A stretch of 64,000 bases of DNA from Sporosarcina ureae. Lineage in GTDB: Bacteria; Bacillota; Bacilli; Bacillales_A; Planococcaceae. Below are positions 1-64,000 of this stretch, one piece after another (within the stretch, counting starts at the first letter, position 1; each line of letters begins with the position of its first letter). The position numbers and the translations under genes are program-made. Location: the NCBI RefSeq assembly GCF_002109325.1, contig NZ_CP015348.1, positions 2,419,501 through 2,483,500 of the forward strand, read 5' to 3'. The notes below the pieces were generated by a model. That model did not search any database and was not told the origin of the DNA. It saw only the letters and a program-made list of their open reading frames with translations.

Positions 1-320
1 ATCCGGCAGTGCAGTATATGAAATTCGGAGAACTCATCACGTTATTCAAAGAAGCTGGGCTCGATCCAGAATATTATTTGGTGACGGATTCTTCATCTGA
101 TTTGCCTTATGACTTTTACCGTCCGGGTGAAGAGAATGAGCGTGTCCCGATTTATTTACAACTAGAAAATGGTGATTTGCGTGAACTGTCGCGCATGTCG
201 GATGTGGTAGAAGCGATATCAGGAAAACGCAGAACAGACCATAAAATTTATTATCCTGAAGATTTGTTGATAGATGGAAACCCGTTGCATGAGAAGATTT
301 TGGAATTGTTGAGAGGTTAA
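1..320 (+). CDS. C-terminal end of an HD-domain protein, YwfO-like (partial)
   Basis: The reading frame is open from the left edge of the window to a TAA at 318-320, so this is the tail of a gene that starts outside. About 105 residues are visible and include no catalytic motif. I call it the C-terminus of a YwfO-type HD-domain phosphohydrolase because the following gene is ywgA-like, as in the B. subtilis ywfO-ywgA pair, and because the segment looks like the tail of that family. The identification therefore rests mainly on position. The next gene begins within about 20 bases, so the two are probably co-transcribed. Confidence 0.55.
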   Translation, partial: PAVQYMKFGELITLFKEAGLDPEYYLVTDSSSDLPYDFYRPGEENERVPIYLQLENGDLRELSRMSDVVEAISGKRRTDHKIYYPEDLLIDGNPLHEKILELLRG

Positions 321-337
321 GAGAGGGGTTGCGGGAC

Positions 338-850
338 TTGCTGCAAGAGCATGCAAAAATCGTTCAGTTTATATCGTTGGCGAATGAAGTAAATGGCCGT
401 AAGAAGATGCAAAAGATGGTGTATATATTGAAAAAGATGAATTTCCCTTTCGCGGAGAAATACGAACTCCATATGTACGGTCCTTATTCGGAAGAACTGA
501 CATTGCGAGTGGAAGAATTATGCGAGATGGGTTTTTTGGCAGAACGCTTTGAGGACAAGGGGTCATATAAGCAATATTGCTATCAAGTGACGGATGAAGG
601 CTCTAAATTCATTTCGACAGCAGACGCACCAAAAGAGCAGCTGCCGGGTTGTATTGAGCGATTGAATGAAAAGTCGTCTCGATTTTTGGAACTTGTTTCG
701 ACGTTGTTGTTTTTCGATCAACTCGATAAAGAGGATCAAATTGCTAAAGTACGTATTGTGAAAAATAAATTGAACTTCACCGATCAGGAAATGGAACAAG
801 CTTTTGATTTCATTGAAGAGATGCAAGTAAGTTCAGTAAGTTACATGTAG
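338..850 (+). CDS. ywgA: YwgA family protein
   Basis: A small cytoplasmic protein of about 170 residues without membrane segments, resembling the YwgA family of Bacilli. The N-terminal part has the pattern GRKKMQKMVYIL followed by MYGPYS near residue 48. This recalls the winged-helix Panacea/SocA-like fold, in which a KLLYL...YGP pattern is typical; that comparison is an inference. Function is unknown. The start is not ATG: TTG at 338 lies 9 bases after the Shine-Dalgarno GAGAGGGG (321-328), whereas TTG at 329 would directly abut it. The gene follows the ywfO-like frame closely and ends at a bidirectional terminator. Confidence 0.75.
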   Translation: MLQEHAKIVQFISLANEVNGRKKMQKMVYILKKMNFPFAEKYELHMYGPYSEELTLRVEELCEMGFLAERFEDKGSYKQYCYQVTDEGSKFISTADAPKEQLPGCIERLNEKSSRFLELVSTLLFFDQLDKEDQIAKVRIVKNKLNFTDQEMEQAFDFIEEMQVSSVSYM

Positions 851-856
851 CAATAA

Positions 857-885
857 AAAAGGATTCTCACGATGAGAATCCTTTT
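857..885. terminator. Bidirectional Rho-independent terminator
   Basis: A 13-bp perfect stem, AAAAGGATTCTCA (857-869) against TGAGAATCCTTTT (873-885), with a 3-base loop. It has A and T runs on both sides, so it can serve both ywgA (plus strand) and the convergent tautomerase gene (minus strand). Confidence 0.9.
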
Positions 886-892
886 GCTGATT

Positions 893-1078
893 TTACTGTT
901 CACTCATAAGTTTTCCATTTTTAAAAAGATGGTTTTTTGGCATTTCTTCAATGAAAACTGTTACGCTATCAGTAGTAGCACCAGTTGTTTCTACAACCGC
1001 TTGTGTAACCTTTTCACATAGTGCACGTTTTTGATCGTCTGTGCGACCTTCAAGCATTTTTACCGTTACGTATGGCAT
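893..1078 (-). CDS. 4-oxalocrotonate tautomerase family protein (YwhB-like)
   Basis: A 61-residue protein, the usual length for single-domain tautomerases of the 4-OT/YwhB family. After removal of Met the N-terminal residue is Pro (MPYVTVKMLEGR), the general base used for enol-keto isomerisation. The VTVFIEEMPKNH segment in the second half, and an Arg near position 12 (GR), fit the family. The physiological substrate in Bacilli is not known. A strong Shine-Dalgarno AAGGAGG precedes the ATG. It is transcribed toward ywgA and shares its terminator. B. subtilis has ywhB and ywhD in the same neighbourhood. Confidence 0.9.
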   Translation of the reverse strand: MPYVTVKMLEGRTDDQKRALCEKVTQAVVETTGATTDSVTVFIEEMPKNHLFKNGKLMSEQ

Positions 1079-1145
1079 TTTATTTCCTCCTTAGCAGAAA
1101 ATTCAGGTATAGTACATATAATAACAGAGACGGAGGGCGATTTAC

Positions 1146-1664
1146 ATGGCAAGTGAGCAAAATTCAAAACCAAAGTTAGGTTTTACTATCATAAAAAATG
1201 ATCCGACAGACGGTCATAAGGGATTCGGTATCGGGTCACTATCATTGGAAAACATCTCACCCGTGATCATCGATGTTGAAGAAGGTACAGCGCAAGTGGA
1301 AATGGGCGCTATGCATGCCCGCAGTGATACGGAGCGCGGAATCAAATTTACGACAGATCGCAAAGATTCTGAAGGTGGAAAGCCGTACTGGTTAGTTTGG
1401 GTTACCATTGATTACCGTGAAGAAGGACCGTATTATGCAGGAATTACGGCTTGTGAGATGGTGGTCAACCGTGAAAAGAGACGCGGCTATAAATTACTAG
1501 CAGATCACGTCAACCGCATGGACAAATCAATGAAGCGTAAAATCATGGTAGACGAAATGGACGATCGTTCAAAAAATATCTTGAAGGACTTCCTCCAATC
1601 GCATAATGCGGAACTATGGGAACGCAGTACACCTGAATTACACGAAGGTTTACGCACGGAGTAA
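1146..1664 (+). CDS. ywhD: YwhD family protein
   Basis: A 172-residue soluble protein matching the YwhD family of Bacilli, whose function is unknown. Typical features visible are the N-terminal GFTIIKNDPTDGHKGFG block, a central VEEGTAQVEMGAMHARSD segment and a Lys/Arg-rich C-terminal half. Start ATG at 1146 follows GGAGGG (1132-1137). The gene is divergent from the tautomerase gene and lies in the same order as in B. subtilis (ywhB, ywhD, pbpG). No catalytic motif is recognised. Confidence 0.85.
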   Translation: MASEQNSKPKLGFTIIKNDPTDGHKGFGIGSLSLENISPVIIDVEEGTAQVEMGAMHARSDTERGIKFTTDRKDSEGGKPYWLVWVTIDYREEGPYYAGITACEMVVNREKRRGYKLLADHVNRMDKSMKRKIMVDEMDDRSKNILKDFLQSHNAELWERSTPELHEGLRTE

Positions 1665-1752
1665 GCTGAAAATTTATTGGAATCAAAACTTCAAATCTCG
1701 TCAAATAAGTCAAAAATGTGACAATTTGCATTACCTCCTCTTTGAGGTTGAA

Positions 1753-1883
1753 TGTCTGCATAAAAGGAAGTAAACTAAATATACAGCTTTGCGCTGTAAT
1801 CTAGGACACCCGTTATGCAGACAATTGTTTGATAAAACACAAACCCAAGCAGTGCGGATTCATTCGATCACTGCATATCGGTC
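1753..1883 (+). ncRNA. Structured intergenic segment, candidate small RNA
   Basis: Between ywhD and pbpG lies a segment with no credible gene but several pairings. There is an 11-bp perfect inverted repeat, TGTCTGCATAA (1753-1763) with TTATGCAGACA (1813-1823). It encloses a hairpin ATACAGC/GCTGTAAT (about 1781-1800), and GCAGTG/CACTGC (about 1846-1871) follows. The stretch runs straight into a strong terminator at 1884-1926, more than 200 bases after the ywhD stop. It could be a small RNA or a long 3' UTR. I did not find a convincing promoter. Confidence 0.3.
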
Positions 1884-1926
1884 AAAAAAGCCACACTCTC
1901 CGCGGATACGGAGAATGTGGCTTTTT
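1884..1926. terminator. Strong bidirectional terminator
   Basis: A long stem, AAAAAAGCCACACTCTCCG (1884-1902) with its near-perfect complement at 1909-1926, closed by a short loop. T runs lie on either strand. It separates ywhD and the structured segment from the convergent pbpG gene. Confidence 0.85.
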
Positions 1927-1971
1927 TCAATGGATAGAGAAGTGGGGCGCTACTGCTACTGCTACTGCAAA

Positions 1972-2106
1972 TGCTCAATCGGAGGCTTTATCCGCCCTAT
2001 CACGGCCGCTAACCGCCCTATCAGAGCGGCCGAGCGCTCTATCAAGCCTGCTATTCGCTCTATCAGCCACGTCGACGGCTCATACAGCACGCGCAACCGC
2101 TCTTAG
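1972..2106. repeat. Array 1 of 21-bp degenerate repeats (7 units)
   Basis: Seven units begin at 1972, 1993, 2014, 2035, 2056, 2077 and 2098, exactly 21 bp apart. The conserved part is the first 8-9 bases (consensus CGCTCTATC, here with variants TGCTCAATC, CGCCCTATC and GGCTCATAC); the remaining 12 or so bases vary. The array lies between the terminator at 1884-1926 and the 3' end of pbpG. Related arrays are at 16061, 32664, 40281 and 50190. Because 21 is divisible by three, the array is open in a frame reading ALSxxxx heptads, but nothing indicates that it is translated. Confidence 0.85.
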
Positions 2107-2261
2107 CTCATCCCATCCTCACTATCACTTCACTCATCATCACTCAAAAAACGAAAACGGGAACAACTCCATTTTAGAATTTTCCTCTTCTCCAGAATGT
2201 TGTTCTCTCAACGAGCGATCCGTACATAACTTTTTCGGAACATCCTTATCCTTCACATAGA

Positions 2262-4193
2262 CTAATCGTTGTTTTGGACACTCATTGACTGCAATTCCGC
2301 CAGTTTCGATATCGACAATGACACCTTGCACGCCAGAAGGGGGAGGAATGGCTGTGGGGCTGTCCCTTCATGCGCGGCTTCCATGAAATCAATCCAGACT
2401 TTTTTGGAGACAGACTTATCTTCCAAGTCCTCGAGCTGTTTGCCGCGGTCGAAGCCTGTCCAGATGCCCGCTGTCAAGGTGGGAGAGAATCCAATTAAAT
2501 ACTGATCGGATATCGTTGTTCCCGACTTCGCTGCATAAGGTCGTGTTTGTTTCGGGCGCATCGACAATCCTGTAGAAGTTAAATAATCATTAAAGACGGG
2601 GTCGAACATACCTGTCATTAAATGCGTCAGCACAAACGTGTCTTGTTCCGACATCACTTGCTTCGGTTTTTTTGAAGAATGCTCATATACCAGTTTTCCG
2701 TTCGCATCCGTAATCGATAGAATCAATTGAGGTTCGACTTGTTTACCTTTTGACGCAATGCGATTATACGCTGTCGTCATCTCAAGCAATGTCACATCTG
2801 AAGTTCCGAGCGCGACCGCTGGGGATTCAGGAAACGCGACATCGACGCCAAGTCGCTGCGCCATTTTCGTATATGGCTTGTAACCGACCTGCTCAAGCGT
2901 TTTGACTGCATAAATATTATCCGATATCGCAATCGCCTGTGCTAATGAAATCGGCTTCGCCGCAAATTCTCCGTTAATATTGCTCGGCTCGTAGGTTGAA
3001 CGACCGTCGTCATACGTAAATAGCGTCTTTTCTGCTGTCATAAAGGTTAACGGATTCATCCCTTTTTCGAGCGCAGCCGCATAGAGAATCGGCTTCATCG
3101 CAGATCCCGGCTGACGTTTCGCTTGTGTCACACGGTTGAAGGAGCTATCACCAAAATCCACACCACCGATCATCGACGTGACGAATCCCGTGTCAGCAGC
3201 CATAGAAATGAATCCAACTTGCAGATCATTTGCAGGCATCGCTTGTTTAATGGCTTGTTCCGCTGCTTGCTGGTGCTGTTGATTCAACGTCGTTCGGATT
3301 TGCCAGCCACCTTCAGCAGGTACTCGCCCTTTAGACGCGAGGATGTCTTCCGCCTGTTGCCATGCAGCATCCAAAAAGTATGGAGCCACTTGTTTCATAT
3401 CTTTCCAACTCTCTGTCTTCAGCACGATTCTTTCTTCGACCGCGCGTTCCTTTTGCGCAGTTGAAATATAATCATATTCCTCCATTTGATCAAGTACGAG
3501 AAGTTGGCGGTTGCGAGAATTCTCTGGGTTATCTAAAGGTGAATAAACGGAAGGTCCTTTTGCGATGGCTGCAATCGTAGCGGCTTCTTCCAATGTCAGC
3601 TCTTTCGCGGCTTTGGAGAAATAAAATCGACTAGCCGCTTCCACGCCGTACATTCCATGCCCGAAGTAGACGGTATTTAAATAACCTTCCAAAATCGTAT
3701 CCTTGTCATAGAAAATTTCCAGTCGATAAGCAAACAGCGCTTCATGGATTTTCCGTGTCCAAGACTTTTCGTGCGTCAAATACAAATTCCGCGCATATTG
3801 CATGGTAATCGTACTCGCACCTTGTGCCTTACTCATTGTTTTGACGTCTTTCAGAACTGCACCAGCAAGTCGTTTATAATCGAATCCATTATGTGAATAA
3901 AATTTCTTGTCTTCCGTTGCTACAAAAGCTTCCGTAAGAAAAGGGGATATATCGGACAGCTTCATCCAATAACGTCGATGTTGTGAAAAATGATCCCCGA
4001 TCTGATGTCCACTATGATCGAGGAACAATGAAGCCTTTGGTACGCTCAGTGAAGGAGCACCAAGTACTTGAGCATATATTCGAAGGGCGATTAAGACAGT
4101 TACGATTGCAGCTATGGACGTGATCGACAGGGATAATGCAACCCTTTTCCACTTTCTGCGATTTGTTGATTTTATATAATCGGTACGTTTCAT
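2262..4193 (-). CDS. pbpG: Class A penicillin-binding protein (PbpG/PBP2d-like), frameshifted near C-terminus
   Basis: A bifunctional peptidoglycan synthase. It has an N-terminal cytoplasmic tail, one membrane segment near residues 18-42, a GT51 glycosyltransferase domain (EDKKFYSHNG near residue 93; QGASTITMQYARN near 124) and a transpeptidase domain. The transpeptidase shows the SAMK active serine, an SDN triad and a KSGTT box. The position next to ywhD matches B. subtilis pbpG. All catalytic motifs are intact. Near residue 617 the frame becomes implausible. Adding one base to the five-G run at 2339-2343 (plus strand) restores a family-like tail, GVQGVIVDIETGG..., which runs on to a TGA at 2140 and gives about 684 residues, close to the 691 of B. 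subtilis. The gene end is therefore probably 2140. This is either a homopolymer sequencing error or a real late frameshift. Confidence 0.9.
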   Translation of the reverse strand: MKRTDYIKSTNRRKWKRVALSLSITSIAAIVTVLIALRIYAQVLGAPSLSVPKASLFLDHSGHQIGDHFSQHRRYWMKLSDISPFLTEAFVATEDKKFYSHNGFDYKRLAGAVLKDVKTMSKAQGASTITMQYARNLYLTHEKSWTRKIHEALFAYRLEIFYDKDTILEGYLNTVYFGHGMYGVEAASRFYFSKAAKELTLEEAATIAAIAKGPSVYSPLDNPENSRNRQLLVLDQMEEYDYISTAQKERAVEERIVLKTESWKDMKQVAPYFLDAAWQQAEDILASKGRVPAEGGWQIRTTLNQQHQQAAEQAIKQAMPANDLQVGFISMAADTGFVTSMIGGVDFGDSSFNRVTQAKRQPGSAMKPILYAAALEKGMNPLTFMTAEKTLFTYDDGRSTYEPSNINGEFAAKPISLAQAIAISDNIYAVKTLEQVGYKPYTKMAQRLGVDVAFPESPAVALGTSDVTLLEMTTAYNRIASKGKQVEPQLILSITDANGKLVYEHSSKKPKQVMSEQDTFVLTHLMTGMFDPVFNDYLTSTGLSMRPKQTRPYAAKSGTTISDQYLIGFSPTLTAGIWTGFDRGKQLEDLEDKSVSKKVWIDFMEAAHEGTAPQPFLPLLACKVSLSISKLAELQSMSVQNND

Positions 4194-4289
4194 TGCTCAT
4201 CACATCCCGTTCCATTCAGTGTCTTTTGACAGTATGGTACGGTTCTGGACGGATTAAACGGACTGTGAGAAAAGTTTAGATGCGTAACA

Positions 4290-4319
4290 TTGAAACTGGT
4301 GTCGGAAGAAGTGTATAAT
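4290..4319 (+). promoter_or_regulatory. Sigma-A promoter for ywiB-argS
   Basis: TTGAAA (4290-4295), 18-base spacer, TATAAT (4314-4319). It lies 32 bases before the ywiB start in the divergent region with pbpG. Confidence 0.75.
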
Positions 4320-4351
4320 GAGTGGATATATTTACTTAAGGCGGTGAACGA

Positions 4352-4768
4352 ATGGAAGCGCTAAAAATGCAAGTTCAGCTCCGTTCCGTTATTCAACATC
4401 CAGATCAGCAAGCAGAAACGCATACGATGCAGGCAACTGGTGAAATCATTGAGAAAAAAGGACAGGCGTATTTATTATTTGAAGAACGAACTGAAGGTAT
4501 GCCAGCAGTCCGGACGACCGTGAAATTACATGCTGAAGATGCCTTCATCATGCGCAAGGGCGGCGTACAGATGCGATTGCCTTTCAGACAGGATGACATA
4601 CGCTTCGGTACATATGGCAATGGTCCTGCAGTTATGGATTTAGCCGTTCGTACGAATCAACTGGAGTGGGTACCTGGACGCTTTACGGTAGCGTACGACT
4701 TACATTCAGATGAAAGTTTATTAGGGAAATACCATTTGACAATAACCTACTCGGAGGTAACACAATGA
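4352..4768 (+). CDS. ywiB: DUF1934 domain protein (YwiB family)
   Basis: A 138-residue protein of the DUF1934 (calycin-like beta-barrel) family, the product of B. subtilis ywiB, which also stands directly before argS. Visible hallmarks are alternating beta-strand patterns and the C-terminal [18 protein letters not shown] segment. No catalytic residues are known. ATG at 4352 follows AAGGCGGTG. The stop codon overlaps the argS start by four bases (4765-4768), pointing to translational coupling. Function is unknown. Confidence 0.85.
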
Positions 4769-6432
4769 ATGCAGTAGAGCAGATTCAACATGAAATTAAA
4801 GAAGCATTGCACCAAGCCATTGAAAAAGCACAACTAGTAGAAGGTGCAGATATTCCAGAAATCAAACTGGAATCACCAAGAAGTAAAGAAAATGGAGACT
4901 ATGCAGCGAACATTGCGATGCAGTTGACGAAACTAGCGAAAAAACCACCACGTGCAATTGCGGAAAGTATTCTAGAGAACTTGGATACGACGAACACCGC
5001 AATCGACTCTATCGAAATTGCTGGACCTGGTTTCCTCAATATCCGTTTGAAAACAGACAGTCTTGGAGATATCGTGAAATCTGTCCTTGACCAAGGAGCG
5101 GATTACGGACGTTCAGACAGCGGACAGCAACAGAAGATCCAAGTTGAATTTGTCTCAGCAAACCCAACAGGCGACTTGCACTTAGGGCACGCACGCGGGG
5201 CTTCACTAGGGGATTCATTGTGTAATATTCTCGATAAAGCAGGCTATGACGTAGCGCGCGAATACTATATCAATGATGCGGGTAATCAAATAAATAACTT
5301 AGCGTTATCTATTGACGTTCGGTATTTCGAAGCGCTTGGATTAGAAAAAGAAATGCCAGAAGACGGCTATCGCGGTGCAGATATCATCACAATCGCAAAA
5401 GGCCTCGTTGAACAATATGGCGACAAGTACGTCCATGTGTCAGAAGAAGAGCGACTTGCATTTTTCCGTGAGCACGGCTTGAATATCGAATTGGACAAAC
5501 TGAAAAAAGACTTGGCAGATTTCCGCGTTCATTTCGACCACTGGTTCTCGGAAACATCTCTATATAACAACGGCAAGATCGAGGTTGCGCTTACTAAACT
5601 TCGTGAAAATGGCCATGTCTATGAAGAAGACGGTGCAACTTGGTTCCGCTCGACTACATTTGGTGACGACAAAGACCGTGTACTGATCAAACAAGACGGT
5701 TCATTCACATACTTAACTCCGGATATCGCTTATCATCAAGATAAACTGAGTCGCGGATTTGATAAACTCATAAACATCTGGGGAGCAGACCATCATGGCT
5801 ATATTCCGCGTATGAAAGCAGCGATTCAAGCACTTGGCTATGATCGCGATACGCTAGAAGTAGAAGTGGCGCAAATGGTTCAGCTGTATAAAGACGGAGA
5901 AAAGTTCAAGATGAGCAAGCGCACAGGAAAAGCGGTCACACTACGTGAACTCGTAGAAGAAGTCGGCCTAGACGCTGTACGTTATTTCTTCGCGATGCGC
6001 TCAGGTGATGCACAAATGGACTTCGACTTGGACTTGGCTGTTTCCAAATCCAATGAAAACCCTGTGTACTACGCACAATATGCGCACGCACGTATTTGTT
6101 CGATCTTGCGTCAGGCGAAAGAGCAAAACGTAGTGGCGTCGACAGAGAACGTCACGCTATTGCAAGATGAAAAAGAATTAGAGTTGTTGAAGAAGCTTGG
6201 AGATTTCCCAAAACTCATTAGCGACTCGGCTCGCATGCGTGCACCGCACCGTGTGACGACGTATATCCAAGAGCTAGCAGCAAGCTTCCATAGTTTCTAT
6301 AATGCGAACAAAGTGTTGGATCCTGAGAACAAGGAGCTTTCCGAAGCACGCTTGGCTTTGATTACGGCAACGAAAACGACGATTGCGAATGCGTTGAAAT
6401 TGGTAGGCGTCGAAGCACCTGAAAGAATGTAA
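4765..6432 (+). CDS. argS: Arginine--tRNA ligase
   Basis: A class I aminoacyl-tRNA synthetase that charges tRNA-Arg in the cytoplasm. Its 555 residues are the usual length. The order is an N-terminal arginyl-specific domain, the HIGH-type signature HLGHARGA near residue 138, the KMSK loop (KMSKRTG) near residue 381, and a C-terminal DALR anticodon-binding domain ending in EAPERM. The gene overlaps ywiB by four bases and ends at its own terminator. Nothing in the frame looks abnormal. Confidence 0.98.
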
Positions 6433-6445
6433 TATATTGAAAGTG

Positions 6446-6474
6446 GCCAAGCGGGTTTACTGCTTGGCTTTTTT
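6446..6474 (+). terminator. argS terminator
   Basis: GCCAAGC (6446-6452) pairs with GCTTGGC (6462-6468) around a 9-base loop, followed by six T. Confidence 0.85.
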
Positions 6475-6521
6475 GTTTTCGCTTTTTGAGGAGGAAGGGG
6501 AGAGCAACGTTTCGCTGCGTT

Positions 6522-6581
6522 CCAGGCGGACGCGTTCGGGAGGGCTCATCGCGGCCCCTCAGGAAAGCGTCCCCCTGCTGG
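6522..6581. repeat. Palindromic intergenic element, type A variant
   Basis: A short imperfect palindrome: CCAG and GGACGC (6522-6533) pair with GCGTCC (6567-6572) and CTGG (6578-6581). The right arm shares CCCTCAGGAAAGCGTCCCC with the type A elements at 23706, 29467, 39670 and 54370. It lies in the argS-btuF gap and is non-coding. Confidence 0.65.
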
Positions 6582-6621
6582 AGCCTCACTCCCAAACACG
6601 TTTCAATCTCCGCCTACCCCC

Positions 6622-6650
6622 TGTACAACCAACACTATTATCGCTATAAT
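6622..6650 (+). promoter_or_regulatory. Promoter of the cobalamin operon
   Basis: TGTACA (6622-6627), 17-base spacer, TATAAT (6645-6650). Transcription from here would begin just before the cobalamin riboswitch. Confidence 0.7.
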
Positions 6651-6664
6651 AAGTCATAATTACA

Positions 6665-6806
6665 TATCTTTCGAAAAGGTTCTCTAATTAACGAGATGAA
6701 AAGCGAAATCGGTTCAAATCCGATGCGGTCCCGCCACTGTACGTGCTATGCACAAGCCAGGTCACCTGCCTTTTTAAGAAAATGAAGTTCCGCAGCAACC
6801 TACGAG
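6665..6806 (+). promoter_or_regulatory. Cobalamin (B12) riboswitch aptamer
   Basis: The hallmarks of the adenosylcobalamin aptamer are present in order: a GGTTCAAATCCGATGCGG stretch, the near-invariant CCCGCCACTGT (about 6731-6741) and the B12-box-like AGCCAGGTCACCTGCC (about 6757-6772). A downstream expression platform follows, with ACCTA/TAGGT pairing and a terminator. It should lower transcription of the B12 import and salvage genes when adenosylcobalamin is plentiful. Exact edges are approximate. Confidence 0.92.
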
Positions 6807-6853
6807 GATAGGTACAGTGGAAGAAATCACACCCTGATTTCATCCCACCTCAT

Positions 6854-6879
6854 CCTTCGACCTATCGAAGGGTTTTTTT
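6854..6879 (+). terminator. Riboswitch expression-platform terminator
   Basis: CCTTCGA (6854-6860) pairs with TCGAAGG (6865-6871) around a 4-base loop, then seven T. It lies between the B12 aptamer and btuF, as expected for transcription attenuation. Confidence 0.88.
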
Positions 6880-6929
6880 AATGTCTGCGGATCGCGTAAT
6901 GAAACACACATATCAAAGGAGGAACACAC

Positions 6930-7916
6930 ATGAAGAAGTTTTGGCAACTTTTGCTGATGGCGATGCTTGCGGTACTTGTACTTGCAGCATGCGGCAACGA
7001 CAGCAAAAAAGAAGAAACACCGGCAGATGAAAATCCAGCTGGCGAAGAAACGAAAACAGATACACAATCAACGGATACAACAAGTTATCCATATACGCTG
7101 ACAGATGCAGCGGGCGAAGAAATTACATTGGAACAAGCACCTGAAACTGTAATTTCATTAATTCCAAGCAACACAGAAATTTTATTTGGTATCGATGCAG
7201 GAGATAAAGTAATCGCTGTAACAGAAAACGATGACTTTCCTGAAGAAGTAGCAGAACTTGATACAGTAGGGGACTTCACGGTCAATGTGGAAAAAGTGAT
7301 TTCATTGCAGCCAGAAGCAGTATTTGCACACGAAATGATGATGGGTTCAAGTGAAGAAGGTTTGAACCAAATTCGTGACGCTGGCATTCCAGTGATCGTC
7401 GTTCCGAATGCGGGTACATTTGACGAGACGTATGCATCGATTGAAATGATTGGTGAAGTGATGGACAAAAATGCAGAAGCTAATCAAATCGTCGAAGATA
7501 TGAAAACAAAAATTGCAGATATCGAAAAGAAAGCAGCGGATATTACAGACAAGAAGCGCGTGTTTGTTGAAAACTCCGATGCACCTGAGATCTATACACC
7601 AGGAAAAGGGACGTTCCCACAGCAATTCTTGGATATGATTCACGCTGAAAACATCGTGACAGAAGAAGGTTGGATTATGATCAGCCCTGAAACGATTGTA
7701 GATGAAAATCCGGATGTTATTTTGGCTATGTATAGCTACGTTCCAAACGTTGTAGAAAATATTAAAACGCGTGACGGGTTTGATGCGGTGACTGCGATCA
7801 AAGAAGATCAAGTCATTCAACTGGATGAAGATATCACAAGCCGTACAGGTCCACGTTTAGCTGATGGATTAGAATTATTTGCGAAAGCAATCTATCCTGA
7901 GGTATTCGGTGAATAA
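6930..7916 (+). CDS. btuF: Cobalamin/corrinoid ABC transporter substrate-binding lipoprotein (BtuF-like)
   Basis: The extracytoplasmic binding protein of a vitamin B12 importer. A lipoprotein signal peptide is clear: MKK, a hydrophobic core and the lipobox LAAC with acylated Cys21. A Ser/Thr/Glu-rich linker follows, then a two-lobed class III periplasmic-binding fold from about residue 52 (TLTDAAGEEITLEQAPETVI...). The ligand is inferred from the B12 riboswitch in front and the CbiZ-fused ATPase behind, since the fold alone does not separate B12 from iron-siderophore binders. The Shine-Dalgarno AAAGGAGG precedes ATG 6930. The permease gene overlaps its 3' end by 8 bases. Confidence 0.9.
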   Translation: MKKFWQLLLMAMLAVLVLAACGNDSKKEETPADENPAGEETKTDTQSTDTTSYPYTLTDAAGEEITLEQAPETVISLIPSNTEILFGIDAGDKVIAVTENDDFPEEVAELDTVGDFTVNVEKVISLQPEAVFAHEMMMGSSEEGLNQIRDAGIPVIVVPNAGTFDETYASIEMIGEVMDKNAEANQIVEDMKTKIADIEKKAADITDKKRVFVENSDAPEIYTPGKGTFPQQFLDMIHAENIVTEEGWIMISPETIVDENPDVILAMYSYVPNVVENIKTRDGFDAVTAIKEDQVIQLDEDITSRTGPRLADGLELFAKAIYPEVFGE

Positions 7917-8901
7917 AACCGCTCTCGCCTATGTCGTGTCGATTGCCACATTGCTTGTGGCAATCTGGCTCGGCGTATCGATCGGTACAGTGAAAATACC
8001 AATAGAGACGCTATGGAATCATTCAGATGCGACTGCAAGTAATATATTGTGGAAGATCCGGATGCCGCGTGTATTACTGGCAGGAATTGTCGGTGCATCA
8101 CTTGCTATTTCAGGAGCCGCTTTCCAAGGGCTACTGAAAAATCCATTAGCTGATCCTTACACCCTCGGAGTGTCATCCGGTGCCTCTGTCGGCGCCGTGA
8201 TCACACTCTTTTTTGGTATTTCGCTACCGGTACTTGGCGCATTCACCTTACCCGTATTTAGTATGATCGGTGCCGCAGTGACGATGTTTCTAGTAATCGG
8301 TTTCGCGCGTCTGGTTGACCGTTCAATGAAAATGGAAACGATTATATTAACAGGAATCATATTTGGTTCATTCCTTGGCTCGGTACTGTCGCTGATGATT
8401 GCATTAACGCAAGAAGAACTCCGCCAAATTGTAGGTTGGTTGCTTGGTAGCGTATCGATGCGTGGATGGAAATATATTACGATGGTTCTGCCATTTTTCA
8501 TCATCGGATCGTTCATGTTGTGGCTGAATCGTCGCGAATTGAATGCTTTACTATTTGGTGAAGAACGTGCGCATCACCTTGGAGTCAATGTAAAACAACG
8601 TAAGTTAATGATTCTGCTTGGTGGTTCGGTGTTGACGGGTTCTGCCGTGGCGGTGTCGGGAACAATTGGCTTCGTCGGCTTAGTTGTACCGCATATGACA
8701 CGGATGCTTTGGGGTTCCGATCATCGACACGTTCTACCGTTATCCTTATTCAATGGGGCCTCGTTACTCATCATTTGTGATCTTGTAGCACGAACGATTA
8801 TTTCGCCGGCTGAATTACCGGTCGGTGTCATTACGGCATTCATTGGCGCTCCGGTGTTTGCTTATATCTTTTATAAACAGCGTAGAAAAGGAGCGATGTG
8901 A
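7909..8901 (+). CDS. btuC: Cobalamin ABC transporter permease (BtuC/FecCD family)
   Basis: An integral-membrane permease of about 330 residues with many hydrophobic segments and the FecCD/BtuC signatures GLLKNPLADPYTLGVSSGAS and GTIGFVGLVVPHMTR (the cytoplasmic loop that contacts the ATPase), ending in LPVGVITAFIGAPVF. The likely start is GTG at 7909, 6 bases after GAGG (7899-7902), so the gene overlaps the btuF stop; an in-frame codon at 7879 lacks this signal. The 3' end (ATGTGA) overlaps the next start. Together with btuF and the fused ATPase it should form the complete importer. Confidence 0.93.
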   Translation: MNKTALAYVVSIATLLVAIWLGVSIGTVKIPIETLWNHSDATASNILWKIRMPRVLLAGIVGASLAISGAAFQGLLKNPLADPYTLGVSSGASVGAVITLFFGISLPVLGAFTLPVFSMIGAAVTMFLVIGFARLVDRSMKMETIILTGIIFGSFLGSVLSLMIALTQEELRQIVGWLLGSVSMRGWKYITMVLPFFIIGSFMLWLNRRELNALLFGEERAHHLGVNVKQRKLMILLGGSVLTGSAVAVSGTIGFVGLVVPHMTRMLWGSDHRHVLPLSLFNGASLLIICDLVARTIISPAELPVGVITAFIGAPVFAYIFYKQRRKGAM

Positions 8902-8903
8902 CC

Positions 8904-10376
8904 ATGTTGCAAGTGGAAAATTTATCGGGAGGCTACGGCAAGGAACCGATTGTGCGAAATGTGTCGTTCCACGTGGAAAAAGGAGAAGTTCTTGGGATTT
9001 TAGGTCCGAATGGTAGTGGTAAATCGACGTTATTGAAGATTATTTCGGGAATTTTGCCGAAACAAAGCGGCAAGGTAATGATAGCTGGAAAGCCTTCTGG
9101 TGCGTATACACAAAAGCAATTTGCCCAACAAGTAGCGGTCCTTCCACAACTCCATGCCCATGCGTTTTCGCATACAGTGAAAGACACCGTGGCACTCGGC
9201 CGTTATCCATATCAGTCAGGAATTTTCTCGAGTTGGTCGGAGCTGGACGAGCAAGCTGTACAGGAAGCGATGCACCATACAGGCGTCACACGATATGAAA
9301 ATACTCCAATTGAATTATTATCAGGGGGCGAGCAACAGCGCGTATTCGTTGCCCAAGCACTCGCTCAGCAAGCGCCTATTTTATTATTGGATGAACCAAC
9401 GAACCATCTTGATATCGCGCACCAGCAACAATTGCTCGATACAATCCGCAATCAAGCAAGACAGAAGGGGATCACGGTCATCTCGGTCTTTCACGACATT
9501 AACTTGGCTGCTCTCTATTGTGATCGCTTGTTGTTGTTGAAGAACGGGGAAGTCGCATCGATCGGCGTGCCGCAAGATGTCGTACTCGAACAAGAAATTC
9601 ATGAAGTGTACAATGCGCGCGTTAAAACACAACCGCACCCCGAAATGCCGAAGCCTCAAATGACGCTATTGCCGAACTTGCAAGAAAAGGTGGAGCTGTT
9701 TTGTGTAAAGAAAGCAGACGTTTCGATTCAGCGAGATCACGTATTATTGCAATCAAGCCAGCCGCTGAAGACGATTTCCTCTGCAGTACATAATGCAGGC
9801 CTTGGCTGGTACCGGACGTTTGTCAATCGAGGTGTACGTGCGGATTATATGATCGATGATGTACAGCGCGAGAACACCGAATACTTGCGCGCGCTAGGTT
9901 ATCATCTAACAGACACGGTCGCCATGATGACTGCAGTCAGTCCTGAACATGTTGAAGTCGAAGAATACGAAGGGGAATTCGGTTCAATCGTTGTAGTAGT
10001 AACAGCGGGTATTGGAAACGCTGTCGACGTCTCGAAGTCTTGGTTACGAGAAGATATTCCGTACATCGGTACAATCAATACGTGGGTATTCATTAATGGC
10101 GAATTAAGTGAGGAAGGGTTCGTTCAGGCGTTGATCACAGCGACCGAAGCGAAAGTGAAAGCACTGCAAGACGAGAAAGTGAAGGATCCCGAGTCTGGAA
10201 CGCTAGCAACCGGTACATCGACCGACAGTCTGTTGATTGCGTCTACACAGCAAGGAACGTATTTGCCTTATGCCGGACCGATTACGCAACTCGGAAAACT
10301 GATTGGTAAAGGCGTTTACGAGTGTACAGTGCGGGCTATTCACTCCTATCGTTTAGCAGTAGGTGATGACAGATGA
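8904..10376 (+). CDS. ABC transporter ATPase fused to adenosylcobinamide amidohydrolase (BtuD-CbiZ)
   Basis: A two-domain protein of about 490 residues. Residues 1-240 are an ABC ATPase with Walker A GPNGSGKST (34-42), a LSGGEQQR signature near 138, Walker B LLLDEPTNHLD near 160 and a switch His (SVFHDIN). After a linker, residues from about 260 to the end are a CbiZ domain (GLGWYRTFVNRGV; VVVTAGIGNAVD; GTINTWVFING). CbiZ cleaves the aminopropanol side chain of adenosylcobinamide to give adenosylcobyric acid, so imported cobinamide can be re-amidated with the cell's own linker. The start may be ATG 8904 or GTG 8898; the latter overlaps the btuC stop. The 3' end overlaps cbiB (ATGA). B. subtilis YvrA is a comparable fusion. 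Confidence 0.93.
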   Translation: MLQVENLSGGYGKEPIVRNVSFHVEKGEVLGILGPNGSGKSTLLKIISGILPKQSGKVMIAGKPSGAYTQKQFAQQVAVLPQLHAHAFSHTVKDTVALGRYPYQSGIFSSWSELDEQAVQEAMHHTGVTRYENTPIELLSGGEQQRVFVAQALAQQAPILLLDEPTNHLDIAHQQQLLDTIRNQARQKGITVISVFHDINLAALYCDRLLLLKNGEVASIGVPQDVVLEQEIHEVYNARVKTQPHPEMPKPQMTLLPNLQEKVELFCVKKADVSIQRDHVLLQSSQPLKTISSAVHNAGLGWYRTFVNRGVRADYMIDDVQRENTEYLRALGYHLTDTVAMMTAVSPEHVEVEEYEGEFGSIVVVVTAGIGNAVDVSKSWLREDIPYIGTINTWVFINGELSEEGFVQALITATEAKVKALQDEKVKDPESGTLATGTSTDSLLIASTQQGTYLPYAGPITQLGKLIGKGVYECTVRAIHSYRLAVGDDR

Positions 10377-11329
10377 TTCCTGCTCATTTCATTGCGATCG
10401 CGATCGGCATGGTGCTCGACCGTCTCATCGGAGATCCACCCAACTGGCCGCATCCCGTGAAGTTGCTCGGTACGACAATTGGAAACTTGACGAAGCTGTT
10501 GAATAAAGGTCGCATGCGTACAATTAAAGGTGCCATACTCTGGCTGTTTGTTTGCATGACAACGTTTCTACTCGTGATTTGGCTCGTCAGTATCGCCTAT
10601 CGTCTTCATTTGCTAGTAGGTATCGCAGTCGAAGCGTTGCTTATTGCGGCAGGACTTGCACAAAAAAGTTTGCGTGATGCAGCGCTTGAAGTTTACAAAC
10701 CATTACAATCTAAAGGTTTGAAAGAAGCACGTGAGAAACTAAGTTGGATTGTGGGTAGGGATACGAAGAAGCTCGATGAGAGTGAAATATCACGCGCCAC
10801 GATCGAAACTGTTTCAGAAAACACGTCTGACGGTGTCACCGCTCCGTTATTTTGGGCATTCTTGCTTGGTGCACCTGGCTTATGGCTATATAAAGCGGTC
10901 AATACACTCGATTCCATGATTGGCTATAAAGATGAGCGCTATCGTGAATTTGGAAAAGTTTCAGCGCGTATGGATGATCTCTTTAACTGGATCCCTTCAA
11001 GAATTACAGGATTGCTTATTCTATTGTTCACTCCAAATGAAGGCGGACATTCATTGAAACAGCGGATTAGCGGTTGGTTAGGTGATGCCAAAAAGCATAT
11101 GAGCCCCAATAGTGGCTATCTGGAAGCGGCTACTGCTTGGCAACTCAATATTCAGTTAGGCGGTAGTAGTACATATCGAGGTGTAGTATCAAAACGGGCG
11201 ATACTTGGTCCGGCAGTCATTGCGAATAAAGAACATATCCGCTCCGCTACCTATCAAATGCAACTTGTGTCTTGGACATTCTGGTCGCTAGGCACAGTAC
11301 TAGGAGGGATTTTCTATGCGATTGCCTGA
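10373..11329 (+). CDS. cbiB: Adenosylcobinamide-phosphate synthase (CbiB/CobD)
   Basis: A membrane enzyme that joins adenosylcobyric acid to (R)-1-amino-2-propanol O-phosphate. It has 318 residues with several hydrophobic segments. Family blocks seen are DRLIGDPPNWPHPVKLLG at the start, SENTSDGVTAPLFWAFLLGAPG, KAVNTLDSMIGYKDERYREFGKVSARMDD and a C-terminal LGG. It overlaps the preceding gene by four bases and the following one by 14. Logically it follows CbiZ, whose product it consumes. Confidence 0.96.
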   Translation: MIPAHFIAIAIGMVLDRLIGDPPNWPHPVKLLGTTIGNLTKLLNKGRMRTIKGAILWLFVCMTTFLLVIWLVSIAYRLHLLVGIAVEALLIAAGLAQKSLRDAALEVYKPLQSKGLKEAREKLSWIVGRDTKKLDESEISRATIETVSENTSDGVTAPLFWAFLLGAPGLWLYKAVNTLDSMIGYKDERYREFGKVSARMDDLFNWIPSRITGLLILLFTPNEGGHSLKQRISGWLGDAKKHMSPNSGYLEAATAWQLNIQLGGSSTYRGVVSKRAILGPAVIANKEHIRSATYQMQLVSWTFWSLGTVLGGIFYAIA

Positions 11330-12389
11330 ACATGGCGCGAACAGCAAACGATTATATGCATCAATGAATATTCCCCTGCCTGAAGAAGTGCTCGATTTTA
11401 GTGAAAACTGTAATCCGGTAGGGCCACCGCCATCCATAGTGGAGGCTTGGCCAGAATTACTCACTACGCTCAACAGCTACCCAGATCCGGACGGACAGCC
11501 TTTCCTTTTTGCGGTTTCGACTTTTCATCAAGTCGAAGAACGACAAGTACTCGTTGGTAACGGTGCAGCGGAACTTCTATCGTTATTGGCTGGGCATTAC
11601 CAGGGTAAACGGGTGCTGCTAATTGACCCCACGTTCTCTGAGTATCGTGCTACGCTTATAGCGAACGGAGCGGAAGTAGTATCGCTTCAGGCTAATGAGA
11701 CAGACGGTTTTCAATTGCCCATGCAGCGTATTCTTGAGTCGTTACCAAAAGTGAATGCAATCTATATTTGCACACCGAATAATCCGACGGGGATATTGCC
11801 TACAAAAAGTGAGTTACTGAAGATTATAGAAGCCGCTAAAAATAGCGGAACAGACGTCGTTCTGGATGAAGCATTCATTGATTTCGTCGATGAAGCAAAG
11901 TCCTTCATTTCGCAAGTGGCTAACTATCCGAACTTGTTGATAGTACGTTCGATGACGAAAATGTACGCGATTCCGGGTATTCGTTTAGGATATTTGATCG
12001 CCCATCCTGAGCGTATCGAATCGCTGAAACTGCGGGCGTCACATTGGCATGTGAACGGGCTCGCCGCTGAAATCGGTGTATGGTGTTTGCGTGAAGACGC
12101 TTATCGTGAGCAAGCGATTCAACACGCACAAAGAGAACGATTGAAGATGAAACAGTTTTTGCGCTCACATGATTGCAAAGTACTTGATTCCTCAGCAAAT
12201 TATCTCGTCATGAAACCGAAACAAGATGGGAAAAAACTTTATCACGATTTATTAAAACAAGGCATCGTCCTTCGCCATTCGGAAAACTTCCGCGGGATGG
12301 ATGGACGCTGGTTACGTATTGGCATGAAGTCCGAAAAGATGATGGACACACTGCGGGAGGCGATGGATCAATGGTTCAAGGAACAGTAA
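11316..12389 (+). CDS. cobD: Threonine-phosphate decarboxylase (CobD, aminotransferase fold)
   Basis: A PLP-dependent, class I/II aminotransferase-fold protein of 357 residues, close to histidinol-phosphate aminotransferase. In this operon it is expected to decarboxylate L-threonine O-3-phosphate to the aminopropanol phosphate used by CbiB. Visible motifs are HGAN near the N-terminus, DFSENCNPVGPP, the CTPNNPTG block, VVLDEAFIDF and the PLP-lysine region SMTKMYAIPGIRLGY. It overlaps cbiB and cobU. Assignment over HisC rests on context and on the HGAN/DFSEN start typical of CobD. Confidence 0.9.
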   Translation: MRLPEHGANSKRLYASMNIPLPEEVLDFSENCNPVGPPPSIVEAWPELLTTLNSYPDPDGQPFLFAVSTFHQVEERQVLVGNGAAELLSLLAGHYQGKRVLLIDPTFSEYRATLIANGAEVVSLQANETDGFQLPMQRILESLPKVNAIYICTPNNPTGILPTKSELLKIIEAAKNSGTDVVLDEAFIDFVDEAKSFISQVANYPNLLIVRSMTKMYAIPGIRLGYLIAHPERIESLKLRASHWHVNGLAAEIGVWCLREDAYREQAIQHAQRERLKMKQFLRSHDCKVLDSSANYLVMKPKQDGKKLYHDLLKQGIVLRHSENFRGMDGRWLRIGMKSEKMMDTLREAMDQWFKEQ

Positions 12390-12943
12390 CATTCATCAGT
12401 GGTGGAGCGCGTAGTGGGAAAAGTGCGTATGCAGAACGTCTTCTTACGGATCAATCAGCAGGCCGTCTTGTCTATATCGCATCCGGCATAGCATCTGATG
12501 ACGAAATGAAGCAACGGATCGATAAGCATAAAGAAGATCGCCGAGACGCGGACTGGCTTACGATTGAACAACCGAAGAATCTCCATGAAGCGTTGCCGTT
12601 TTTGCAACCGGGTGATCTTGTACTTTGGGATTGTCTGACAACTTGGCTCGCCAATGAATTGTACGAAGGGTACGAAGAAGGCACACCTTGCGTTCATCGC
12701 CCAGGGTGCTTGGAACAAAAACAGAAACAATTACTTCATACGATTATGCAAATGAACGAAGTCGTCGCTCATCTAGTCATCGTATCTAACGAAGTCCTCG
12801 ATGAGTGGGTGCGATACGGAGAAGAGACGGAAATCTACCGCCAAACGATCGGCACATTGCATCAGCGAATCGTTGAGCTAGCAGACCAGGCGATTGAGAT
12901 GGACCACGGGATTCCAATTGTTTGGAAAGGTGAGAAGTTATGA
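12371..12943 (+). CDS. cobU: Adenosylcobinamide kinase / guanylyltransferase (CobU/CobP)
   Basis: A bifunctional enzyme of nucleotide-loop assembly. It phosphorylates adenosylcobinamide and transfers GMP to it. At 190 residues it is of normal length. The P-loop GGARSGKS is at residues 11-18. The later blocks RDADWLTIEQP, LVLWDCLTTWLANEL and VSNEVLDEWV are all present. The C-terminal part is canonical except that the usual VAGIP is replaced by IPIVWKG. It overlaps cobD by 19 bases and cobQ' by four. A second, much shorter CobU-like protein is encoded at 15041-15424. Confidence 0.93.
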   Translation: MVQGTVTFISGGARSGKSAYAERLLTDQSAGRLVYIASGIASDDEMKQRIDKHKEDRRDADWLTIEQPKNLHEALPFLQPGDLVLWDCLTTWLANELYEGYEEGTPCVHRPGCLEQKQKQLLHTIMQMNEVVAHLVIVSNEVLDEWVRYGEETEIYRQTIGTLHQRIVELADQAIEMDHGIPIVWKGEKL

Positions 12944-13758
12944 ACGGATTAATGATCGTCGGCACAGCTTCAGATGTCGGCAAGACGATGATTTGCACTG
13001 CACTATGCCGATTGTTTTCGAATGAAGGCGTTCAAGTAGCACCTTTCAAATCACAAAACATGTCAGGCTTCTCCGAAACACTAGCAGACGGACGTGAAAT
13101 CAGCCGATCTCAATTTCAGCAAGCAGAAGCGGCTCGCACGGAACCAATTGTTGAAATGAATCCGATATTGATGAAGCCGGGAGAAGACATGAAGGCAGAT
13201 GTTCTATTTATGGGCGTACCACTCGAGAGGGTAGACGGACAATACTTTCGAAAAGAGTGGTTCGATAAAGGACTCGAAACCATTCAGCAAGCACTAGATT
13301 ATTTATCCGATCACTACGACATGCTAATTATTGAAGGGGCAGGAAGTACTGCAGAAGTGAATTTGATGGATCGTGAGCTAACGAATATGCGCGTAGCAGA
13401 GCTCGCAGATGTACCGGTCCTGCTCGTAGCGGACATTTCTAAAGGCGGTGCTTTTGCATCGATTATTGGCACACTGCAATTACTATCGGAAGAACGACGT
13501 CGACGCATCAAAGGTATAATCATCAATAAGTTTTATGGGGACGCCTCTTATTTCGAAGATGGGGTACAGTTCATTGAAGACTATACAGGTATTCCCGTTG
13601 TAGGGGTCATACCCATCCTAGAAAACCATGGCATACCAGAAGAGGATATGGACCGGGAGACGCTTCCCGCAATGGAAGGTATAGATGTTTACGAACAATG
13701 GGCTACTCACGTAAAAAAACATATCAATTGGCCGTTAATTCAGACCATGTTGGAGTAA
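12940..13758 (+). CDS. Cobyric acid synthase-like protein, ATPase half only (truncated CobQ)
   Basis: A 272-residue homologue of the N-terminal, dethiobiotin-synthetase-like domain of CobQ/CbiP: P-loop GTASDVGKT (8-16), PFKSQNMSGFSETLADGREI, QAEAARTEPIVEMNPILMKP, IIEGAGSTAEVNL and a GGAFASIIGTL block. Normal CobQ is about 500 residues and carries a C-terminal class I glutaminase domain with a Cys-His pair. That domain is absent here, and the frame ends after an unrelated tail just 12 bases before cobS. There is no nearby remnant of the missing half in any frame. It is either a specialised short form or uses another amide source. It overlaps cobU by four bases. Confidence 0.85.
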   Translation: MNGLMIVGTASDVGKTMICTALCRLFSNEGVQVAPFKSQNMSGFSETLADGREISRSQFQQAEAARTEPIVEMNPILMKPGEDMKADVLFMGVPLERVDGQYFRKEWFDKGLETIQQALDYLSDHYDMLIIEGAGSTAEVNLMDRELTNMRVAELADVPVLLVADISKGGAFASIIGTLQLLSEERRRRIKGIIINKFYGDASYFEDGVQFIEDYTGIPVVGVIPILENHGIPEEDMDRETLPAMEGIDVYEQWATHVKKHINWPLIQTMLE

Positions 13759-13770
13759 AGGAGCGAGAAG

Positions 13771-14535
13771 ATGAATAGCATTTTACTAGCGCTCCAATTT
13801 TTCACGTCGCTGCCTGTCCATAAAGAGTTACCGCTCGGGAAAAAGGAAGTATCGGGCATGTATATCGCTTTGCCGTTTGTCGGTGGTGGTATTGGACTGT
13901 TACTCGCGGGAGTTGCATACATAACGAGTGATTTCAATAGTTTTCTTGCGGCTGTACTGATCTTGCTGGCAGGACTGATCGCAACGGGCGGCTTACATGT
14001 AGATGGCTTTGCCGACCTTGGTGATGCGTTCTTTTCCTATCAGGATCGGGAAAAACGTTTGACAATTATGGATGACCCCCGGCTCGGTGCGTTCGGCACG
14101 TTGTCGCTACTCGTTTTACTCTGTTTGAAAATCGGTCTGTTCATTGAAATCCTACAGCTCGCAAACGGTTGGGTATTGCTCGTGGCGGTGCCGATTCTTT
14201 CTCGCGCAGCTTTAGTCGCGTATTACACGCTGACGAAAACCGCAAAAACAAGTGGTATAGCATACTTTTTCAAAAATCATTTCCTACGTGGACGCATGTT
14301 GCTCGCTTCAAGCACAATCAGCATCGTGACAGTGGTTTTAGTAAGTATTCAATACCGTTCATTTGTACTAATTCCCGTCTTGCTACTCGTGATTTGCTTG
14401 TCTATTTGGCTATATAATCGCTGGACGATCAAACATTTTGGCGGTGTTACAGGGGATCTATGCGGTGCATTTATTGAAGGAATGGAGGTTTTATTATGGC
14501 TCGTCCTTATCGTTTATTTCTCATCCGGCATTTAA
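13771..14535 (+). CDS. cobS: Adenosylcobinamide-GDP ribazoletransferase (cobalamin synthase)
   Basis: A polytopic membrane enzyme that joins adenosylcobinamide-GDP and alpha-ribazole (or its phosphate) to form cobalamin. It has 254 residues, the normal size. Motifs are LALQFFTSLPVHKELP at the start, GGLHVDGFADLGDAFFS (metal-binding Asp cluster near residue 80), DDPRLGAFG and GGVTGDLCGA near the C-terminus. Start ATG 13771 follows AAAGGAGCG. Its last 40 bases overlap the cobC-like gene. With CobU it completes nucleotide-loop assembly; no cobT is seen in the window. Confidence 0.96.
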   Translation: MNSILLALQFFTSLPVHKELPLGKKEVSGMYIALPFVGGGIGLLLAGVAYITSDFNSFLAAVLILLAGLIATGGLHVDGFADLGDAFFSYQDREKRLTIMDDPRLGAFGTLSLLVLLCLKIGLFIEILQLANGWVLLVAVPILSRAALVAYYTLTKTAKTSGIAYFFKNHFLRGRMLLASSTISIVTVVLVSIQYRSFVLIPVLLLVICLSIWLYNRWTIKHFGGVTGDLCGAFIEGMEVLLWLVLIVYFSSGI

Positions 14536-15089
14536 AATCGACTTCGAACGGAAATGGGCAATACTGCGGCTGGACGGATTGTGATTTGATTTCAAATGAA
14601 GGAGATCCAATCGATTTTCCGGTCGCTGTGCCACATGTTTTTTGCAGTGATTTAAAGAGAACGATTCAAACGGCCGCCATCTATTTCCCACAAGCGACTT
14701 TTGAAGCGGATCCGCGCGTAAGAGAATGTAATTTCGGAGATTTTGAAGGCAAGACTTATGCGCAATTAAAAAATGATCCCGACTATCGTAATTGGCTGAA
14801 TGATCCGTGGCATGTACCGCCACGCAACGGCGAAAGCTTGGGACACGTAAAGTCACGCGTGCTGGATGCGTTAGCCGAATTACCCAATGACTCGGTTGTC
14901 GTGACACATGGCGGCGTGATCCGGGTAGTGCTTGATACGTTCACGCAAGACGACCGATCATTTTGGGACTGGGATGTATCGAACGGCTCAATCTGGCAAC
15001 TCGAGTGGGCTAGTAAGGAAGAGTTCAAGGAGGGGAAGCCATGCACGTCTTTATCGGAGGTGCCTATAACGGCAAAACAGACTATGTAA
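14496..15089 (+). CDS. cobC: Histidine phosphatase family protein, probable alpha-ribazole phosphatase (CobC)
   Basis: A branch 1 histidine-phosphatase (phosphoglycerate-mutase-like) protein of 197 residues. The catalytic RH pair is at 11-12 in LFLIRHLKST, where most relatives have RHGET or RHGQT, so the residues after the His are unusual. Further motifs are SDLKRTIQTA, VRECNFGDFEGKTY and VVTHGGVIRV (second catalytic His near 138). In this operon it is expected to dephosphorylate alpha-ribazole phosphate or cobalamin phosphate. It overlaps cobS by 40 bases and the next gene by 49, the largest overlaps in the operon. Confidence 0.85.
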   Translation: MARPYRLFLIRHLKSTSNGNGQYCGWTDCDLISNEGDPIDFPVAVPHVFCSDLKRTIQTAAIYFPQATFEADPRVRECNFGDFEGKTYAQLKNDPDYRNWLNDPWHVPPRNGESLGHVKSRVLDALAELPNDSVVVTHGGVIRVVLDTFTQDDRSFWDWDVSNGSIWQLEWASKEEFKEGKPCTSLSEVPITAKQTM

Positions 15090-15424
15090 GACGTTGGATT
15101 GGTGACAAGGCGGCATGTTTCTGTACAATGGATACAACCGCGACGGCCAAGCCTAGTGAATCACTTGTTATTAGTGGCTTACATGAGTGGTTGATGCATA
15201 CCGATAAAACGGAGGCAGAAGCACGCGATGCTGTACAGCAAATAATTAGCTCCGACACAGTTTTTATTCTAACCGACATGGGTCGTGGCATCGTTCCTCT
15301 TGACGCCAAACAGCGAGACCTTCGCGATCGGTGCGGCCGGTTATATCAACACTTATTTGCGGAAGCAACAAACGTCACAAGAATTTGGTACGGTATTCCA
15401 CACACAATCAAAGGAGTGAAGTGA
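15041..15424 (+). CDS. Short CobU-like protein (adenosylcobinamide kinase/guanylyltransferase paralogue)
   Basis: A 127-residue protein with a P-loop-like GGAYNGKT (6-13) at the very N-terminus. Its C-terminal half, DMGRGIVPLDAKQRDLRDRCGRLYQHL...IWYGIPHTIKG, resembles the end of CobU (the EVGxGVVP...FRDxxGxxNQ...GxPxxLK pattern). It lacks about 60 residues of the middle of CobU, including the segment with the guanylylated His. The full-length CobU is encoded at 12371. It may be a degenerate paralogue or a partner subunit. A strong Shine-Dalgarno AAGGAGGGG precedes ATG 15041, and the pduO-type gene starts two bases after its stop. Confidence 0.75.
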   Translation: MHVFIGGAYNGKTDYVRRWIGDKAACFCTMDTTATAKPSESLVISGLHEWLMHTDKTEAEARDAVQQIISSDTVFILTDMGRGIVPLDAKQRDLRDRCGRLYQHLFAEATNVTRIWYGIPHTIKGVK

Positions 15425-15425
15425 A

Positions 15426-16007
15426 ATGAAAATTTATACGAGAACGGGCGATAAGGGAACAACGGCTTTAATTGGAGGACGCGTAGCAAAAGACGACTTG
15501 CGCGTCGAAGCATACGGCACGATCGATGAACTGAATTCATTCGTCGGCAAGGCGATGACGGAACTCGACACAGAGAAATTCGCGGACATCCTAACTGACC
15601 TTGAAACTATCCAAAATGAATTATTCGACGGTGGCGGTGACTTGGCGAACGTCATGAAAGAACGCCACTACAAGCTCGACGAAGAGCCGATCACAGTTCT
15701 CGAGCAACGAATCGACAAGTTGATGGAAGAAGCACCTGAACTCGAACGCTTCATCCTACCTGGAGGATCACCAGCTGCTGCAACATTGCACATCGCGCGT
15801 ACCGTAACCCGCCGAGCAGAACGCGTGACGGTTACACTAATGAACGCAGCAGACGACGTTTCACCAGTCGTCGTGCGCTACTTAAACCGTCTTTCGGATT
15901 ACCTATTCGTAGCGGCACGCATTGTAAACGCACGTCTAGGAATTGCAGACAACGAATATGTCCGCAGTGCCAAAGTATTCCGCACAAGTGAGAAAAAAGA
16001 TAAGTAA
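15426..16007 (+). CDS. pduO: Cob(I)alamin adenosyltransferase, PduO type
   Basis: An ATP:corrinoid adenosyltransferase of the PduO/YvqK family, 193 residues, which attaches the 5'-deoxyadenosyl group to reduced corrinoid. Family motifs are present: KIYTRTGDKGTTALIGG at the N-terminus (ATP binding), AYGTIDELNSFVG, FILPGGSPAAATLHIARTVTRRAER and VRYLNRLSDYLFVAARIVN. It is the last gene of the cobalamin operon and ends at a strong terminator. Its product, adenosylcobalamin, is both the riboswitch ligand and the cofactor of IcmF, encoded about 10 kb downstream. Confidence 0.96.
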   Translation: MKIYTRTGDKGTTALIGGRVAKDDLRVEAYGTIDELNSFVGKAMTELDTEKFADILTDLETIQNELFDGGGDLANVMKERHYKLDEEPITVLEQRIDKLMEEAPELERFILPGGSPAAATLHIARTVTRRAERVTVTLMNAADDVSPVVVRYLNRLSDYLFVAARIVNARLGIADNEYVRSAKVFRTSEKKDK

Positions 16008-16020
16008 TTGCAGGGGAAAA

Positions 16021-16054
16021 GGGATGACAGGCTGAAGCTGTCATCCCTGTTTTT
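16021..16054 (+). terminator. Terminator of the cobalamin operon
   Basis: GGGATGACAG (16021-16030) pairs perfectly with CTGTCATCCC (16038-16047); a T run follows. Confidence 0.93.
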
Positions 16055-16060
16055 GTGTGT

Positions 16061-16328
16061 CGCTCTATTGAGTGGCGTGACCGCTCTATGCGGATGTTTG
16101 AGTGCTCTATCAGGCCGCGTGACCGCTCTATGCGGACATCTGAGTGCTCAATCTGGCCGCGTGACCGCTCTATGCGGATGTTTGAGTGCTCTATCAGGCC
16201 GCGTGACCGCTCTATGCGGACGTTCGAGTGCTCTATCAGGCCGCGTGACCGCTCTATGCGGACGTTTGAGTGCTCTATCGCGCCACATATCCGCTCTATG
16301 CAGACGTCCAAGCGCTCTATCAACTCCC
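16061..16328. repeat. Array 2 of 21-bp repeats (13 units, 42-bp higher-order period)
   Basis: Thirteen units begin every 21 bases from 16061 to 16313. Odd and even units differ systematically: one kind reads CGCTCTATGCGGA(C/T)GTTTGAG, the other TGCTCTATCAGGCCGCGTGAC. The array is thus also a 42-bp tandem repeat and is the most homogeneous of the five. It begins 7 bases after the T run of the operon terminator and ends five bases from the stop codon of the convergent alcohol dehydrogenase gene. Long frames on both strands are open through it because 21 is a multiple of three, with protein-level heptads such as ALSGRVT/ALCGRLS. They have no start signals or homology and are read as artefacts. 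Confidence 0.92.
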
Positions 16329-16332
16329 ACAA

Positions 16333-17532
16333 TCACACTCGAATCACATCATACAACTTCGCAAACTCTCTCATACTCAAAATCTTCGGCACGGGGTACA
16401 ACGGATTGGCTTCAGATGCCGCTCGTTCGACCATCAGCGGAATATCTTTCTTCACGATCCCTTCCACCTGCTCAGGGATCCCCATCAAACGGTTCAACAT
16501 GCGAATTTCCTCAATAAACTTCTCCGCCTTCATTCGTTTCGTATCCGAACGACTCGTAATTCCAATTAAATCAGCCAACTCTGAGAGGGGCTCATAGACA
16601 GTTTTTCCATAATACTCGAGCACGTGTGGCAAGATAATTGCATTCGCTAATCCATGCGGTATATTATAAAATCCGCCGAGTGTATGTGCAATTGCATGCA
16701 CATTGCCTACGTACGCCCGTGTGAATGCCTTTCCAGCCAAATAAGAAGCCCACTGCATATTTGTTCGTGCAGTTAGATTTTCACCATTACGATACGCTTC
16801 ATATAAATTTGCAAACACCAACTGCACCACTTCGCGACTATCTTTCCATGTTTCCTTCGTATTACTGTTACCAATATACGCCTCAACTGCATGTGTCAAC
16901 GCATCAATACCGGTGGCAGCGGTAATCGAAGGTGGCAACTTGATGGTAAGTAGGGGGTCGAGCACTGCGTAATGTGGAATCAATGAAGTATCGCTGATCG
17001 CATACTTCTCATGCGTCCTGCTATTTGTCACCACCGCGGCCAATGTTGCTTCGCTTCCAGTACCTGCAGTTGTCGGTACCGTAAACAACGTCGGAATTCG
17101 CTTGCGCACATGGAATAAACCCTTCAGTTCGGGAATATGTTTATTGGGTCTGGCAATGCGTGCACCGACCGCTTTCGCGCAATCAATTGGTGACCCGCCA
17201 CCAAACGCAATCAACGCCTCGCATTCGTTCGCTAGATACAACCCACGCGCTTCCTCAATATTATCAATTGTCGGGTTCGCAACCGTCTTGTCATAGACTA
17301 AGTACTTGATGCCGAGTGAATCAAGCCCAACGAGCATGACATCTAGTAAACCAAGTTTCGCAATATCACGGTCTGTAATAATCAGCACGCTACCAATTCC
17401 GAGACTCTTCACCTTACCGGCAAGCCCCTCCAGGCTCCCAGGACCAATGAGTAGCTCAGGTTCACGCCATGGCAATAAGTACATACCCGCCTTGAGCCCG
17501 TTTTGAAATAAACGTGCGTATAATCGATACAT
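16333..17532 (-). CDS. Iron-containing alcohol dehydrogenase
   Basis: A group III (iron-activated) NAD(P)-dependent alcohol dehydrogenase of about 399 residues. It has an N-terminal Rossmann-like domain with GGGSPIDCAKAVG, then the metal-site region: TVPTTAGTGSEAT, the Asp/His pair in GIDALTHAVEAY and the two His of HAIAHTLGGFYNIPHG. Substrate is not predictable; butanol- or lactaldehyde-type enzymes are similar. I place the start at ATG 17532, 8 bases after GGAGAGGGG, not at the in-frame codon 33 bases upstream. A perfect cre box lies 36 bases before the start, so repression by CcpA is likely. It is convergent with the cobalamin operon. Confidence 0.9.
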   Translation of the reverse strand: MYRLYARLFQNGLKAGMYLLPWREPELLIGPGSLEGLAGKVKSLGIGSVLIITDRDIAKLGLLDVMLVGLDSLGIKYLVYDKTVANPTIDNIEEARGLYLANECEALIAFGGGSPIDCAKAVGARIARPNKHIPELKGLFHVRKRIPTLFTVPTTAGTGSEATLAAVVTNSRTHEKYAISDTSLIPHYAVLDPLLTIKLPPSITAATGIDALTHAVEAYIGNSNTKETWKDSREVVQLVFANLYEAYRNGENLTARTNMQWASYLAGKAFTRAYVGNVHAIAHTLGGFYNIPHGLANAIILPHVLEYYGKTVYEPLSELADLIGITSRSDTKRMKAEKFIEEIRMLNRLMGIPEQVEGIVKKDIPLMVERAASEANPLYPVPKILSMREFAKLYDVIRV

Positions 17533-17567
17533 AACCAAAACCCCTCTCCAATGCGCACAGCACATTA

Positions 17568-17581
17568 TGAAAACGTTATCA
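17568..17581 (-). promoter_or_regulatory. CcpA cre box upstream of the alcohol dehydrogenase gene
   Basis: TGAAAACGTTATCA matches the Bacillus cre consensus TGWAANCGNTNWCA at every position. Its position, 36 bases before the start codon, fits catabolite repression. Confidence 0.75.
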
Positions 17582-17663
17582 TTAATTAAGGGAATTTGCT
17601 ATATTGATATATAGTGAAAAGCGAATAATTTCAAAAGTGAAGCTGATGGGGGATTTCAAGTGA

Positions 17664-17775
17664 AAAGATGTGCTTCCAACGCTTCACTTTTACTCGCAAA
17701 AGCCGTTCTTCGTTACGGCTCTTCATGCAGGCCCATAGGAAAGCGTCCGCCAGCTGGAGCTTCCATCCCGTCATA
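17664..17775. repeat. Partial type B intergenic element
   Basis: A fragment of the type B palindrome family: CTTCACTTTTACTCGCAAAA, then GCCGTTCTTCGTTACGGCTC (itself a small hairpin), then GGAAAGCGTCCGCCAGCTGG and a final GCTTCCATCC. These blocks recur in reverse order and orientation at 29115-29309 and in variant form at 32484. It lies in the adh-fadF gap; I see no gene here. Confidence 0.7.
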
Positions 17776-17866
17776 CTTACAACTTCACTCACCACTTTCA
17801 GCACTCACGGGGTAAAGGATTGGAAAAGTCAACCTACTCAAAGAAAAATAAAATTTCGAAAAACTG

Positions 17867-17895
17867 TTGACTGAATGATCATTCATTATTACACT
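17867..17895 (+). promoter_or_regulatory. fadF promoter with TetR-type operator in the spacer
   Basis: TTGACT (17867-17872), 17-base spacer, TACACT (17890-17895). A 14-bp perfect palindrome TGAATGATCATTCA (17872-17885) begins in the -35 and fills most of the spacer, so a bound repressor would block RNA polymerase. The shape resembles operators of TetR-type fatty-acid regulators such as FadR (TGAATGA...TCATTCA). The TetR gene at 25064 is the obvious candidate. Confidence 0.7.
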
Positions 17896-17911
17896 ATACA
17901 TAGAATATAAT

Positions 17912-17925
17912 TGAAAGCGGTTTCT
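17912..17925 (+). promoter_or_regulatory. Candidate cre box in the fadF leader
   Basis: TGAAAGCGGTTTCT fits the cre consensus TGWAANCGNTNWCA at 13 of 14 positions. It lies just downstream of the predicted fadF start of transcription, a normal position for roadblock-type CcpA repression of a catabolic gene. Confidence 0.5.
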
Positions 17926-17967
17926 CATTAGGGGTTTTACAGAGAAGCAAAGGAAGGGGAGAAAGAG

Positions 17968-20205
17968 ATGAACACACTACTCATCGCAAACTGGGTATTA
18001 TTTGTAGCAGTCGTCGTATACGGCTTCGGTCTATTCCTATATTTATTAAAAACCCGATACGAATTCATTCGACTGGGGAGAAAAGAAGAATTCGACAACG
18101 ACATCAAAGCGCGTTTGAAAAAAATCTGGGTCTATGTATTTGGACAAAAGAAACTATTGAAAGATAAAAAGAGTGGGGCTATTCACGTCATGTTCTTCTA
18201 TGGCTTCCTACTCGTACAATTTGGCGCTATCGACCTGATCTGGAAAGGATTAAAGCCGGGTTCACATCTGCCACTGGGCCCGTTGTATCCAGCATTTACA
18301 TTCTTCCAAGAGATCGTCGTATTCGTCATACTAGTAGCGGTCGTCTGGGCATTCTACCGTCGTTACATGGAGAAGCTTGTTCGTCTAAAGCGTGGTTGGA
18401 AATCAGGTCTAGTTCTTATTTTTATCGGACTACTGATGCTCTCCACACTAGTCGCAAACGGCGCGAACATGATTTGGCACAATGAAGGCACGACATGGAC
18501 AGAGCCAATGGCGTCAATCATCGCAACGGTGTTCAGCGGAGTACCTACAGGCGTAGCCGTCACGATATTCTTTATCGGTTGGTGGGTACACTTACTGACA
18601 TTGCTGACGTTCTTAGTGTATGTGCCACAATCCAAGCACGCGCACTTGATCGCAGGTCCAGCAAACGTGTATTTCCATCGCTTGGATCACGCAGGTCGTT
18701 TGAAGCCTATCGATTTTGAAGCGTTGGAAGAAATTGAAGACGAAGAGGACATGCCACCACTAGGTGTTGGTAAGATCACGGACTTCACACAAGCGCAAAT
18801 GATCGACTTTTATGCATGTGTAGAATGTGGACGCTGTACGAATATGTGTCCTGCAACAGGTACAGGTAAAATGCTGTCACCGATGGACTTGATCACGAAA
18901 CTTCGTGACCACCTGACAAACACAGGAGCGATCATGACGAAGCAACAGCCGTGGGTACCTCAACTCATGTTTAAAAACTCACAAGGAAATCAATTGGCAC
19001 TCGCTGCTACGGCAGAAGGAATGACAATGGATGAACTATACAATCCTTCATTGATCGGCGATGTCATCACAGAAGAAGAGATCTGGGCATGTACAACGTG
19101 CCGTAACTGTGAAGACCAGTGTCCGGTTATGAATGAACACGTAGATAAAATTATCGACCTTCGCCGTTATCTTGTTATGACGGAAGGGAAGATGAACCCG
19201 GATGCACAGCGCGCGATGACAAACATCGAACGTCAAGGTAATCCATGGGGCCTTAACCGTAAAGAGAAAGAAAACTGGAGAGATGCACGTCCAGACTTGC
19301 ACATCCCGACAGTGAAAGAAGCGAAGAAAGCTGGAGAAGACTTTGAATACTTACTATGGGTAGGTTCCATGGGAGCATTTGATAACCGCTCACAGAAAAT
19401 TGCTCTATCGTTCGCACATTTATTGAATGAAGCAGGGGTAAGCTTCGCGATTCTTGGTAACAAAGAGAAGAACTCTGGGGACACACCACGTCGTCTCGGA
19501 AATGAATTCTTATTCCAAGAGCTCGCTACAGCGAATATCGCAGAATTTGAAAAAGCGAACGTTTCAAAAATTGTTACAATCGATCCGCACGCTTACAATA
19601 TTTTCAAAAATGAATACCCTGACTTCGGTCTGCAAGTCATCGTGAAACACCATACTGAATTACTTCATGAATTGGTGATGGCAGGCAAACTTGTACCGAA
19701 ACATGCAATCGATGAAGTGATCACATTCCATGATTCTTGTTACTTAGGACGCTACAACGATGTCTATGATCAGCCGAGAGAAATACTTAAAGCGATTCCA
19801 GGTGTTACACTCGTTGAAATGGAACGTAACCGTGAAGACGGTATGTGTTGTGGAGCTGGTGGCGGAATGATGTGGATGGAAGAAGACACAGGGCAGCGCG
19901 TTAACGTTGCACGTACTGAACAAGCGCTGGAAGTCAGCCCAGGAATCATCTCCTCTGGATGTCCGTATTGCTTGACGATGCTATCCGACGGAACGAAAGC
20001 AGTTGAAGTCGAATATCAAGTCGGCACATACGATATCGCTGAACTATTAGAACGCTCTATTTTTGGAGAACACGAAACAGTGGCTGAACCTGTAGTAGAG
20101 GAAGAAGTAGTTGTACAAGAAGAAGTGCTTGCAGAGCCTGAATTGGCTGTAACGGTTGAAACAGAGGATGAAGCACCGAAAAACGACGATGGAAAACAAG
20201 ATTAA
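17968..20205 (+). CDS. fadF: Membrane iron-sulfur oxidoreductase, heterodisulfide-reductase-like (FadF/YwjF)
   Basis: A 745-residue membrane protein. The first 240 residues hold about six membrane segments like a cytochrome b/NarI-type domain. A cytoplasmic part follows with two 4Fe-4S motifs, CVECGRCTNMCP near 283 and CTTCRNCEDQCP near 374. Two CCG (cysteine-rich) domains come next (HDSCYLGR; MCCGAGGGMMWMEED; SSGCPYCLTML), and an acidic tail of about 50 residues. FadF is thought to pass electrons from acyl-CoA dehydrogenases via ETF to the quinone pool. It leads a cluster with thiolase, hydroxyacyl-CoA dehydrogenase and two acyl-CoA dehydrogenases. ATG 17968 follows GAAGGGGAG. Confidence 0.92.
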   Translation: MNTLLIANWVLFVAVVVYGFGLFLYLLKTRYEFIRLGRKEEFDNDIKARLKKIWVYVFGQKKLLKDKKSGAIHVMFFYGFLLVQFGAIDLIWKGLKPGSHLPLGPLYPAFTFFQEIVVFVILVAVVWAFYRRYMEKLVRLKRGWKSGLVLIFIGLLMLSTLVANGANMIWHNEGTTWTEPMASIIATVFSGVPTGVAVTIFFIGWWVHLLTLLTFLVYVPQSKHAHLIAGPANVYFHRLDHAGRLKPIDFEALEEIEDEEDMPPLGVGKITDFTQAQMIDFYACVECGRCTNMCPATGTGKMLSPMDLITKLRDHLTNTGAIMTKQQPWVPQLMFKNSQGNQLALAATAEGMTMDELYNPSLIGDVITEEEIWACTTCRNCEDQCPVMNEHVDKIIDLRRYLVMTEGKMNPDAQRAMTNIERQGNPWGLNRKEKENWRDARPDLHIPTVKEAKKAGEDFEYLLWVGSMGAFDNRSQKIALSFAHLLNEAGVSFAILGNKEKNSGDTPRRLGNEFLFQELATANIAEFEKANVSKIVTIDPHAYNIFKNEYPDFGLQVIVKHHTELLHELVMAGKLVPKHAIDEVITFHDSCYLGRYNDVYDQPREILKAIPGVTLVEMERNREDGMCCGAGGGMMWMEEDTGQRVNVARTEQALEVSPGIISSGCPYCLTMLSDGTKAVEVEYQVGTYDIAELLERSIFGEHETVAEPVVEEEVVVQEEVLAEPELAVTVETEDEAPKNDDGKQD

Positions 20206-20281
20206 AATTATTGCGAATACCGTGTAAATACCGTACAATTAAGAGTATCTAAAACGCTAACATGCAACTGAATAGATAAAT

Positions 20282-20308
20282 GAGAGGGTCTTCGTGCCCT
20301 CTTCTTTA
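20282..20308 (+). terminator. Possible fadF terminator
   Basis: GAGAGGG (20282-20288) pairs with CCCTCTT (20297-20303) around an 8-base loop, followed by a broken T run. Moderate strength. The downstream thiolase gene may have its own promoter, or the hairpin may be partly read through. Confidence 0.5.
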
Positions 20309-20364
20309 TTAGACAAATATCGAGCGAGCGTTCAGTCAGTACACAAAATAGGAGGAATTTGAAA

Positions 20365-21555
20365 ATGAGAACAGTAATCTTACAAGGTGCTAGAACACCA
20401 TTTGGAAAACTAAGCGGTGCATTGCAGTCCCAAACAGCAAGCGATCTTGGTGGTATCGCAATAAAGGAAGCGCTTTCACGCGCTGGAGTACAAGGCGATG
20501 AAGTAGACGAAGTCATCATGGGAACAGTATTGCAAGCAGGCCAAGGTCAAATTCCTTCCCGTCAAGCAGCTGTCAAAGGCGGCATTCCATACGGCGTTAA
20601 AACAGAAACAATTAACAAAGTATGTGCTTCAGGCATGCGCAGTATCACACTCGGAGATCAGCTCATCCGTCTTGGCGATGAGACGACAATCGTCGCAGGC
20701 GGTATGGAATCTATGACCAACGCACCGTATTATGCAAATGTCCGTTCAGGTTTGAAAATGGGCGATAGCACATTGGTAGACGGCATGATCTATGATGGAC
20801 TGACATGTTCATTCTCCGAAGGCAATGTCCACATGGGCACATACGGAAACAGCACAGCAAACGACTTCTCTGTGAGCCGTGAAACGCAAGATAAATGGTC
20901 ACTGCGCAGTCATGAACGTGCGCTTGCAGCAATCGATAACGGATTATTCGCAGAAGAAATCGTTGGAGTCAGCATTCCACAACGTAAAGGCGATCCGATC
21001 GTTGTAACGGAAGACGAAGGTCCACGTAGAGGTAGCTCGCTTGAAGCGCTAGCTAAATTGCGTCCGGCTTTCGGTAAAGAAGGCAGTGTCACAGCAGGAA
21101 ATGCACCAGGCATCAATGACGGAGCGTGCGCGGTTGTCTTAATGAATGAAGAAGAAGCGAAAAAGCAAGGCAAAGAACCACTTGCGGTTATTCTCGGGCA
21201 CGCAGAAGTCGCGATCGAACCAGAACGTTTCCCTGAAACACCAGGTCACGTCATCAAGGCATTACTTGAGAAAACAGGTAAAACTGCAGACGAAATCGAT
21301 CTATACGAAATCAATGAAGCATTCGCAGTCGTTGCGCTGGCTAGCTCACAAATTGCTGGGCTCGATGAAGAAAAAGTTAACGTCAATGGTGGAGCAGTCG
21401 CACTAGGACACCCAATCGGTGCAAGTGGAGCGCGTGTTGTGCTTACACTAGCAAATGAATTAAAACGTCGTGGTGGCGGAATCGGTATCGCAGCAATCTG
21501 TTCAGGTGGCGGCCAAGGCGATGCCATCATGATTGAAGTACCTAAAACTAACTGA
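20365..21555 (+). CDS. Acetyl-CoA C-acetyltransferase (thiolase)
   Basis: A thiolase II family enzyme of about 396 residues that makes or cleaves acetoacetyl-CoA/3-ketoacyl-CoA. It carries the nucleophilic Cys block INKVCASGMRS, the NEAFA motif (LYEINEAFAVV), the HPIGASGAR motif with catalytic His and the C-terminal CSGGGQGDA with the second Cys. Start ATG 20365 lies 9 bases after AGGAGG; the upstream in-frame TTG at 20359 is less likely. A TetR-like half-palindrome (CGAGCGAGCGTTCA, 20321-20334) stands just before the Shine-Dalgarno. The hbd gene follows 14 bases later. Confidence 0.96.
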   Translation: MRTVILQGARTPFGKLSGALQSQTASDLGGIAIKEALSRAGVQGDEVDEVIMGTVLQAGQGQIPSRQAAVKGGIPYGVKTETINKVCASGMRSITLGDQLIRLGDETTIVAGGMESMTNAPYYANVRSGLKMGDSTLVDGMIYDGLTCSFSEGNVHMGTYGNSTANDFSVSRETQDKWSLRSHERALAAIDNGLFAEEIVGVSIPQRKGDPIVVTEDEGPRRGSSLEALAKLRPAFGKEGSVTAGNAPGINDGACAVVLMNEEEAKKQGKEPLAVILGHAEVAIEPERFPETPGHVIKALLEKTGKTADEIDLYEINEAFAVVALASSQIAGLDEEKVNVNGGAVALGHPIGASGARVVLTLANELKRRGGGIGIAAICSGGGQGDAIMIEVPKTN

Positions 21556-21569
21556 TTGGGGGATTCCAA

Positions 21570-22421
21570 ATGACAATTGAACATGTATTCGTAATCGGTG
21601 CAGGACAAATGGGTGGAGGAATCGCCCAGGTCTGTGCACAAGCGGGCTATCAAGTGACACTTCATGATCTAAATGAAGAAGCGTTTGATCGAGGTTTTAA
21701 GGTCATCACGAAGAACTTGGAACGCAATGTAGAAAAAGGTCGTATGACAGAAGAAGAAAAAGAAACGGTTCTAGGACGTTTCACGAAATCGACTGATATG
21801 CAAAATGCCAAAAATGCCGATATCGTCATCGAAGCGGCAGTTGAAAATATGGCGGTTAAATCAAAGATCTTTGCAGAACTGGATGAAATTACGCCAGAGC
21901 ATACAATTCTTGCGACCAATACGTCTTCGTTGCCAATCACAGAAATTGGTGCAGCAACAAAACGCCCAGGTAAAGTAATCGGCATGCACTTCATGAATCC
22001 GGTACCGGTCATGAAGCTCGTAGAAGTCATCCGAGGACTCGCAACAGATGATGATGTCTATCAAGCGGTCGAAGACATGACGAAAAAGCTCAATAAAACA
22101 CCAGTTGAAGTGAATGACGCACCTGGATTTGTTGCAAACCGTGTGCTGATGCCGATGATCAACGAGGCGATCTTTACATTATACGAAGGCGTCGCAACGA
22201 AAGAAGCAATTGACGATGTCATGAAAATGGGGATGAATCATCCAATGGGGCCCCTGCAGTTGGCAGATTTCATTGGACTCGATACATGCCTCTACATTAT
22301 GGAAACACTGTATGAAGGATTCGGCGATTCAAAATACCGACCATGTCCATTATTGCGTAAGTACGTGAAAGCAGGCTGGTACGGTAAGAAAACAGGTCGC
22401 GGTTTCTATACCTACGAATAA
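21570..22421 (+). CDS. 3-hydroxybutyryl-CoA dehydrogenase
   Basis: An NAD(P)-dependent L-3-hydroxyacyl-CoA dehydrogenase of the short, single-function type, 283 residues. It has an N-terminal dinucleotide-binding GAGQMGGGIAQ, the SSLPIT and GMHFMNPVPVMKLVE block with catalytic His, and the C-terminal PGFVANRVLMPMINEA and GPLQLADFIGLD. It interconverts acetoacetyl-CoA and 3-hydroxybutyryl-CoA, between the thiolase before it and the acyl-CoA dehydrogenases after it. The Shine-Dalgarno TTGGGGGA precedes ATG 21570. Confidence 0.96.
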   Translation: MTIEHVFVIGAGQMGGGIAQVCAQAGYQVTLHDLNEEAFDRGFKVITKNLERNVEKGRMTEEEKETVLGRFTKSTDMQNAKNADIVIEAAVENMAVKSKIFAELDEITPEHTILATNTSSLPITEIGAATKRPGKVIGMHFMNPVPVMKLVEVIRGLATDDDVYQAVEDMTKKLNKTPVEVNDAPGFVANRVLMPMINEAIFTLYEGVATKEAIDDVMKMGMNHPMGPLQLADFIGLDTCLYIMETLYEGFGDSKYRPCPLLRKYVKAGWYGKKTGRGFYTYE

Positions 22422-22453
22422 ATTGATTAAGCTGAAAGCAAGAGGTGAGAAGG

Positions 22454-23590
22454 ATGGACTTTACATTAACAGAAGAACAACAAATGATGCGCCAAATGGT
22501 TCGTGATTTCGCAAAGAACGAGATCGAACCTTGGATTCCTCGGATGGAAGATGGGGAGTTTCCACGTGAACTACTAGAGAAAATGGGCGAGCTTGGATTG
22601 ATGGGAATTACAGCGCCTGAACAATATGGAGGTTCAGAGATGGACTTCCTGTCATATATCATCGCGATTCACGAACTATCGAAAGTCAGCGCCGTCATGG
22701 GCGTCGTGTTGTCTGTCCATACTTCTGTTGGAATGAATCCAATCCTCTACTTCGGTACGGAAGAACAAAAGAACCGCTACTTGCCGAAGATGGCATCAGG
22801 TGAATACCTTGGTGCATTCTGCCTGACAGAAGCATCTTCTGGGTCAGACGCAGGTTCATTGAAAACAAAAGCGAAGCGAGTCGACGACCATTACGTGATC
22901 AACGGCTCTAAAATGTTCATTACAAACGGTGGAGAAGCAGATGTCTACATCGTCTTTGCCAACACTGCTCCTGAAAAAGGAACGTACGGCATCACCGCAT
23001 TCATCGTCGACCGAGATACACCGGGATTATCGATTGGCAAAGACGAAAAGAAAATGGGTCTACATGGCTCACGTACCGTCGCGCTGAGCTTCGACAATAT
23101 GAAAGTACCTGTTGAAAATAGGCTTGGTGAAGAAGAAGGCGGCTTCAAAATTGCCATGGCCAACCTCGACGTAGGCCGAATCGGAATCGCAGCCCAATCA
23201 CTAGGCATAGCAGAAGCCTCACTAGAAGCCGCTGTAGATTACGCAAAAGAACGCGAACAATTCGGCAAACCAATCGCCGCCAACCAAGGCATTGGATTCA
23301 AACTAGCCGACATGGCAACCGCAACAGAAGCGGCCCGCCTACTAGTCTACCGCGCAGCGTGGCTACGAACAGAAGGCAAACCATGCGGCAAAGAAGCCTC
23401 CATGGCCAAACTATTCGCATCCCAAGCAGCCGTAGACAACTCCATAGAAGCCGTCCAAGTATTCGGAGGCTACGGCTACACCAAAGACTACCCAGTAGAA
23501 CGCTACTTCCGCGACGCAAAAGTATGCCAAATCTACGAAGGCACAAGCGAAATCCAAAAAGTAGTCATCGCCAAGCACGTCACGAACTAA
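22454..23590 (+). CDS. Acyl-CoA dehydrogenase 1 (short/branched-chain type)
   Basis: An FAD-dependent acyl-CoA dehydrogenase of 378 residues. It starts MDFTLTEEQQMMRQMVRDFA. It has the FAD/substrate segment GAFCLTEASSGSDAGSLKTKA, YVINGSKMFITNGG, the [24 protein letters not shown] block and catalytic Glu in QIYEGTSEIQ. The GGYGYT pattern is typical of the butyryl/isobutyryl-CoA dehydrogenases. ATG 22454 is preferred over GTG 22445 from the Shine-Dalgarno AAGAGGTGAG. From about 23190 the codons become strikingly rich in C at third positions, up to the stop beside a palindromic repeat. Confidence 0.95.
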   Translation: MDFTLTEEQQMMRQMVRDFAKNEIEPWIPRMEDGEFPRELLEKMGELGLMGITAPEQYGGSEMDFLSYIIAIHELSKVSAVMGVVLSVHTSVGMNPILYFGTEEQKNRYLPKMASGEYLGAFCLTEASSGSDAGSLKTKAKRVDDHYVINGSKMFITNGGEADVYIVFANTAPEKGTYGITAFIVDRDTPGLSIGKDEKKMGLHGSRTVALSFDNMKVPVENRLGEEEGGFKIAMANLDVGRIGIAAQSLGIAEASLEAAVDYAKEREQFGKPIAANQGIGFKLADMATATEAARLLVYRAAWLRTEGKPCGKEASMAKLFASQAAVDNSIEAVQVFGGYGYTKDYPVERYFRDAKVCQIYEGTSEIQKVVIAKHVTN

Positions 23591-23705
23591 AGTTAGACGC
23601 GCTTAGGGGAGCACATGGCACGGTTATGACGCACTTTGGCAAGATGACTTACATCAACTTACTAATTTAGTAATGTCAGCTTGCTTCAACAAGTTATAAG
23701 TAGGG

Positions 23706-23830
23706 ATTGGAGCGGAAGACAGGGCGACTCCGGGAGGATCAGCGTGCGCCTTGAGACCCTGGACTGAACGAAGTGAGGGAAGCGGCTCAAGCCACGCCCT
23801 CCGGAAAGCGTCCCTGTCTGGAGCTCCAAT
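23706..23830. repeat. Palindromic intergenic element, type A
   Basis: An outer inverted repeat ATTGGAGC (23706-23713) / GCTCCAAT (23823-23830), an inner stem GACAGGG(cga) with GCGTCCCTGTC, and the family signature GGGAGGATCAG on the left and CCCTCCGGAAAGCGTCCC on the right. It separates the two acyl-CoA dehydrogenase genes inside an otherwise compact operon. Non-coding. Confidence 0.85.
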
Positions 23831-23908
23831 CACCAAACCACAAGCCAACATCAAGCCTTACTATTTTCAATGCGACTTTCATTAACCAAACAAAAGGGTG
23901 GGAAAACA

Positions 23909-25048
23909 ATGGACTTTAAATTATCAGAAGAACACGAAATGATTAGAAAAATGGTACGCGACTTTGCACAAAAAGAAGTAGCGCCAACCGCAGCACAACG
24001 AGACGAAGACGAAACCTTCGACATGGACATCTTCCACAAGATGGCCGAACTCGGACTCACAGGCATTCCATGGCCAGAAGAATACGGCGGCATCGGCAGC
24101 GACTTCCTAGCCTACGTCATCGCAGTAGAAGAACTATCCCGTGTCTGCGCATCCACAGGCGTCGTCCTGTCCGCACACACATCTCTAGCAGGATGGCCAC
24201 TATACAAATACGGCAACGAAGAGCAAAAACAAAAATACTTACGTCCACTTGCAGAAGGTTCGAAAATGGGCGCATACTGCTTAACGGAAGCAGGCTCAGG
24301 ATCAGACGCAGGCGGCATGAAAACTACGGCAAAGCTTGACGGTGACGACTACGTGCTAAACGGCTCGAAAATCTTCATCACAAACGGCGGAATTGCCGAC
24401 ACATATATCGTCTTCGCTGTAACGGATCCCGAATCCAAACATAAAGGAACGAGCGCATTCATTGTAGAAAGCACATTCGAAGGTTTCTCTGTAGGGAAGA
24501 AAGAGAAGAAAATGGGTATTCGTTCATCGCCTACAACAGAAGTTGTACTCGAAAACTGTCGCGTACCGAAAGAAAACCTTCTTGGGGAAGAAGGCGACGG
24601 ATTCATTATTGCTATGAAAACACTTGACGGTGGACGTAATGGGATTGCAGCTCAAGCAGTCGGCATTGCACAAGGCGCACTCGACGCTGCTGTCGATTAC
24701 TCAAAAGAGCGTACACAATTCGGTAAGCCAATCGTTGCGAATCAAGGTATCAGCTTCAAATTGGCGGATATGGCAACTGCGACAGAAGCTTCTCGTCTAT
24801 TGACATACCAAGCAGCATGGCTTGAATCCAATGATCTGCCATATGGTAAAGCATCTGCCATGGCCAAACTAATGGCTGGTGATACAGCGATGAAAGTGAC
24901 TACTGAAGCGGTTCAAGTGTTTGGCGGCTACGGTTATACGAAAGATTATCCGGTAGAACGCTATATGCGTGACGCGAAAATTACGCAAATCTATGAAGGT
25001 ACACAAGAAATTCAACGTCTCGTCATTTCTCGTATGCTGACGAAATAA
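23909..25048 (+). CDS. Acyl-CoA dehydrogenase 2 (short/branched-chain type)
   Basis: A second FAD-dependent acyl-CoA dehydrogenase, 379 residues, clearly paralogous to the one at 22454: [78 protein letters not shown] and catalytic Glu in [10 protein letters not shown]. One of the pair may act on butyryl-CoA and the other on isobutyryl- or methylbutyryl-CoA; the sequence does not decide. ATG 23909 is chosen over 23870 because AAGGGTGGG lies just in front. The first 100 codons share the C-rich third-position bias seen at the end of the upstream paralogue. Confidence 0.95.
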
Positions 25049-25063
25049 CAGGGGGTCTACCCA

Positions 25064-25681
25064 ATGCCAAAACATGAAGTGAAATCTACTGTCAAAGATG
25101 AAGAGCTTATTCAGAGGAGACGCGAACAAATTAGTCGAGGCGCTGTTAAGCTGTTTATCAACAAAGGGTTTCACCGTACGACAACACGTGAAATTGCCAA
25201 AGAAGCCGGCTTCAGTATAGGGACGCTGTATGAGTATATCCGGACAAAGGAAGATGTCCTCTATCTCGTTTGCGACAATATTTACAATGAAGTCAAAATC
25301 CGTCTTTCTGAACTCGACACGAATGATAAAACGATAGAAGGATTGCGCGTGGCGATTTCGCGATATTACGAAGTGATCGATCAAATGTCCGATGAGTTCC
25401 TCGTCATGTACCAGGAGTCAAAATCCTTGCCGAGAGAAGCATTGCGCTACGTTCTAACGAAGGAGCTGGAGATGGTTGAGCAATTCGAGACGATCATCCG
25501 CCGATGCATGGAAGCAGGAAATCTGCGTATTGGGCCGGATGAAGTATCGTTGACAGCGCACCATATTTTAGTATCGGGTCAAATGTGGTCGTTTAGAAGA
25601 TGGGCACTGCGCAAAGAGTATTCATTGCAACGCTATATCGATATACAAACAGAGCAAATTATCAAAGGGCTTGAAAAGTAA
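25064..25681 (+). CDS. TetR/AcrR family transcriptional regulator
   Basis: A 205-residue repressor with an N-terminal helix-turn-helix of TetR type ([44 protein letters not shown], residues 27-70) and an all-helical ligand-binding domain. It is co-directional within the acyl-CoA gene cluster and is followed closely by icmF. It probably senses an acyl-CoA and controls the cluster through the palindrome in the fadF promoter; this is inference from position and operator form. It is not the classical FadR by its N-terminus. Confidence 0.88.
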
Positions 25682-25748
25682 AACACTTGCAGACTCCGCT
25701 GTGACGAGTTCACAGCGACGGTCGGCATGTACGAAAGGCGGAAGGCAA

Positions 25749-28700
25749 ATGGCAACTGAAGAAATATATAAACCGAAACATCATATTCGTTTTGTGACGG
25801 CATCCAGTTTATTCGATGGACATGATGCATCCATCAATATCATGCGGAGAATTTTACAGTCTACAGGAGCAGAAGTCATTCATCTCGGACATAACCGATC
25901 GGTTGAAGAAGTTGTAAACGCTGCCATTCAGGAAGATGTACAAGGAATTGCGATGTCATCCTATCAAGGTGGCCACGTCGAGTACTTCAAATACATGTAT
26001 GATTTGTTGAAGGAACGAGGTGCTTCCCATATTAAGATATTCGGCGGTGGTGGAGGAGTCATCATCCCGAAGGAAATCAAAGAGTTGCATGATTACGGTA
26101 TTGAGTGGATCTTTTCGCCAGAAGACGGTCGAAAACTAGGTCTGCAAGGTATGATTAATAAAATCATGGAACTATCGGATTTCTCCACGACTCCCGAAAG
26201 CGAAGAAGCCAACCTGGAACAACTGACAGCAGAAACGCCAGGTATCCTAGCCAATCTAATCACATATGTTGAAGAAAAACATTTGAATAAAGACGAAGCG
26301 ACGGAGCAGTTGCTTGATCATGCACGCTCCATGTCGAAGCAAACGCCGGTACTTGGAATCACAGGAACAGGCGGAGCGGGTAAAAGTTCATTGACAGATG
26401 AATTGATTCGACGTTTCTTACGCGAATTTCCTGACAAAAAAGTTGCGATTCTTTCCGTTGATCCAACGAAACAAAAAACAGGGGGCGCGTTGCTTGGTGA
26501 CCGTATTCGTATGAATGCGATCTTCAATAACCGTGTCTACATGCGTAGTCTGGCAACACGAGGATCTCGCTCTGAGCTGACAACTGCCATTCATGATGTG
26601 CTCGATGTCACAAAAGCAGCTGGCTATGACTTAATCATCGTCGAAACAAGCGGAATCGGGCAAGGAGATGCGCGCATCACGGATATTTCCGACGTGTCGA
26701 TGTACGTGATGACGAGTGAATTCGGTGCACCGACACAACTTGAGAAAATCGACATGATCGACTTTGCGGATTTGATTGTTATCAATAAATTCGAACGTAA
26801 AGGTTCAGAAGATGCATTGATTCAAGTACGCAAGCAATATCAGCGCAGTCACTTACTGTTTGATAAGGATCTTGAAACGATGCCTGTCTACGGTACGATC
26901 GCAAGCCAGTTTAACGATAAAGGCACGAATACATTGTTTGCGGCGCTTGTCGATAAACTGAATAAAGCAACAGATTCCGACTGGACGACAAGTTATACTG
27001 ACTTCGTCACGAATCAAAAACAAACGGTCATTATTCCACCTGACCGCAGCCATTACTTGCGTGAGATCGCATCTACTATCCGCAACTACCATGCGAAATC
27101 CAAGGAACAAGAAGAACTGGCGCGTCGCGTGTTCCAATTAGAAGGTGCTATAGAAGCTGTAAAAGAAGCCGATTCCAATGAAGCATTACTGGATTCATTG
27201 AACAGCTTGAAAGCGGGCGTCGAAGAGCAACTGACATCCGAAACGAAGCGCACCCTCAAAAACTGGGGGCCGCTGCGCGAGTCTTACGAGCAGGATGAAT
27301 ATATAACCAAAATCCGTGACAAAGAGATACGCACGGCGCTCAACACGATCAGCCTGTCTGGTTTGAAAATCCCGAAAGTGGTCTTGCCGAAGTATAAAGA
27401 CTATGGAGAAATCCTGCGCTGGGTAAACAGCGAAAACGTTCCAGGGTCATTCCCGTATACAGGAGGCGTATTCCCATTCAAGCGTGTAGGGGAAGATCCA
27501 CGTCGTCAATTCGCGGGTGAAGGAACACCTGAACGTACGAACCGTCGTTTCCATTACGTATCAAAAGATGATGATGCGAAACGTTTGTCTACGGCATTCG
27601 ACTCCGTGACGTTATACGGTGAAGATCCAGACGAACGCCCTGATATTTACGGGAAAGTAGGAGAGTCCGGAGTAAGTATTTGTACGCTAGAAGATATGAA
27701 GAAGCTTTATGATGGCTTTGATCTTTGTTCGCCTATGACGTCTGTTTCGATGACAATCAACGGACCGGCACCGATAGTTCTGGCGATGTTCATGAATGCG
27801 GCTGTTGATCAGCAAGTACGCAAGAAGGAAGAAGAATTAGGTCGTACGTTAACGGTAGAAGAGTTCACAGAAGTACGCGAGATGACGTTCCAAACAGTTC
27901 GCGGCACTGTGCAGGCAGATATTCTAAAAGAAGACCAAGGACAGAATACATGTATCTTCTCTACAGAGTTTGCTTTGCGCTTAATGGGCGATATCCAGCA
28001 GTACTTCATCGATAAAAAAGTTCGTAATTATTATTCTGTATCCATTTCGGGCTACCATATTGCAGAAGCGGGATCGAACCCGATTTCTCAACTGGCTTTC
28101 ACGCTTGCAAACGGCTTCACATATGTCGAGTACTATTTAAGCCGCGGAATGAATATCGACGACTTTGCACCGAACTTGTCGTTCTTCTTCTCAAACGGTC
28201 TTGATCCAGAATACACAGTAATCGGTCGCGTCGCACGTCGTATCTGGGCGATCACGATGCGCGATAAATACGGTGCGAATGAACGCAGTCAGAAACTGAA
28301 ATACCATATTCAAACATCTGGCCGCAGTTTACACGCGCAAGAAATCGACTTCAACGACATCCGTACGACATTGCAGGCGTTAATGGCGTTGCAAGATAAC
28401 TGTAACTCGCTGCATACTAATGCGTACGACGAAGCGATCACGACACCGACAGAAGAATCTGTTCGTCGTGCAATGGCGATCCAGATGATCATCATGAAAG
28501 AGCACGGCTTGTCGAAAAACGAAAATCCACTACAAGGCGCATTTGTCATCGAAGAACTGACTAGTCTAGTAGAAGAAGCGGTATTGCAAGAATTCGATCG
28601 CCTGAACGATCGTGGCGGCGTACTCGGGTCCATGGAGACTCAGTACCAGCGCGGTAAGATTCAGGAAGAGTCGATGTACTATGAAATGAAAAAGCACTCG

Positions 28701-29006
28701 GGCGAGCTACCGATTATCGGCGTCAACACGTACTTGAATCCGAATCCGCCGTCTGAGGAAGACATTGACAATATGGAAATTGCACGTGCGACTCAGGAAG
28801 AAAAGCAGATTCAAATCAGTAATCTGCGTGCATTCCATTCGACACATGCAGACGAGTCGGAGCAGGCACTTGCGAGACTACAGGAAGTGGCTGTCACTGG
28901 CGGCAACGTCTTCGCGGAGCTAATGGAAACGGTCAAAGTCGCAAGTCTAGGCCAAATCACCAATGCTTTGTATGAAGTAGGCGGCCAGTACCGACGTAAT
29001 ATGTAA
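25749..29006 (+). CDS. icmF: Fused isobutyryl-CoA mutase IcmF (B12-dependent)
   Basis: A 1085-residue adenosylcobalamin-dependent mutase that interconverts isobutyryl-CoA and n-butyryl-CoA. Domains in order: a B12-binding domain (residues 10-150) with D23-G-H25-D as the cobalt-ligand motif and GGGG near 100; a MeaB-like G-protein chaperone (about 155-420) with P-loop GTGGAGKSS near 204 and the [11 protein letters not shown] switch; and a mutase barrel (about 540-1085) with [29 protein letters not shown] and [14 protein letters not shown]. Start ATG 25749 follows AAGGCGGAAGG. It is the likely reason this strain needs the B12 operon nearby. Length and domain order fit the IcmF family. Confidence 0.95.
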
Positions 29007-29018
29007 CGCGTCTCGAAA

Positions 29019-29066
29019 AGGGGATGTCACAGAAGCCATAACTTCTGGCGGCATCCTCTTTTTTTA
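29019..29066 (+). terminator. icmF terminator
   Basis: An imperfect long stem AGGGGATG...AGAAG (29019-29035) against CTTCT...CATCCTCT (29042-29059), followed by seven T. Confidence 0.85.
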
Positions 29067-29114
29067 ATGGGTTTAAGTTCAAAGTCAAAGTGTAGGTGCA
29101 ATGAAGAGGGCATG

Positions 29115-29309
29115 GGATGGAAGCTCCAGTTGGCGGACGCTTTCCCATGGGCTCTCGGTGAGCCGACCAGGTCGCAAGCTCCCTTTTGGTTGTCTCATCT
29201 TTCGAGCTGATCCATCGGGAAGAGCCGTAGCGAAGAACGGCTTTTGCGAGTAAAAGCGAAGCGTTAGGAGCACATCTTTGCACTTCGCCACCAACTTCCG
29301 CTTCCATCC
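29115..29309. repeat. Palindromic intergenic element, type B (left part of composite)
   Basis: An outer 10-bp perfect inverted repeat, GGATGGAAGC (29115-29124) / GCTTCCATCC (29300-29309). Inside are CCAGTTGGCGGACGCTTTCC, the TTTTGGTTGTC block, TCGAGCTGATCCATCGGGA, an AGCCGTAGCG/AACGGCT hairpin and GCGAGTAAAAGCGAAGCGTTAGGAGCAC. The same blocks recur at 17664, 32484 and, split by an insertion sequence, at 52351 and 54190. Small frames through it are not credible genes. Confidence 0.88.
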
Positions 29310-29466
29310 TACGTCGAGAGTACGGATACTTAGATCACTCACTGTAGGTGGTGTGTAAATTATTGCTTTGTTTTAACTTCTTTAGATTCAAGAACTAATG
29401 TTTAGAAGTGTATTACAAAACTTACTTTAATGACTAACAAAAAGTATCAACCACTCTCATTGCAAA
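29310..29466. repeat. AT-rich linker of the composite repeat
   Basis: This non-coding stretch is clearly homologous to 54215-54369. Shared blocks in the same order include ACTTAGATCACTCA, TTTTAACTTCTTTAGAT (with one change), AACAAAAAGT and the closing CATTGCA...GGGATTGG. A shorter, more diverged relative is at 32815-32910. It joins a type B and a type A palindrome in both places. Confidence 0.8.
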
Positions 29467-29615
29467 GGGATTGGAGCGAGAGCCGTGGCGGAGTACGGCT
29501 TTTGCGAGTAAAAGCGCAGCGTTAGGAGCACGTCTTTGCACTAGGAGGGGCGACTCCTGGAGGATCAGTTCGCCGCGAACCCTCAGGAAAGCGTCCCCTC
29601 CGAAGCGCAAATCCC
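29467..29615. repeat. Palindromic intergenic element, type A (right part of composite)
   Basis: Outer GGGATT (29467-29472) / AATCCC (29610-29615); inner GGAGGGGCGACTCC with GGAAAGCGTCCCCTCC; signature GGAGGATCAG and CCCTCAGGAAAGCG. The left part contains a stretch GCGAGTAAAAGCGCAGCGTTAGGAGCAC shared with type B. Non-coding. Confidence 0.85.
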
Positions 29616-29758
29616 CACCCCAACACAATTTCCGCCAATCAATTTCAAAGGGCAGATGTAATCCAATAAATTACTTGAATTTCATTCCAACTCATAGTGG
29701 ATAAATTAGCAAGTTAGTCAGTATAATGGAAACAACGAAGAAAAGGGGCGTGCTGAAT

Positions 29759-29923
29759 GTGAGATGGTACTACCACGCAATTATAATAACTCTCTTAATT
29801 ACGCTCACACTCATCTTCTACAACAACGGACTCGGCGCAATCCCCTTCACCATTGCGGCAGTCTACCTGGGGTATTTGACCATATCTGAGTATAGAAATA
29901 TAAAGAGAAGTAAAAGAATGTAG
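29759..29923 (+). CDS. Small hypothetical membrane protein
   Basis: A short frame of about 54 residues (VRWYYHAIIITLLI...). It has two predicted membrane segments, one around AIIITLLITLTLIFY and one around AIPFTIAAVYLGYL, and a basic tail RNIKRSKRM. I prefer the GTG at 29759, about 9 bases after AAGGGG. The in-frame ATG at 29726 overlaps a good -10 element (TATAAT, 29721-29726) that would drive the gene. No family is recognised. It lies between the composite repeat and rpoE, so it may be a strain-specific gene. Confidence 0.5.
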   Translation: MRWYYHAIIITLLITLTLIFYNNGLGAIPFTIAAVYLGYLTISEYRNIKRSKRM

Positions 29924-30057
29924 CATATTGGAAGAAATAACGTATATAATGTACACTATGCTTATATGCTACAAGATAAAAAACGTTGATCGGCCAAATC
30001 ATTCACTGACTTGGTCGGTTCCGCGTGTGATTGATAGAAGAAAGGACGTGCCATACA

Positions 30058-30621
30058 TTGAATATCCATGACATGACGCAAGAAGAACTACTCGAAGAAT
30101 CATTAATCAATATTACGCACCAAGTACTAACAGAACGCCGCGAATCCCTCACATTGGCAGAATTGATGGAAGAGTTCCGTAAACTTACAGGTATTACGGA
30201 AAAAGAATTGAAGGAGAAAGTTCTTCAATACTATACAGACTTGAACATCGACGGCAGATTCCTAGCTATCGAAGAAAATCGTTGGGGACTGCGTGAATGG
30301 TACCCAGTTGACCAGATCGAAGAAGAAACTGCACCAGTTGTAAAAGTACGCAAGAAGAAAAAGAAGAAAAAAGATTATGATGAAGACGATATTGAAGAAG
30401 ACGATGACGAAGAAGAAATCTTCGATGAAGAATACGTTGAACTTGGCGAAGAAGACGATGACGTGGATGACGAAGAAGATGAAGAGGATGTAGTTGAAAT
30501 CGAGGAAGATTTAATCGATCCTGATGACGACCTAGAAGTGATTCCTGAAGAAGAACTCGATATCGATGAAGAAGATGACGAGGACGACGAAGAAGACGAA
30601 GAGTATGAGGAAGAGAAATAA
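30058..30621 (+). CDS. rpoE: DNA-directed RNA polymerase delta subunit
   Basis: The delta subunit of Firmicute RNA polymerase, about 187 residues. The folded N-terminal HARE-HTH domain (about residues 5-90) contains VLQYYTDLNIDGRFLAIEENRWGLREWYPVDQIEEET. Then comes a Lys-rich KVRKKKKKKK patch and a long Asp/Glu tail (about 80 acidic-rich residues), as in B. subtilis. Delta speeds polymerase recycling and sharpens the response to initiating nucleotide levels. The start is most likely TTG 30058, 9 bases after GAAAGGACG, because homologues begin just here; upstream in-frame codons lack homology. A CGGCCAA/TTGGTCG hairpin lies just upstream (about 29991-30017). Confidence 0.95.
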   Translation: MNIHDMTQEELLEESLINITHQVLTERRESLTLAELMEEFRKLTGITEKELKEKVLQYYTDLNIDGRFLAIEENRWGLREWYPVDQIEEETAPVVKVRKKKKKKKDYDEDDIEEDDDEEEIFDEEYVELGEEDDDVDDEEDEEDVVEIEEDLIDPDDDLEVIPEEELDIDEEDDEDDEEDEEYEEEK

Positions 30622-30627
30622 TCGGAC

Positions 30628-30665
30628 TTGACTTTTAGTGCCCAAAAATATAAGATTTGGATGGG
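30628..30665 (+). promoter_or_regulatory. pyrG promoter with GGGC start (CTP-sensing)
   Basis: TTGACT (30628-30633), 17-base spacer, TAAGAT (30651-30656), then six bases and GGGCTCC with the predicted +1 at G30663. A GGGC start 7 bases after the -10 is the arrangement used in B. subtilis and relatives for CTP-dependent reiterative transcription at pyrG. Confidence 0.85.
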
Positions 30666-30697
30666 CTCCTGAAAAGGACACATGAATTCGTGTATAC

Positions 30698-30739
30698 GCG
30701 CTCCTTATTGTAGTTACGCTACAAACGGGGCGCTTTTTT
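30698..30739 (+). terminator. pyrG attenuator
   Basis: GCGCTCC (30698-30704) pairs with GGGGCGC (30727-30733); an inner stem TTGTAG/CTACAA lies on a 5-base loop, and six T follow. When CTP is low, extra G residues added at the 5' end of the transcript could pair with the CUCCUU of the left arm and prevent the terminator, allowing pyrG expression. It may also end rpoE transcripts. Confidence 0.88.
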
Positions 30740-30777
30740 GATTTTATATTGACCCTACTAGCATGGAAAAAGAATAA

Positions 30778-32394
<1,617 letters not shown>

Positions 32395-32400
32395 AAAGTA

Positions 32401-32435
32401 TGCCCACAGAAGATTTTTCTTCTGTGGGCATTTTT
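32401..32435 (+). terminator. pyrG terminator
   Basis: A perfect 13-bp stem TGCCCACAGAAGA (32401-32413) / TCTTCTGTGGGCA (32418-32430), with a T run after it. Confidence 0.95.
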
Positions 32436-32483
32436 GACTTTGGGTATAATAGTTAGTGAATTTGTGTGTACGAGAGGATAAAA

Positions 32484-32652
32484 GATCCAGTTGGGGGACG
32501 CTTTTCCCAAGGGATCGCGGTGAGCCAACCAGTTCGCTAGTGCAAACGTGTGCTCCTAACGCTTCGCTTTTACTCGCAGCAGCCGTCCTTCGCTACGGCT
32601 CTCGCTCTCTTTTGGTTGTCACACTTGATCGAGCTGAACCATCACGAGTCAC
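32484..32652. repeat. Type B intergenic element, rearranged copy
   Basis: It contains the type B blocks GATCCAGTTGGGGGACGC, CGGTGAGCCAACCAG, then the reverse-oriented GTGCTCCTAACGCTTCGCTT and AGCCGTCCTTCGCTACGGCT, then TTTTGGTTGTCACA and GATCGAGCTGAACCATC. Compared with 29115-29309 the middle part is inverted. Non-coding; it leads into a 21-bp array. Confidence 0.75.
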
Positions 32653-32663
32653 CGTCAGCTATC

Positions 32664-32796
32664 CGCTCATAGAATCCGTTTAAGCGCTCATAGAACGCAT
32701 TTTTCGCTCTATAGCACGCGCTATCCGCTCTATCAGACGCCACGAGTGCTCATGGATTCATCTAAGTGATCATAGAACCTTGATAACCGCTCATAG
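32664..32796. repeat. Array 3 of 21-bp repeats (7 units)
   Basis: Units begin at 32664, 32685, 32705, 32726, 32747, 32767 and 32788 (spacing 21, with 20 twice). The octamer is CGCTCATA or CGCTCTAT, with two degenerate copies (TGCTCATG, TGATCATA). The array sits between a type B element and a fragment of the AT-rich linker (32815-32910), downstream of pyrG and convergent ywjG. Confidence 0.85.
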
Positions 32797-32919
32797 CCTC
32801 GAAAGTTTAACACCTTGCCAGCTACTATACGTCTACTCACTCAGATTTTGCACTACAATCTTAACTTCAATGCACAACAAAAAGTATGATCCACTCACCT
32901 TGCAAACCCTTACCCCATA

Positions 32920-33447
32920 TCACAGCTCGTCATCTTCATCCGCCAACATATCATCAATCGACAGCTTCACTGCCTCATAAACAAACAACGCAGCAAGCGC
33001 ATGGGGCTGGACAATTCTTTCGCCAGTAGGACCCGGAATCAGACCCTTTTTCAAACCTGTCGAAATATACGTATACGCAAGAGAAGCGAGCTCATTGTCG
33101 TCATCTTCCTTATCAGCAGCCAACACAGCGAATGGGATGAACTGCTCCGCCAGCTCACGTGCCAGCTCAAGCGCAGCAGGATGATCGGCCTTTCGCACAA
33201 GCAACCACACGCGGTCAGCCGGTGTTAATGCCAACTCTTTTGTGTAACGAATCGCATCATCCAACGGTTCGACACCATCCAGTGCAGTCGCAGTAACAGC
33301 TTCCAATTCATCAAAAGCTGCTAAGACAATTCGTCCTTCGCCTACTACCGCTTGCGCCAATAAACGAGCAGTTTCTTCCATCAATTCTTCTTGACCTTCT
33401 GCAATTCTCTCCAGAAGACCTCTAATTTGTGTAGTTAATATTTTCAC
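32920..33447 (-). CDS. ywjG: DUF2529 family protein (YwjG-like)
   Basis: A 175-residue protein of the DUF2529 family, which in B. subtilis is encoded by ywjG between pyrG and spo0F, exactly as here. The sequence suggests a SIS-like alpha/beta fold (GRIVLAAFDELEAV; DRVWLLVRKADHPAALELARELAEQ; ALYVYE-type helices) but no catalytic residues are known. The start is GTG at 33447, preceded by GGAGGG. It is on the strand opposite its neighbours. The C-terminal 80 codons are C-rich on the plus strand, next to the repeats. Confidence 0.85.
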   Translation of the reverse strand: MKILTTQIRGLLERIAEGQEELMEETARLLAQAVVGEGRIVLAAFDELEAVTATALDGVEPLDDAIRYTKELALTPADRVWLLVRKADHPAALELARELAEQFIPFAVLAADKEDDDNELASLAYTYISTGLKKGLIPGPTGERIVQPHALAALFVYEAVKLSIDDMLADEDDEL

Positions 33448-33688
33448 GAAAATCCCTCCAAAAGCTCAGTATATGGGAGAAAAGGAAGAAGTGCAAAATA
33501 GTTGACGAAAAATAGAGGAGTTGTTGGAATTTTCTTGAATAACATTACATAGACAAATAAAGTAGAGAAATAGAACCACACACAATTTTGCTGAAAATGA
33601 AATATCTTTGTATACAGACCGTAATAGTCGGGTTACAATAAAGTTTACAAAATTAAACAGGGGAAATAAGGTGATGGGGGATATGAAG

Positions 33689-34057
33689 ATGAAACATTTA
33701 CTAATTGTGGACGACCAGCCGGGGATCCGATTATTACTAGAGGAAATATTCAAACCAACGGGAATAATGACAGCGCTTGCATCGAATGGAAAAGAAGCGT
33801 TGGAAAAAGTCAGCGAACAACAACCTGACTGCATTTTGCTTGATATGAAGATGCCAGGCATGAATGGTGTCGAGGTCCTTCGAGAAATCCGAACCCTGTT
33901 GCCAGACGCGATTGTCATGATGATGACAGCGTATAGTGAAACCGAAATGCTGGAAGAAGCTAATAAACTAGGTATCGAACAACACTTTACTAAACCATTC
34001 GATATATTCGAAGTGCGTGATAGCGTGTTAAAAAGGTTGGAGTTACTAGACGTCTGA
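33689..34057 (+). CDS. spo0F: Sporulation phosphorelay response regulator Spo0F
   Basis: A single-domain receiver protein of about 122 residues with no output domain. The acidic pair is D8-D9 (LLIVDDQPGIRLLL), the phosphorylated Asp is D52 (ILLDMKMPGMNG), then MMTAYSE and the conserved Lys in FTKPFDI. It passes phosphate from sporulation kinases to Spo0B. Start: ATG 33689 lies 8 bases after GGGGG (33676-33680); ATG 33674 and 33683 are in frame and possible. Its place between ywjG and fbaA equals that in B. subtilis. Confidence 0.93.
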   Translation: MKHLLIVDDQPGIRLLLEEIFKPTGIMTALASNGKEALEKVSEQQPDCILLDMKMPGMNGVEVLREIRTLLPDAIVMMMTAYSETEMLEEANKLGIEQHFTKPFDIFEVRDSVLKRLELLDV

Positions 34058-34155
34058 TAGTAGTAATCATCGCATGAATTTGATATGCTAGTGGATAGAA
34101 ATTAATATAATTAAAACACATAAAAAATTCGTGGAAACTCAAGGAGGAATTATAC

Positions 34156-35013
34156 ATGCCACTCGTCTCGATGAAAGAAATGATGATTCAAGGTAAAGAG
34201 CAAGGATATGCAATTGGTCAATTCAACCTAAATAACTTGGAATACACGCAAGCGATTCTACAAGCTGCTGAAGAAGAGAAATCGCCTGTTATTTTAGGCG
34301 TTTCAGAAGGCGCTGCACGTTATATGGGCGGATTTAAAACAGTCGTTATGATGGTCAAAGGACTAATGGAAGAATACGGAACGACTGTGCCAGTAGCGAT
34401 TCATTTAGATCACGGTTCTAGCTTTGAGAAGTGTAAAGAAGCGATTGAAGCAGGCTTTACTTCTGTTATGATCGACGCATCTTCTAAGCCACTTGAAGAA
34501 AACATTGAAATCACGAAAAAAGTGGTAGATTTCGCACAGCAACATAATGTATCAGTAGAAGCTGAACTTGGCGTAGTAGGCGGTCAGGAAGACGACATCA
34601 TCGCAGACGGCGTTATTTATGCAGATCCGGCTGAATGTAGAGAGCTTGTAGAAAAGACAGGTATCGATTGTCTAGCACCTGCACTAGGTTCTGTACACGG
34701 ACCGTATAAAGGCGAACCGAATCTTGGATTTGAAGAAATGGAAGAAATCTCGAAACAAGGAGATATTCCACTCGTGTTGCATGGCGGTACAGGCATTCCG
34801 ACGAAAGATATTCAACGCGCCATTTCACTTGGTACGTCTAAAATCAACGTCAACACAGAAAATCAGATTCAAGGTACAAAAGCTGTACGCGACATCTTAA
34901 ACGAAGATTCCGAAGTGTATGATCCACGTAAATTCCTCGGACCTATGCGCGAAGCAATCAAAGCAACTGTAATTGGTAAAATGCGCGAGTTCGGCAGTTC
35001 GAAGCAAGCGTAA
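34156..35013 (+). CDS. fbaA: Class II fructose-1,6-bisphosphate aldolase
   Basis: A zinc-dependent aldolase of glycolysis and gluconeogenesis, 285 residues. Metal and catalytic motifs are visible: HLDHGSSFE (zinc His and catalytic Asp near residue 80), [29 protein letters not shown] with zinc His and VLHGGTGIP with the third His, then the phosphate-binding ININVNTE-type loop ([10 protein letters not shown]). A clear AAGGAGG precedes ATG 34156. It stands between spo0F and tal. Confidence 0.97.
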
Positions 35014-35108
35014 TTATAGATTGAAGATAGAACAGAGGAGGAGCGCAATACGTCTCCTTCTTTTGCATTTAGCTAGATGAATTAACTACAACTAGGGGGA
35101 CAATACAC

Positions 35109-35756
35109 GTGAAATTTTTTATAGATACAGCCAATTTTGAAGAAATCAAGGAAGCGCACAGCTGGGGAATTATCTCTGGGGTTACAACTAACCCATCCCT
35201 AGTCGCGAAAGAAAATATTTCATTCCATGATCGTTTGAAAGAAATCACGGCACTCGTACCAGGTTCCGTCAGTGCAGAAGTTATCGCTTTGGATGCAGAA
35301 GGTATGATAGAAGAAGGGCGTAAGCTAGCAGCTCTTGCAGAAAACATCACGGTGAAATTACCGATGACACCTGAAGGCTTGAAAGCTTGTTCTGTATTTG
35401 CATCAGAAGGAATCAAAACGAACGTTACGCTAGTGTTCAGTGCCAATCAAGCCTTGCTTGCAGCACGTGCAGGCGCGACATACGTTTCACCATTCATCGG
35501 ACGTTTGGATGATATTGGTCAAAATGGCGTCGAATTAATCGAAACGATTTCAGATATCTTCACAATCCATGACTTGGATACACAAATCATCGCAGCATCT
35601 ATCAGACACCCACAGCATATTACGGCTGCTGCACTTGCTGGAGCACATATTGCGACAACTCCATTTAACGTACTTCAGAGTCTGTTTGCACATCCACTAA
35701 CTACTAAAGGAATCGATCAGTTTTTGAAAGACTGGGAAACTAGAACGAATAAGTGA
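35109..35756 (+). CDS. tal: Transaldolase / fructose-6-phosphate aldolase family
   Basis: A 215-residue, short-type (TalC/MipB) transaldolase. Start GTG 35109 with [16 protein letters not shown]. Motifs are [12 protein letters not shown], the Schiff-base Lys in [13 protein letters not shown] (near residue 83), [16 protein letters not shown] and [10 protein letters not shown]. It may act as a transaldolase of the pentose phosphate path or as a fructose-6-phosphate aldolase; the short form alone does not settle this. The gene overlaps the upstream leader of murAB, whose start lies 20 bases after the tal stop. Confidence 0.93.
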
Positions 35757-35776
35757 TAGAACAAAAGGAGCTTGAA

Positions 35777-37054
35777 ATGGACGTTTATAAAATCAAAGGT
35801 GGAAAACGACTGCAAGGAACGATCAGAGTAAGTGGAGCGAAGAATAGCGCAGTGGCTTTAATCCCTGCCGCTATTTTAGCTGATTCGCCTGTCACCATTG
35901 CAGGACTTCCAGAAATTTCAGATGTCTATACATTGCAGGCGCTCGTCGAAGAAATCGGCGGTAAAGTGGAAATGAAAGATGGTACGATGATCATCGATCC
36001 AACTGAAATCATTTCTATGCCATTGCCTAACGGTAACGTCAAAAAACTTCGTGCATCCTACTATATGATGGGAGCGATGCTTGGTAAGTTCAAGCACGCC
36101 GTCATCGGATTACCTGGAGGTTGTCACTTGGGTCCACGCCCGATTGATCAACATATAAAAGGCTTTGAAGCTCTAGGCGCAAGAGTCGAAAATGAACACG
36201 GCGCTATTTATTTGCGTGCAGAAGAACTATACGGCGCGAAAATTTATTTAGACGTCGTCAGCGTGGGTGCTACGATCAATATCATGCTTGCGGCTGTTAA
36301 AGCAAAAGGTAAAACGATTATTGAAAACGCAGCAAAAGAACCTGAGATTATTGATGTCGCGACTTTGCTATCCAATATGGGCGCGAATATTAAAGGTGCA
36401 GGAACGAACGTTATTCGTATCGAAGGCGTGGAAACATTGCACGGTACGAAACACACAATCATTCCGGACCGTATTGAAACAGGTACGCATATGATTATGG
36501 CTGCTGCAATTGGCGATGGTGTCACAATTGATAATGTCATTCCGTTACACGTTGAAGCTGTCACAGCGAAGCTTCGCGAAATGGGCGTGAAAGTAGAAGT
36601 CGGTGAAGAACAGATTTTCATTCCGAAAACTGAAAAACTTCATGCGGTGGATGTGAAAACTCTTGTTTATCCAGGGTTCCCGACAGACTTGCAACAGCCA
36701 TTCGGTGTATTGTCGACACAAGCGGAAGGCTCATCTATCCTAACAGACACGATTTATCCAGCACGCTTCAAACAAATCGATGAGCTTCGTCGAATGAATG
36801 CAGACGGCCGTGTAGAAGGTCGATCAGCTATCATAACAGGTCCTACTCCATTGCATGCAGCAACGGTTGAAGCATCAGATTTACGCGCGGGAGCCGCATT
36901 ATTAATTGCTGGATTATTGGCGAGTGGAGAAACAGAAATCCGTGAAATTGAACATATTGAACGTGGTTACGGCAAGATCGTTCAGAAGCTACAAAATCTT
37001 GGAGCAGATATTAGAAAAGTGGAAGTACTCACACCGACTTCGATTTCCGAGTGA
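35777..37054 (+). CDS. murAB: UDP-N-acetylglucosamine 1-carboxyvinyltransferase (MurAB/MurZ type)
   Basis: It catalyses the first committed step of peptidoglycan synthesis, transferring enolpyruvate from PEP to UDP-GlcNAc. It has 425 residues. It begins [31 protein letters not shown], carries the fosfomycin-target Cys116 in [14 protein letters not shown] and [14 protein letters not shown] in the second half, and ends near [11 protein letters not shown]. The tal-murAB-glpX-rho neighbourhood marks it as the secondary MurA of Firmicutes. A second paralogue begins at 62807 beside the atp operon. ATG 35777 follows AAAAGGAG. Confidence 0.96.
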
Positions 37055-37079
37055 CGCTAATTGCCAAAACGTGTATAAT
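37051..37079 (+). promoter_or_regulatory. Candidate glpX promoter
   Basis: GTGACG (37051-37056, overlapping the murAB stop codon), 17-base spacer, TATAAT (37074-37079). The -10 is perfect, the -35 weaker. Confidence 0.5.
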
Positions 37080-37191
37080 AGACTCAAACGACACATCCAC
37101 TATCTAGAAAGTAGTCAATGGATGCGGACGTAGGCAAATGAAAGGTAATACGCAATACGCGCCTTACCGCAAACAGGAGGAACAAAACATT

Positions 37192-38157
37192 ATGGAACGT
37201 AGTTTATCGATGGAATTAGTGCGTGTAACAGAGGCGGCAGCCGTAGCGGCAGCTCGCTGGATGGGACGCGGTTTGAAGAACGAAGCAGACGACGCGGCAA
37301 CAGAAGCAATGCGTACAGTATTCGATACGATCCCGATGGAAGGTGTAGTCGTCATCGGTGAAGGTGAAATGGACGAAGCACCTATGCTATATATTGGTGA
37401 AGAACTTGGGACAGGTCACGGACCCGCTGTAGATATCGCTGTCGATCCAGTCGAAGGTACGAATATCGTAGCAGCAGGTGGATGGAATGCACTAGCTGTT
37501 CTTGCGGTTGCAGATAAAGGCAATTTGCTAAACGCTCCAGATATGTACATGGACAAAATTGCAGTAGGTCCAGAAGCAGTTGGTAAAATTGATATCGACG
37601 CAAGTGTTACAGATAACTTGAAGGCTGTAGCAAAAGCAAAAAACAAATCAGTATCTGACCTAGTAGCATCTGTTTTGAACCGCGAACGTCACGCAGATAT
37701 CATTGCAGAAATTCGTGAAGCAGGCGCTCGTATCAAATTGATCGAAGATGGCGATGTAGCGGCAGCTATTAACACAGCCTTCGATGACACAGGTGTGGAT
37801 ATTTTATTCGGAAGAGGCGGTGCACCTGAAGGGGTAATCTCAGCAGTCGGATTAAAATGCTTAGGCGGAGAAATTCAAGGGCGTCTCGTACCTTCAAATG
37901 ATGAAGAGAGAGAACGTTGCATCAAGATGGGTATCGACGTAGAAAAAGTTCTATACATGGACGATTTGGTAAAAGGAGACGACTGTATTTTCGCAGCAAC
38001 AGGCGTAACAGACGGCGAATTGATGGATGGCGTACAGTTTAAAGGTACGTATTGCCGAACTCAGTCGATCGTTATGCGCTCGAAATCAGGAACTATTCGT
38101 TTCGTAGAAGGTCGCCACAGCATGAAGAAAAAACCTCTTCTCGTCATGCAAGACTAA
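37192..38157 (+). CDS. glpX: Class II fructose-1,6-bisphosphatase GlpX
   Basis: A metal-dependent phosphatase of gluconeogenesis, 321 residues. It starts [27 protein letters not shown]. Metal-binding and catalytic motifs are [29 protein letters not shown] (DPxEGTN typical of the Li-sensitive phosphatase superfamily) and [25 protein letters not shown] 37192 follows CAGGAGG and is preferred to an in-frame ATG at 37138. It stands between murAB and rho as in B. subtilis. Confidence 0.97.
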
Positions 38158-38167
38158 CTCCCTCAAC

Positions 38168-38265
38168 ACCCGGTGTCACAGCCGGGTCTCTATTTCCTAA
38201 AAACTATTCAGATCCATAATGTCCGGCTATTAAAGGAAAGGAAGTACACAATGTACTATCCTTTC
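38168..38265 (+). other. Two hairpins between glpX and rho
   Basis: A short stem ACCCGG/CCGGGT (38168-38173, 38182-38187) lies just after glpX. Further down a 12-bp stem with one bulge pairs GAAAGGAAGTAC (38236-38247) with GTACTATCCTTTC (38253-38265). Neither has a strong T run. They may be a weak glpX terminator or part of the rho leader. Confidence 0.4.
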
Positions 38266-38317
38266 TATTTACTATGCCAAATTTCCCTACAATAAATGAA
38301 GAGTGGTGTACGCATAG

Positions 38318-39598
38318 ATGACGATGATTACGCTTGCGGACCTCGAGAATATGACGCTCAAAGAGCTTTACTCTCTAGCTAAGCAATTTAAAATTACTAA
38401 CTATAGCAAACTGACAAAGAAAGAATTAATTTTTGCTATTTTGAAATCACGCGCCGAACAAGAAGGCTTCTTTTTCATGGAAGGCGTTCTCGAAATTATA
38501 CAATCTGAAGGATATGGCTTCTTACGTCCTATCAATTACTCATCCAGTTCAGAAGATATTTACATTTCTGCATCCCAAATCCGTCGCTTTGATCTACGTA
38601 ACGGAGACAAGGTAACAGGTAAAGTTCGTCCACCAAAGGAAAATGAACGCTTCTATGGATTATTGCAAGTCGAAGCAGTCAATGGACAAAATCCGGAAGT
38701 CGCACGCGAACGTGTTCATTTCCCGGCATTGACACCTTTATATCCTGATCGTCAAATTAAATTAGAAACATCGAGAAATAACGTGTCTACACGCATCATG
38801 GATCTCGTCTCGCCTGTTGGATTTGGTCAACGTGGATTAATCGTCGCTCCTCCTAAAGCGGGAAAAACGACGTTGTTAAAAGAAATTGCTAACTCCATCA
38901 CTACAAACCATCCTGAAGCTGAACTAATCGTTCTATTGATCGACGAACGTCCAGAAGAAGTAACGGATATCGAACGTTCTGTTAAAGCAGATGTTGTCAG
39001 TTCGACATTTGATGAAGTACCACAAAACCATGTGAAAGTAGCGGAACTAGTACTCGAACGCGCAATGCGTCTAGTAGAAAGTAAACGCGACGTCATCATC
39101 TTGATGGACTCCATCACACGACTAGCACGTGCATTCAACCTAGTGATTCCACCAAGCGGACGCACATTATCCGGAGGAATCGACCCAGCAGCTTTCCACC
39201 GACCAAAAAGATTCTTCGGTGCAGCACGTAACATAGAAGAAGGCGGAAGCCTAACAATCCTTGCCACAGCTCTAATCGAAACCGGCTCACGCATGGACGA
39301 AGTCATCTACGAAGAATTCAAAGGAACCGGCAACATGGAACTGCACCTAGACCGCAACCTAGCCGAACGCAGAATCTTCCCAGCACTCGACATCCGTCGC
39401 TCCGGCACACGAAAAGAAGAACTGCTCATCCCTAAAGAAAACCTAGAAAAACTGTGGGCTATCAGAAAAACCTTCTCAGACTCCCACGACTTCACCGAAC
39501 GCTTCATGAAAAAACTAAGCCAATCCGATAACAACGAAGAATTCTTCGACAAGCTAAACGAAGAAATGAAGGCGAAAAAAGGTAAGGGCCTTATCTGA
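38318..39598 (+). CDS. rho: Transcription termination factor Rho
   Basis: A hexameric RNA-dependent ATPase/helicase that ends transcription, 426 residues. It has an N-terminal helix bundle ([21 protein letters not shown]), a cold-shock-like RNA-binding domain ([33 protein letters not shown]), Walker A PPKAGKTT near residue 180, the [15 protein letters not shown]-loop region, Walker [15 protein letters not shown] and the secondary RNA site [10 protein letters not shown]. The start at ATG 38318 has only a weak Shine-Dalgarno (GTGGTG). From about 39100 on, codons become C-rich at the third position, toward the repeat that follows the gene. Confidence 0.98.
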
Positions 39599-39669
39599 TT
39601 TTCTAACGTATTTTTTATATTACGCTTTTAAACCAGCATAAAAAGGTGATGTGCGTACTCAAAAGGTAA

Positions 39670-39758
39670 GATTGCAGCGGAAGCCGAGGGGCGACTCCCA
39701 GAGGATCAGCTCACCGCGAGCCCTCTAGGAAAGCGTCCCCTCGGCTGCAGCGAAAATC
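39670..39758. repeat. Palindromic intergenic element, type A
   Basis: A 9-bp perfect stem GCCGAGGGG (39683-39691) / CCCCTCGGC (39737-39745) extended by GCAGC/GCTGC and GATT...AATC at the edges. It has the family signature AGAGGATCAG and CCCTCTAGGAAAGCGTCCCC. It lies 70 bases after the rho stop. Non-coding. Confidence 0.85.
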
Positions 39759-39808
39759 CAACCCCTAACTAAGTCAGCTTATGCCCATTAAATACCCAAA
39801 TCAAACAC

Positions 39809-39837
39809 TTGCGCAACGTATCGAATTTTGCTATACT
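39809..39837 (+). promoter_or_regulatory. rpmE promoter
   Basis: TTGCGC (39809-39814), 17-base spacer, TATACT (39832-39837). The transcript would start around 39844 with a hairpin GTACAG/CTGTAC (39844-39860), giving a 140-base leader. A second pairing TACGAC/GTCGTGTA (about 39869-39894) suggests a structured leader, possibly an autoregulatory L31 leader as reported in Firmicutes; that is inference. Confidence 0.7.
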
Positions 39838-39986
39838 AATCAAGTACAGTTTTTCTGTACACCGCATATACGACTGACAAACACGGGTCGTGTACGGCAT
39901 CGATCGTTTTATAGGCAAATGGCCAATAAAACATCCAGAATTTCACACTCTGTTCCAGATGGTTCAGGGCGAAAGGAGAGATATCG

Positions 39987-40202
39987 ATGAAAGCAGGAAT
40001 TCATCCCGATTACAAACTTGCAACAGTAACTTGCTCATGTGGCAATACATTTGAAACAGGTTCTGTAAAAGAGGATATTCGAGTGGAAGTATGCTCAGAA
40101 TGTCACCCATTCTATACTGGCCGTCAGAAGTTTGCTACAGCAGATGGACGAGTTGACCGTTTCAACAAAAAATACGGCATCAAGTCAGAAGAACAAGAGT
40201 AA
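39987..40202 (+). CDS. rpmE: 50S ribosomal protein L31 (zinc-binding form)
   Basis: Large-subunit ribosomal protein L31, 71 residues. It starts [26 protein letters not shown] and keeps the four Cys of the zinc-containing type (C16, C18, C36 and C39 approximately: TCSCG and [11 protein letters not shown]). This marks it as the primary L31, not the zinc-free paralogue YtiA. GAAAGGAGAG precedes the ATG. It is a single gene between its promoter and a terminator. Confidence 0.97.
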
Positions 40203-40212
40203 TAAAAGCCAG

Positions 40213-40250
40213 ATACCCGTCAGGTGCAGTCGTGCCAGACGGGTATTTTT
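40213..40250 (+). terminator. rpmE terminator
   Basis: ATACCCGTC (40213-40221) pairs with GACGGGTAT (40238-40246); T run to 40250. Confidence 0.9.
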
Positions 40251-40280
40251 ATTAATTTATTGCAGATACTAGAGACAGCG

Positions 40281-40421
40281 TGCTCATAGAAGTCGCCCGA
40301 GTGCTCTATCGCTGGCGTCAACCGCTCATAGAATGAGGTTGATCGCTCTATCTGTGCCCGTTTACGCTCATATCAGTGGTATAACCGCTCTATCGGGCCC
40401 ACAACCGCTCATAGGATTAAC
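40281..40421. repeat. Array 4 of 21-bp repeats (7 units)
   Basis: Units begin at 40281, 40302, 40323, 40344, 40365, 40386 and 40406 (21 each, the last 20). Octamers alternate between the ATA kind (CGCTCATA) and the TAT kind (CGCTCTAT), again hinting at a 42-bp order as in array 2. It fills the space between the rpmE terminator and tdk. Confidence 0.88.
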
Positions 40422-40471
40422 ACACAACGCACAAACCACATACATAGCACGACATCGAAAGGAGATTGACC

Positions 40472-41068
40472 ATGTACGTTTCAATGCAAGGCGGCTGGAT
40501 GGAAGTCATCTGCGGCAGTATGTTTTCAGGTAAATCGGAGGAGCTTATTCGCCGGATTCGACGCGCGGAATTTGCCAAACAAAAGATTGCGGTATTCAAA
40601 CCGGCAATTGATGATCGGTATAGCGAAGAGGCAGTTGTGAGCCACGACGGTGCGTCCACGATCGCTAATCCTATTTCCAAAGCGAGTGAAATACCAAATC
40701 TCGTTTCAGATGATTTCGATGTGGTCGCCATTGATGAAGCCCAATTTTTCGACGACGATATTATAGACGTTGCGATCATGCTCGCGGATCGCGGCTTTCG
40801 TGTGATCATTGCAGGACTCGATCAAGACTTTAAAGGCGAACCATTCGGACCGATGCCTGAATTAATGGCTGTGGCAGAACTAGTGACGAAACTTCAAGCA
40901 GTTTGTACTGTGTGCGGATCACCTTCAAGCCGAACACAACGATTAATAGACGGACAACCTGCATGTCAGGATGACCCGATCATTCTAGTTGGCGCATCCG
41001 AAGCTTATGAACCACGTTGCCGCCAGCACCATGAAGTCCCTGTTAGCCGTATGCAACATGTAGAATAA
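40472..41068 (+). CDS. tdk: Thymidine kinase
   Basis: A type II thymidine kinase of the salvage pathway, about 198 residues. P-loop [11 protein letters not shown] near residue 15, Walker B-like [12 protein letters not shown], lasso region with zinc Cys pairs (VCTVCGSP and CR...H near the end: YEPRCRQHH). ATG 40472 follows AAAGGAG; an in-frame TTG at 40466 is less likely. It lies between rpmE and prfA as in B. subtilis. Confidence 0.96.
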
Positions 41069-41076
41069 ACATATTT

Positions 41077-41108
41077 CCGTCTATCCGTAAGCAAGAAAGG
41101 ATAGGCGG
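41077..41108 (+). terminator. Possible tdk terminator hairpin
   Basis: CCGTCTATCC (41077-41086) pairs with GGATAGGCGG (41099-41108) with one wobble. No good T run follows, so termination would be weak. Confidence 0.35.
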
Positions 41109-41160
41109 TTCTGCTATATACTAATATAGAAACCACTATTTCAGAAGAGGTGAACCGACT

Positions 41161-42237
41161 ATGTTCGATAGACTACAAGCAGTTGAAGACCGTTATGACC
41201 GACTGAATGAACTACTTAGTGACCCCGAAATCGTTAATGATTTGGACAAATTACGCAGCTATTCAAAAGAACAATCCGATTTGCAAGACACCGTTGAAGT
41301 ATACCGTGAATATAAACATATCCATGCGCAATATAAGAATGCCAAAGAAATGCAAGATGAACCGCTTGATGATGACATGAAAGAATTAGTCAAAATGGAA
41401 ATCGATGAACTTAAAGACCAAATTGAGTCGCTTGAAGAACAATTAAAAGTATTACTCATTCCAAAAGATCCGAATGACAATAAAAGTGTCATTATGGAAA
41501 TCCGTGGAGCAGCAGGAGGAGACGAAGCGGCTTTATTTGCGGGTAGTCTTTATCGGATGTATACACGTTTCGCGGAAATGAATCACTGGAAAGTGGAAGT
41601 GATTGATTCATCACCGACTGAACTTGGCGGCTTTAAAGAAATCATCTTCATGATTGATGGAAAAGGGGCCTACTCGAAGTTGAAGTACGAAAATGGAGCA
41701 CACCGCGTGCAACGTGTACCGGAAACTGAATCAGGCGGACGAACTCATACGTCTACTGCTACTGTTGCGTGTTTGCCGGAAGCGGAAGAAGTAGAAATCG
41801 AAATTCACGATAAAGATATCCGTACCGATACATTTGCGTCATCTGGACCAGGAGGGCAATCCGTCAACACGACGATGTCTGCAGTACGCCTCACGCACTT
41901 ACCTACAGGAACTACAGTATCGATCCAGGATGAAAAATCCCAAATTAAAAATAAAGAAAAAGCCATGAAAGTTTTGCGTGCACGAGTGTATGATAAATTC
42001 ATGCAGGAAGTACAAGCTGAATATGATGAAAAACGAAAATCTGCAGTTGGATCAGGTGACCGTTCCGAACGTATTCGCACGTATAACTTCCCACAAAACC
42101 GTGTCACGGACCATCGAATTGGTCTGACGATACAAAAGCTTGATCAGATTATTGAAGGGAAGCTGGATGAAGTCATCGACGCATTAATTATTGAAGAACA
42201 GGCACATCGCTTGGAAAGTTTGGATCGCAATGACTGA
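41161..42237 (+). CDS. prfA: Peptide chain release factor 1
   Basis: It recognises UAA and UAG stop codons and triggers peptide release. It has 358 residues: an N-terminal coiled coil, a [17 protein letters not shown] segment, the PxT-type codon-reading region ([13 protein letters not shown]) and the GGQ motif in [11 protein letters not shown] near residues 231-233, whose Gln is methylated by PrmC. It overlaps prmC by eight bases. The Shine-Dalgarno AGAGGTG precedes ATG 41161. Confidence 0.98.
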
Positions 42238-43081
42238 GACAATGCTCGAATCTGTGCAACGAGCACAACAATTGCTGGACGCACGCGGTATGGACACGCA
42301 TGCTGCTGAACTTGCCATGCGCTCTGTCACGGGTAAAAGCCAGGCCAACTATTTAGCTAGTTTGCGCGAACAAGTTCCGCATGAACCGTGCTCGAAATTC
42401 TGGTCCATCATCACAGAACTTTTGACCGGCAAGCCAATTCAATACATCCTCGGTGAAGAATCCTTTTACGGCTATTCATTCGAGGTCAATGAACACGTAC
42501 TGATTCCACGTCCTGAAACGGAAGAACTCGTACATTATGCGTTGCAACGTGCTACTCAATTATTTGGTGAACGAATGATTCAAGTAGCGGATATCGGAAC
42601 AGGCAGTGGAGCGATCGCGATCGCATTCAAAAAAGAAAGACCGACTGCGGAAGTGACAGCGACTGATTTTAGTGAATTAGCGCTCGAAGTCGCACAACGT
42701 AATGCACAACGCAATGAAGTCAACGTGACCTTTTTACAAGGGGATATGGAAGAGCCGTTGAAACATCGGAAGTGGGATATCATTCTATCTAATCCACCGT
42801 ATATTGCAGATTATGAAAAAATTGATATGTCACCAACTGTCTATGACTTCGAACCGCAAACTGCGTTATTTGCGGAAGAAGACGGTCTCTATTTCTACCG
42901 TAGACTGGCAGAGAATCTGTCACCTTTGATGAATCGACCTTCACTGATCGGTTTTGAAATAGGCTATCTACAAGGCCCGGCAGTGCAAAAATTTCTTGAA
43001 GAAGCCTTTCCGGAAGCGACTGTTGAAGTCATCCAAGACATCAATAAAAAAGATCGAATGATATTTTGTGAGATTCGATGA
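42230..43081 (+). CDS. prmC: Peptide chain release factor N5-glutamine methyltransferase
   Basis: It methylates the GGQ glutamine of release factors using S-adenosylmethionine. It has 283 residues: an N-terminal helical domain, then a Rossmann methyltransferase domain with [18 protein letters not shown] and the catalytic NPPY motif ([12 protein letters not shown]). Start ATG 42230 lies inside the end of prfA, fitting translational coupling with its substrate's gene. Confidence 0.96.
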
Positions 43082-43088
43082 ATAAAAC

Positions 43089-43123
43089 TCCCTCCTGTGG
43101 GTCAAGATAGAGTGCAGGAGGGG
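43089..43123 (+). promoter_or_regulatory. Hairpin covering the spoIIR ribosome-binding site
   Basis: CCCTCCTG (43090-43097) pairs perfectly with CAGGAGGG (43115-43122), plus a wobble at 43089/43123. The right arm is the Shine-Dalgarno of spoIIR (AGGAGGGG, start at 43129). In longer transcripts from prfA-prmC the site would be hidden; a promoter inside the loop or just after the left arm would free it. Confidence 0.5.
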
Positions 43124-43128
43124 ATGAC

Positions 43129-43695
43129 ATGTTACAAGATTATCCAATAAATCAACAACCGACTCAAACTTCGAAACTAGTGGCATTTATAGAATTCGTA
43201 CTTATATTACTTACTATACAAGCAGTGTTGCTTGTATTCGGTCAACAAACAAATGCTGGTGAAGCGACGCAATTTCGTATTCTTGCAAACTCGAATACCG
43301 TAGCGGATCAGCAAGTGAAACAAAACGTTCAGGAAAAAATTGCACCATTGCTAGAGAAAGCTATTAGCCAATCTGTGAACACACAACAAATCAATGCTAA
43401 TCTTCAAGTGTTGGAGCCGAAGATACTTGAAATCGCTAAGACACAAGTAAACGGTGCACACGTAACGCTTGAACACAGTGCGGCAATGATCCCGCCAAAA
43501 CGCGTAGGATTTTTCATTCAGCCCCAGGGCGTTTACGATGCATATGTTGTCAAAATCGGTGCAGGTAGAGGGGATAATTGGTGGTGTTCACTGTTTCCTA
43601 ACGTTTGTTTCCCTGAAGAGGCAACAGTCGCTGAAACAGAAGAAGAACCTGTTACATTCTTCATTTGGGAGTGGATAAAATCACTGTTCAAATGA
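43129..43695 (+). CDS. spoIIR: Stage II sporulation protein R
   Basis: The forespore signalling protein, secreted toward the mother cell, that triggers SpoIIGA to process pro-sigma-E. It has 188 residues with one N-terminal membrane or signal segment (LVAFIEFVLILLTIQAVLLVF, about 19-40) and then the SpoIIR core FRILANSNTVADQQVKQNVQEKI. It is somewhat shorter than the B. subtilis protein (about 224). Its place after prmC matches B. subtilis. It is strong evidence for a spore former. Confidence 0.93.
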   Translation: MLQDYPINQQPTQTSKLVAFIEFVLILLTIQAVLLVFGQQTNAGEATQFRILANSNTVADQQVKQNVQEKIAPLLEKAISQSVNTQQINANLQVLEPKILEIAKTQVNGAHVTLEHSAAMIPPKRVGFFIQPQGVYDAYVVKIGAGRGDNWWCSLFPNVCFPEEATVAETEEEPVTFFIWEWIKSLFK

Positions 43696-43755
43696 AACTA
43701 TTCACACATTTTGTGGATAAAGTCACTGAAATGTGTATAAAGAGGGGTTGAGCAA

Positions 43756-44787
43756 GTGGACACTACACAAGAAATAGTGGATAACCTAGTGGATAACGAT
43801 AGAATCTATGAACAAGCTGTGGATATCCTTAAATCTGGAGGTATTGTTGCCTTTCCGACTGAAACAGTTTACGGATTGGGAGCGATCGCGACAGATGGGC
43901 AAGCAGTACAGCGGATCTTTGAAGCAAAAGGTAGACCTTCAGATAATCCGCTAATCGTACATATTGGGAACCAGTCAGACATCGAGAAATATGCGACAGA
44001 CATCCCTGAAATTGCAGAAGTCTTAGTGAAAGCTTTTTGGCCGGGACCGTTAACGTTAATCATGGAAAAGAAACCGGGCGTTATTGCAGATGTTGTCACA
44101 GCTGGACTTAGTACCGTAGCCATTCGTATGCCAGACCACCCGATAGCGTTGGAGTTGTTACGAAAACTCGATCAGCCATTAGCTGCACCAAGTGCAAATC
44201 GAAGTGGAAAGCCGAGCCCGACGGAAGCGGATCATGTCTATCACGATTTACTAGGTAGAGTACCGTTAATTCTGGATGGTGGAGAGACAGGAGTTGGCTT
44301 GGAATCCACAATCTTGGATATCACAGTCACGCCACCTGTCATTTTGCGTCCCGGCGGCATAACGAAGGAGCAGTTGGAAGACTTGATTGGTACCGTCCAC
44401 ATGGCGACGTTACCCACAGATCAAACGTCAGCACCGCGCGCACCGGGAATGAAGTATACACATTACGCACCCGAAGCACCGCTATTCGTCATTGGGCCGA
44501 ATGCCGATACTATTGCGCATGCGCTAGAGACCATTCACCGGCAAAACAAACGTGTGGCTATCATTGGACCTGATGAGTTATACACAGAGCGCGCGGATTG
44601 GTACTTTTCCACAGGCCCGATCAATAGTCGTGAAGCGATGGCGTCAAGCTTGTACAAAGCGATTCGTCAATGTGACAATACCAAAGCCGACATTATCTTA
44701 GCCGTTGAGACAGACCTTTCGGGTATTGGGGCAGCGGTCATGAACCGACTCGATAAAGCATCAGACGGCAAGCGTTTCATGGAATAA
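43756..44787 (+). CDS. tsaC: L-threonylcarbamoyladenylate synthase (TsaC/Sua5/YwlC)
   Basis: It makes threonylcarbamoyl-AMP for the t6A modification of ANN-decoding tRNAs. It has 343 residues: a YrdC domain (GGIVAFPTETVYGLGAIATD; KGRPSDNPLIVH; PGPLTLIMEKK; APSANRSGKPSPT; VGLESTILD) followed by a C-terminal Sua5 domain after a proline-rich linker (APGMKYTHYAPEAPLFV). The start is GTG 43756 after GAGGGG. It corresponds to B. subtilis ywlC. Confidence 0.96.
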   Translation: MDTTQEIVDNLVDNDRIYEQAVDILKSGGIVAFPTETVYGLGAIATDGQAVQRIFEAKGRPSDNPLIVHIGNQSDIEKYATDIPEIAEVLVKAFWPGPLTLIMEKKPGVIADVVTAGLSTVAIRMPDHPIALELLRKLDQPLAAPSANRSGKPSPTEADHVYHDLLGRVPLILDGGETGVGLESTILDITVTPPVILRPGGITKEQLEDLIGTVHMATLPTDQTSAPRAPGMKYTHYAPEAPLFVIGPNADTIAHALETIHRQNKRVAIIGPDELYTERADWYFSTGPINSREAMASSLYKAIRQCDNTKADIILAVETDLSGIGAAVMNRLDKASDGKRFME

Positions 44788-44806
44788 CATTTCAATAACG
44801 ATGAAT

Positions 44807-44858
44807 AGCCCCCTTCAGCATCCGCATAAGATGAGTACATGCGACTTGCAAGGGGGCT
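44807..44858 (+). promoter_or_regulatory. Inverted repeat covering the mntP-like ribosome-binding site
   Basis: AGCCCCCTT (44807-44815) and AAGGGGGCT (44850-44858) are perfectly complementary around a 34-base loop. The right arm contains the Shine-Dalgarno AGGGGG of the gene starting at 44865. It could be a translational switch or a weak terminator for tsaC. Confidence 0.5.
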
Positions 44859-44864
44859 TAGTCT

Positions 44865-45368
44865 TTGATAGAAATCATATCAGCTATCGTGACAACTATC
44901 GATATTTTGATTGTCTATACATTTTTGCAACTACGGCGAGGTCGATTGATGATTATGCTGTGGACTACTATACTGAATATGCTACTGCCACTCATTGGCT
45001 TCTACGCAGGAGAATGGGTGATGTCCTATTTCGTAGGATGGAGTCATTTGCTTTCGGGTGTACTGTTATCACTCATCGGCCTTCATATTTTACTTGCCGA
45101 CAGTGAAGAGCAATCCATCGTAGAGATGATTTCACCATTTTTCCTAGCGCTGATCGTCAGTATAGATGCGTTCGCCGTCAGTGTGACATTCGGTATGATG
45201 CAGTTGAATAAATGGCTATTCATCATGGCATCAGGTCTCTTCTCATTCGTCTTTTCGGGCATTGCGTTTTTATCCGCAGGCCGTCTACGTTTAATAAATG
45301 GAACATTCATTAGACGTCTGACAGGTATTGTTTTCATCTGTATAGGTGTATTGTCCTTTATATTTTGA
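44865..45368 (+). CDS. MntP-like manganese efflux family protein (YwlD)
   Basis: A membrane protein of 167 residues with about six hydrophobic segments arranged as two similar halves. The second half has the MntP motif DAFAVSVTFGMM; in the first half the corresponding site is degenerate (TTIDILIVYTF, a lone Asp). PLIGFYAGEW also matches the family. It sits where B. subtilis has ywlD/mntP, so Mn(II) export is the best guess, but loss of the first-half motif makes activity uncertain. The start is TTG 44865, 8 bases after AGGGGG. Confidence 0.75.
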   Translation: MIEIISAIVTTIDILIVYTFLQLRRGRLMIMLWTTILNMLLPLIGFYAGEWVMSYFVGWSHLLSGVLLSLIGLHILLADSEEQSIVEMISPFFLALIVSIDAFAVSVTFGMMQLNKWLFIMASGLFSFVFSGIAFLSAGRLRLINGTFIRRLTGIVFICIGVLSFIF

Positions 45369-45424
45369 AGAATAGTGTTTCTTTTTCCTCATAAATCCGG
45401 TATTCTGTAAAGTAGGTGAAGAAA

Positions 45425-45871
45425 ATGAATATTTATTTTATATGTACAGGTAACACATGTAGAAGTCCTTTGGCAGAGGCGTTAGTTAATCATGCCAATG
45501 TACCAGGGTTTACTGCGAAGTCCGCTGGCATTCATGCGATAGATGGATTACCCATCTCCTCGAATTCAGCGCAACTGTTGAGGGAAGAAGGAATCTCTTT
45601 CTCTCCCTACTCCAATGAAGTTAAGTCATCTGAGATGGAATGGGCTGATATCGTGCTGACAATGACAGCAAACCATCGCGATTTACTGCACAGCCGCTTT
45701 CCGCACATGAAAGAGAAAGTCTTTACATTAAAAGAGTACGCGGGCATAATGCCAGGTCTTGATGTACATGATCCATATGGCGGAGATTTGGCTACATACC
45801 GCACGACATTCAATGAGCTGACAGAACTCATTAACTCAGTCATCCGAAAGTTAGCGGAGGGGAACTTATGA
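45425..45871 (+). CDS. ywlE: Low-molecular-weight protein arginine phosphatase (YwlE)
   Basis: A 148-residue phosphatase of the low-molecular-weight tyrosine phosphatase fold. The active-site loop is C7-T-G-N-T11-C-R13-S14; Thr at position 11 is the feature that favours phospho-arginine in B. subtilis YwlE, and the numbering is identical here. The general acid is the Asp of VHDPYGGD. It reverses McsB-type arginine phosphorylation. ATG 45425 follows AGGTGA. The stop codon overlaps the next start by four bases. Confidence 0.92.
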
Positions 45872-47160
45872 AAGAACCGAAAAAAGTAGGGCTGCGGGCG
45901 AAACTCGTTCTATTTATCGTGATTCTCGCAGTCATTACGTATACTACCAGTGCTGTATTCATTAACTGGGTACAGCCAACGTTCTTCCCGAATGTACAAC
46001 CGTTCATTTTTCAATTGCTAACATACGCGATGGGCGTCATGTGGTCAGGTATTTTAGCGGCCATGTTCAGTGTTATTTTGACCAAGCCATTGCAACGTTT
46101 GGAAACAGCCGCGATGAAAGTGGCGGACGGAAAAATCGGTACGGACATTCAATTGCCTAATTCTTCAGATGAAATCCATTCCGTCTCCAAAGCATTTCAG
46201 CAAGTGGTCGTTAATTTGCGTAATATTATTGAGCAAATTGAATCGAACTTTCAAGCAACTGCTCAATCAGTCGATGAATTGACTAAGGAGACAAGCGCTG
46301 CATCCGGTCAATCGGACGCCATCGCGCGCACGATCGGAGAAATCTCCAATGGTGCAGAACATACGTCAGAGGCGATTCGTGAAACCGTCCATGCGATTGA
46401 GGATATCCGGCAACTCGCGATGGAAATCAATAACCGAGCAGATCAATCTTCAGAGCAGTCTAAAATGATGTTGCGTGAATTGCATGCGACAACCGAGATC
46501 TTCCAATCCGTATTAGCGGGAATCCATCAAATGAGTAATCAAAGCGAACATTCATTGGAAACGATTCAAGTACTCGATGAAAATGCCCATAAAATCGGTG
46601 AAATCGTGGAACTCGTAGGCAACATAGCGGGTCAGACAAACTTACTCGCACTTAACGCCTCTATAGAAGCGGCGCGAGCAGGAGAACATGGTAAAGGCTT
46701 CGCTGTCGTCGCGGAAGAAGTACGCAACTTAGCCGATGAAAGCGCAAAAGCAGTGCAGATGATTTCGGGGCTTGTCCAAACGATCCAGGCAGACGTTAAA
46801 CGAGTAGTGTCTGAAATGCAAAAACAAGTAGAAACGGCATCTACTGAAGCCAAACGCGCAACAAAAACGAATGAAAATGTCGAGACCATGACCGACACAA
46901 TCCATACAATGGCGCAATTTGTAGAGGAAATCACTGATATCGTCGGCAATCAAATGCGGACAATCGAGCGCACAGCCAAGCAGTCAATGGAAGTAGCCTC
47001 AATCGCAGAGCATACCTCAGCGGGTGCGGAAGAAGTCCGCGCGGCTACGGACGAACAGGTAGCATCGATAGACCAAACGAAGACGAAGGCGTTGGAGTTG
47101 AAGGAGCAATCGGAAGAGCTGTACAAAGTCATCCGAAAGTTCGACCGCACGCCAGTTTAA
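45868..47160 (+). CDS. Methyl-accepting chemotaxis protein with short transmembrane head
   Basis: A 430-residue receptor. Two membrane segments (about 13-32 and 45-70) are separated by only about a dozen residues, so there is no sizeable extracellular sensor domain. A HAMP domain ([19 protein letters not shown]) and a long coiled-coil signalling domain follow, with the conserved hairpin tip [45 protein letters not shown]. It overlaps ywlE by four bases. B. subtilis has no such gene between ywlE and ywlF, so it looks like a lineage-specific insertion in the block. The ligand is unknown; it may sense membrane or cytoplasmic state. Confidence 0.93.
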
Positions 47161-47165
47161 TAAGC

Positions 47166-47208
47166 AAAGACGATCCAGGGGCATTTCGTGCTCGGGATCG
47201 TCTTTTTT
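47166..47208 (+). terminator. Terminator after the chemotaxis receptor gene
   Basis: AGACGATCC (47168-47176) pairs with GGATCGTCT (47195-47203), with flanking A/T pairs and a six-T run. Confidence 0.92.
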
Positions 47209-47245
47209 AATGTACGGGTAGAGAGTTTGTTTTAAGATTCTTTGC

Positions 47246-47573
47246 AGTGGGGCGATCATTGGCCCCACTTCGGCGGTGGTGGATGGCTTCCGCAATGAGC
47301 CAGACAGGAAGTACGCCTGGCTGTCTCATTACTACGCCTACCACTGGCAGCCGCCTTCGTTAGATAGGGTGTGAGGCAGTTCAGATTCTTCTTTTGCAAG
47401 GATAGGAACTAGTACTACCCAGTCACTGATTTTATCTACTATAAACCACAACCTGACTTGGTAAGCACTTAGTAGCGCAGGCACAACTGCGGGGTAGGCC
47501 GTGGCCATGAGACAGCTAGCAGCCCCACCGCTAGTTGGCTCATGGCTGGAGGCAATCCCCCACGTGCCTGCGC
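47246..47573. repeat. Intergenic element with large nested inverted repeats
   Basis: Two structured blocks flank about 120 AT-rich bases. Block 1 has AGTGGGGC/GCCCCACT (47246-47253, 47262-47269) and a long imperfect stem AATGAGCCAGACAGG / CCTGGCTGTCTCATT. Block 2 is nested: outer GCGCAGGCAC (47475-47484) / GTGCCTGCGC (47564-47573), inner GCCATGAG (47504-47511) / CTCATGGC (47539-47546) extended to CTAGC/GCTAG. No credible gene is present. It differs from the type A and B families. It may be a mobile or RNA-coding element. Confidence 0.65.
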
Positions 47574-47818
47574 GAGTCCAAAGCATGACCCTCACTACTT
47601 TCCATGAACAAGCCAATATCGAGCAACGACCCTAACCCACAAAAACACCGCTAAAAAGACGTACGATACATTAACTTTATTCATATAACATTCGTCTTTA
47701 TGACAAAACTTCAACGTTTCAAAATGAAAAATTCATAAAAAGTACAGTAAAACCGATGATTTTTTTATCGAACAATGATAGAATAAGCGATAAGTAAAAA
47801 TAGAAATGAGGGTGCGCA

Positions 47819-48259
47819 GTGAAAGTTGCAATTTCTTCAGACCACGGAGGCAACAATCTCCGAAAAGAGATCACCAATCTATTAACCGAACTCGACATAG
47901 AATATATCGACTACGGGCCGGACGCCGACACTTCCGTCGACTATCCAGACTATGCAGTACCAGTAGCAAATGACGTCGTAGCGGGGAAAGTAGACCGCGG
48001 CATCTTGATTTGTGGCACAGGTATCGGTATGTCCATTTCCGCCAATAAAGTCAAAGGCATCCGTTGCGCGCTCGTTCATGATGTATTCAGCGCAAAAGCA
48101 ACACGCGGACATAACGACTCCAACATCTTAGCAATGGGAGAACGCGTAATTGGACCAGGGCTAGCACGAGAAATCGTTAGCACTTGGCTTGAAACCGAAT
48201 TTGAAGGCGGCCGTCACGAACGTCGTATAAATAAAATGATGGAACTTGAAAAGAACTAA
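47819..48259 (+). CDS. rpiB: Ribose-5-phosphate isomerase B
   Basis: It interconverts ribose-5-phosphate and ribulose-5-phosphate (RpiB/LacAB family), 146 residues. Motifs are MKVAISSDHGGNNLRKEI, DYPDYAVPVA, the catalytic Cys loop GILICGTGIGMSISANKVKGIRCALVHD and RGHNDSNILAMGERV. It corresponds to B. subtilis ywlF. The start is GTG 47819 after GAGGGTG. Plus-strand codons here are C-rich, as in other coding ends near repeats. Confidence 0.96.
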   Translation: MKVAISSDHGGNNLRKEITNLLTELDIEYIDYGPDADTSVDYPDYAVPVANDVVAGKVDRGILICGTGIGMSISANKVKGIRCALVHDVFSAKATRGHNDSNILAMGERVIGPGLAREIVSTWLETEFEGGRHERRINKMMELEKN

Positions 48260-48277
48260 CGAAAGCAGGTGGAACAA

Positions 48278-48823
48278 GTGGATGCCATTCAATTATGGAA
48301 ACTGCAACTAGAACAAGCATTGACCGAATTTGCTGAACAAGCACCACCTGCCGAAGAGACGATTTTCGTCGTCGGCTGTTCTACTTCTGAAGTAGCAGGT
48401 GCACGGATCGGCACGAACGGTGCACTTGAAATAGGAGAGGCATTATTCGCACCGCTTCAGGCGTTTGCGGATAAATACAATGTGCATTTAGCTTTCCAAG
48501 GTTGCGAGCACATTAACCGTGCCATTACTTTGGAACGCAAGACGGCACAGCAATTTCATTTGGAACCTGTATCCGTCGTGCCTGTCTTTAAAGCGGGGGG
48601 CTCTATGTCCACCTATGCGTACAAGCAATTCAGCGATCCTGTCGTAGTGGAATCTGTACAGGCAAATGCCGGTATCGACATCGGACAAACGTTAATTGGC
48701 ATGCAAATGAAGCCGGTTGTAGTACCAATCCGAACATCCATTAACAAAATCGGTGAAGCTGTCATCACACTCGCGACAACTCGTCCAAAATTAATTGGCG
48801 GAAGTCGTGCTAAATACGAATAA
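48278..48823 (+). CDS. ywlG: TIGR01440 family protein (YwlG)
   Basis: A protein of about 181 residues of the YwlG (TIGR01440/DUF436) family, function unknown. It contains VVGCSTSEVAGARIGTNGALEIGEALF, FQGCEHINRAITLERKTA and GGSMSTYAYKQF. The two Gly-Cys segments suggest a ligand or metal site. GTG 48278 has the better ribosome-binding site (AGGTGG six bases before); GTG 48269 is in frame nine bases earlier. It stands between rpiB and glyA as in B. subtilis. Confidence 0.88.
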   Translation: MDAIQLWKLQLEQALTEFAEQAPPAEETIFVVGCSTSEVAGARIGTNGALEIGEALFAPLQAFADKYNVHLAFQGCEHINRAITLERKTAQQFHLEPVSVVPVFKAGGSMSTYAYKQFSDPVVVESVQANAGIDIGQTLIGMQMKPVVVPIRTSINKIGEAVITLATTRPKLIGGSRAKYE

Positions 48824-48877
48824 ACCGTGTACAATACAAGAAAATATAAAACTATCAGAAAAAGGGGATACTATCCA

Positions 48878-50131
48878 ATGGACTTAAGCAATGTACAACG
48901 CGATGATGCAGCAGTATATGAGGCAATCATGGCTGAAAAAAACCGTCAGAACTCGAACATCGAACTAATCGCATCTGAAAACTTCGTTACGGAAGCGGTA
49001 ATGGAAGCGCAAGGATCTTACTTGACGAATAAATATGCTGAAGGATATCCAGGCAAGCGTTACTACGGTGGATGTGAGCATGTTGACGTTGTTGAAAACA
49101 TCGCACGCGACCGCGTTAAAGAAATCTTCGGCGCAGCATATGCAAACGTACAGCCACACTCCGGTGCACAAGCAAACATGGCTGTTTACTTTACAGCACT
49201 TGAGCCTGGCGATACAGTTCTTGGGATGAACCTTTCTCACGGCGGTCACTTAACACACGGTTCACCAGTAAACTTCTCCGGAAAGCTTTATAATTTTGTA
49301 GATTACGGTGTAACAAAAGAAGAAGAAGTCATCGACTATGAAGATGTTCGTCAAAAGGCGCTTGAGCACAAGCCGAAAATGATCGTTGCAGGTGCAAGTG
49401 CATACCCACGTGCAATCGACTTCGCAAAATTCCGTGAAATTGCGGATGAAGTTGGCGCATATTTGATGGTAGATATGGCACACATCGCTGGACTAGTAGC
49501 AGTAGGCGAGCATCAAAATCCAGTTCCACACGCACACTTCGTGACATCCACAACGCATAAAACATTGCGTGGACCACGTGGCGGTATCATTCTATTGAAT
49601 GAAGAAACAGCTGAAGAATTCGGTAAGAAAATTGATAAAACAGTATTCCCAGGCGTTCAAGGTGGACCATTGATGCACGTAATCGCTGCAAAAGCGGTAG
49701 CATTCAAAGAAGTATTGGATCCTTCATTCAAAGCGTACGCGCAACAAGTAAAGAAAAACGCTGTAGCATTGGCTGAAAAACTTCAAGCAGAAGGTATTGA
49801 TGTAGTTTCAGGCGGTACGGACAACCACATCGTACTTGTGAAGCTGAAATCACTTGAACTAACAGGTAAAGTAGCAGAGCACGTATTGGATGAAGTCGGT
49901 ATCACAGTAAACAAGAACACTGTACCGTTCGACACAGAAGGACCATTCATTACATCTGGTATCCGTATCGGTACACCTGCAGTTACAACACGCGGTTTCG
50001 TTGAAGAAGACATGGTAGAAGTGGGACGCATCATCGCAGACTTATTGAAAAACCACGAAGACCAGTCAGCAAAAGACGAAGCACGTAAAGCAATCACAGC
50101 TCTAACAGATCAGCATCCTCTATATAAGTAA
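48878..50131 (+). CDS. glyA: Serine hydroxymethyltransferase
   Basis: A PLP enzyme converting serine and tetrahydrofolate to glycine and methylene-tetrahydrofolate, 417 residues. Motifs are [61 protein letters not shown] and the PLP-lysine region [18 protein letters not shown] 48878 is preceded by AAAGGGG; an in-frame codon at 48827 lacks homology. It ends at a clear terminator. Confidence 0.98.
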
Positions 50132-50138
50132 GAAATGT

Positions 50139-50167
50139 AGCGCCTGGCATTGTGTCAGGCGCTTTTT
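50139..50167 (+). terminator. glyA terminator
   Basis: AGCGCCTG (50139-50146) pairs with CAGGCGCT (50156-50163); five T follow. Confidence 0.92.
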
Positions 50168-50189
50168 AGTGTGGTGTTCTAGAGTGTAT

Positions 50190-50320
50190 GAGCGGATAAA
50201 GGGGAGAATAGAGCGGATAAAAGTCATGATAGAGCATTCAGGGTTCTCCATAGAGCGGATCACGTGCCATATAGAGCGTTCAACGGTCGTGATAGAGCGC
50301 TAAATCGCATACATTGAGCA
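50190..50320. repeat. Array 5 of 21-bp repeats (7 units, opposite orientation)
   Basis: The reverse complement of the octamer, ATAGAGCG, recurs with GAGCG at 50190, 50211, 50232, 50253, 50274, 50295 and 50316, all exactly 21 apart (50232 and 50316 read GAGCA). This is the only array in the window oriented on the minus strand. It fills the gap between the glyA terminator and the upp promoter. Confidence 0.9.
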
Positions 50321-50421
50321 TATGTCTGAATATCTAAATACTCGCAACCTTTGCTGAACTAACCTTAATCTATTTCGTTCGAACAAATCACACATGTTCA
50401 CTGCGCCTATCGCAAAGTTTC

Positions 50422-50430
50422 TGTTATAAT
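50422..50430 (+). promoter_or_regulatory. Extended -10 promoter of upp
   Basis: TGTTATAAT (50422-50430) is an extended -10 element with no good -35 in front; it stands 31 bases before the upp start. Confidence 0.5.
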
Positions 50431-50461
50431 GTACAAGATATTCCGAAAAGGAGCGATATAA

Positions 50462-51091
50462 ATGGGAAAAGTACATGTATTTGATCATCCATTAATTCAG
50501 CACAAATTAACGTTTATACGAAAGGCAGATACAGGCACGAAAGAATTCCGTGAACTAGTGAACGAACTAGCGACACTTATGGCGTTTGAGATTACACGTG
50601 ATCTACCAACACAAGAAATCACGATCCAAACACCCGTCTGTGAAGCGAAATCACGCATTTTAGCAGGGAAGAAATTAGGTATAGTTCCAATCTTGCGCGC
50701 GGGAATTGGTATGGTAGACGGAATCATCGATCTAATCCCTGCTGCAAAAGTGGGGCACGTTGGATTATTCCGCGACCCAGAAACACTAAAACCTGTTGAA
50801 TACTTTGTAAAGTTACCATCTGACGTATCCGAGCGCGAATTCATCGTAGTGGATCCGATGCTTGCGACAGGCGGCACAGCAGTCGAGGCAATCAATTCAA
50901 TGAAAAAACGTGGTGCAGTGAACATTAAGTTCATGTGCTTGGTCGCGGCTCCAGAAGGCGTGGAAGTATTAACAAAAGCACACCCCGATGTAGATGTATA
51001 CATCGCAGCGCTAGACGAAAAGCTTGATGAACATGGCTACATTGTACCGGGTCTAGGTGACGCGGGTGACCGTTTATTCGGCACGAAATAA
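50462..51091 (+). CDS. upp: Uracil phosphoribosyltransferase
   Basis: A pyrimidine-salvage enzyme making UMP from uracil and PRPP, 209 residues. It starts [21 protein letters not shown] and has [14 protein letters not shown], the PRPP-binding [12 protein letters not shown] and the uracil site [17 protein letters not shown] at the C-terminus. The Shine-Dalgarno AAAGGAGCG precedes ATG 50462. The wecB gene begins 15 bases after its stop, so they are probably co-transcribed. Confidence 0.98.
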
Positions 51092-51106
51092 TGGAGGGAT
51101 CATTCA

Positions 51107-52225
51107 TTGACTAAGAAATGGAAAGTGATGACCATTTTCGGTACGAGACCGGAAGCTATTAAAATGGCACCACTTGTATTGGAACTTGAAAAGCATCCAG
51201 AGCAAATCGAGTCAATTGTTACCGTCACAGCTCAGCATCGTCAAATGCTTGACCAAGTGCTGGAAACATTCAATATCACACCAGACTATGATTTAAATAT
51301 TATGAAAGACCGACAGACACTGATCGATGTGGCTACGCGCGGTCTTGAAGGTCTGGATAAAGTAATGAAAGAAGCGCAACCGGACATCGTGCTCGTTCAC
51401 GGCGATACATCCACGACGTTCATTGGTAGTCTGGCTGCATTCTATAATCAAATTTCAGTAGGACACGTCGAAGCGGGACTACGTACGTGGAATAAATATT
51501 CTCCGTACCCTGAAGAAATGAATCGCCAACTGACAGGTGTCATTGCGGATCTTCATTTTTCACCAACGGAAAGATCAGCACAAAACCTGATCGACGAAGG
51601 GAAAAACAAAGAACGTATCTACGTCACGGGCAATACTGCCATCGATGCATTGCAAACTACGGTAGACCCTGATTACCATCATCCGATTTTCGATACTCTC
51701 GGTGATGATCGCTTAGTACTGTTGACAGCACACCGCCGCGAAAACCTCGGCGAACCGATGCGCAACATGTTCCGTGCGATCAACCGTCTGCTCGACAAAC
51801 ACGATGACATCCAGGTAATCTACCCTGTCCACATGAATCCGGCAGTACGTGAAGTGGCGGATGAGTTGCTCGGTAACAACGACCGCGTGCATCTAATCGA
51901 ACCGTTAGAAGTATTGGATTTCCATAACTTTGCGGCGCGTTCGCATATTATCCTGACAGACTCAGGCGGCATTCAAGAAGAAGCACCATCTCTCGGAAAG
52001 CCAGTTATCGTCTTGCGAGACACGACCGAACGCCCAGAAGGTATCGATGCAGGAACGCTGCGCTTGGCTGGAACTGAAGAAGAAAGCATCTTCAAACTTT
52101 CCGACGCACTCCTGTCCGACTACGCAGAGTACGAAAAAATGTCCAAGGCCCACAACCCATATGGTGACGGCCACGCCTCCAAGCGTATTGTAGGATGCCT
52201 ACTCGAGTATTTATCTTCACTATAA
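51107..52225 (+). CDS. wecB: UDP-N-acetylglucosamine 2-epimerase (non-hydrolysing)
   Basis: It interconverts UDP-GlcNAc and UDP-ManNAc for teichoic acid or other surface polymers, 372 residues. It starts KWKVMTIFGTRPEAIKMAPLVLELE and has VHGDTSTTFIGSLAAFY, GHVEAGLRTWNKYSPYPEEMNRQLTG, LLTAHRRENLG and DSGGIQEEAPSLGKPVIVLRDTTERPEG. B. subtilis has mnaA/yvyH in the same position after upp. The start is TTG 51107 after GGAGGG. Confidence 0.96.
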   Translation: MTKKWKVMTIFGTRPEAIKMAPLVLELEKHPEQIESIVTVTAQHRQMLDQVLETFNITPDYDLNIMKDRQTLIDVATRGLEGLDKVMKEAQPDIVLVHGDTSTTFIGSLAAFYNQISVGHVEAGLRTWNKYSPYPEEMNRQLTGVIADLHFSPTERSAQNLIDEGKNKERIYVTGNTAIDALQTTVDPDYHHPIFDTLGDDRLVLLTAHRRENLGEPMRNMFRAINRLLDKHDDIQVIYPVHMNPAVREVADELLGNNDRVHLIEPLEVLDFHNFAARSHIILTDSGGIQEEAPSLGKPVIVLRDTTERPEGIDAGTLRLAGTEEESIFKLSDALLSDYAEYEKMSKAHNPYGDGHASKRIVGCLLEYLSSL

Positions 52226-52231
52226 GAACCC

Positions 52232-52262
52232 AAAACAGCAGAGAACCTTCTGCTGTTTTTTT
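52232..52262 (+). terminator. wecB terminator
   Basis: AAAACAGCAGA (52232-52242) pairs with TCTGCTGTTTT (52249-52259), followed by more T. Confidence 0.92.
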
Positions 52263-52350
52263 CTATAGTAAGAGTTAGTAGAAGGGGGGGAAGTTATTTA
52301 AGTTCAAAAGCAAATGCATGGGAATAGTAATTGAATATGTGTGCATGAAG

Positions 52351-52433
52351 GGATGGAAGCTCCAGTTGGCGGACGCTTTCCCATGGGCTCTCTTTTGGTT
52401 GTCTCTCCTTTCGAGCTGATCCATCGGGAGCAT
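52351..52433. repeat. Type B element, left half (interrupted by IS110)
   Basis: It begins with the type B outer arm GGATGGAAGC and continues CTCCAGTTGGCGGACGCTTTCC, TTTTGGTTGTC, TCGAGCTGATCCATCGGGA, then stops matching the 29115 copy. The other outer arm GCTTCCATCC is found only at 54205-54214, so the element is split by about 1.75 kb containing a transposase gene. Confidence 0.85.
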
Positions 52434-52542
52434 TCCTGTTTGGTTAGTGGAACCCTATTGAAATAGAAAAGTCCCCTTGGTATGATTCGGGGTGTCAAGG
52501 CGTCGACGGCTTGACCCCTAATTATAACCCAGGAGGACTCAC

Positions 52543-53820
52543 ATGAATTCTAAAGAAAATACTAAAATTAATCAAGTCACAGAACAAACATTAGTGATAG
52601 GTATCGACATTGCTAAACATAATCATTACGCAACCTTTGTCGATGAACGTGGACGTGTTTTGAAAAAAGCATTTCTCGTTAAACAGACGCGTAAAGGGTT
52701 TGAACAGTTCTATCAAGAAATACTAGAGGGTATGAAAGAATTCGATAAATCGCATGTGATAGTGGGCGTGGAGCCTACAGGACATTACTGGTTGAATTTA
52801 GCATATTTCCTAGAGGACTACGGTATACCACTGGTCGTTATCAATCCGATGCATGTGAAGAAAGTTAAGGAATTAGATGATAATCTGCAAACCAAAAACG
52901 ATAAGAAAGACGCTCTGACGATCGCACGGCTAATGAAAGATGGTCGTTTCTCATATCCGAAGCTTCTTCGGGATCAAGCAGCAAATATTCGTTCCTGTTT
53001 CACGCTTGAGCAAACTTTAATAGACGACCGCACCATTCTGAAAAACAGAATTCATCGATGGGTAGATAAATACTTCCCTGAGCTATTCGAGGTATTCTCA
53101 GATTTTGGAGCCATGGTTCTAGGTGTGTTGGAGACAACCCCGTTGCCTGCAGAGCTGGTCAATATGACAACAGCTGATTTAGCGGATCAATGCGCGAAAG
53201 CGAGTCAGATGAAGCAAAGGCGACCCAAAATAGCAGCTAAAGTCATTGAGGTAGCTCAGACATCCATTGGCATCACCGTGGCTCCTTGGGGAGCTAAACG
53301 AGAGATACAATGTCTCATTCGCCAATACCGTCTACTCGAGGAAGAACTTGCGATGATTGAAGAGGAAATACAATCCTTAATTGTCCAAACGGCTGATTAT
53401 GAATATCTCGCTTCATTTCCGGGAATTTCCCGTAGAACTATTTCCGGTCTCTTAGCGGAGATTGGAAGTTTTACTGACTTTGAAAGTCCACGCCAATTAA
53501 TTAAATTAGCGGGACTTACGTTACATGAGAATTCCTCTGGTAAACATAAGGGAATGAAGAAGATATCAAAACGAGGACGAAGACGATTACGGGCTATTTT
53601 ATTCAGAGCAATGCATCCAATCCTTAGAAACAACCCTGCCTTTATGAAGCTTCATCAGTATTATACGCAACGACCTCAAAATCCCCTTCGTAAGAAGGAG
53701 TCGATGGTCGTGTTATGTAGCAAATTACTAAAGGTTCTTCATGCCATGTGTACAAAAAAGCGGAAATTTGATGGTGAGCAAATGCTTGCGGACCTTCACT
53801 GTTTACAATTAGTAGCATGA
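52543..53820 (+). CDS. IS110 family transposase (DEDD-type recombinase)
   Basis: A transposase of 425 residues. The N-terminal RuvC-like DEDD domain shows D in VIGIDIAKHNHYA, E in VGVEPTGHYW and the D..D pair in KNDKKDALTIARL. After a coiled-coil middle, the C-terminal Transposase_20 domain has YLASFPGISRRTISGLLAEIG, KLAGLTLHENSSGKHKG (catalytic Ser region) and KRGRRRLRAILF. IS110 enzymes work with an element-encoded bridge RNA that pairs with target and donor DNA. The frame is full length and intact, so the element may be active. The Shine-Dalgarno AGGAGG precedes ATG 52543. Confidence 0.96.
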   Translation: MNSKENTKINQVTEQTLVIGIDIAKHNHYATFVDERGRVLKKAFLVKQTRKGFEQFYQEILEGMKEFDKSHVIVGVEPTGHYWLNLAYFLEDYGIPLVVINPMHVKKVKELDDNLQTKNDKKDALTIARLMKDGRFSYPKLLRDQAANIRSCFTLEQTLIDDRTILKNRIHRWVDKYFPELFEVFSDFGAMVLGVLETTPLPAELVNMTTADLADQCAKASQMKQRRPKIAAKVIEVAQTSIGITVAPWGAKREIQCLIRQYRLLEEELAMIEEEIQSLIVQTADYEYLASFPGISRRTISGLLAEIGSFTDFESPRQLIKLAGLTLHENSSGKHKGMKKISKRGRRRLRAILFRAMHPILRNNPAFMKLHQYYTQRPQNPLRKKESMVVLCSKLLKVLHAMCTKKRKFDGEQMLADLHCLQLVA

Positions 53821-53848
53821 GGTTGGCATTCTGAAACTTCTATTCATG

Positions 53849-53990
53849 ACACGGAGAAGCTGGCACCAGCGGCGTACATTAGGCCTCGAGCCTCATCGGG
53901 AGCATCTCGCCGGCCTCCAACTTATGATAGACCGAACGAAGGAATGTCAGCGCATGACGCTAAGAGATGTGGGAGGGTTCGTCATCATAA
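53849..53990 (+). ncRNA. Candidate bridge RNA of the IS110 element
   Basis: Non-coding sequence after the transposase gene can form two stem-loops. The first has GGCC and CGAG (53882-53890) paired with CTCG and GGCC (53906-53915), leaving a 15-base loop (53891-53905). The loop contains CATCGGGAGCAT, identical to the 12 bases at the left edge of the insertion (52422-52433). The second has CGAAC/GTTCG arms around an AGCG/CGCT inner pair (about 53933-53982). A guide loop matching the target is what a bridge RNA should have; in the IS1111 subgroup the RNA lies downstream of the gene, as here. Ends are approximate. Confidence 0.5.
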
Positions 53991-54189
53991 GGTACTTGGA
54001 GATCCATAGTGCATGCCATATTAAATTAACAGTTTCTGTAACTGGTAGCGCAGCGTTATCCTTTACTTACAGTATCTACAAAAGTATGTACTTTCAGGTA
54101 GACGATTCTCTTTACTAGTCATATAAATTCTTTTTGGGTCAATAGAATAATGCGACAAGCCTTGTCATCATCACCTTTTCAAGAGGGAG

Positions 54190-54214
54190 TCGCCGCCAAC
54201 TTCCGCTTCCATCC
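54190..54214. repeat. Type B element, right end (after IS110)
   Basis: TCGCCGCCAACTTCCGCTTCC resumes the sequence seen at 29285-29309 and closes with the outer arm GCTTCCATCC (54205-54214). Confidence 0.8.
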
Positions 54215-54369
54215 TACGTTGATAGTGGAAGTACTTAGATCACTCATTGTAGGTAGTATTTGAATTATTGTTTTGTCTTAACTTCTTTAGATACAAGTAC
54301 TGAAGTTCAAAAAACCATTACAACACTTATTTCAATGCACAACAAAAAGTGTAACCTACTCACATTGCA
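54215..54369. repeat. AT-rich linker, second copy of the composite repeat
   Basis: Homologous along its length to 29310-29466 (for example ACTTAGATCACTCATTGTAG, CTTAACTTCTTTAGATACAA, AACAAAAAGTGTAACCTACT). It again connects a type B with a type A palindrome. Confidence 0.8.
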
Positions 54370-54498
54370 GGGATTGGCGCGTAGGAGGGGCGACTCTGGG
54401 AGGATCAGCCCGATCAGGTAAGACAACTAAGAGAGCGCAGCGAACAGTTGGCTTACCGCGGGCCCTCCAGAAAGCGTCCCCTCCGAAGCGCAAATCCC
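54370..54498. repeat. Palindromic intergenic element, type A
   Basis: Outer GGGATT (54370-54375) / AATCCC (54493-54498); inner GGAGGGGCGACTC with AAAGCGTCCCCTCC; signature GGGAGGATCAG and CCCTCCAGAAAGCGTCCCC. The centre carries extra sequence (about 54405-54455) absent from other copies. Confidence 0.85.
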
Positions 54499-54690
54499 CA
54501 CCCCAACACTCTGCCAACTTTCAAATTAAGTAACCCAATGTAATCCAAACTATTTAAACATTAAATCTTTAAACAAATAACAAGCAAATCCATACCAAAA
54601 GTCCTTCAAAACCTTTATACAAAGCCTTCAAACAAATATGTCGAATGTTTGACAAAGAGAACACATTGTGAATTTATTCACTAGAATCAA

Positions 54691-54719
54691 TTGACATCAA
54701 AAAGCCCCTATTGTATGCT
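54691..54719 (+). promoter_or_regulatory. Promoter of the atp operon
   Basis: A consensus TTGACA (54691-54696), 17-base spacer, TATGCT (54714-54719). It is the only good promoter seen before atpI and implies a leader of about 290 bases. Confidence 0.75.
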
Positions 54720-55017
54720 AACAAAGGGTAAGATTGATAAGGAACTCATACATAAATTGAGTACAGAAATCATGTTTCAGAGGTTTCAAGTCTTCACTCA
54801 GAAACGCAAAATCCTAAAACTTTGTGGACGTCGCACATAGCAACGTCACCTGGTGAACGGAAAATTGCGATTCACTTACAATTTCCAGGTTCCTTTGCAA
54901 GGAATCTATGTCGTTGAAAGATGATCTAAACGACAAAGACTCATCTCTCGACAATTGTCGAGAACTACTGAACACTTCAGACGCTGTTATCCAAAATACG
55001 AATTGGGAGAATCGACA
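54720..55017 (+). other. Long structured leader of the atp operon
   Basis: No credible gene. Several pairings can be read: ACTCA/TGAGT (about 54746), GTTTC/GAAAC (about 54774-54806), GACGT/ACGTC (54828-54848), ACCTGG with CCAGGT around 54849-54894, GGTTCCTT/AAGGAATC (about 54890-54906), and an 18-bp perfect palindrome TCTCGACAATTGTCGAGA (54946-54963). A small frame from ATG 54908 has no ribosome-binding site or recognisable product. The leader could host regulation or stabilise the mRNA. Confidence 0.5.
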
Positions 55018-55386
55018 ATGCAAAGTATGCAGGAAATTTTTACACAGCAAAAGAAGAGTTTCTTTTTTTTGCTTGCATTGTTCGTGCTCGGCTGGTTCTT
55101 CTTGGACTACCGTACCATCTTCGCGGGACTCATCTTAGGTTCACTTTTCGGAATGTATAACTTTTGGATTCTCGTTCGACGTATGGAGCGGTTTGACCGA
55201 TCCATTACGGAGGAAACACGTGCGAAGTCACTAGGTATGGGCTTGCGTTTTGCATCAGGTGTAGGGGCTACGGCCATTGCACTCGTTATGCCGGAAGAGT
55301 TTGATCTGATCAGCACGGTAATCGGGTTAATGATACCCTACGCATTGCTGTTTACTGGTCATCTGCTGTTCCAATGGAAGCAATGA
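55018..55386 (+). CDS. atpI: ATP synthase subunit I
   Basis: A 122-residue membrane protein of the AtpI family, thought to assist c-ring assembly or Mg uptake for the ATP synthase. Four hydrophobic segments are visible (KSFFFLLALFVLGWFFLDY; IFAGLILGSLFGMYNFWIL; a third around FASGVGATAIALVM; a fourth around VIGLMIPYALLFTGHLLF). ATG 55018 follows GGGAGA at 8 bases. First gene of the atp operon. Confidence 0.88.
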   Translation: MQSMQEIFTQQKKSFFFLLALFVLGWFFLDYRTIFAGLILGSLFGMYNFWILVRRMERFDRSITEETRAKSLGMGLRFASGVGATAIALVMPEEFDLISTVIGLMIPYALLFTGHLLFQWKQ

Positions 55387-55397
55387 CACTTTACTAG

Positions 55398-56129
<732 letters not shown>

Positions 56130-56151
56130 ACATATATTTACCCCGGAATAG

Positions 56152-56412
<261 letters not shown>

Positions 56413-56560
56413 TTTTCGTAATGGTGGCGAAGCACGTAGAAATAGGTCTTCGCCATGCTTTATGTGGTAAAACATATGAATGAAATGAACATAGAATACA
56501 TCTGCTTTGGCAGAAGAACGAAACAAAGAGTCATGAGCTCTTGAAGGGAGTGAAACAATC

Positions 56561-57109
56561 GTGTTGGATACCTTCGTCCTCTTATCAGCAAACGCTGACG
56601 CAGGATTTTTAGCTAGCTTAAACCAACGTCTGAACCTAGGCGACATTATCGTCACTGTAGTATTTTTCACGATTCTCATGGTACTTCTAAAGAAGTTTGC
56701 ATGGGGTCCGTTAATGGGCGTGATGGATCAACGAGCGCAATTAATCGCTACCGAGATCGAACAAGCCGAAACAAGTCGTCAAGAATCTGCAAAGCTTCTT
56801 GAAGAGCAGCGTGCTCTATTGAAAGAAGCACGTGAAAGCGCACAATCTATTGTAGAAAATGCGAAAAAACAAGGTGATACTCAACGTGAAGAGCTGATTA
56901 TGGCTGCACGCGCTGAAGCGAACCGTATGAAAGAATCTGCAACTCTTGAAATTGCTACTGAAAAAGAGAAAGCAGTTGCAGCAGTACGCGAAGAATTCGT
57001 ATCTCTTTCTATCTTGGCTGCGTCTAAGGTTCTTGGGAAAGAAATTTCTGAGGAAGATAACCGCGCATTGATCGAAGAAACGATTGTGAAGGCAGGCGAA
57101 GGACGATGA
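56561..57109 (+). CDS. atpF: ATP synthase F0 subunit b
   Basis: The peripheral stalk subunit, 182 residues: one N-terminal membrane helix ([25 protein letters not shown], about 27-51) and a long charged helical coiled coil. The start is GTG 56561 after AAGGGAG. There is a gap of about 150 bases from atpE, with part of the mRNA possibly structured. It overlaps atpH by four bases. Confidence 0.96.
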
Positions 57110-57642
57110 GCCAATCGGTAATCGCAAAACGTTATGCCGTAGCATTGTTTGAAGCCGCACAGGAAAAGCAACAAACTGTTTCCGTGCAAACTGATTTAAA
57201 AGAATTGCAAAAAGTCTTCGCTGCAGAAAAGCAGTTTGACGAACTATTAGTTTCGCCAAAGTTCTCACCAGAACAGAAGAAAGAATTGATGGGACAACTT
57301 TTCAATGGAGCAAATCAACTTGTATTGAACACACTATATGTGTTGATCGATGCAGGTCGTATTGGAGAGATAGACAATCTAATCGAAGACTTCCTGGAAC
57401 TTGCTAACGAAGCTTCCGGAGTTGCCGAAGCGAAAGTCTACTCTACGCGTTTGCTTTCTGATGAAGAAAGTTCAGCGATCTCTACTGCCTTTGCGCATAA
57501 AGTAGGGAAACAATCATTGCATATTCAAAACGTAATTGATCCAAGCTTGATCGGTGGCATTCGCCTTCAGATCGGCAATCAAATTTACGATAGCAGTATT
57601 AGCGCTAAGTTAGCGCGTCTTGAACGTCAATTAATCAATTAA
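57106..57642 (+). CDS. atpH: ATP synthase F1 subunit delta
   Basis: The subunit that links the peripheral stalk to the alpha3beta3 head, 178 residues. Family features are the N-terminal [16 protein letters not shown] and the C-terminal [30 protein letters not shown]. The start overlaps the atpF stop (ATGA). Confidence 0.97.
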
Positions 57643-59178
<1,536 letters not shown>

Positions 59179-59217
59179 TATTCCTTGAATGGATCTTAAA
59201 ATAAAGGTGGTGAATAG

Positions 59218-60078
<861 letters not shown>

Positions 60079-60087
60079 CAGATTTGA

Positions 60088-61527
<1,440 letters not shown>

Positions 61528-61551
61528 GAAAAGGGACCAGGAGGGAAAAAA

Positions 61552-61956
61552 ATGAGTAAAATCAAAGTGAATATCGTCACTCCCGACGGCCCTGTTGTTG
61601 AAATGGATGCGAACATGGTGATAGCAGTTACCGAAGCTGGTGAGATCGGGGTTTTACCCGGTCACATCGCAATGGTCGCACCACTTCAAATTGGTGCACT
61701 TCGCCTAAAGACAGATGGCAAAACAGTAACAGTCGCAGTCCACGGAGGCTTCATCGAGGTCCGTCCTGAAGTGGTCACTGTATTGGCACAGAGTGCGGAA
61801 CTGGCTGAGTCCATTGATATCGCACGTGCAAAGAAAGCTGCTGAAAAAGCTGAGCAAGATCTTCAGAAAAAAACTGATGACCTTTCCCATAACTTACACG
61901 AGCTTGATTTGAAACGCGCTATCAACCGCATGCAAGTGTATGAACAGCGTATGTAA
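61552..61956 (+). CDS. atpC: ATP synthase F1 subunit epsilon
   Basis: The rotor subunit with inhibitory function, 134 residues. It has an N-terminal beta-sandwich (KVNIVTPDGPVVEMDANMVIAVTEAGEIGVLPGHIAMVAPLQIG) and a C-terminal helical hairpin (AKKAAEKAEQDLQ...LKRAINRMQVYEQRM) that can extend to block rotation. Last gene of the operon, followed by a strong terminator. Confidence 0.98.
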   Translation: MSKIKVNIVTPDGPVVEMDANMVIAVTEAGEIGVLPGHIAMVAPLQIGALRLKTDGKTVTVAVHGGFIEVRPEVVTVLAQSAELAESIDIARAKKAAEKAEQDLQKKTDDLSHNLHELDLKRAINRMQVYEQRM

Positions 61957-61965
61957 TCTATAAGT

Positions 61966-62002
61966 AAAATGGACGGACAGACAATCTCTGTCCGTCCATT
62001 TT
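61966..62002 (+). terminator. atp operon terminator
   Basis: A 16-bp perfect stem, AAAATGGACGGACAGA (61966-61981) / TCTGTCCGTCCATTTT (61987-62002), with a 5-base loop. Confidence 0.95.
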
Positions 62003-62033
62003 CTCTATATTCAAGAAAAAAGGAGTGCAAACT

Positions 62034-62267
62034 ATGGACAGCATGCTAGGCAGCAATCCATTACTCGCGATGGTATCGCATATCTTCTTCATCGGCGTTA
62101 GCTTCTATGCACTACAAGCTATCTTGCCAGAAAATATCATACGAAAAAATCGTGTATTCCAAACACAACTTTTGTTTATTTTGCTAAGTATTGCTATCGG
62201 CTCGACCGTATCAAAATTCTTTTTAGACATATCCTATTGGTCAGGAAGATGGGCAACTTGGTTTTGA
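62034..62267 (+). CDS. DUF1146 family membrane protein (YwzB-like)
   Basis: A 77-residue protein with two membrane segments (MVSHIFFIGVSFYALQAI and QLLFILLSIAIGSTVSKFFL), matching the DUF1146/YwzB family that lies between atpC and murAA in Bacilli. Function unknown. ATG 62034 follows AAAAGGAG at 8 bases and is preferred to GTG 62025, which overlaps that signal. Confidence 0.88.
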   Translation: MDSMLGSNPLLAMVSHIFFIGVSFYALQAILPENIIRKNRVFQTQLLFILLSIAIGSTVSKFFLDISYWSGRWATWF

Positions 62268-62328
62268 TTTCCTTCAGCTGAAGCTCTACTAGCCTCACAA
62301 CGGAAATCAGAACTCTAGCTGAAGGAAA
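62268..62328. repeat. 12-bp inverted repeat after the DUF1146 gene
   Basis: TTTCCTTCAGCT (62268-62279) and AGCTGAAGGAAA (62317-62328) are perfect complements with a 37-base loop. The 3' side has no T run. It may stabilise the mRNA end or be a remnant of a mobile repeat. Confidence 0.55.
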
Positions 62329-62377
62329 TTAAAACGAATAAGTTAATGAAAGAATTGGTCAATTTATAAGCACCGTT

Positions 62378-62443
62378 GATTTCCATTCCAGACGGACGCG
62401 TTCTGAGGGCACGGCTTCAATCTCCTCGTCTGCAACGGAAATC
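62378..62443. repeat. Short palindromic intergenic element, type A related
   Basis: Outer GATTTCC (62378-62384) / GGAAATC (62437-62443), inner CAGACG (62389-62394) / CGTCTG (62427-62432), and the GGACGCGTTC block shared with the copy at 6522. Non-coding. The remaining 300 bases to murAA hold the promoter noted below and nothing else recognised. Confidence 0.65.
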
Positions 62444-62650
62444 CCGAACGCGTATCAAGTTTTGAGTTACCTGCCACAACTCTGTAATATTCATGTAATA
62501 AAAATAACGGCAAACACGTGTAAAATGTAGGATTAACGGGTATTAGCAGTAATGTGGCTAAATAAATGGGTCATTTGTAATCACATTGTGTCATATCAAA
62601 ACATATACTACATCACGCAAGAAATAACACAAAACTGCGCCGGAAGTTAC

Positions 62651-62679
62651 TTGTTTAGTAAGGTTTTACAAGGTACAAT
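62651..62679 (+). promoter_or_regulatory. Candidate murAA promoter
   Basis: TTGTTT (62651-62656), 17-base spacer, TACAAT (62674-62679), about 130 bases before the gene. Confidence 0.5.
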
Positions 62680-62806
62680 AGTAGATGTTTTATATGTTAA
62701 ATTTGGAAACTGACAAATGACTAGGCTTCAACAATGAAAATGTTTATAGACGATTTTTGATAATAGGCTGTGGATGAAGGATAAATTGGACTCGGAGGGG
62801 CTATTG

Positions 62807-64000
62807 GTGGAAAAAATTATTATTAACGGCGGACGGACTTTAAAAGGGAACGTACGTGTAGAGGGTGCAAAGAACGCGGTATTACCGATCTTGGCTGCTG
62901 CTTTATTGGCATCTGAAGGAGTGAACGTCATTCGTGATGTTCCTAACCTATCGGATGTTCGGACAATCAATGAAGTGCTAAAAAGTTTAAACGCAAAGAT
63001 CACGCATGATCCGGAAAACGGGGAAGTCATCGTAGATTCACGTGGAAGACTAGCAGACGAAGCACAATTTGAATTTGTACGTAAAATGCGCGCATCCATT
63101 TTAGTAATGGGACCGTTACTGGCGCGTAACGGATTCGCACGTGTCGCATTACCAGGCGGCTGTGCAATCGGTTCAAGACCTATCGATCAACATTTGAAAG
63201 GCTTCGAAGCAATGGGAGCGGAAATTTCATTTGGACATGGACATGTCGAAGCGAAAGTAGATGGCCGATTAAAAGGCGCAAAAATCTACTTGGATTTCCC
63301 GAGCGTAGGCGCAACAGAAAACATTATGACAGCTGCTGCTCTCGCTGAAGGTACAACGATCATCGAGAACGCTGCGAAAGAACCTGAAATCGTCGACTTG
63401 GCGAATTTCATCAATGAAATGGGCGGTAAAGTAGTAGGTGCAGGTACGGATAACATTCGTATTGAAGGTGTAACAACAATGTATGCATCCACTCACCATA
63501 TTATACCGGATCGTATCGAAGCAGGAACATTCATGGTAGCTGCAGCAATCACAGGCGGAGACGTCACGATTGAAAACGCGGTTCCTGAACACTCGACTGC
63601 TTTGATTTCAAAATTAACTGAAATGGGTGTAGTCATCACGGAATTGGATGAAGGGGTTCGTATCACAGCGAAACACCCACTTAAGGCTGTCGATTTGAAG
63701 ACAATGCCGCATCCAGGTTTCCCTACAGATATGCAATCACAAATGATGGCATTGATGTTAACAGCTACCGGTATCGGTGTGTTGACTGAAACTGTATTTG
63801 AAAATCGCTTCATGCACGTGGAAGAATTCCGCCGTATGAACGCAGACGTAAAAATTGAAGGACGTTCTGTTATTGTTTCAGGACCTTCAAAAATCCAGGG
63901 AGCGGAAGTCGCAGCCACAGACTTGCGTGCCGCTGCATCACTCATCCTAGCCGGACTCGTAGCAGAAGGTATTACACGTGTGACGGAATTGGTTCACTTA
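62807..64000 (+). CDS. murAA: UDP-N-acetylglucosamine 1-carboxyvinyltransferase (MurAA), partial
   Basis: The primary MurA, running off the right edge of the window after 398 codons. It begins [38 protein letters not shown], with the PEP-binding, fosfomycin-target Cys119 in [14 protein letters not shown] and [14 protein letters not shown] in the second half. The start is GTG 62807 after GGAGGGG (62794-62800); TTG 62804 is also in frame. Its place after the atp operon and ywzB agrees with B. subtilis. The paralogue murAB lies at 35777-37054. Confidence 0.97.

Follow-up and report, generated by a model that had tools for sequence, protein, structure and literature searches.

Are the short direct repeats that recur between the genes of Sporosarcina ureae sites for a protein, or copies of an element that intergenic DNA merely tolerates? 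For the interspersed intergenic repeats of bacteria, constraints that separate function from junk are rare, and it has long been asked if such repeats serve as architectural sites for proteins. In the 64,000-nucleotide stretch of chromosome analysed here (the window), an earlier note had described five intergenic arrays of an octamer recurring every 21 bp, a spacing of two helical turns. Because phase, unit number, strand polarity and site retention can each be measured in these arrays, the architectural question is directly testable by a pull-down with one defined DNA of 147 bp.

Five arrays in the window and at least 67 in the genome

All five arrays are present where they had been placed, with small corrections at their edges, and the three steps of 20 bp reported among them are right. 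Array 1 (1972-2118, plus strand) consists of seven 21-bp units with octamers starting between 1972 and 2098, and occupies the convergent gap between a YwhD-family gene (1146-1664, plus) and a penicillin-binding-protein gene (2262-4193, minus); a collinear seven-unit ortholog occurs in a Sporosarcina ureae MAG (L036). Array 2 (16061-16333, plus strand; octamer starts 16061-16313) has 13 units in a form expanded by a 42-bp dimer, and lies between genes for cobalamin adenosyltransferase (15426-16007, plus) and an Fe-alcohol dehydrogenase (16333-17565, minus). A terminator-like hairpin of the intrinsic type (16020-16048, plus strand), with 11 pairs and a T tail, ends 12 bp before this array; the hairpin scan is not significant alone, since it found one hairpin where shuffles gave 0.9. 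Array 3 (32664-32808, plus strand) has seven units, with octamers starting between 32664 and 32788 at steps of 21, 20, 21, 21, 20 and 21 bp. Close copies of it lie at 751.9, 863.8, 2828.7 (three in tandem) and 2859.9 kb, and array 3 is a copy dispersed recently. Directly upstream is a separate dispersed repeat (32494-32653), with matches in two other genomes (G228 and G229).

Array 4 (40281-40426, plus strand; seven units, octamer starts 40281-40406, one 20-bp step) separates rpmE, which has an L31 leader at 39948, from a thymidine kinase gene. Array 5 (50174-50320) also has seven units and is flanked by glyA, which encodes SHMT, and upp, which encodes UPRTase; its CGCTC is on the minus strand, a detail absent from the earlier note, with octamer starts running from 50320 down to 50194. 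The window arrays are flanked by ten genes that are either housekeeping or unrelated, and so do not have the look of a regulon. In an Rfam search of the window only a cobalamin riboswitch (6660-6787) and the L31 ribosomal-protein leader (39948-39978) matched above the gathering score, and the arrays matched no family. Neither did a dispersed repeat of about 387 bp (47246-47632), which has dozens of partial or full matches in the nearest relative, G231, and many copies in other Sporosarcina.

Five arrays in 64 kb had been taken as a sign of a genome-wide system, and the arrays are indeed not confined to the window. Pattern matching followed by reading stretch by stretch gave at least 67 arrays at 49 loci in the genome, and arrays occur in other genera; BLAST matches at 2.359 and 2.768 Mb are probably further arrays outside the 67. 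Paired octamers matched 218 times genome-wide (166 + 52), against 0 + 1 for the pattern read backwards as a control. The predicted concentration of spacing also held: within the 67 arrays the motif advances by 21 bp in 457 steps, by 20 bp in 31 and by 22 bp in four, and when 12-38 bp was allowed, nearly all triplets still kept to 20-22 bp. Freeing the spacing in this way added few matches across the family, and in the host the rise was from 101 + 25 to 103 + 25; the search itself therefore did not dictate the 20-22 bp spacing.

A near-fixed length, missed earlier, is the second regularity. Exactly seven units are found in 57 of the 67 arrays, and in 29 of 37 once near-copies are removed. The others have eight units (three arrays, in two of which the counting rule over-extended, as judged by eye), 13 (two arrays), or 9, 11, 21, 23 and 46, and most of these look expanded. 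The 9-, 11-, 13-, 21- and 23-unit arrays are all odd in number, and in several of them two units alternate as a 42-bp repeat, which is consistent with growth from seven by 42-bp steps. Whole arrays have also been duplicated in tandem (L060, L061, L065, L067, L167 and L171). The repeats had been called too divergent for slippage, which does not apply to the 42-bp dimer expansions, the array at 16061 included, as these are clearly duplications; simple slippage nevertheless leaves the fixed seven and the conservation of the octamer unexplained.

Anatomy of the unit and its conservation

Aligning 224 units from 40 diverged arrays defines the octamer as YGCTC-WWW, with A at position 3 in 12% of units. 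It is preceded by YRW at unit positions 18-20 and mostly by S at 21, while positions 10-17 carry little information. The end units differ, unit 1 tending to YGCTCAWWG and unit 7 to CGCTCATAG. If all seven-unit arrays descended from one element, units at the same position should be alike; among 25 diverged arrays the central units 3-5 are about as similar at the same position (0.34-0.35) as at different positions (0.33-0.34), so that only the end units are alike by position. The box recurs at an integral number of helical turns, as in a phased protein-binding array that works like an iteron array. A peptide-coding repeat was rejected, since the 20-bp and 22-bp steps break frame.

Several sites are retained among relatives. 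The gap of array 2 is occupied in eight congeners by arrays of 7-22 units whose spacers differ, some of them with CGCTCAAT in place of CGCTCTAT; the sequence retrieved from G181, G182 and G212 showed none. The gap of array 4 contains an array in the same orientation in 10 of 10 relatives compared (6-26 units), and that of array 5 in 10 of 10, inverted in one (G193); spacers and unit numbers vary between relatives at both sites. No array was found in the gap of array 3 in nine relatives. Between the host (G000) and G231, a comparison that rests on three arrays, octamers differ at 5 of 168 positions and spacers at 32 of 272 (p=0.001), so that change in the octamer is about four times lower than in the spacer.

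Phasing, the conservation of octamer over spacer and retention at orthologous sites fit phased protein sites, and the anatomy and constraints together favour a DNA-level, phased and putatively protein-bound array. We put the chance at about even that the arrays are polar clusters of DNA boxes to which a putative sequence-specific protein binds cooperatively, and that they act as local landmarks or boundaries of the chromosome. The box would be about 12 bp long, YRW-S-YGCTC-WWW, made up of unit positions 18-21 followed by 1-8. With boxes every two helical turns, the putative bound subunits would be aligned on one face of the helix, and A/T-rich patches once per turn (TA steps at 6-8 and 18-19) may ease bending or wrapping of the array of about 147 bp.

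The same patches could act alone. Gyrase or an HU-like nucleoid protein might be drawn to the neighbourhood of gene ends by A/T and G/C patches that keep in phase along about 147 bp, much as proposed for REP/BIME elements, with no dedicated sequence-specific protein. Among the harmonics listed for W, WW and TA, that at 10.5 bp is the largest; W fills on average 2.29 of the three positions 18-20, compared with 1.38 in shuffled spacers. This periodicity, the array length and the location between transcription units all agree with general bending or topology sites. The CGCTC core, however, is far more conserved than bendability requires and is common to two orders, and the unit number ranges from 4 to 46, so we consider such sites quite unlikely as the explanation.

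Position between transcription units and replication polarity

The claim that all arrays lie just past gene ends or terminators stands only roughly. With gaps classed by a home-made gene finder, 44 loci divide into 20 convergent, 23 codirectional and one divergent, compared with 14 codirectional, three convergent and three divergent among window gaps of at least 150 bp; a T5 run at most 90 bp upstream or an A5 run at most 90 bp downstream accompanies 50 of the 67 arrays. In codirectional gaps the array has the orientation of the genes in 15 cases and the opposite one in eight, and this freedom to run either way points to DNA rather than RNA. Folding points the same way, with mean z of -0.49 and -0.59 on the two strands of 38 arrays and hence no signal of structure. 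An RNA element was therefore rejected.

With dnaA at 1.924 Mb taken as the origin and the terminus assumed to be the opposite point, 37 of 49 loci have arrays that run in the direction of the fork (p=0.0005); by gap type, this holds for 18 of 20 in convergent and 14 of 23 in codirectional gaps. Lying between transcription units and mostly aligned with the fork, the arrays would probably serve as local chromosome landmarks or boundaries, as a barrier or anchor at the meeting points of transcription units, which are often convergent.

The composition around the arrays invites a different account. GC skew is +0.37 just upstream, about zero in the middle units and -0.33 just downstream, a fall within about 100 bp; the pattern is identical on both strands and thus independent of array polarity. 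Bidirectional termination or recombination zones could produce such a flip, G/T-rich before and A/C-rich after in both reading directions. In the termination version, C-rich, G-poor RNA would load Rho on read-through from either side, and a Rho gene is present (window 38318-39598); in the recombination version, cytosine would be deaminated on 3' single strands at recurrent breaks. It speaks for these zones that the flip accompanies either array orientation in codirectional gaps and is absent from 32 array-free codirectional gaps. Array-free convergent controls, of which there are only three, flip similarly, however, and neither version accounts for the octamer, the two-turn phasing or the fork polarity. 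We therefore regard this account as improbable. The skew flip is not a consequence of a protein bound to phased boxes either.

Counted in favour of the protein-bound boxes are the spacing, the fixed seven, the octamer constraint, site retention, the 10.5-bp harmonic, fork polarity and the lack of an RNA signal. Counted against them are a unit number that is not universal across genera and relatives, copies that have also spread by dispersal (array 3), and congeners in which the pattern finds no arrays.

Distribution and comparison with known repeats

Of 261 genomes in the host family, 62, from 11 of 19 genera, have the CGCTC-WWW core spaced at 19-22 bp. Outside it, a class-wide sample gave one strong genome (G613, 33 matches) and three others with one or two matches. 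Of 120 genomes in the order to which G613 belongs, 13 match, and the arrays listed are mostly spaced at 19-21 bp. Arrays sampled in other genera mostly have about 4-9 units, with narrow ranges in some genomes, and those of close relatives reach about 37. Many congeners have no arrays visible to the search pattern, which makes the system dispensable; G193-G198 and G228-G230, for example, are rich in arrays, and G199-G203 are free of them. The reversed control was strongly positive in some genomes because they have a different core, GCGAG-WWW at 21 bp. Such arrays (GCGAGTAT where listed) occur as L118 and L119 (G033 and G034) and in G057, G144, G234 and G244, mostly at exactly 21 bp. The three-unit pattern also matched in Gordonia, Methylococcaceae and Sporolactobacillus, where the units, judged by eye, seem to belong to local repeats of another kind; the match in Oceanobacillus is a local array of 26 units.

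Could the arrays be selfish or neutral satellites, a seven-unit element copied about and homogenised by unequal exchange, without host function and in gaps that merely tolerate insertion? The dispersed near-copies of array 3, the whole-array tandem duplications, the 42-bp expansions (9, 11, 13, 21, 23 and 46 units), the patchy distribution and the avoidance of divergent gaps are all as this predicts. Yet spacers diverge about four times as much as octamers, the same gaps are kept across the genus while spacers are replaced, the 19-22 bp spacing is held across two orders, and arrays in convergent gaps follow the fork 18:2. Satellites without function thus seem to us unlikely. The distribution and constraints suggest instead a chromosome-wide set of protein-binding sites, previously undescribed. 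That they form a chromosome-organising system throughout the Bacillales is a wider and more tentative proposal, possible at well under even chances: about 50 polar nucleoprotein complexes of defined size would assemble on seven boxes in about 147 bp of phased, bendable DNA, between transcription units and in line with the fork, with box and unit number co-evolving with a lineage-specific protein.

Among known repeats, the REP/BIME elements of enterobacteria are interspersed and extragenic, lie at 3' ends and in convergent gaps, and are proposed sites for gyrase or nucleoid-associated proteins. The arrays resemble them in being extragenic, near gene 3' ends and rare in divergent gaps (the 20, 23 and one given above), but REPs are folding palindromes, whereas the arrays are non-palindromic direct repeats in two-turn phase with no folding signal; a REP-type palindromic, foldable unit is excluded by the z values of the 38 arrays. 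The STAR elements of Staphylococcus aureus, which belongs to a related lineage, are likewise short direct repeats clustered between genes and with no settled function, but their motif is different. Plasmid iterons and ParR-type centromere arrays are direct repeats of 20-22 bp, bound cooperatively by a dedicated protein, at one locus per replicon adjoining its own rep or par gene. They share the spacing of about two turns, but here there are about 50 chromosomal loci, those of the window beside unrelated housekeeping genes. Chi of Bacillus subtilis is AGCGG, the complement of which, CCGCT, lies inside many units. AGCGG is mostly leading-sense outside the arrays (297:194) and mostly lagging-sense inside them (203:40), and Chi was rejected for this opposite orientation, with the reservation that Chi of B. 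subtilis may not be that of Sporosarcina. CRISPR arrays have conserved repeats of about 25-40 bp and unique spacers of similar length; a 21-bp unit in which a box of 8 bp is conserved, the duplication of spacers inside arrays and the number of 49 loci do not agree with this.

REP superfamilies are treated in PMC3733652. The TAACTGA heptamer repeats of marine Beggiatoaceae occur as 2-6 direct copies per set, for the most part immediately before a start codon and in forward orientation to the gene that follows, with a proposed effect on translation (PMC4679880). They too are short direct repeats in many intergenic sets, with a patchy distribution and a binder that is not known (PMC4679880), but the Sporosarcina arrays lie between transcription units, either way to the genes, with repeats two turns apart. 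A regulatory repeat of the TAACTGA type was rejected because arrays in codirectional gaps take either orientation and because 20 of 44 loci are in convergent gaps, which lack a downstream start codon. Searches of open-licence papers with octamer strings or keywords gave no description or direct precedent of the arrays, and on that literature they are a new family within a known kind, the interspersed intergenic repeats.

Two observations concern the edges of arrays elsewhere. In genus g12 (L093 and L115) short inverted arms, e.g. TGAGACA...TGTCTCA, flank some arrays. In G613, four arrays (L148, L149, L151 and L152) have a common leader, approximately TTTACGGTACGTG...TTACACGTT, with an inverted ACGTGT/ACACGT just before the first box.
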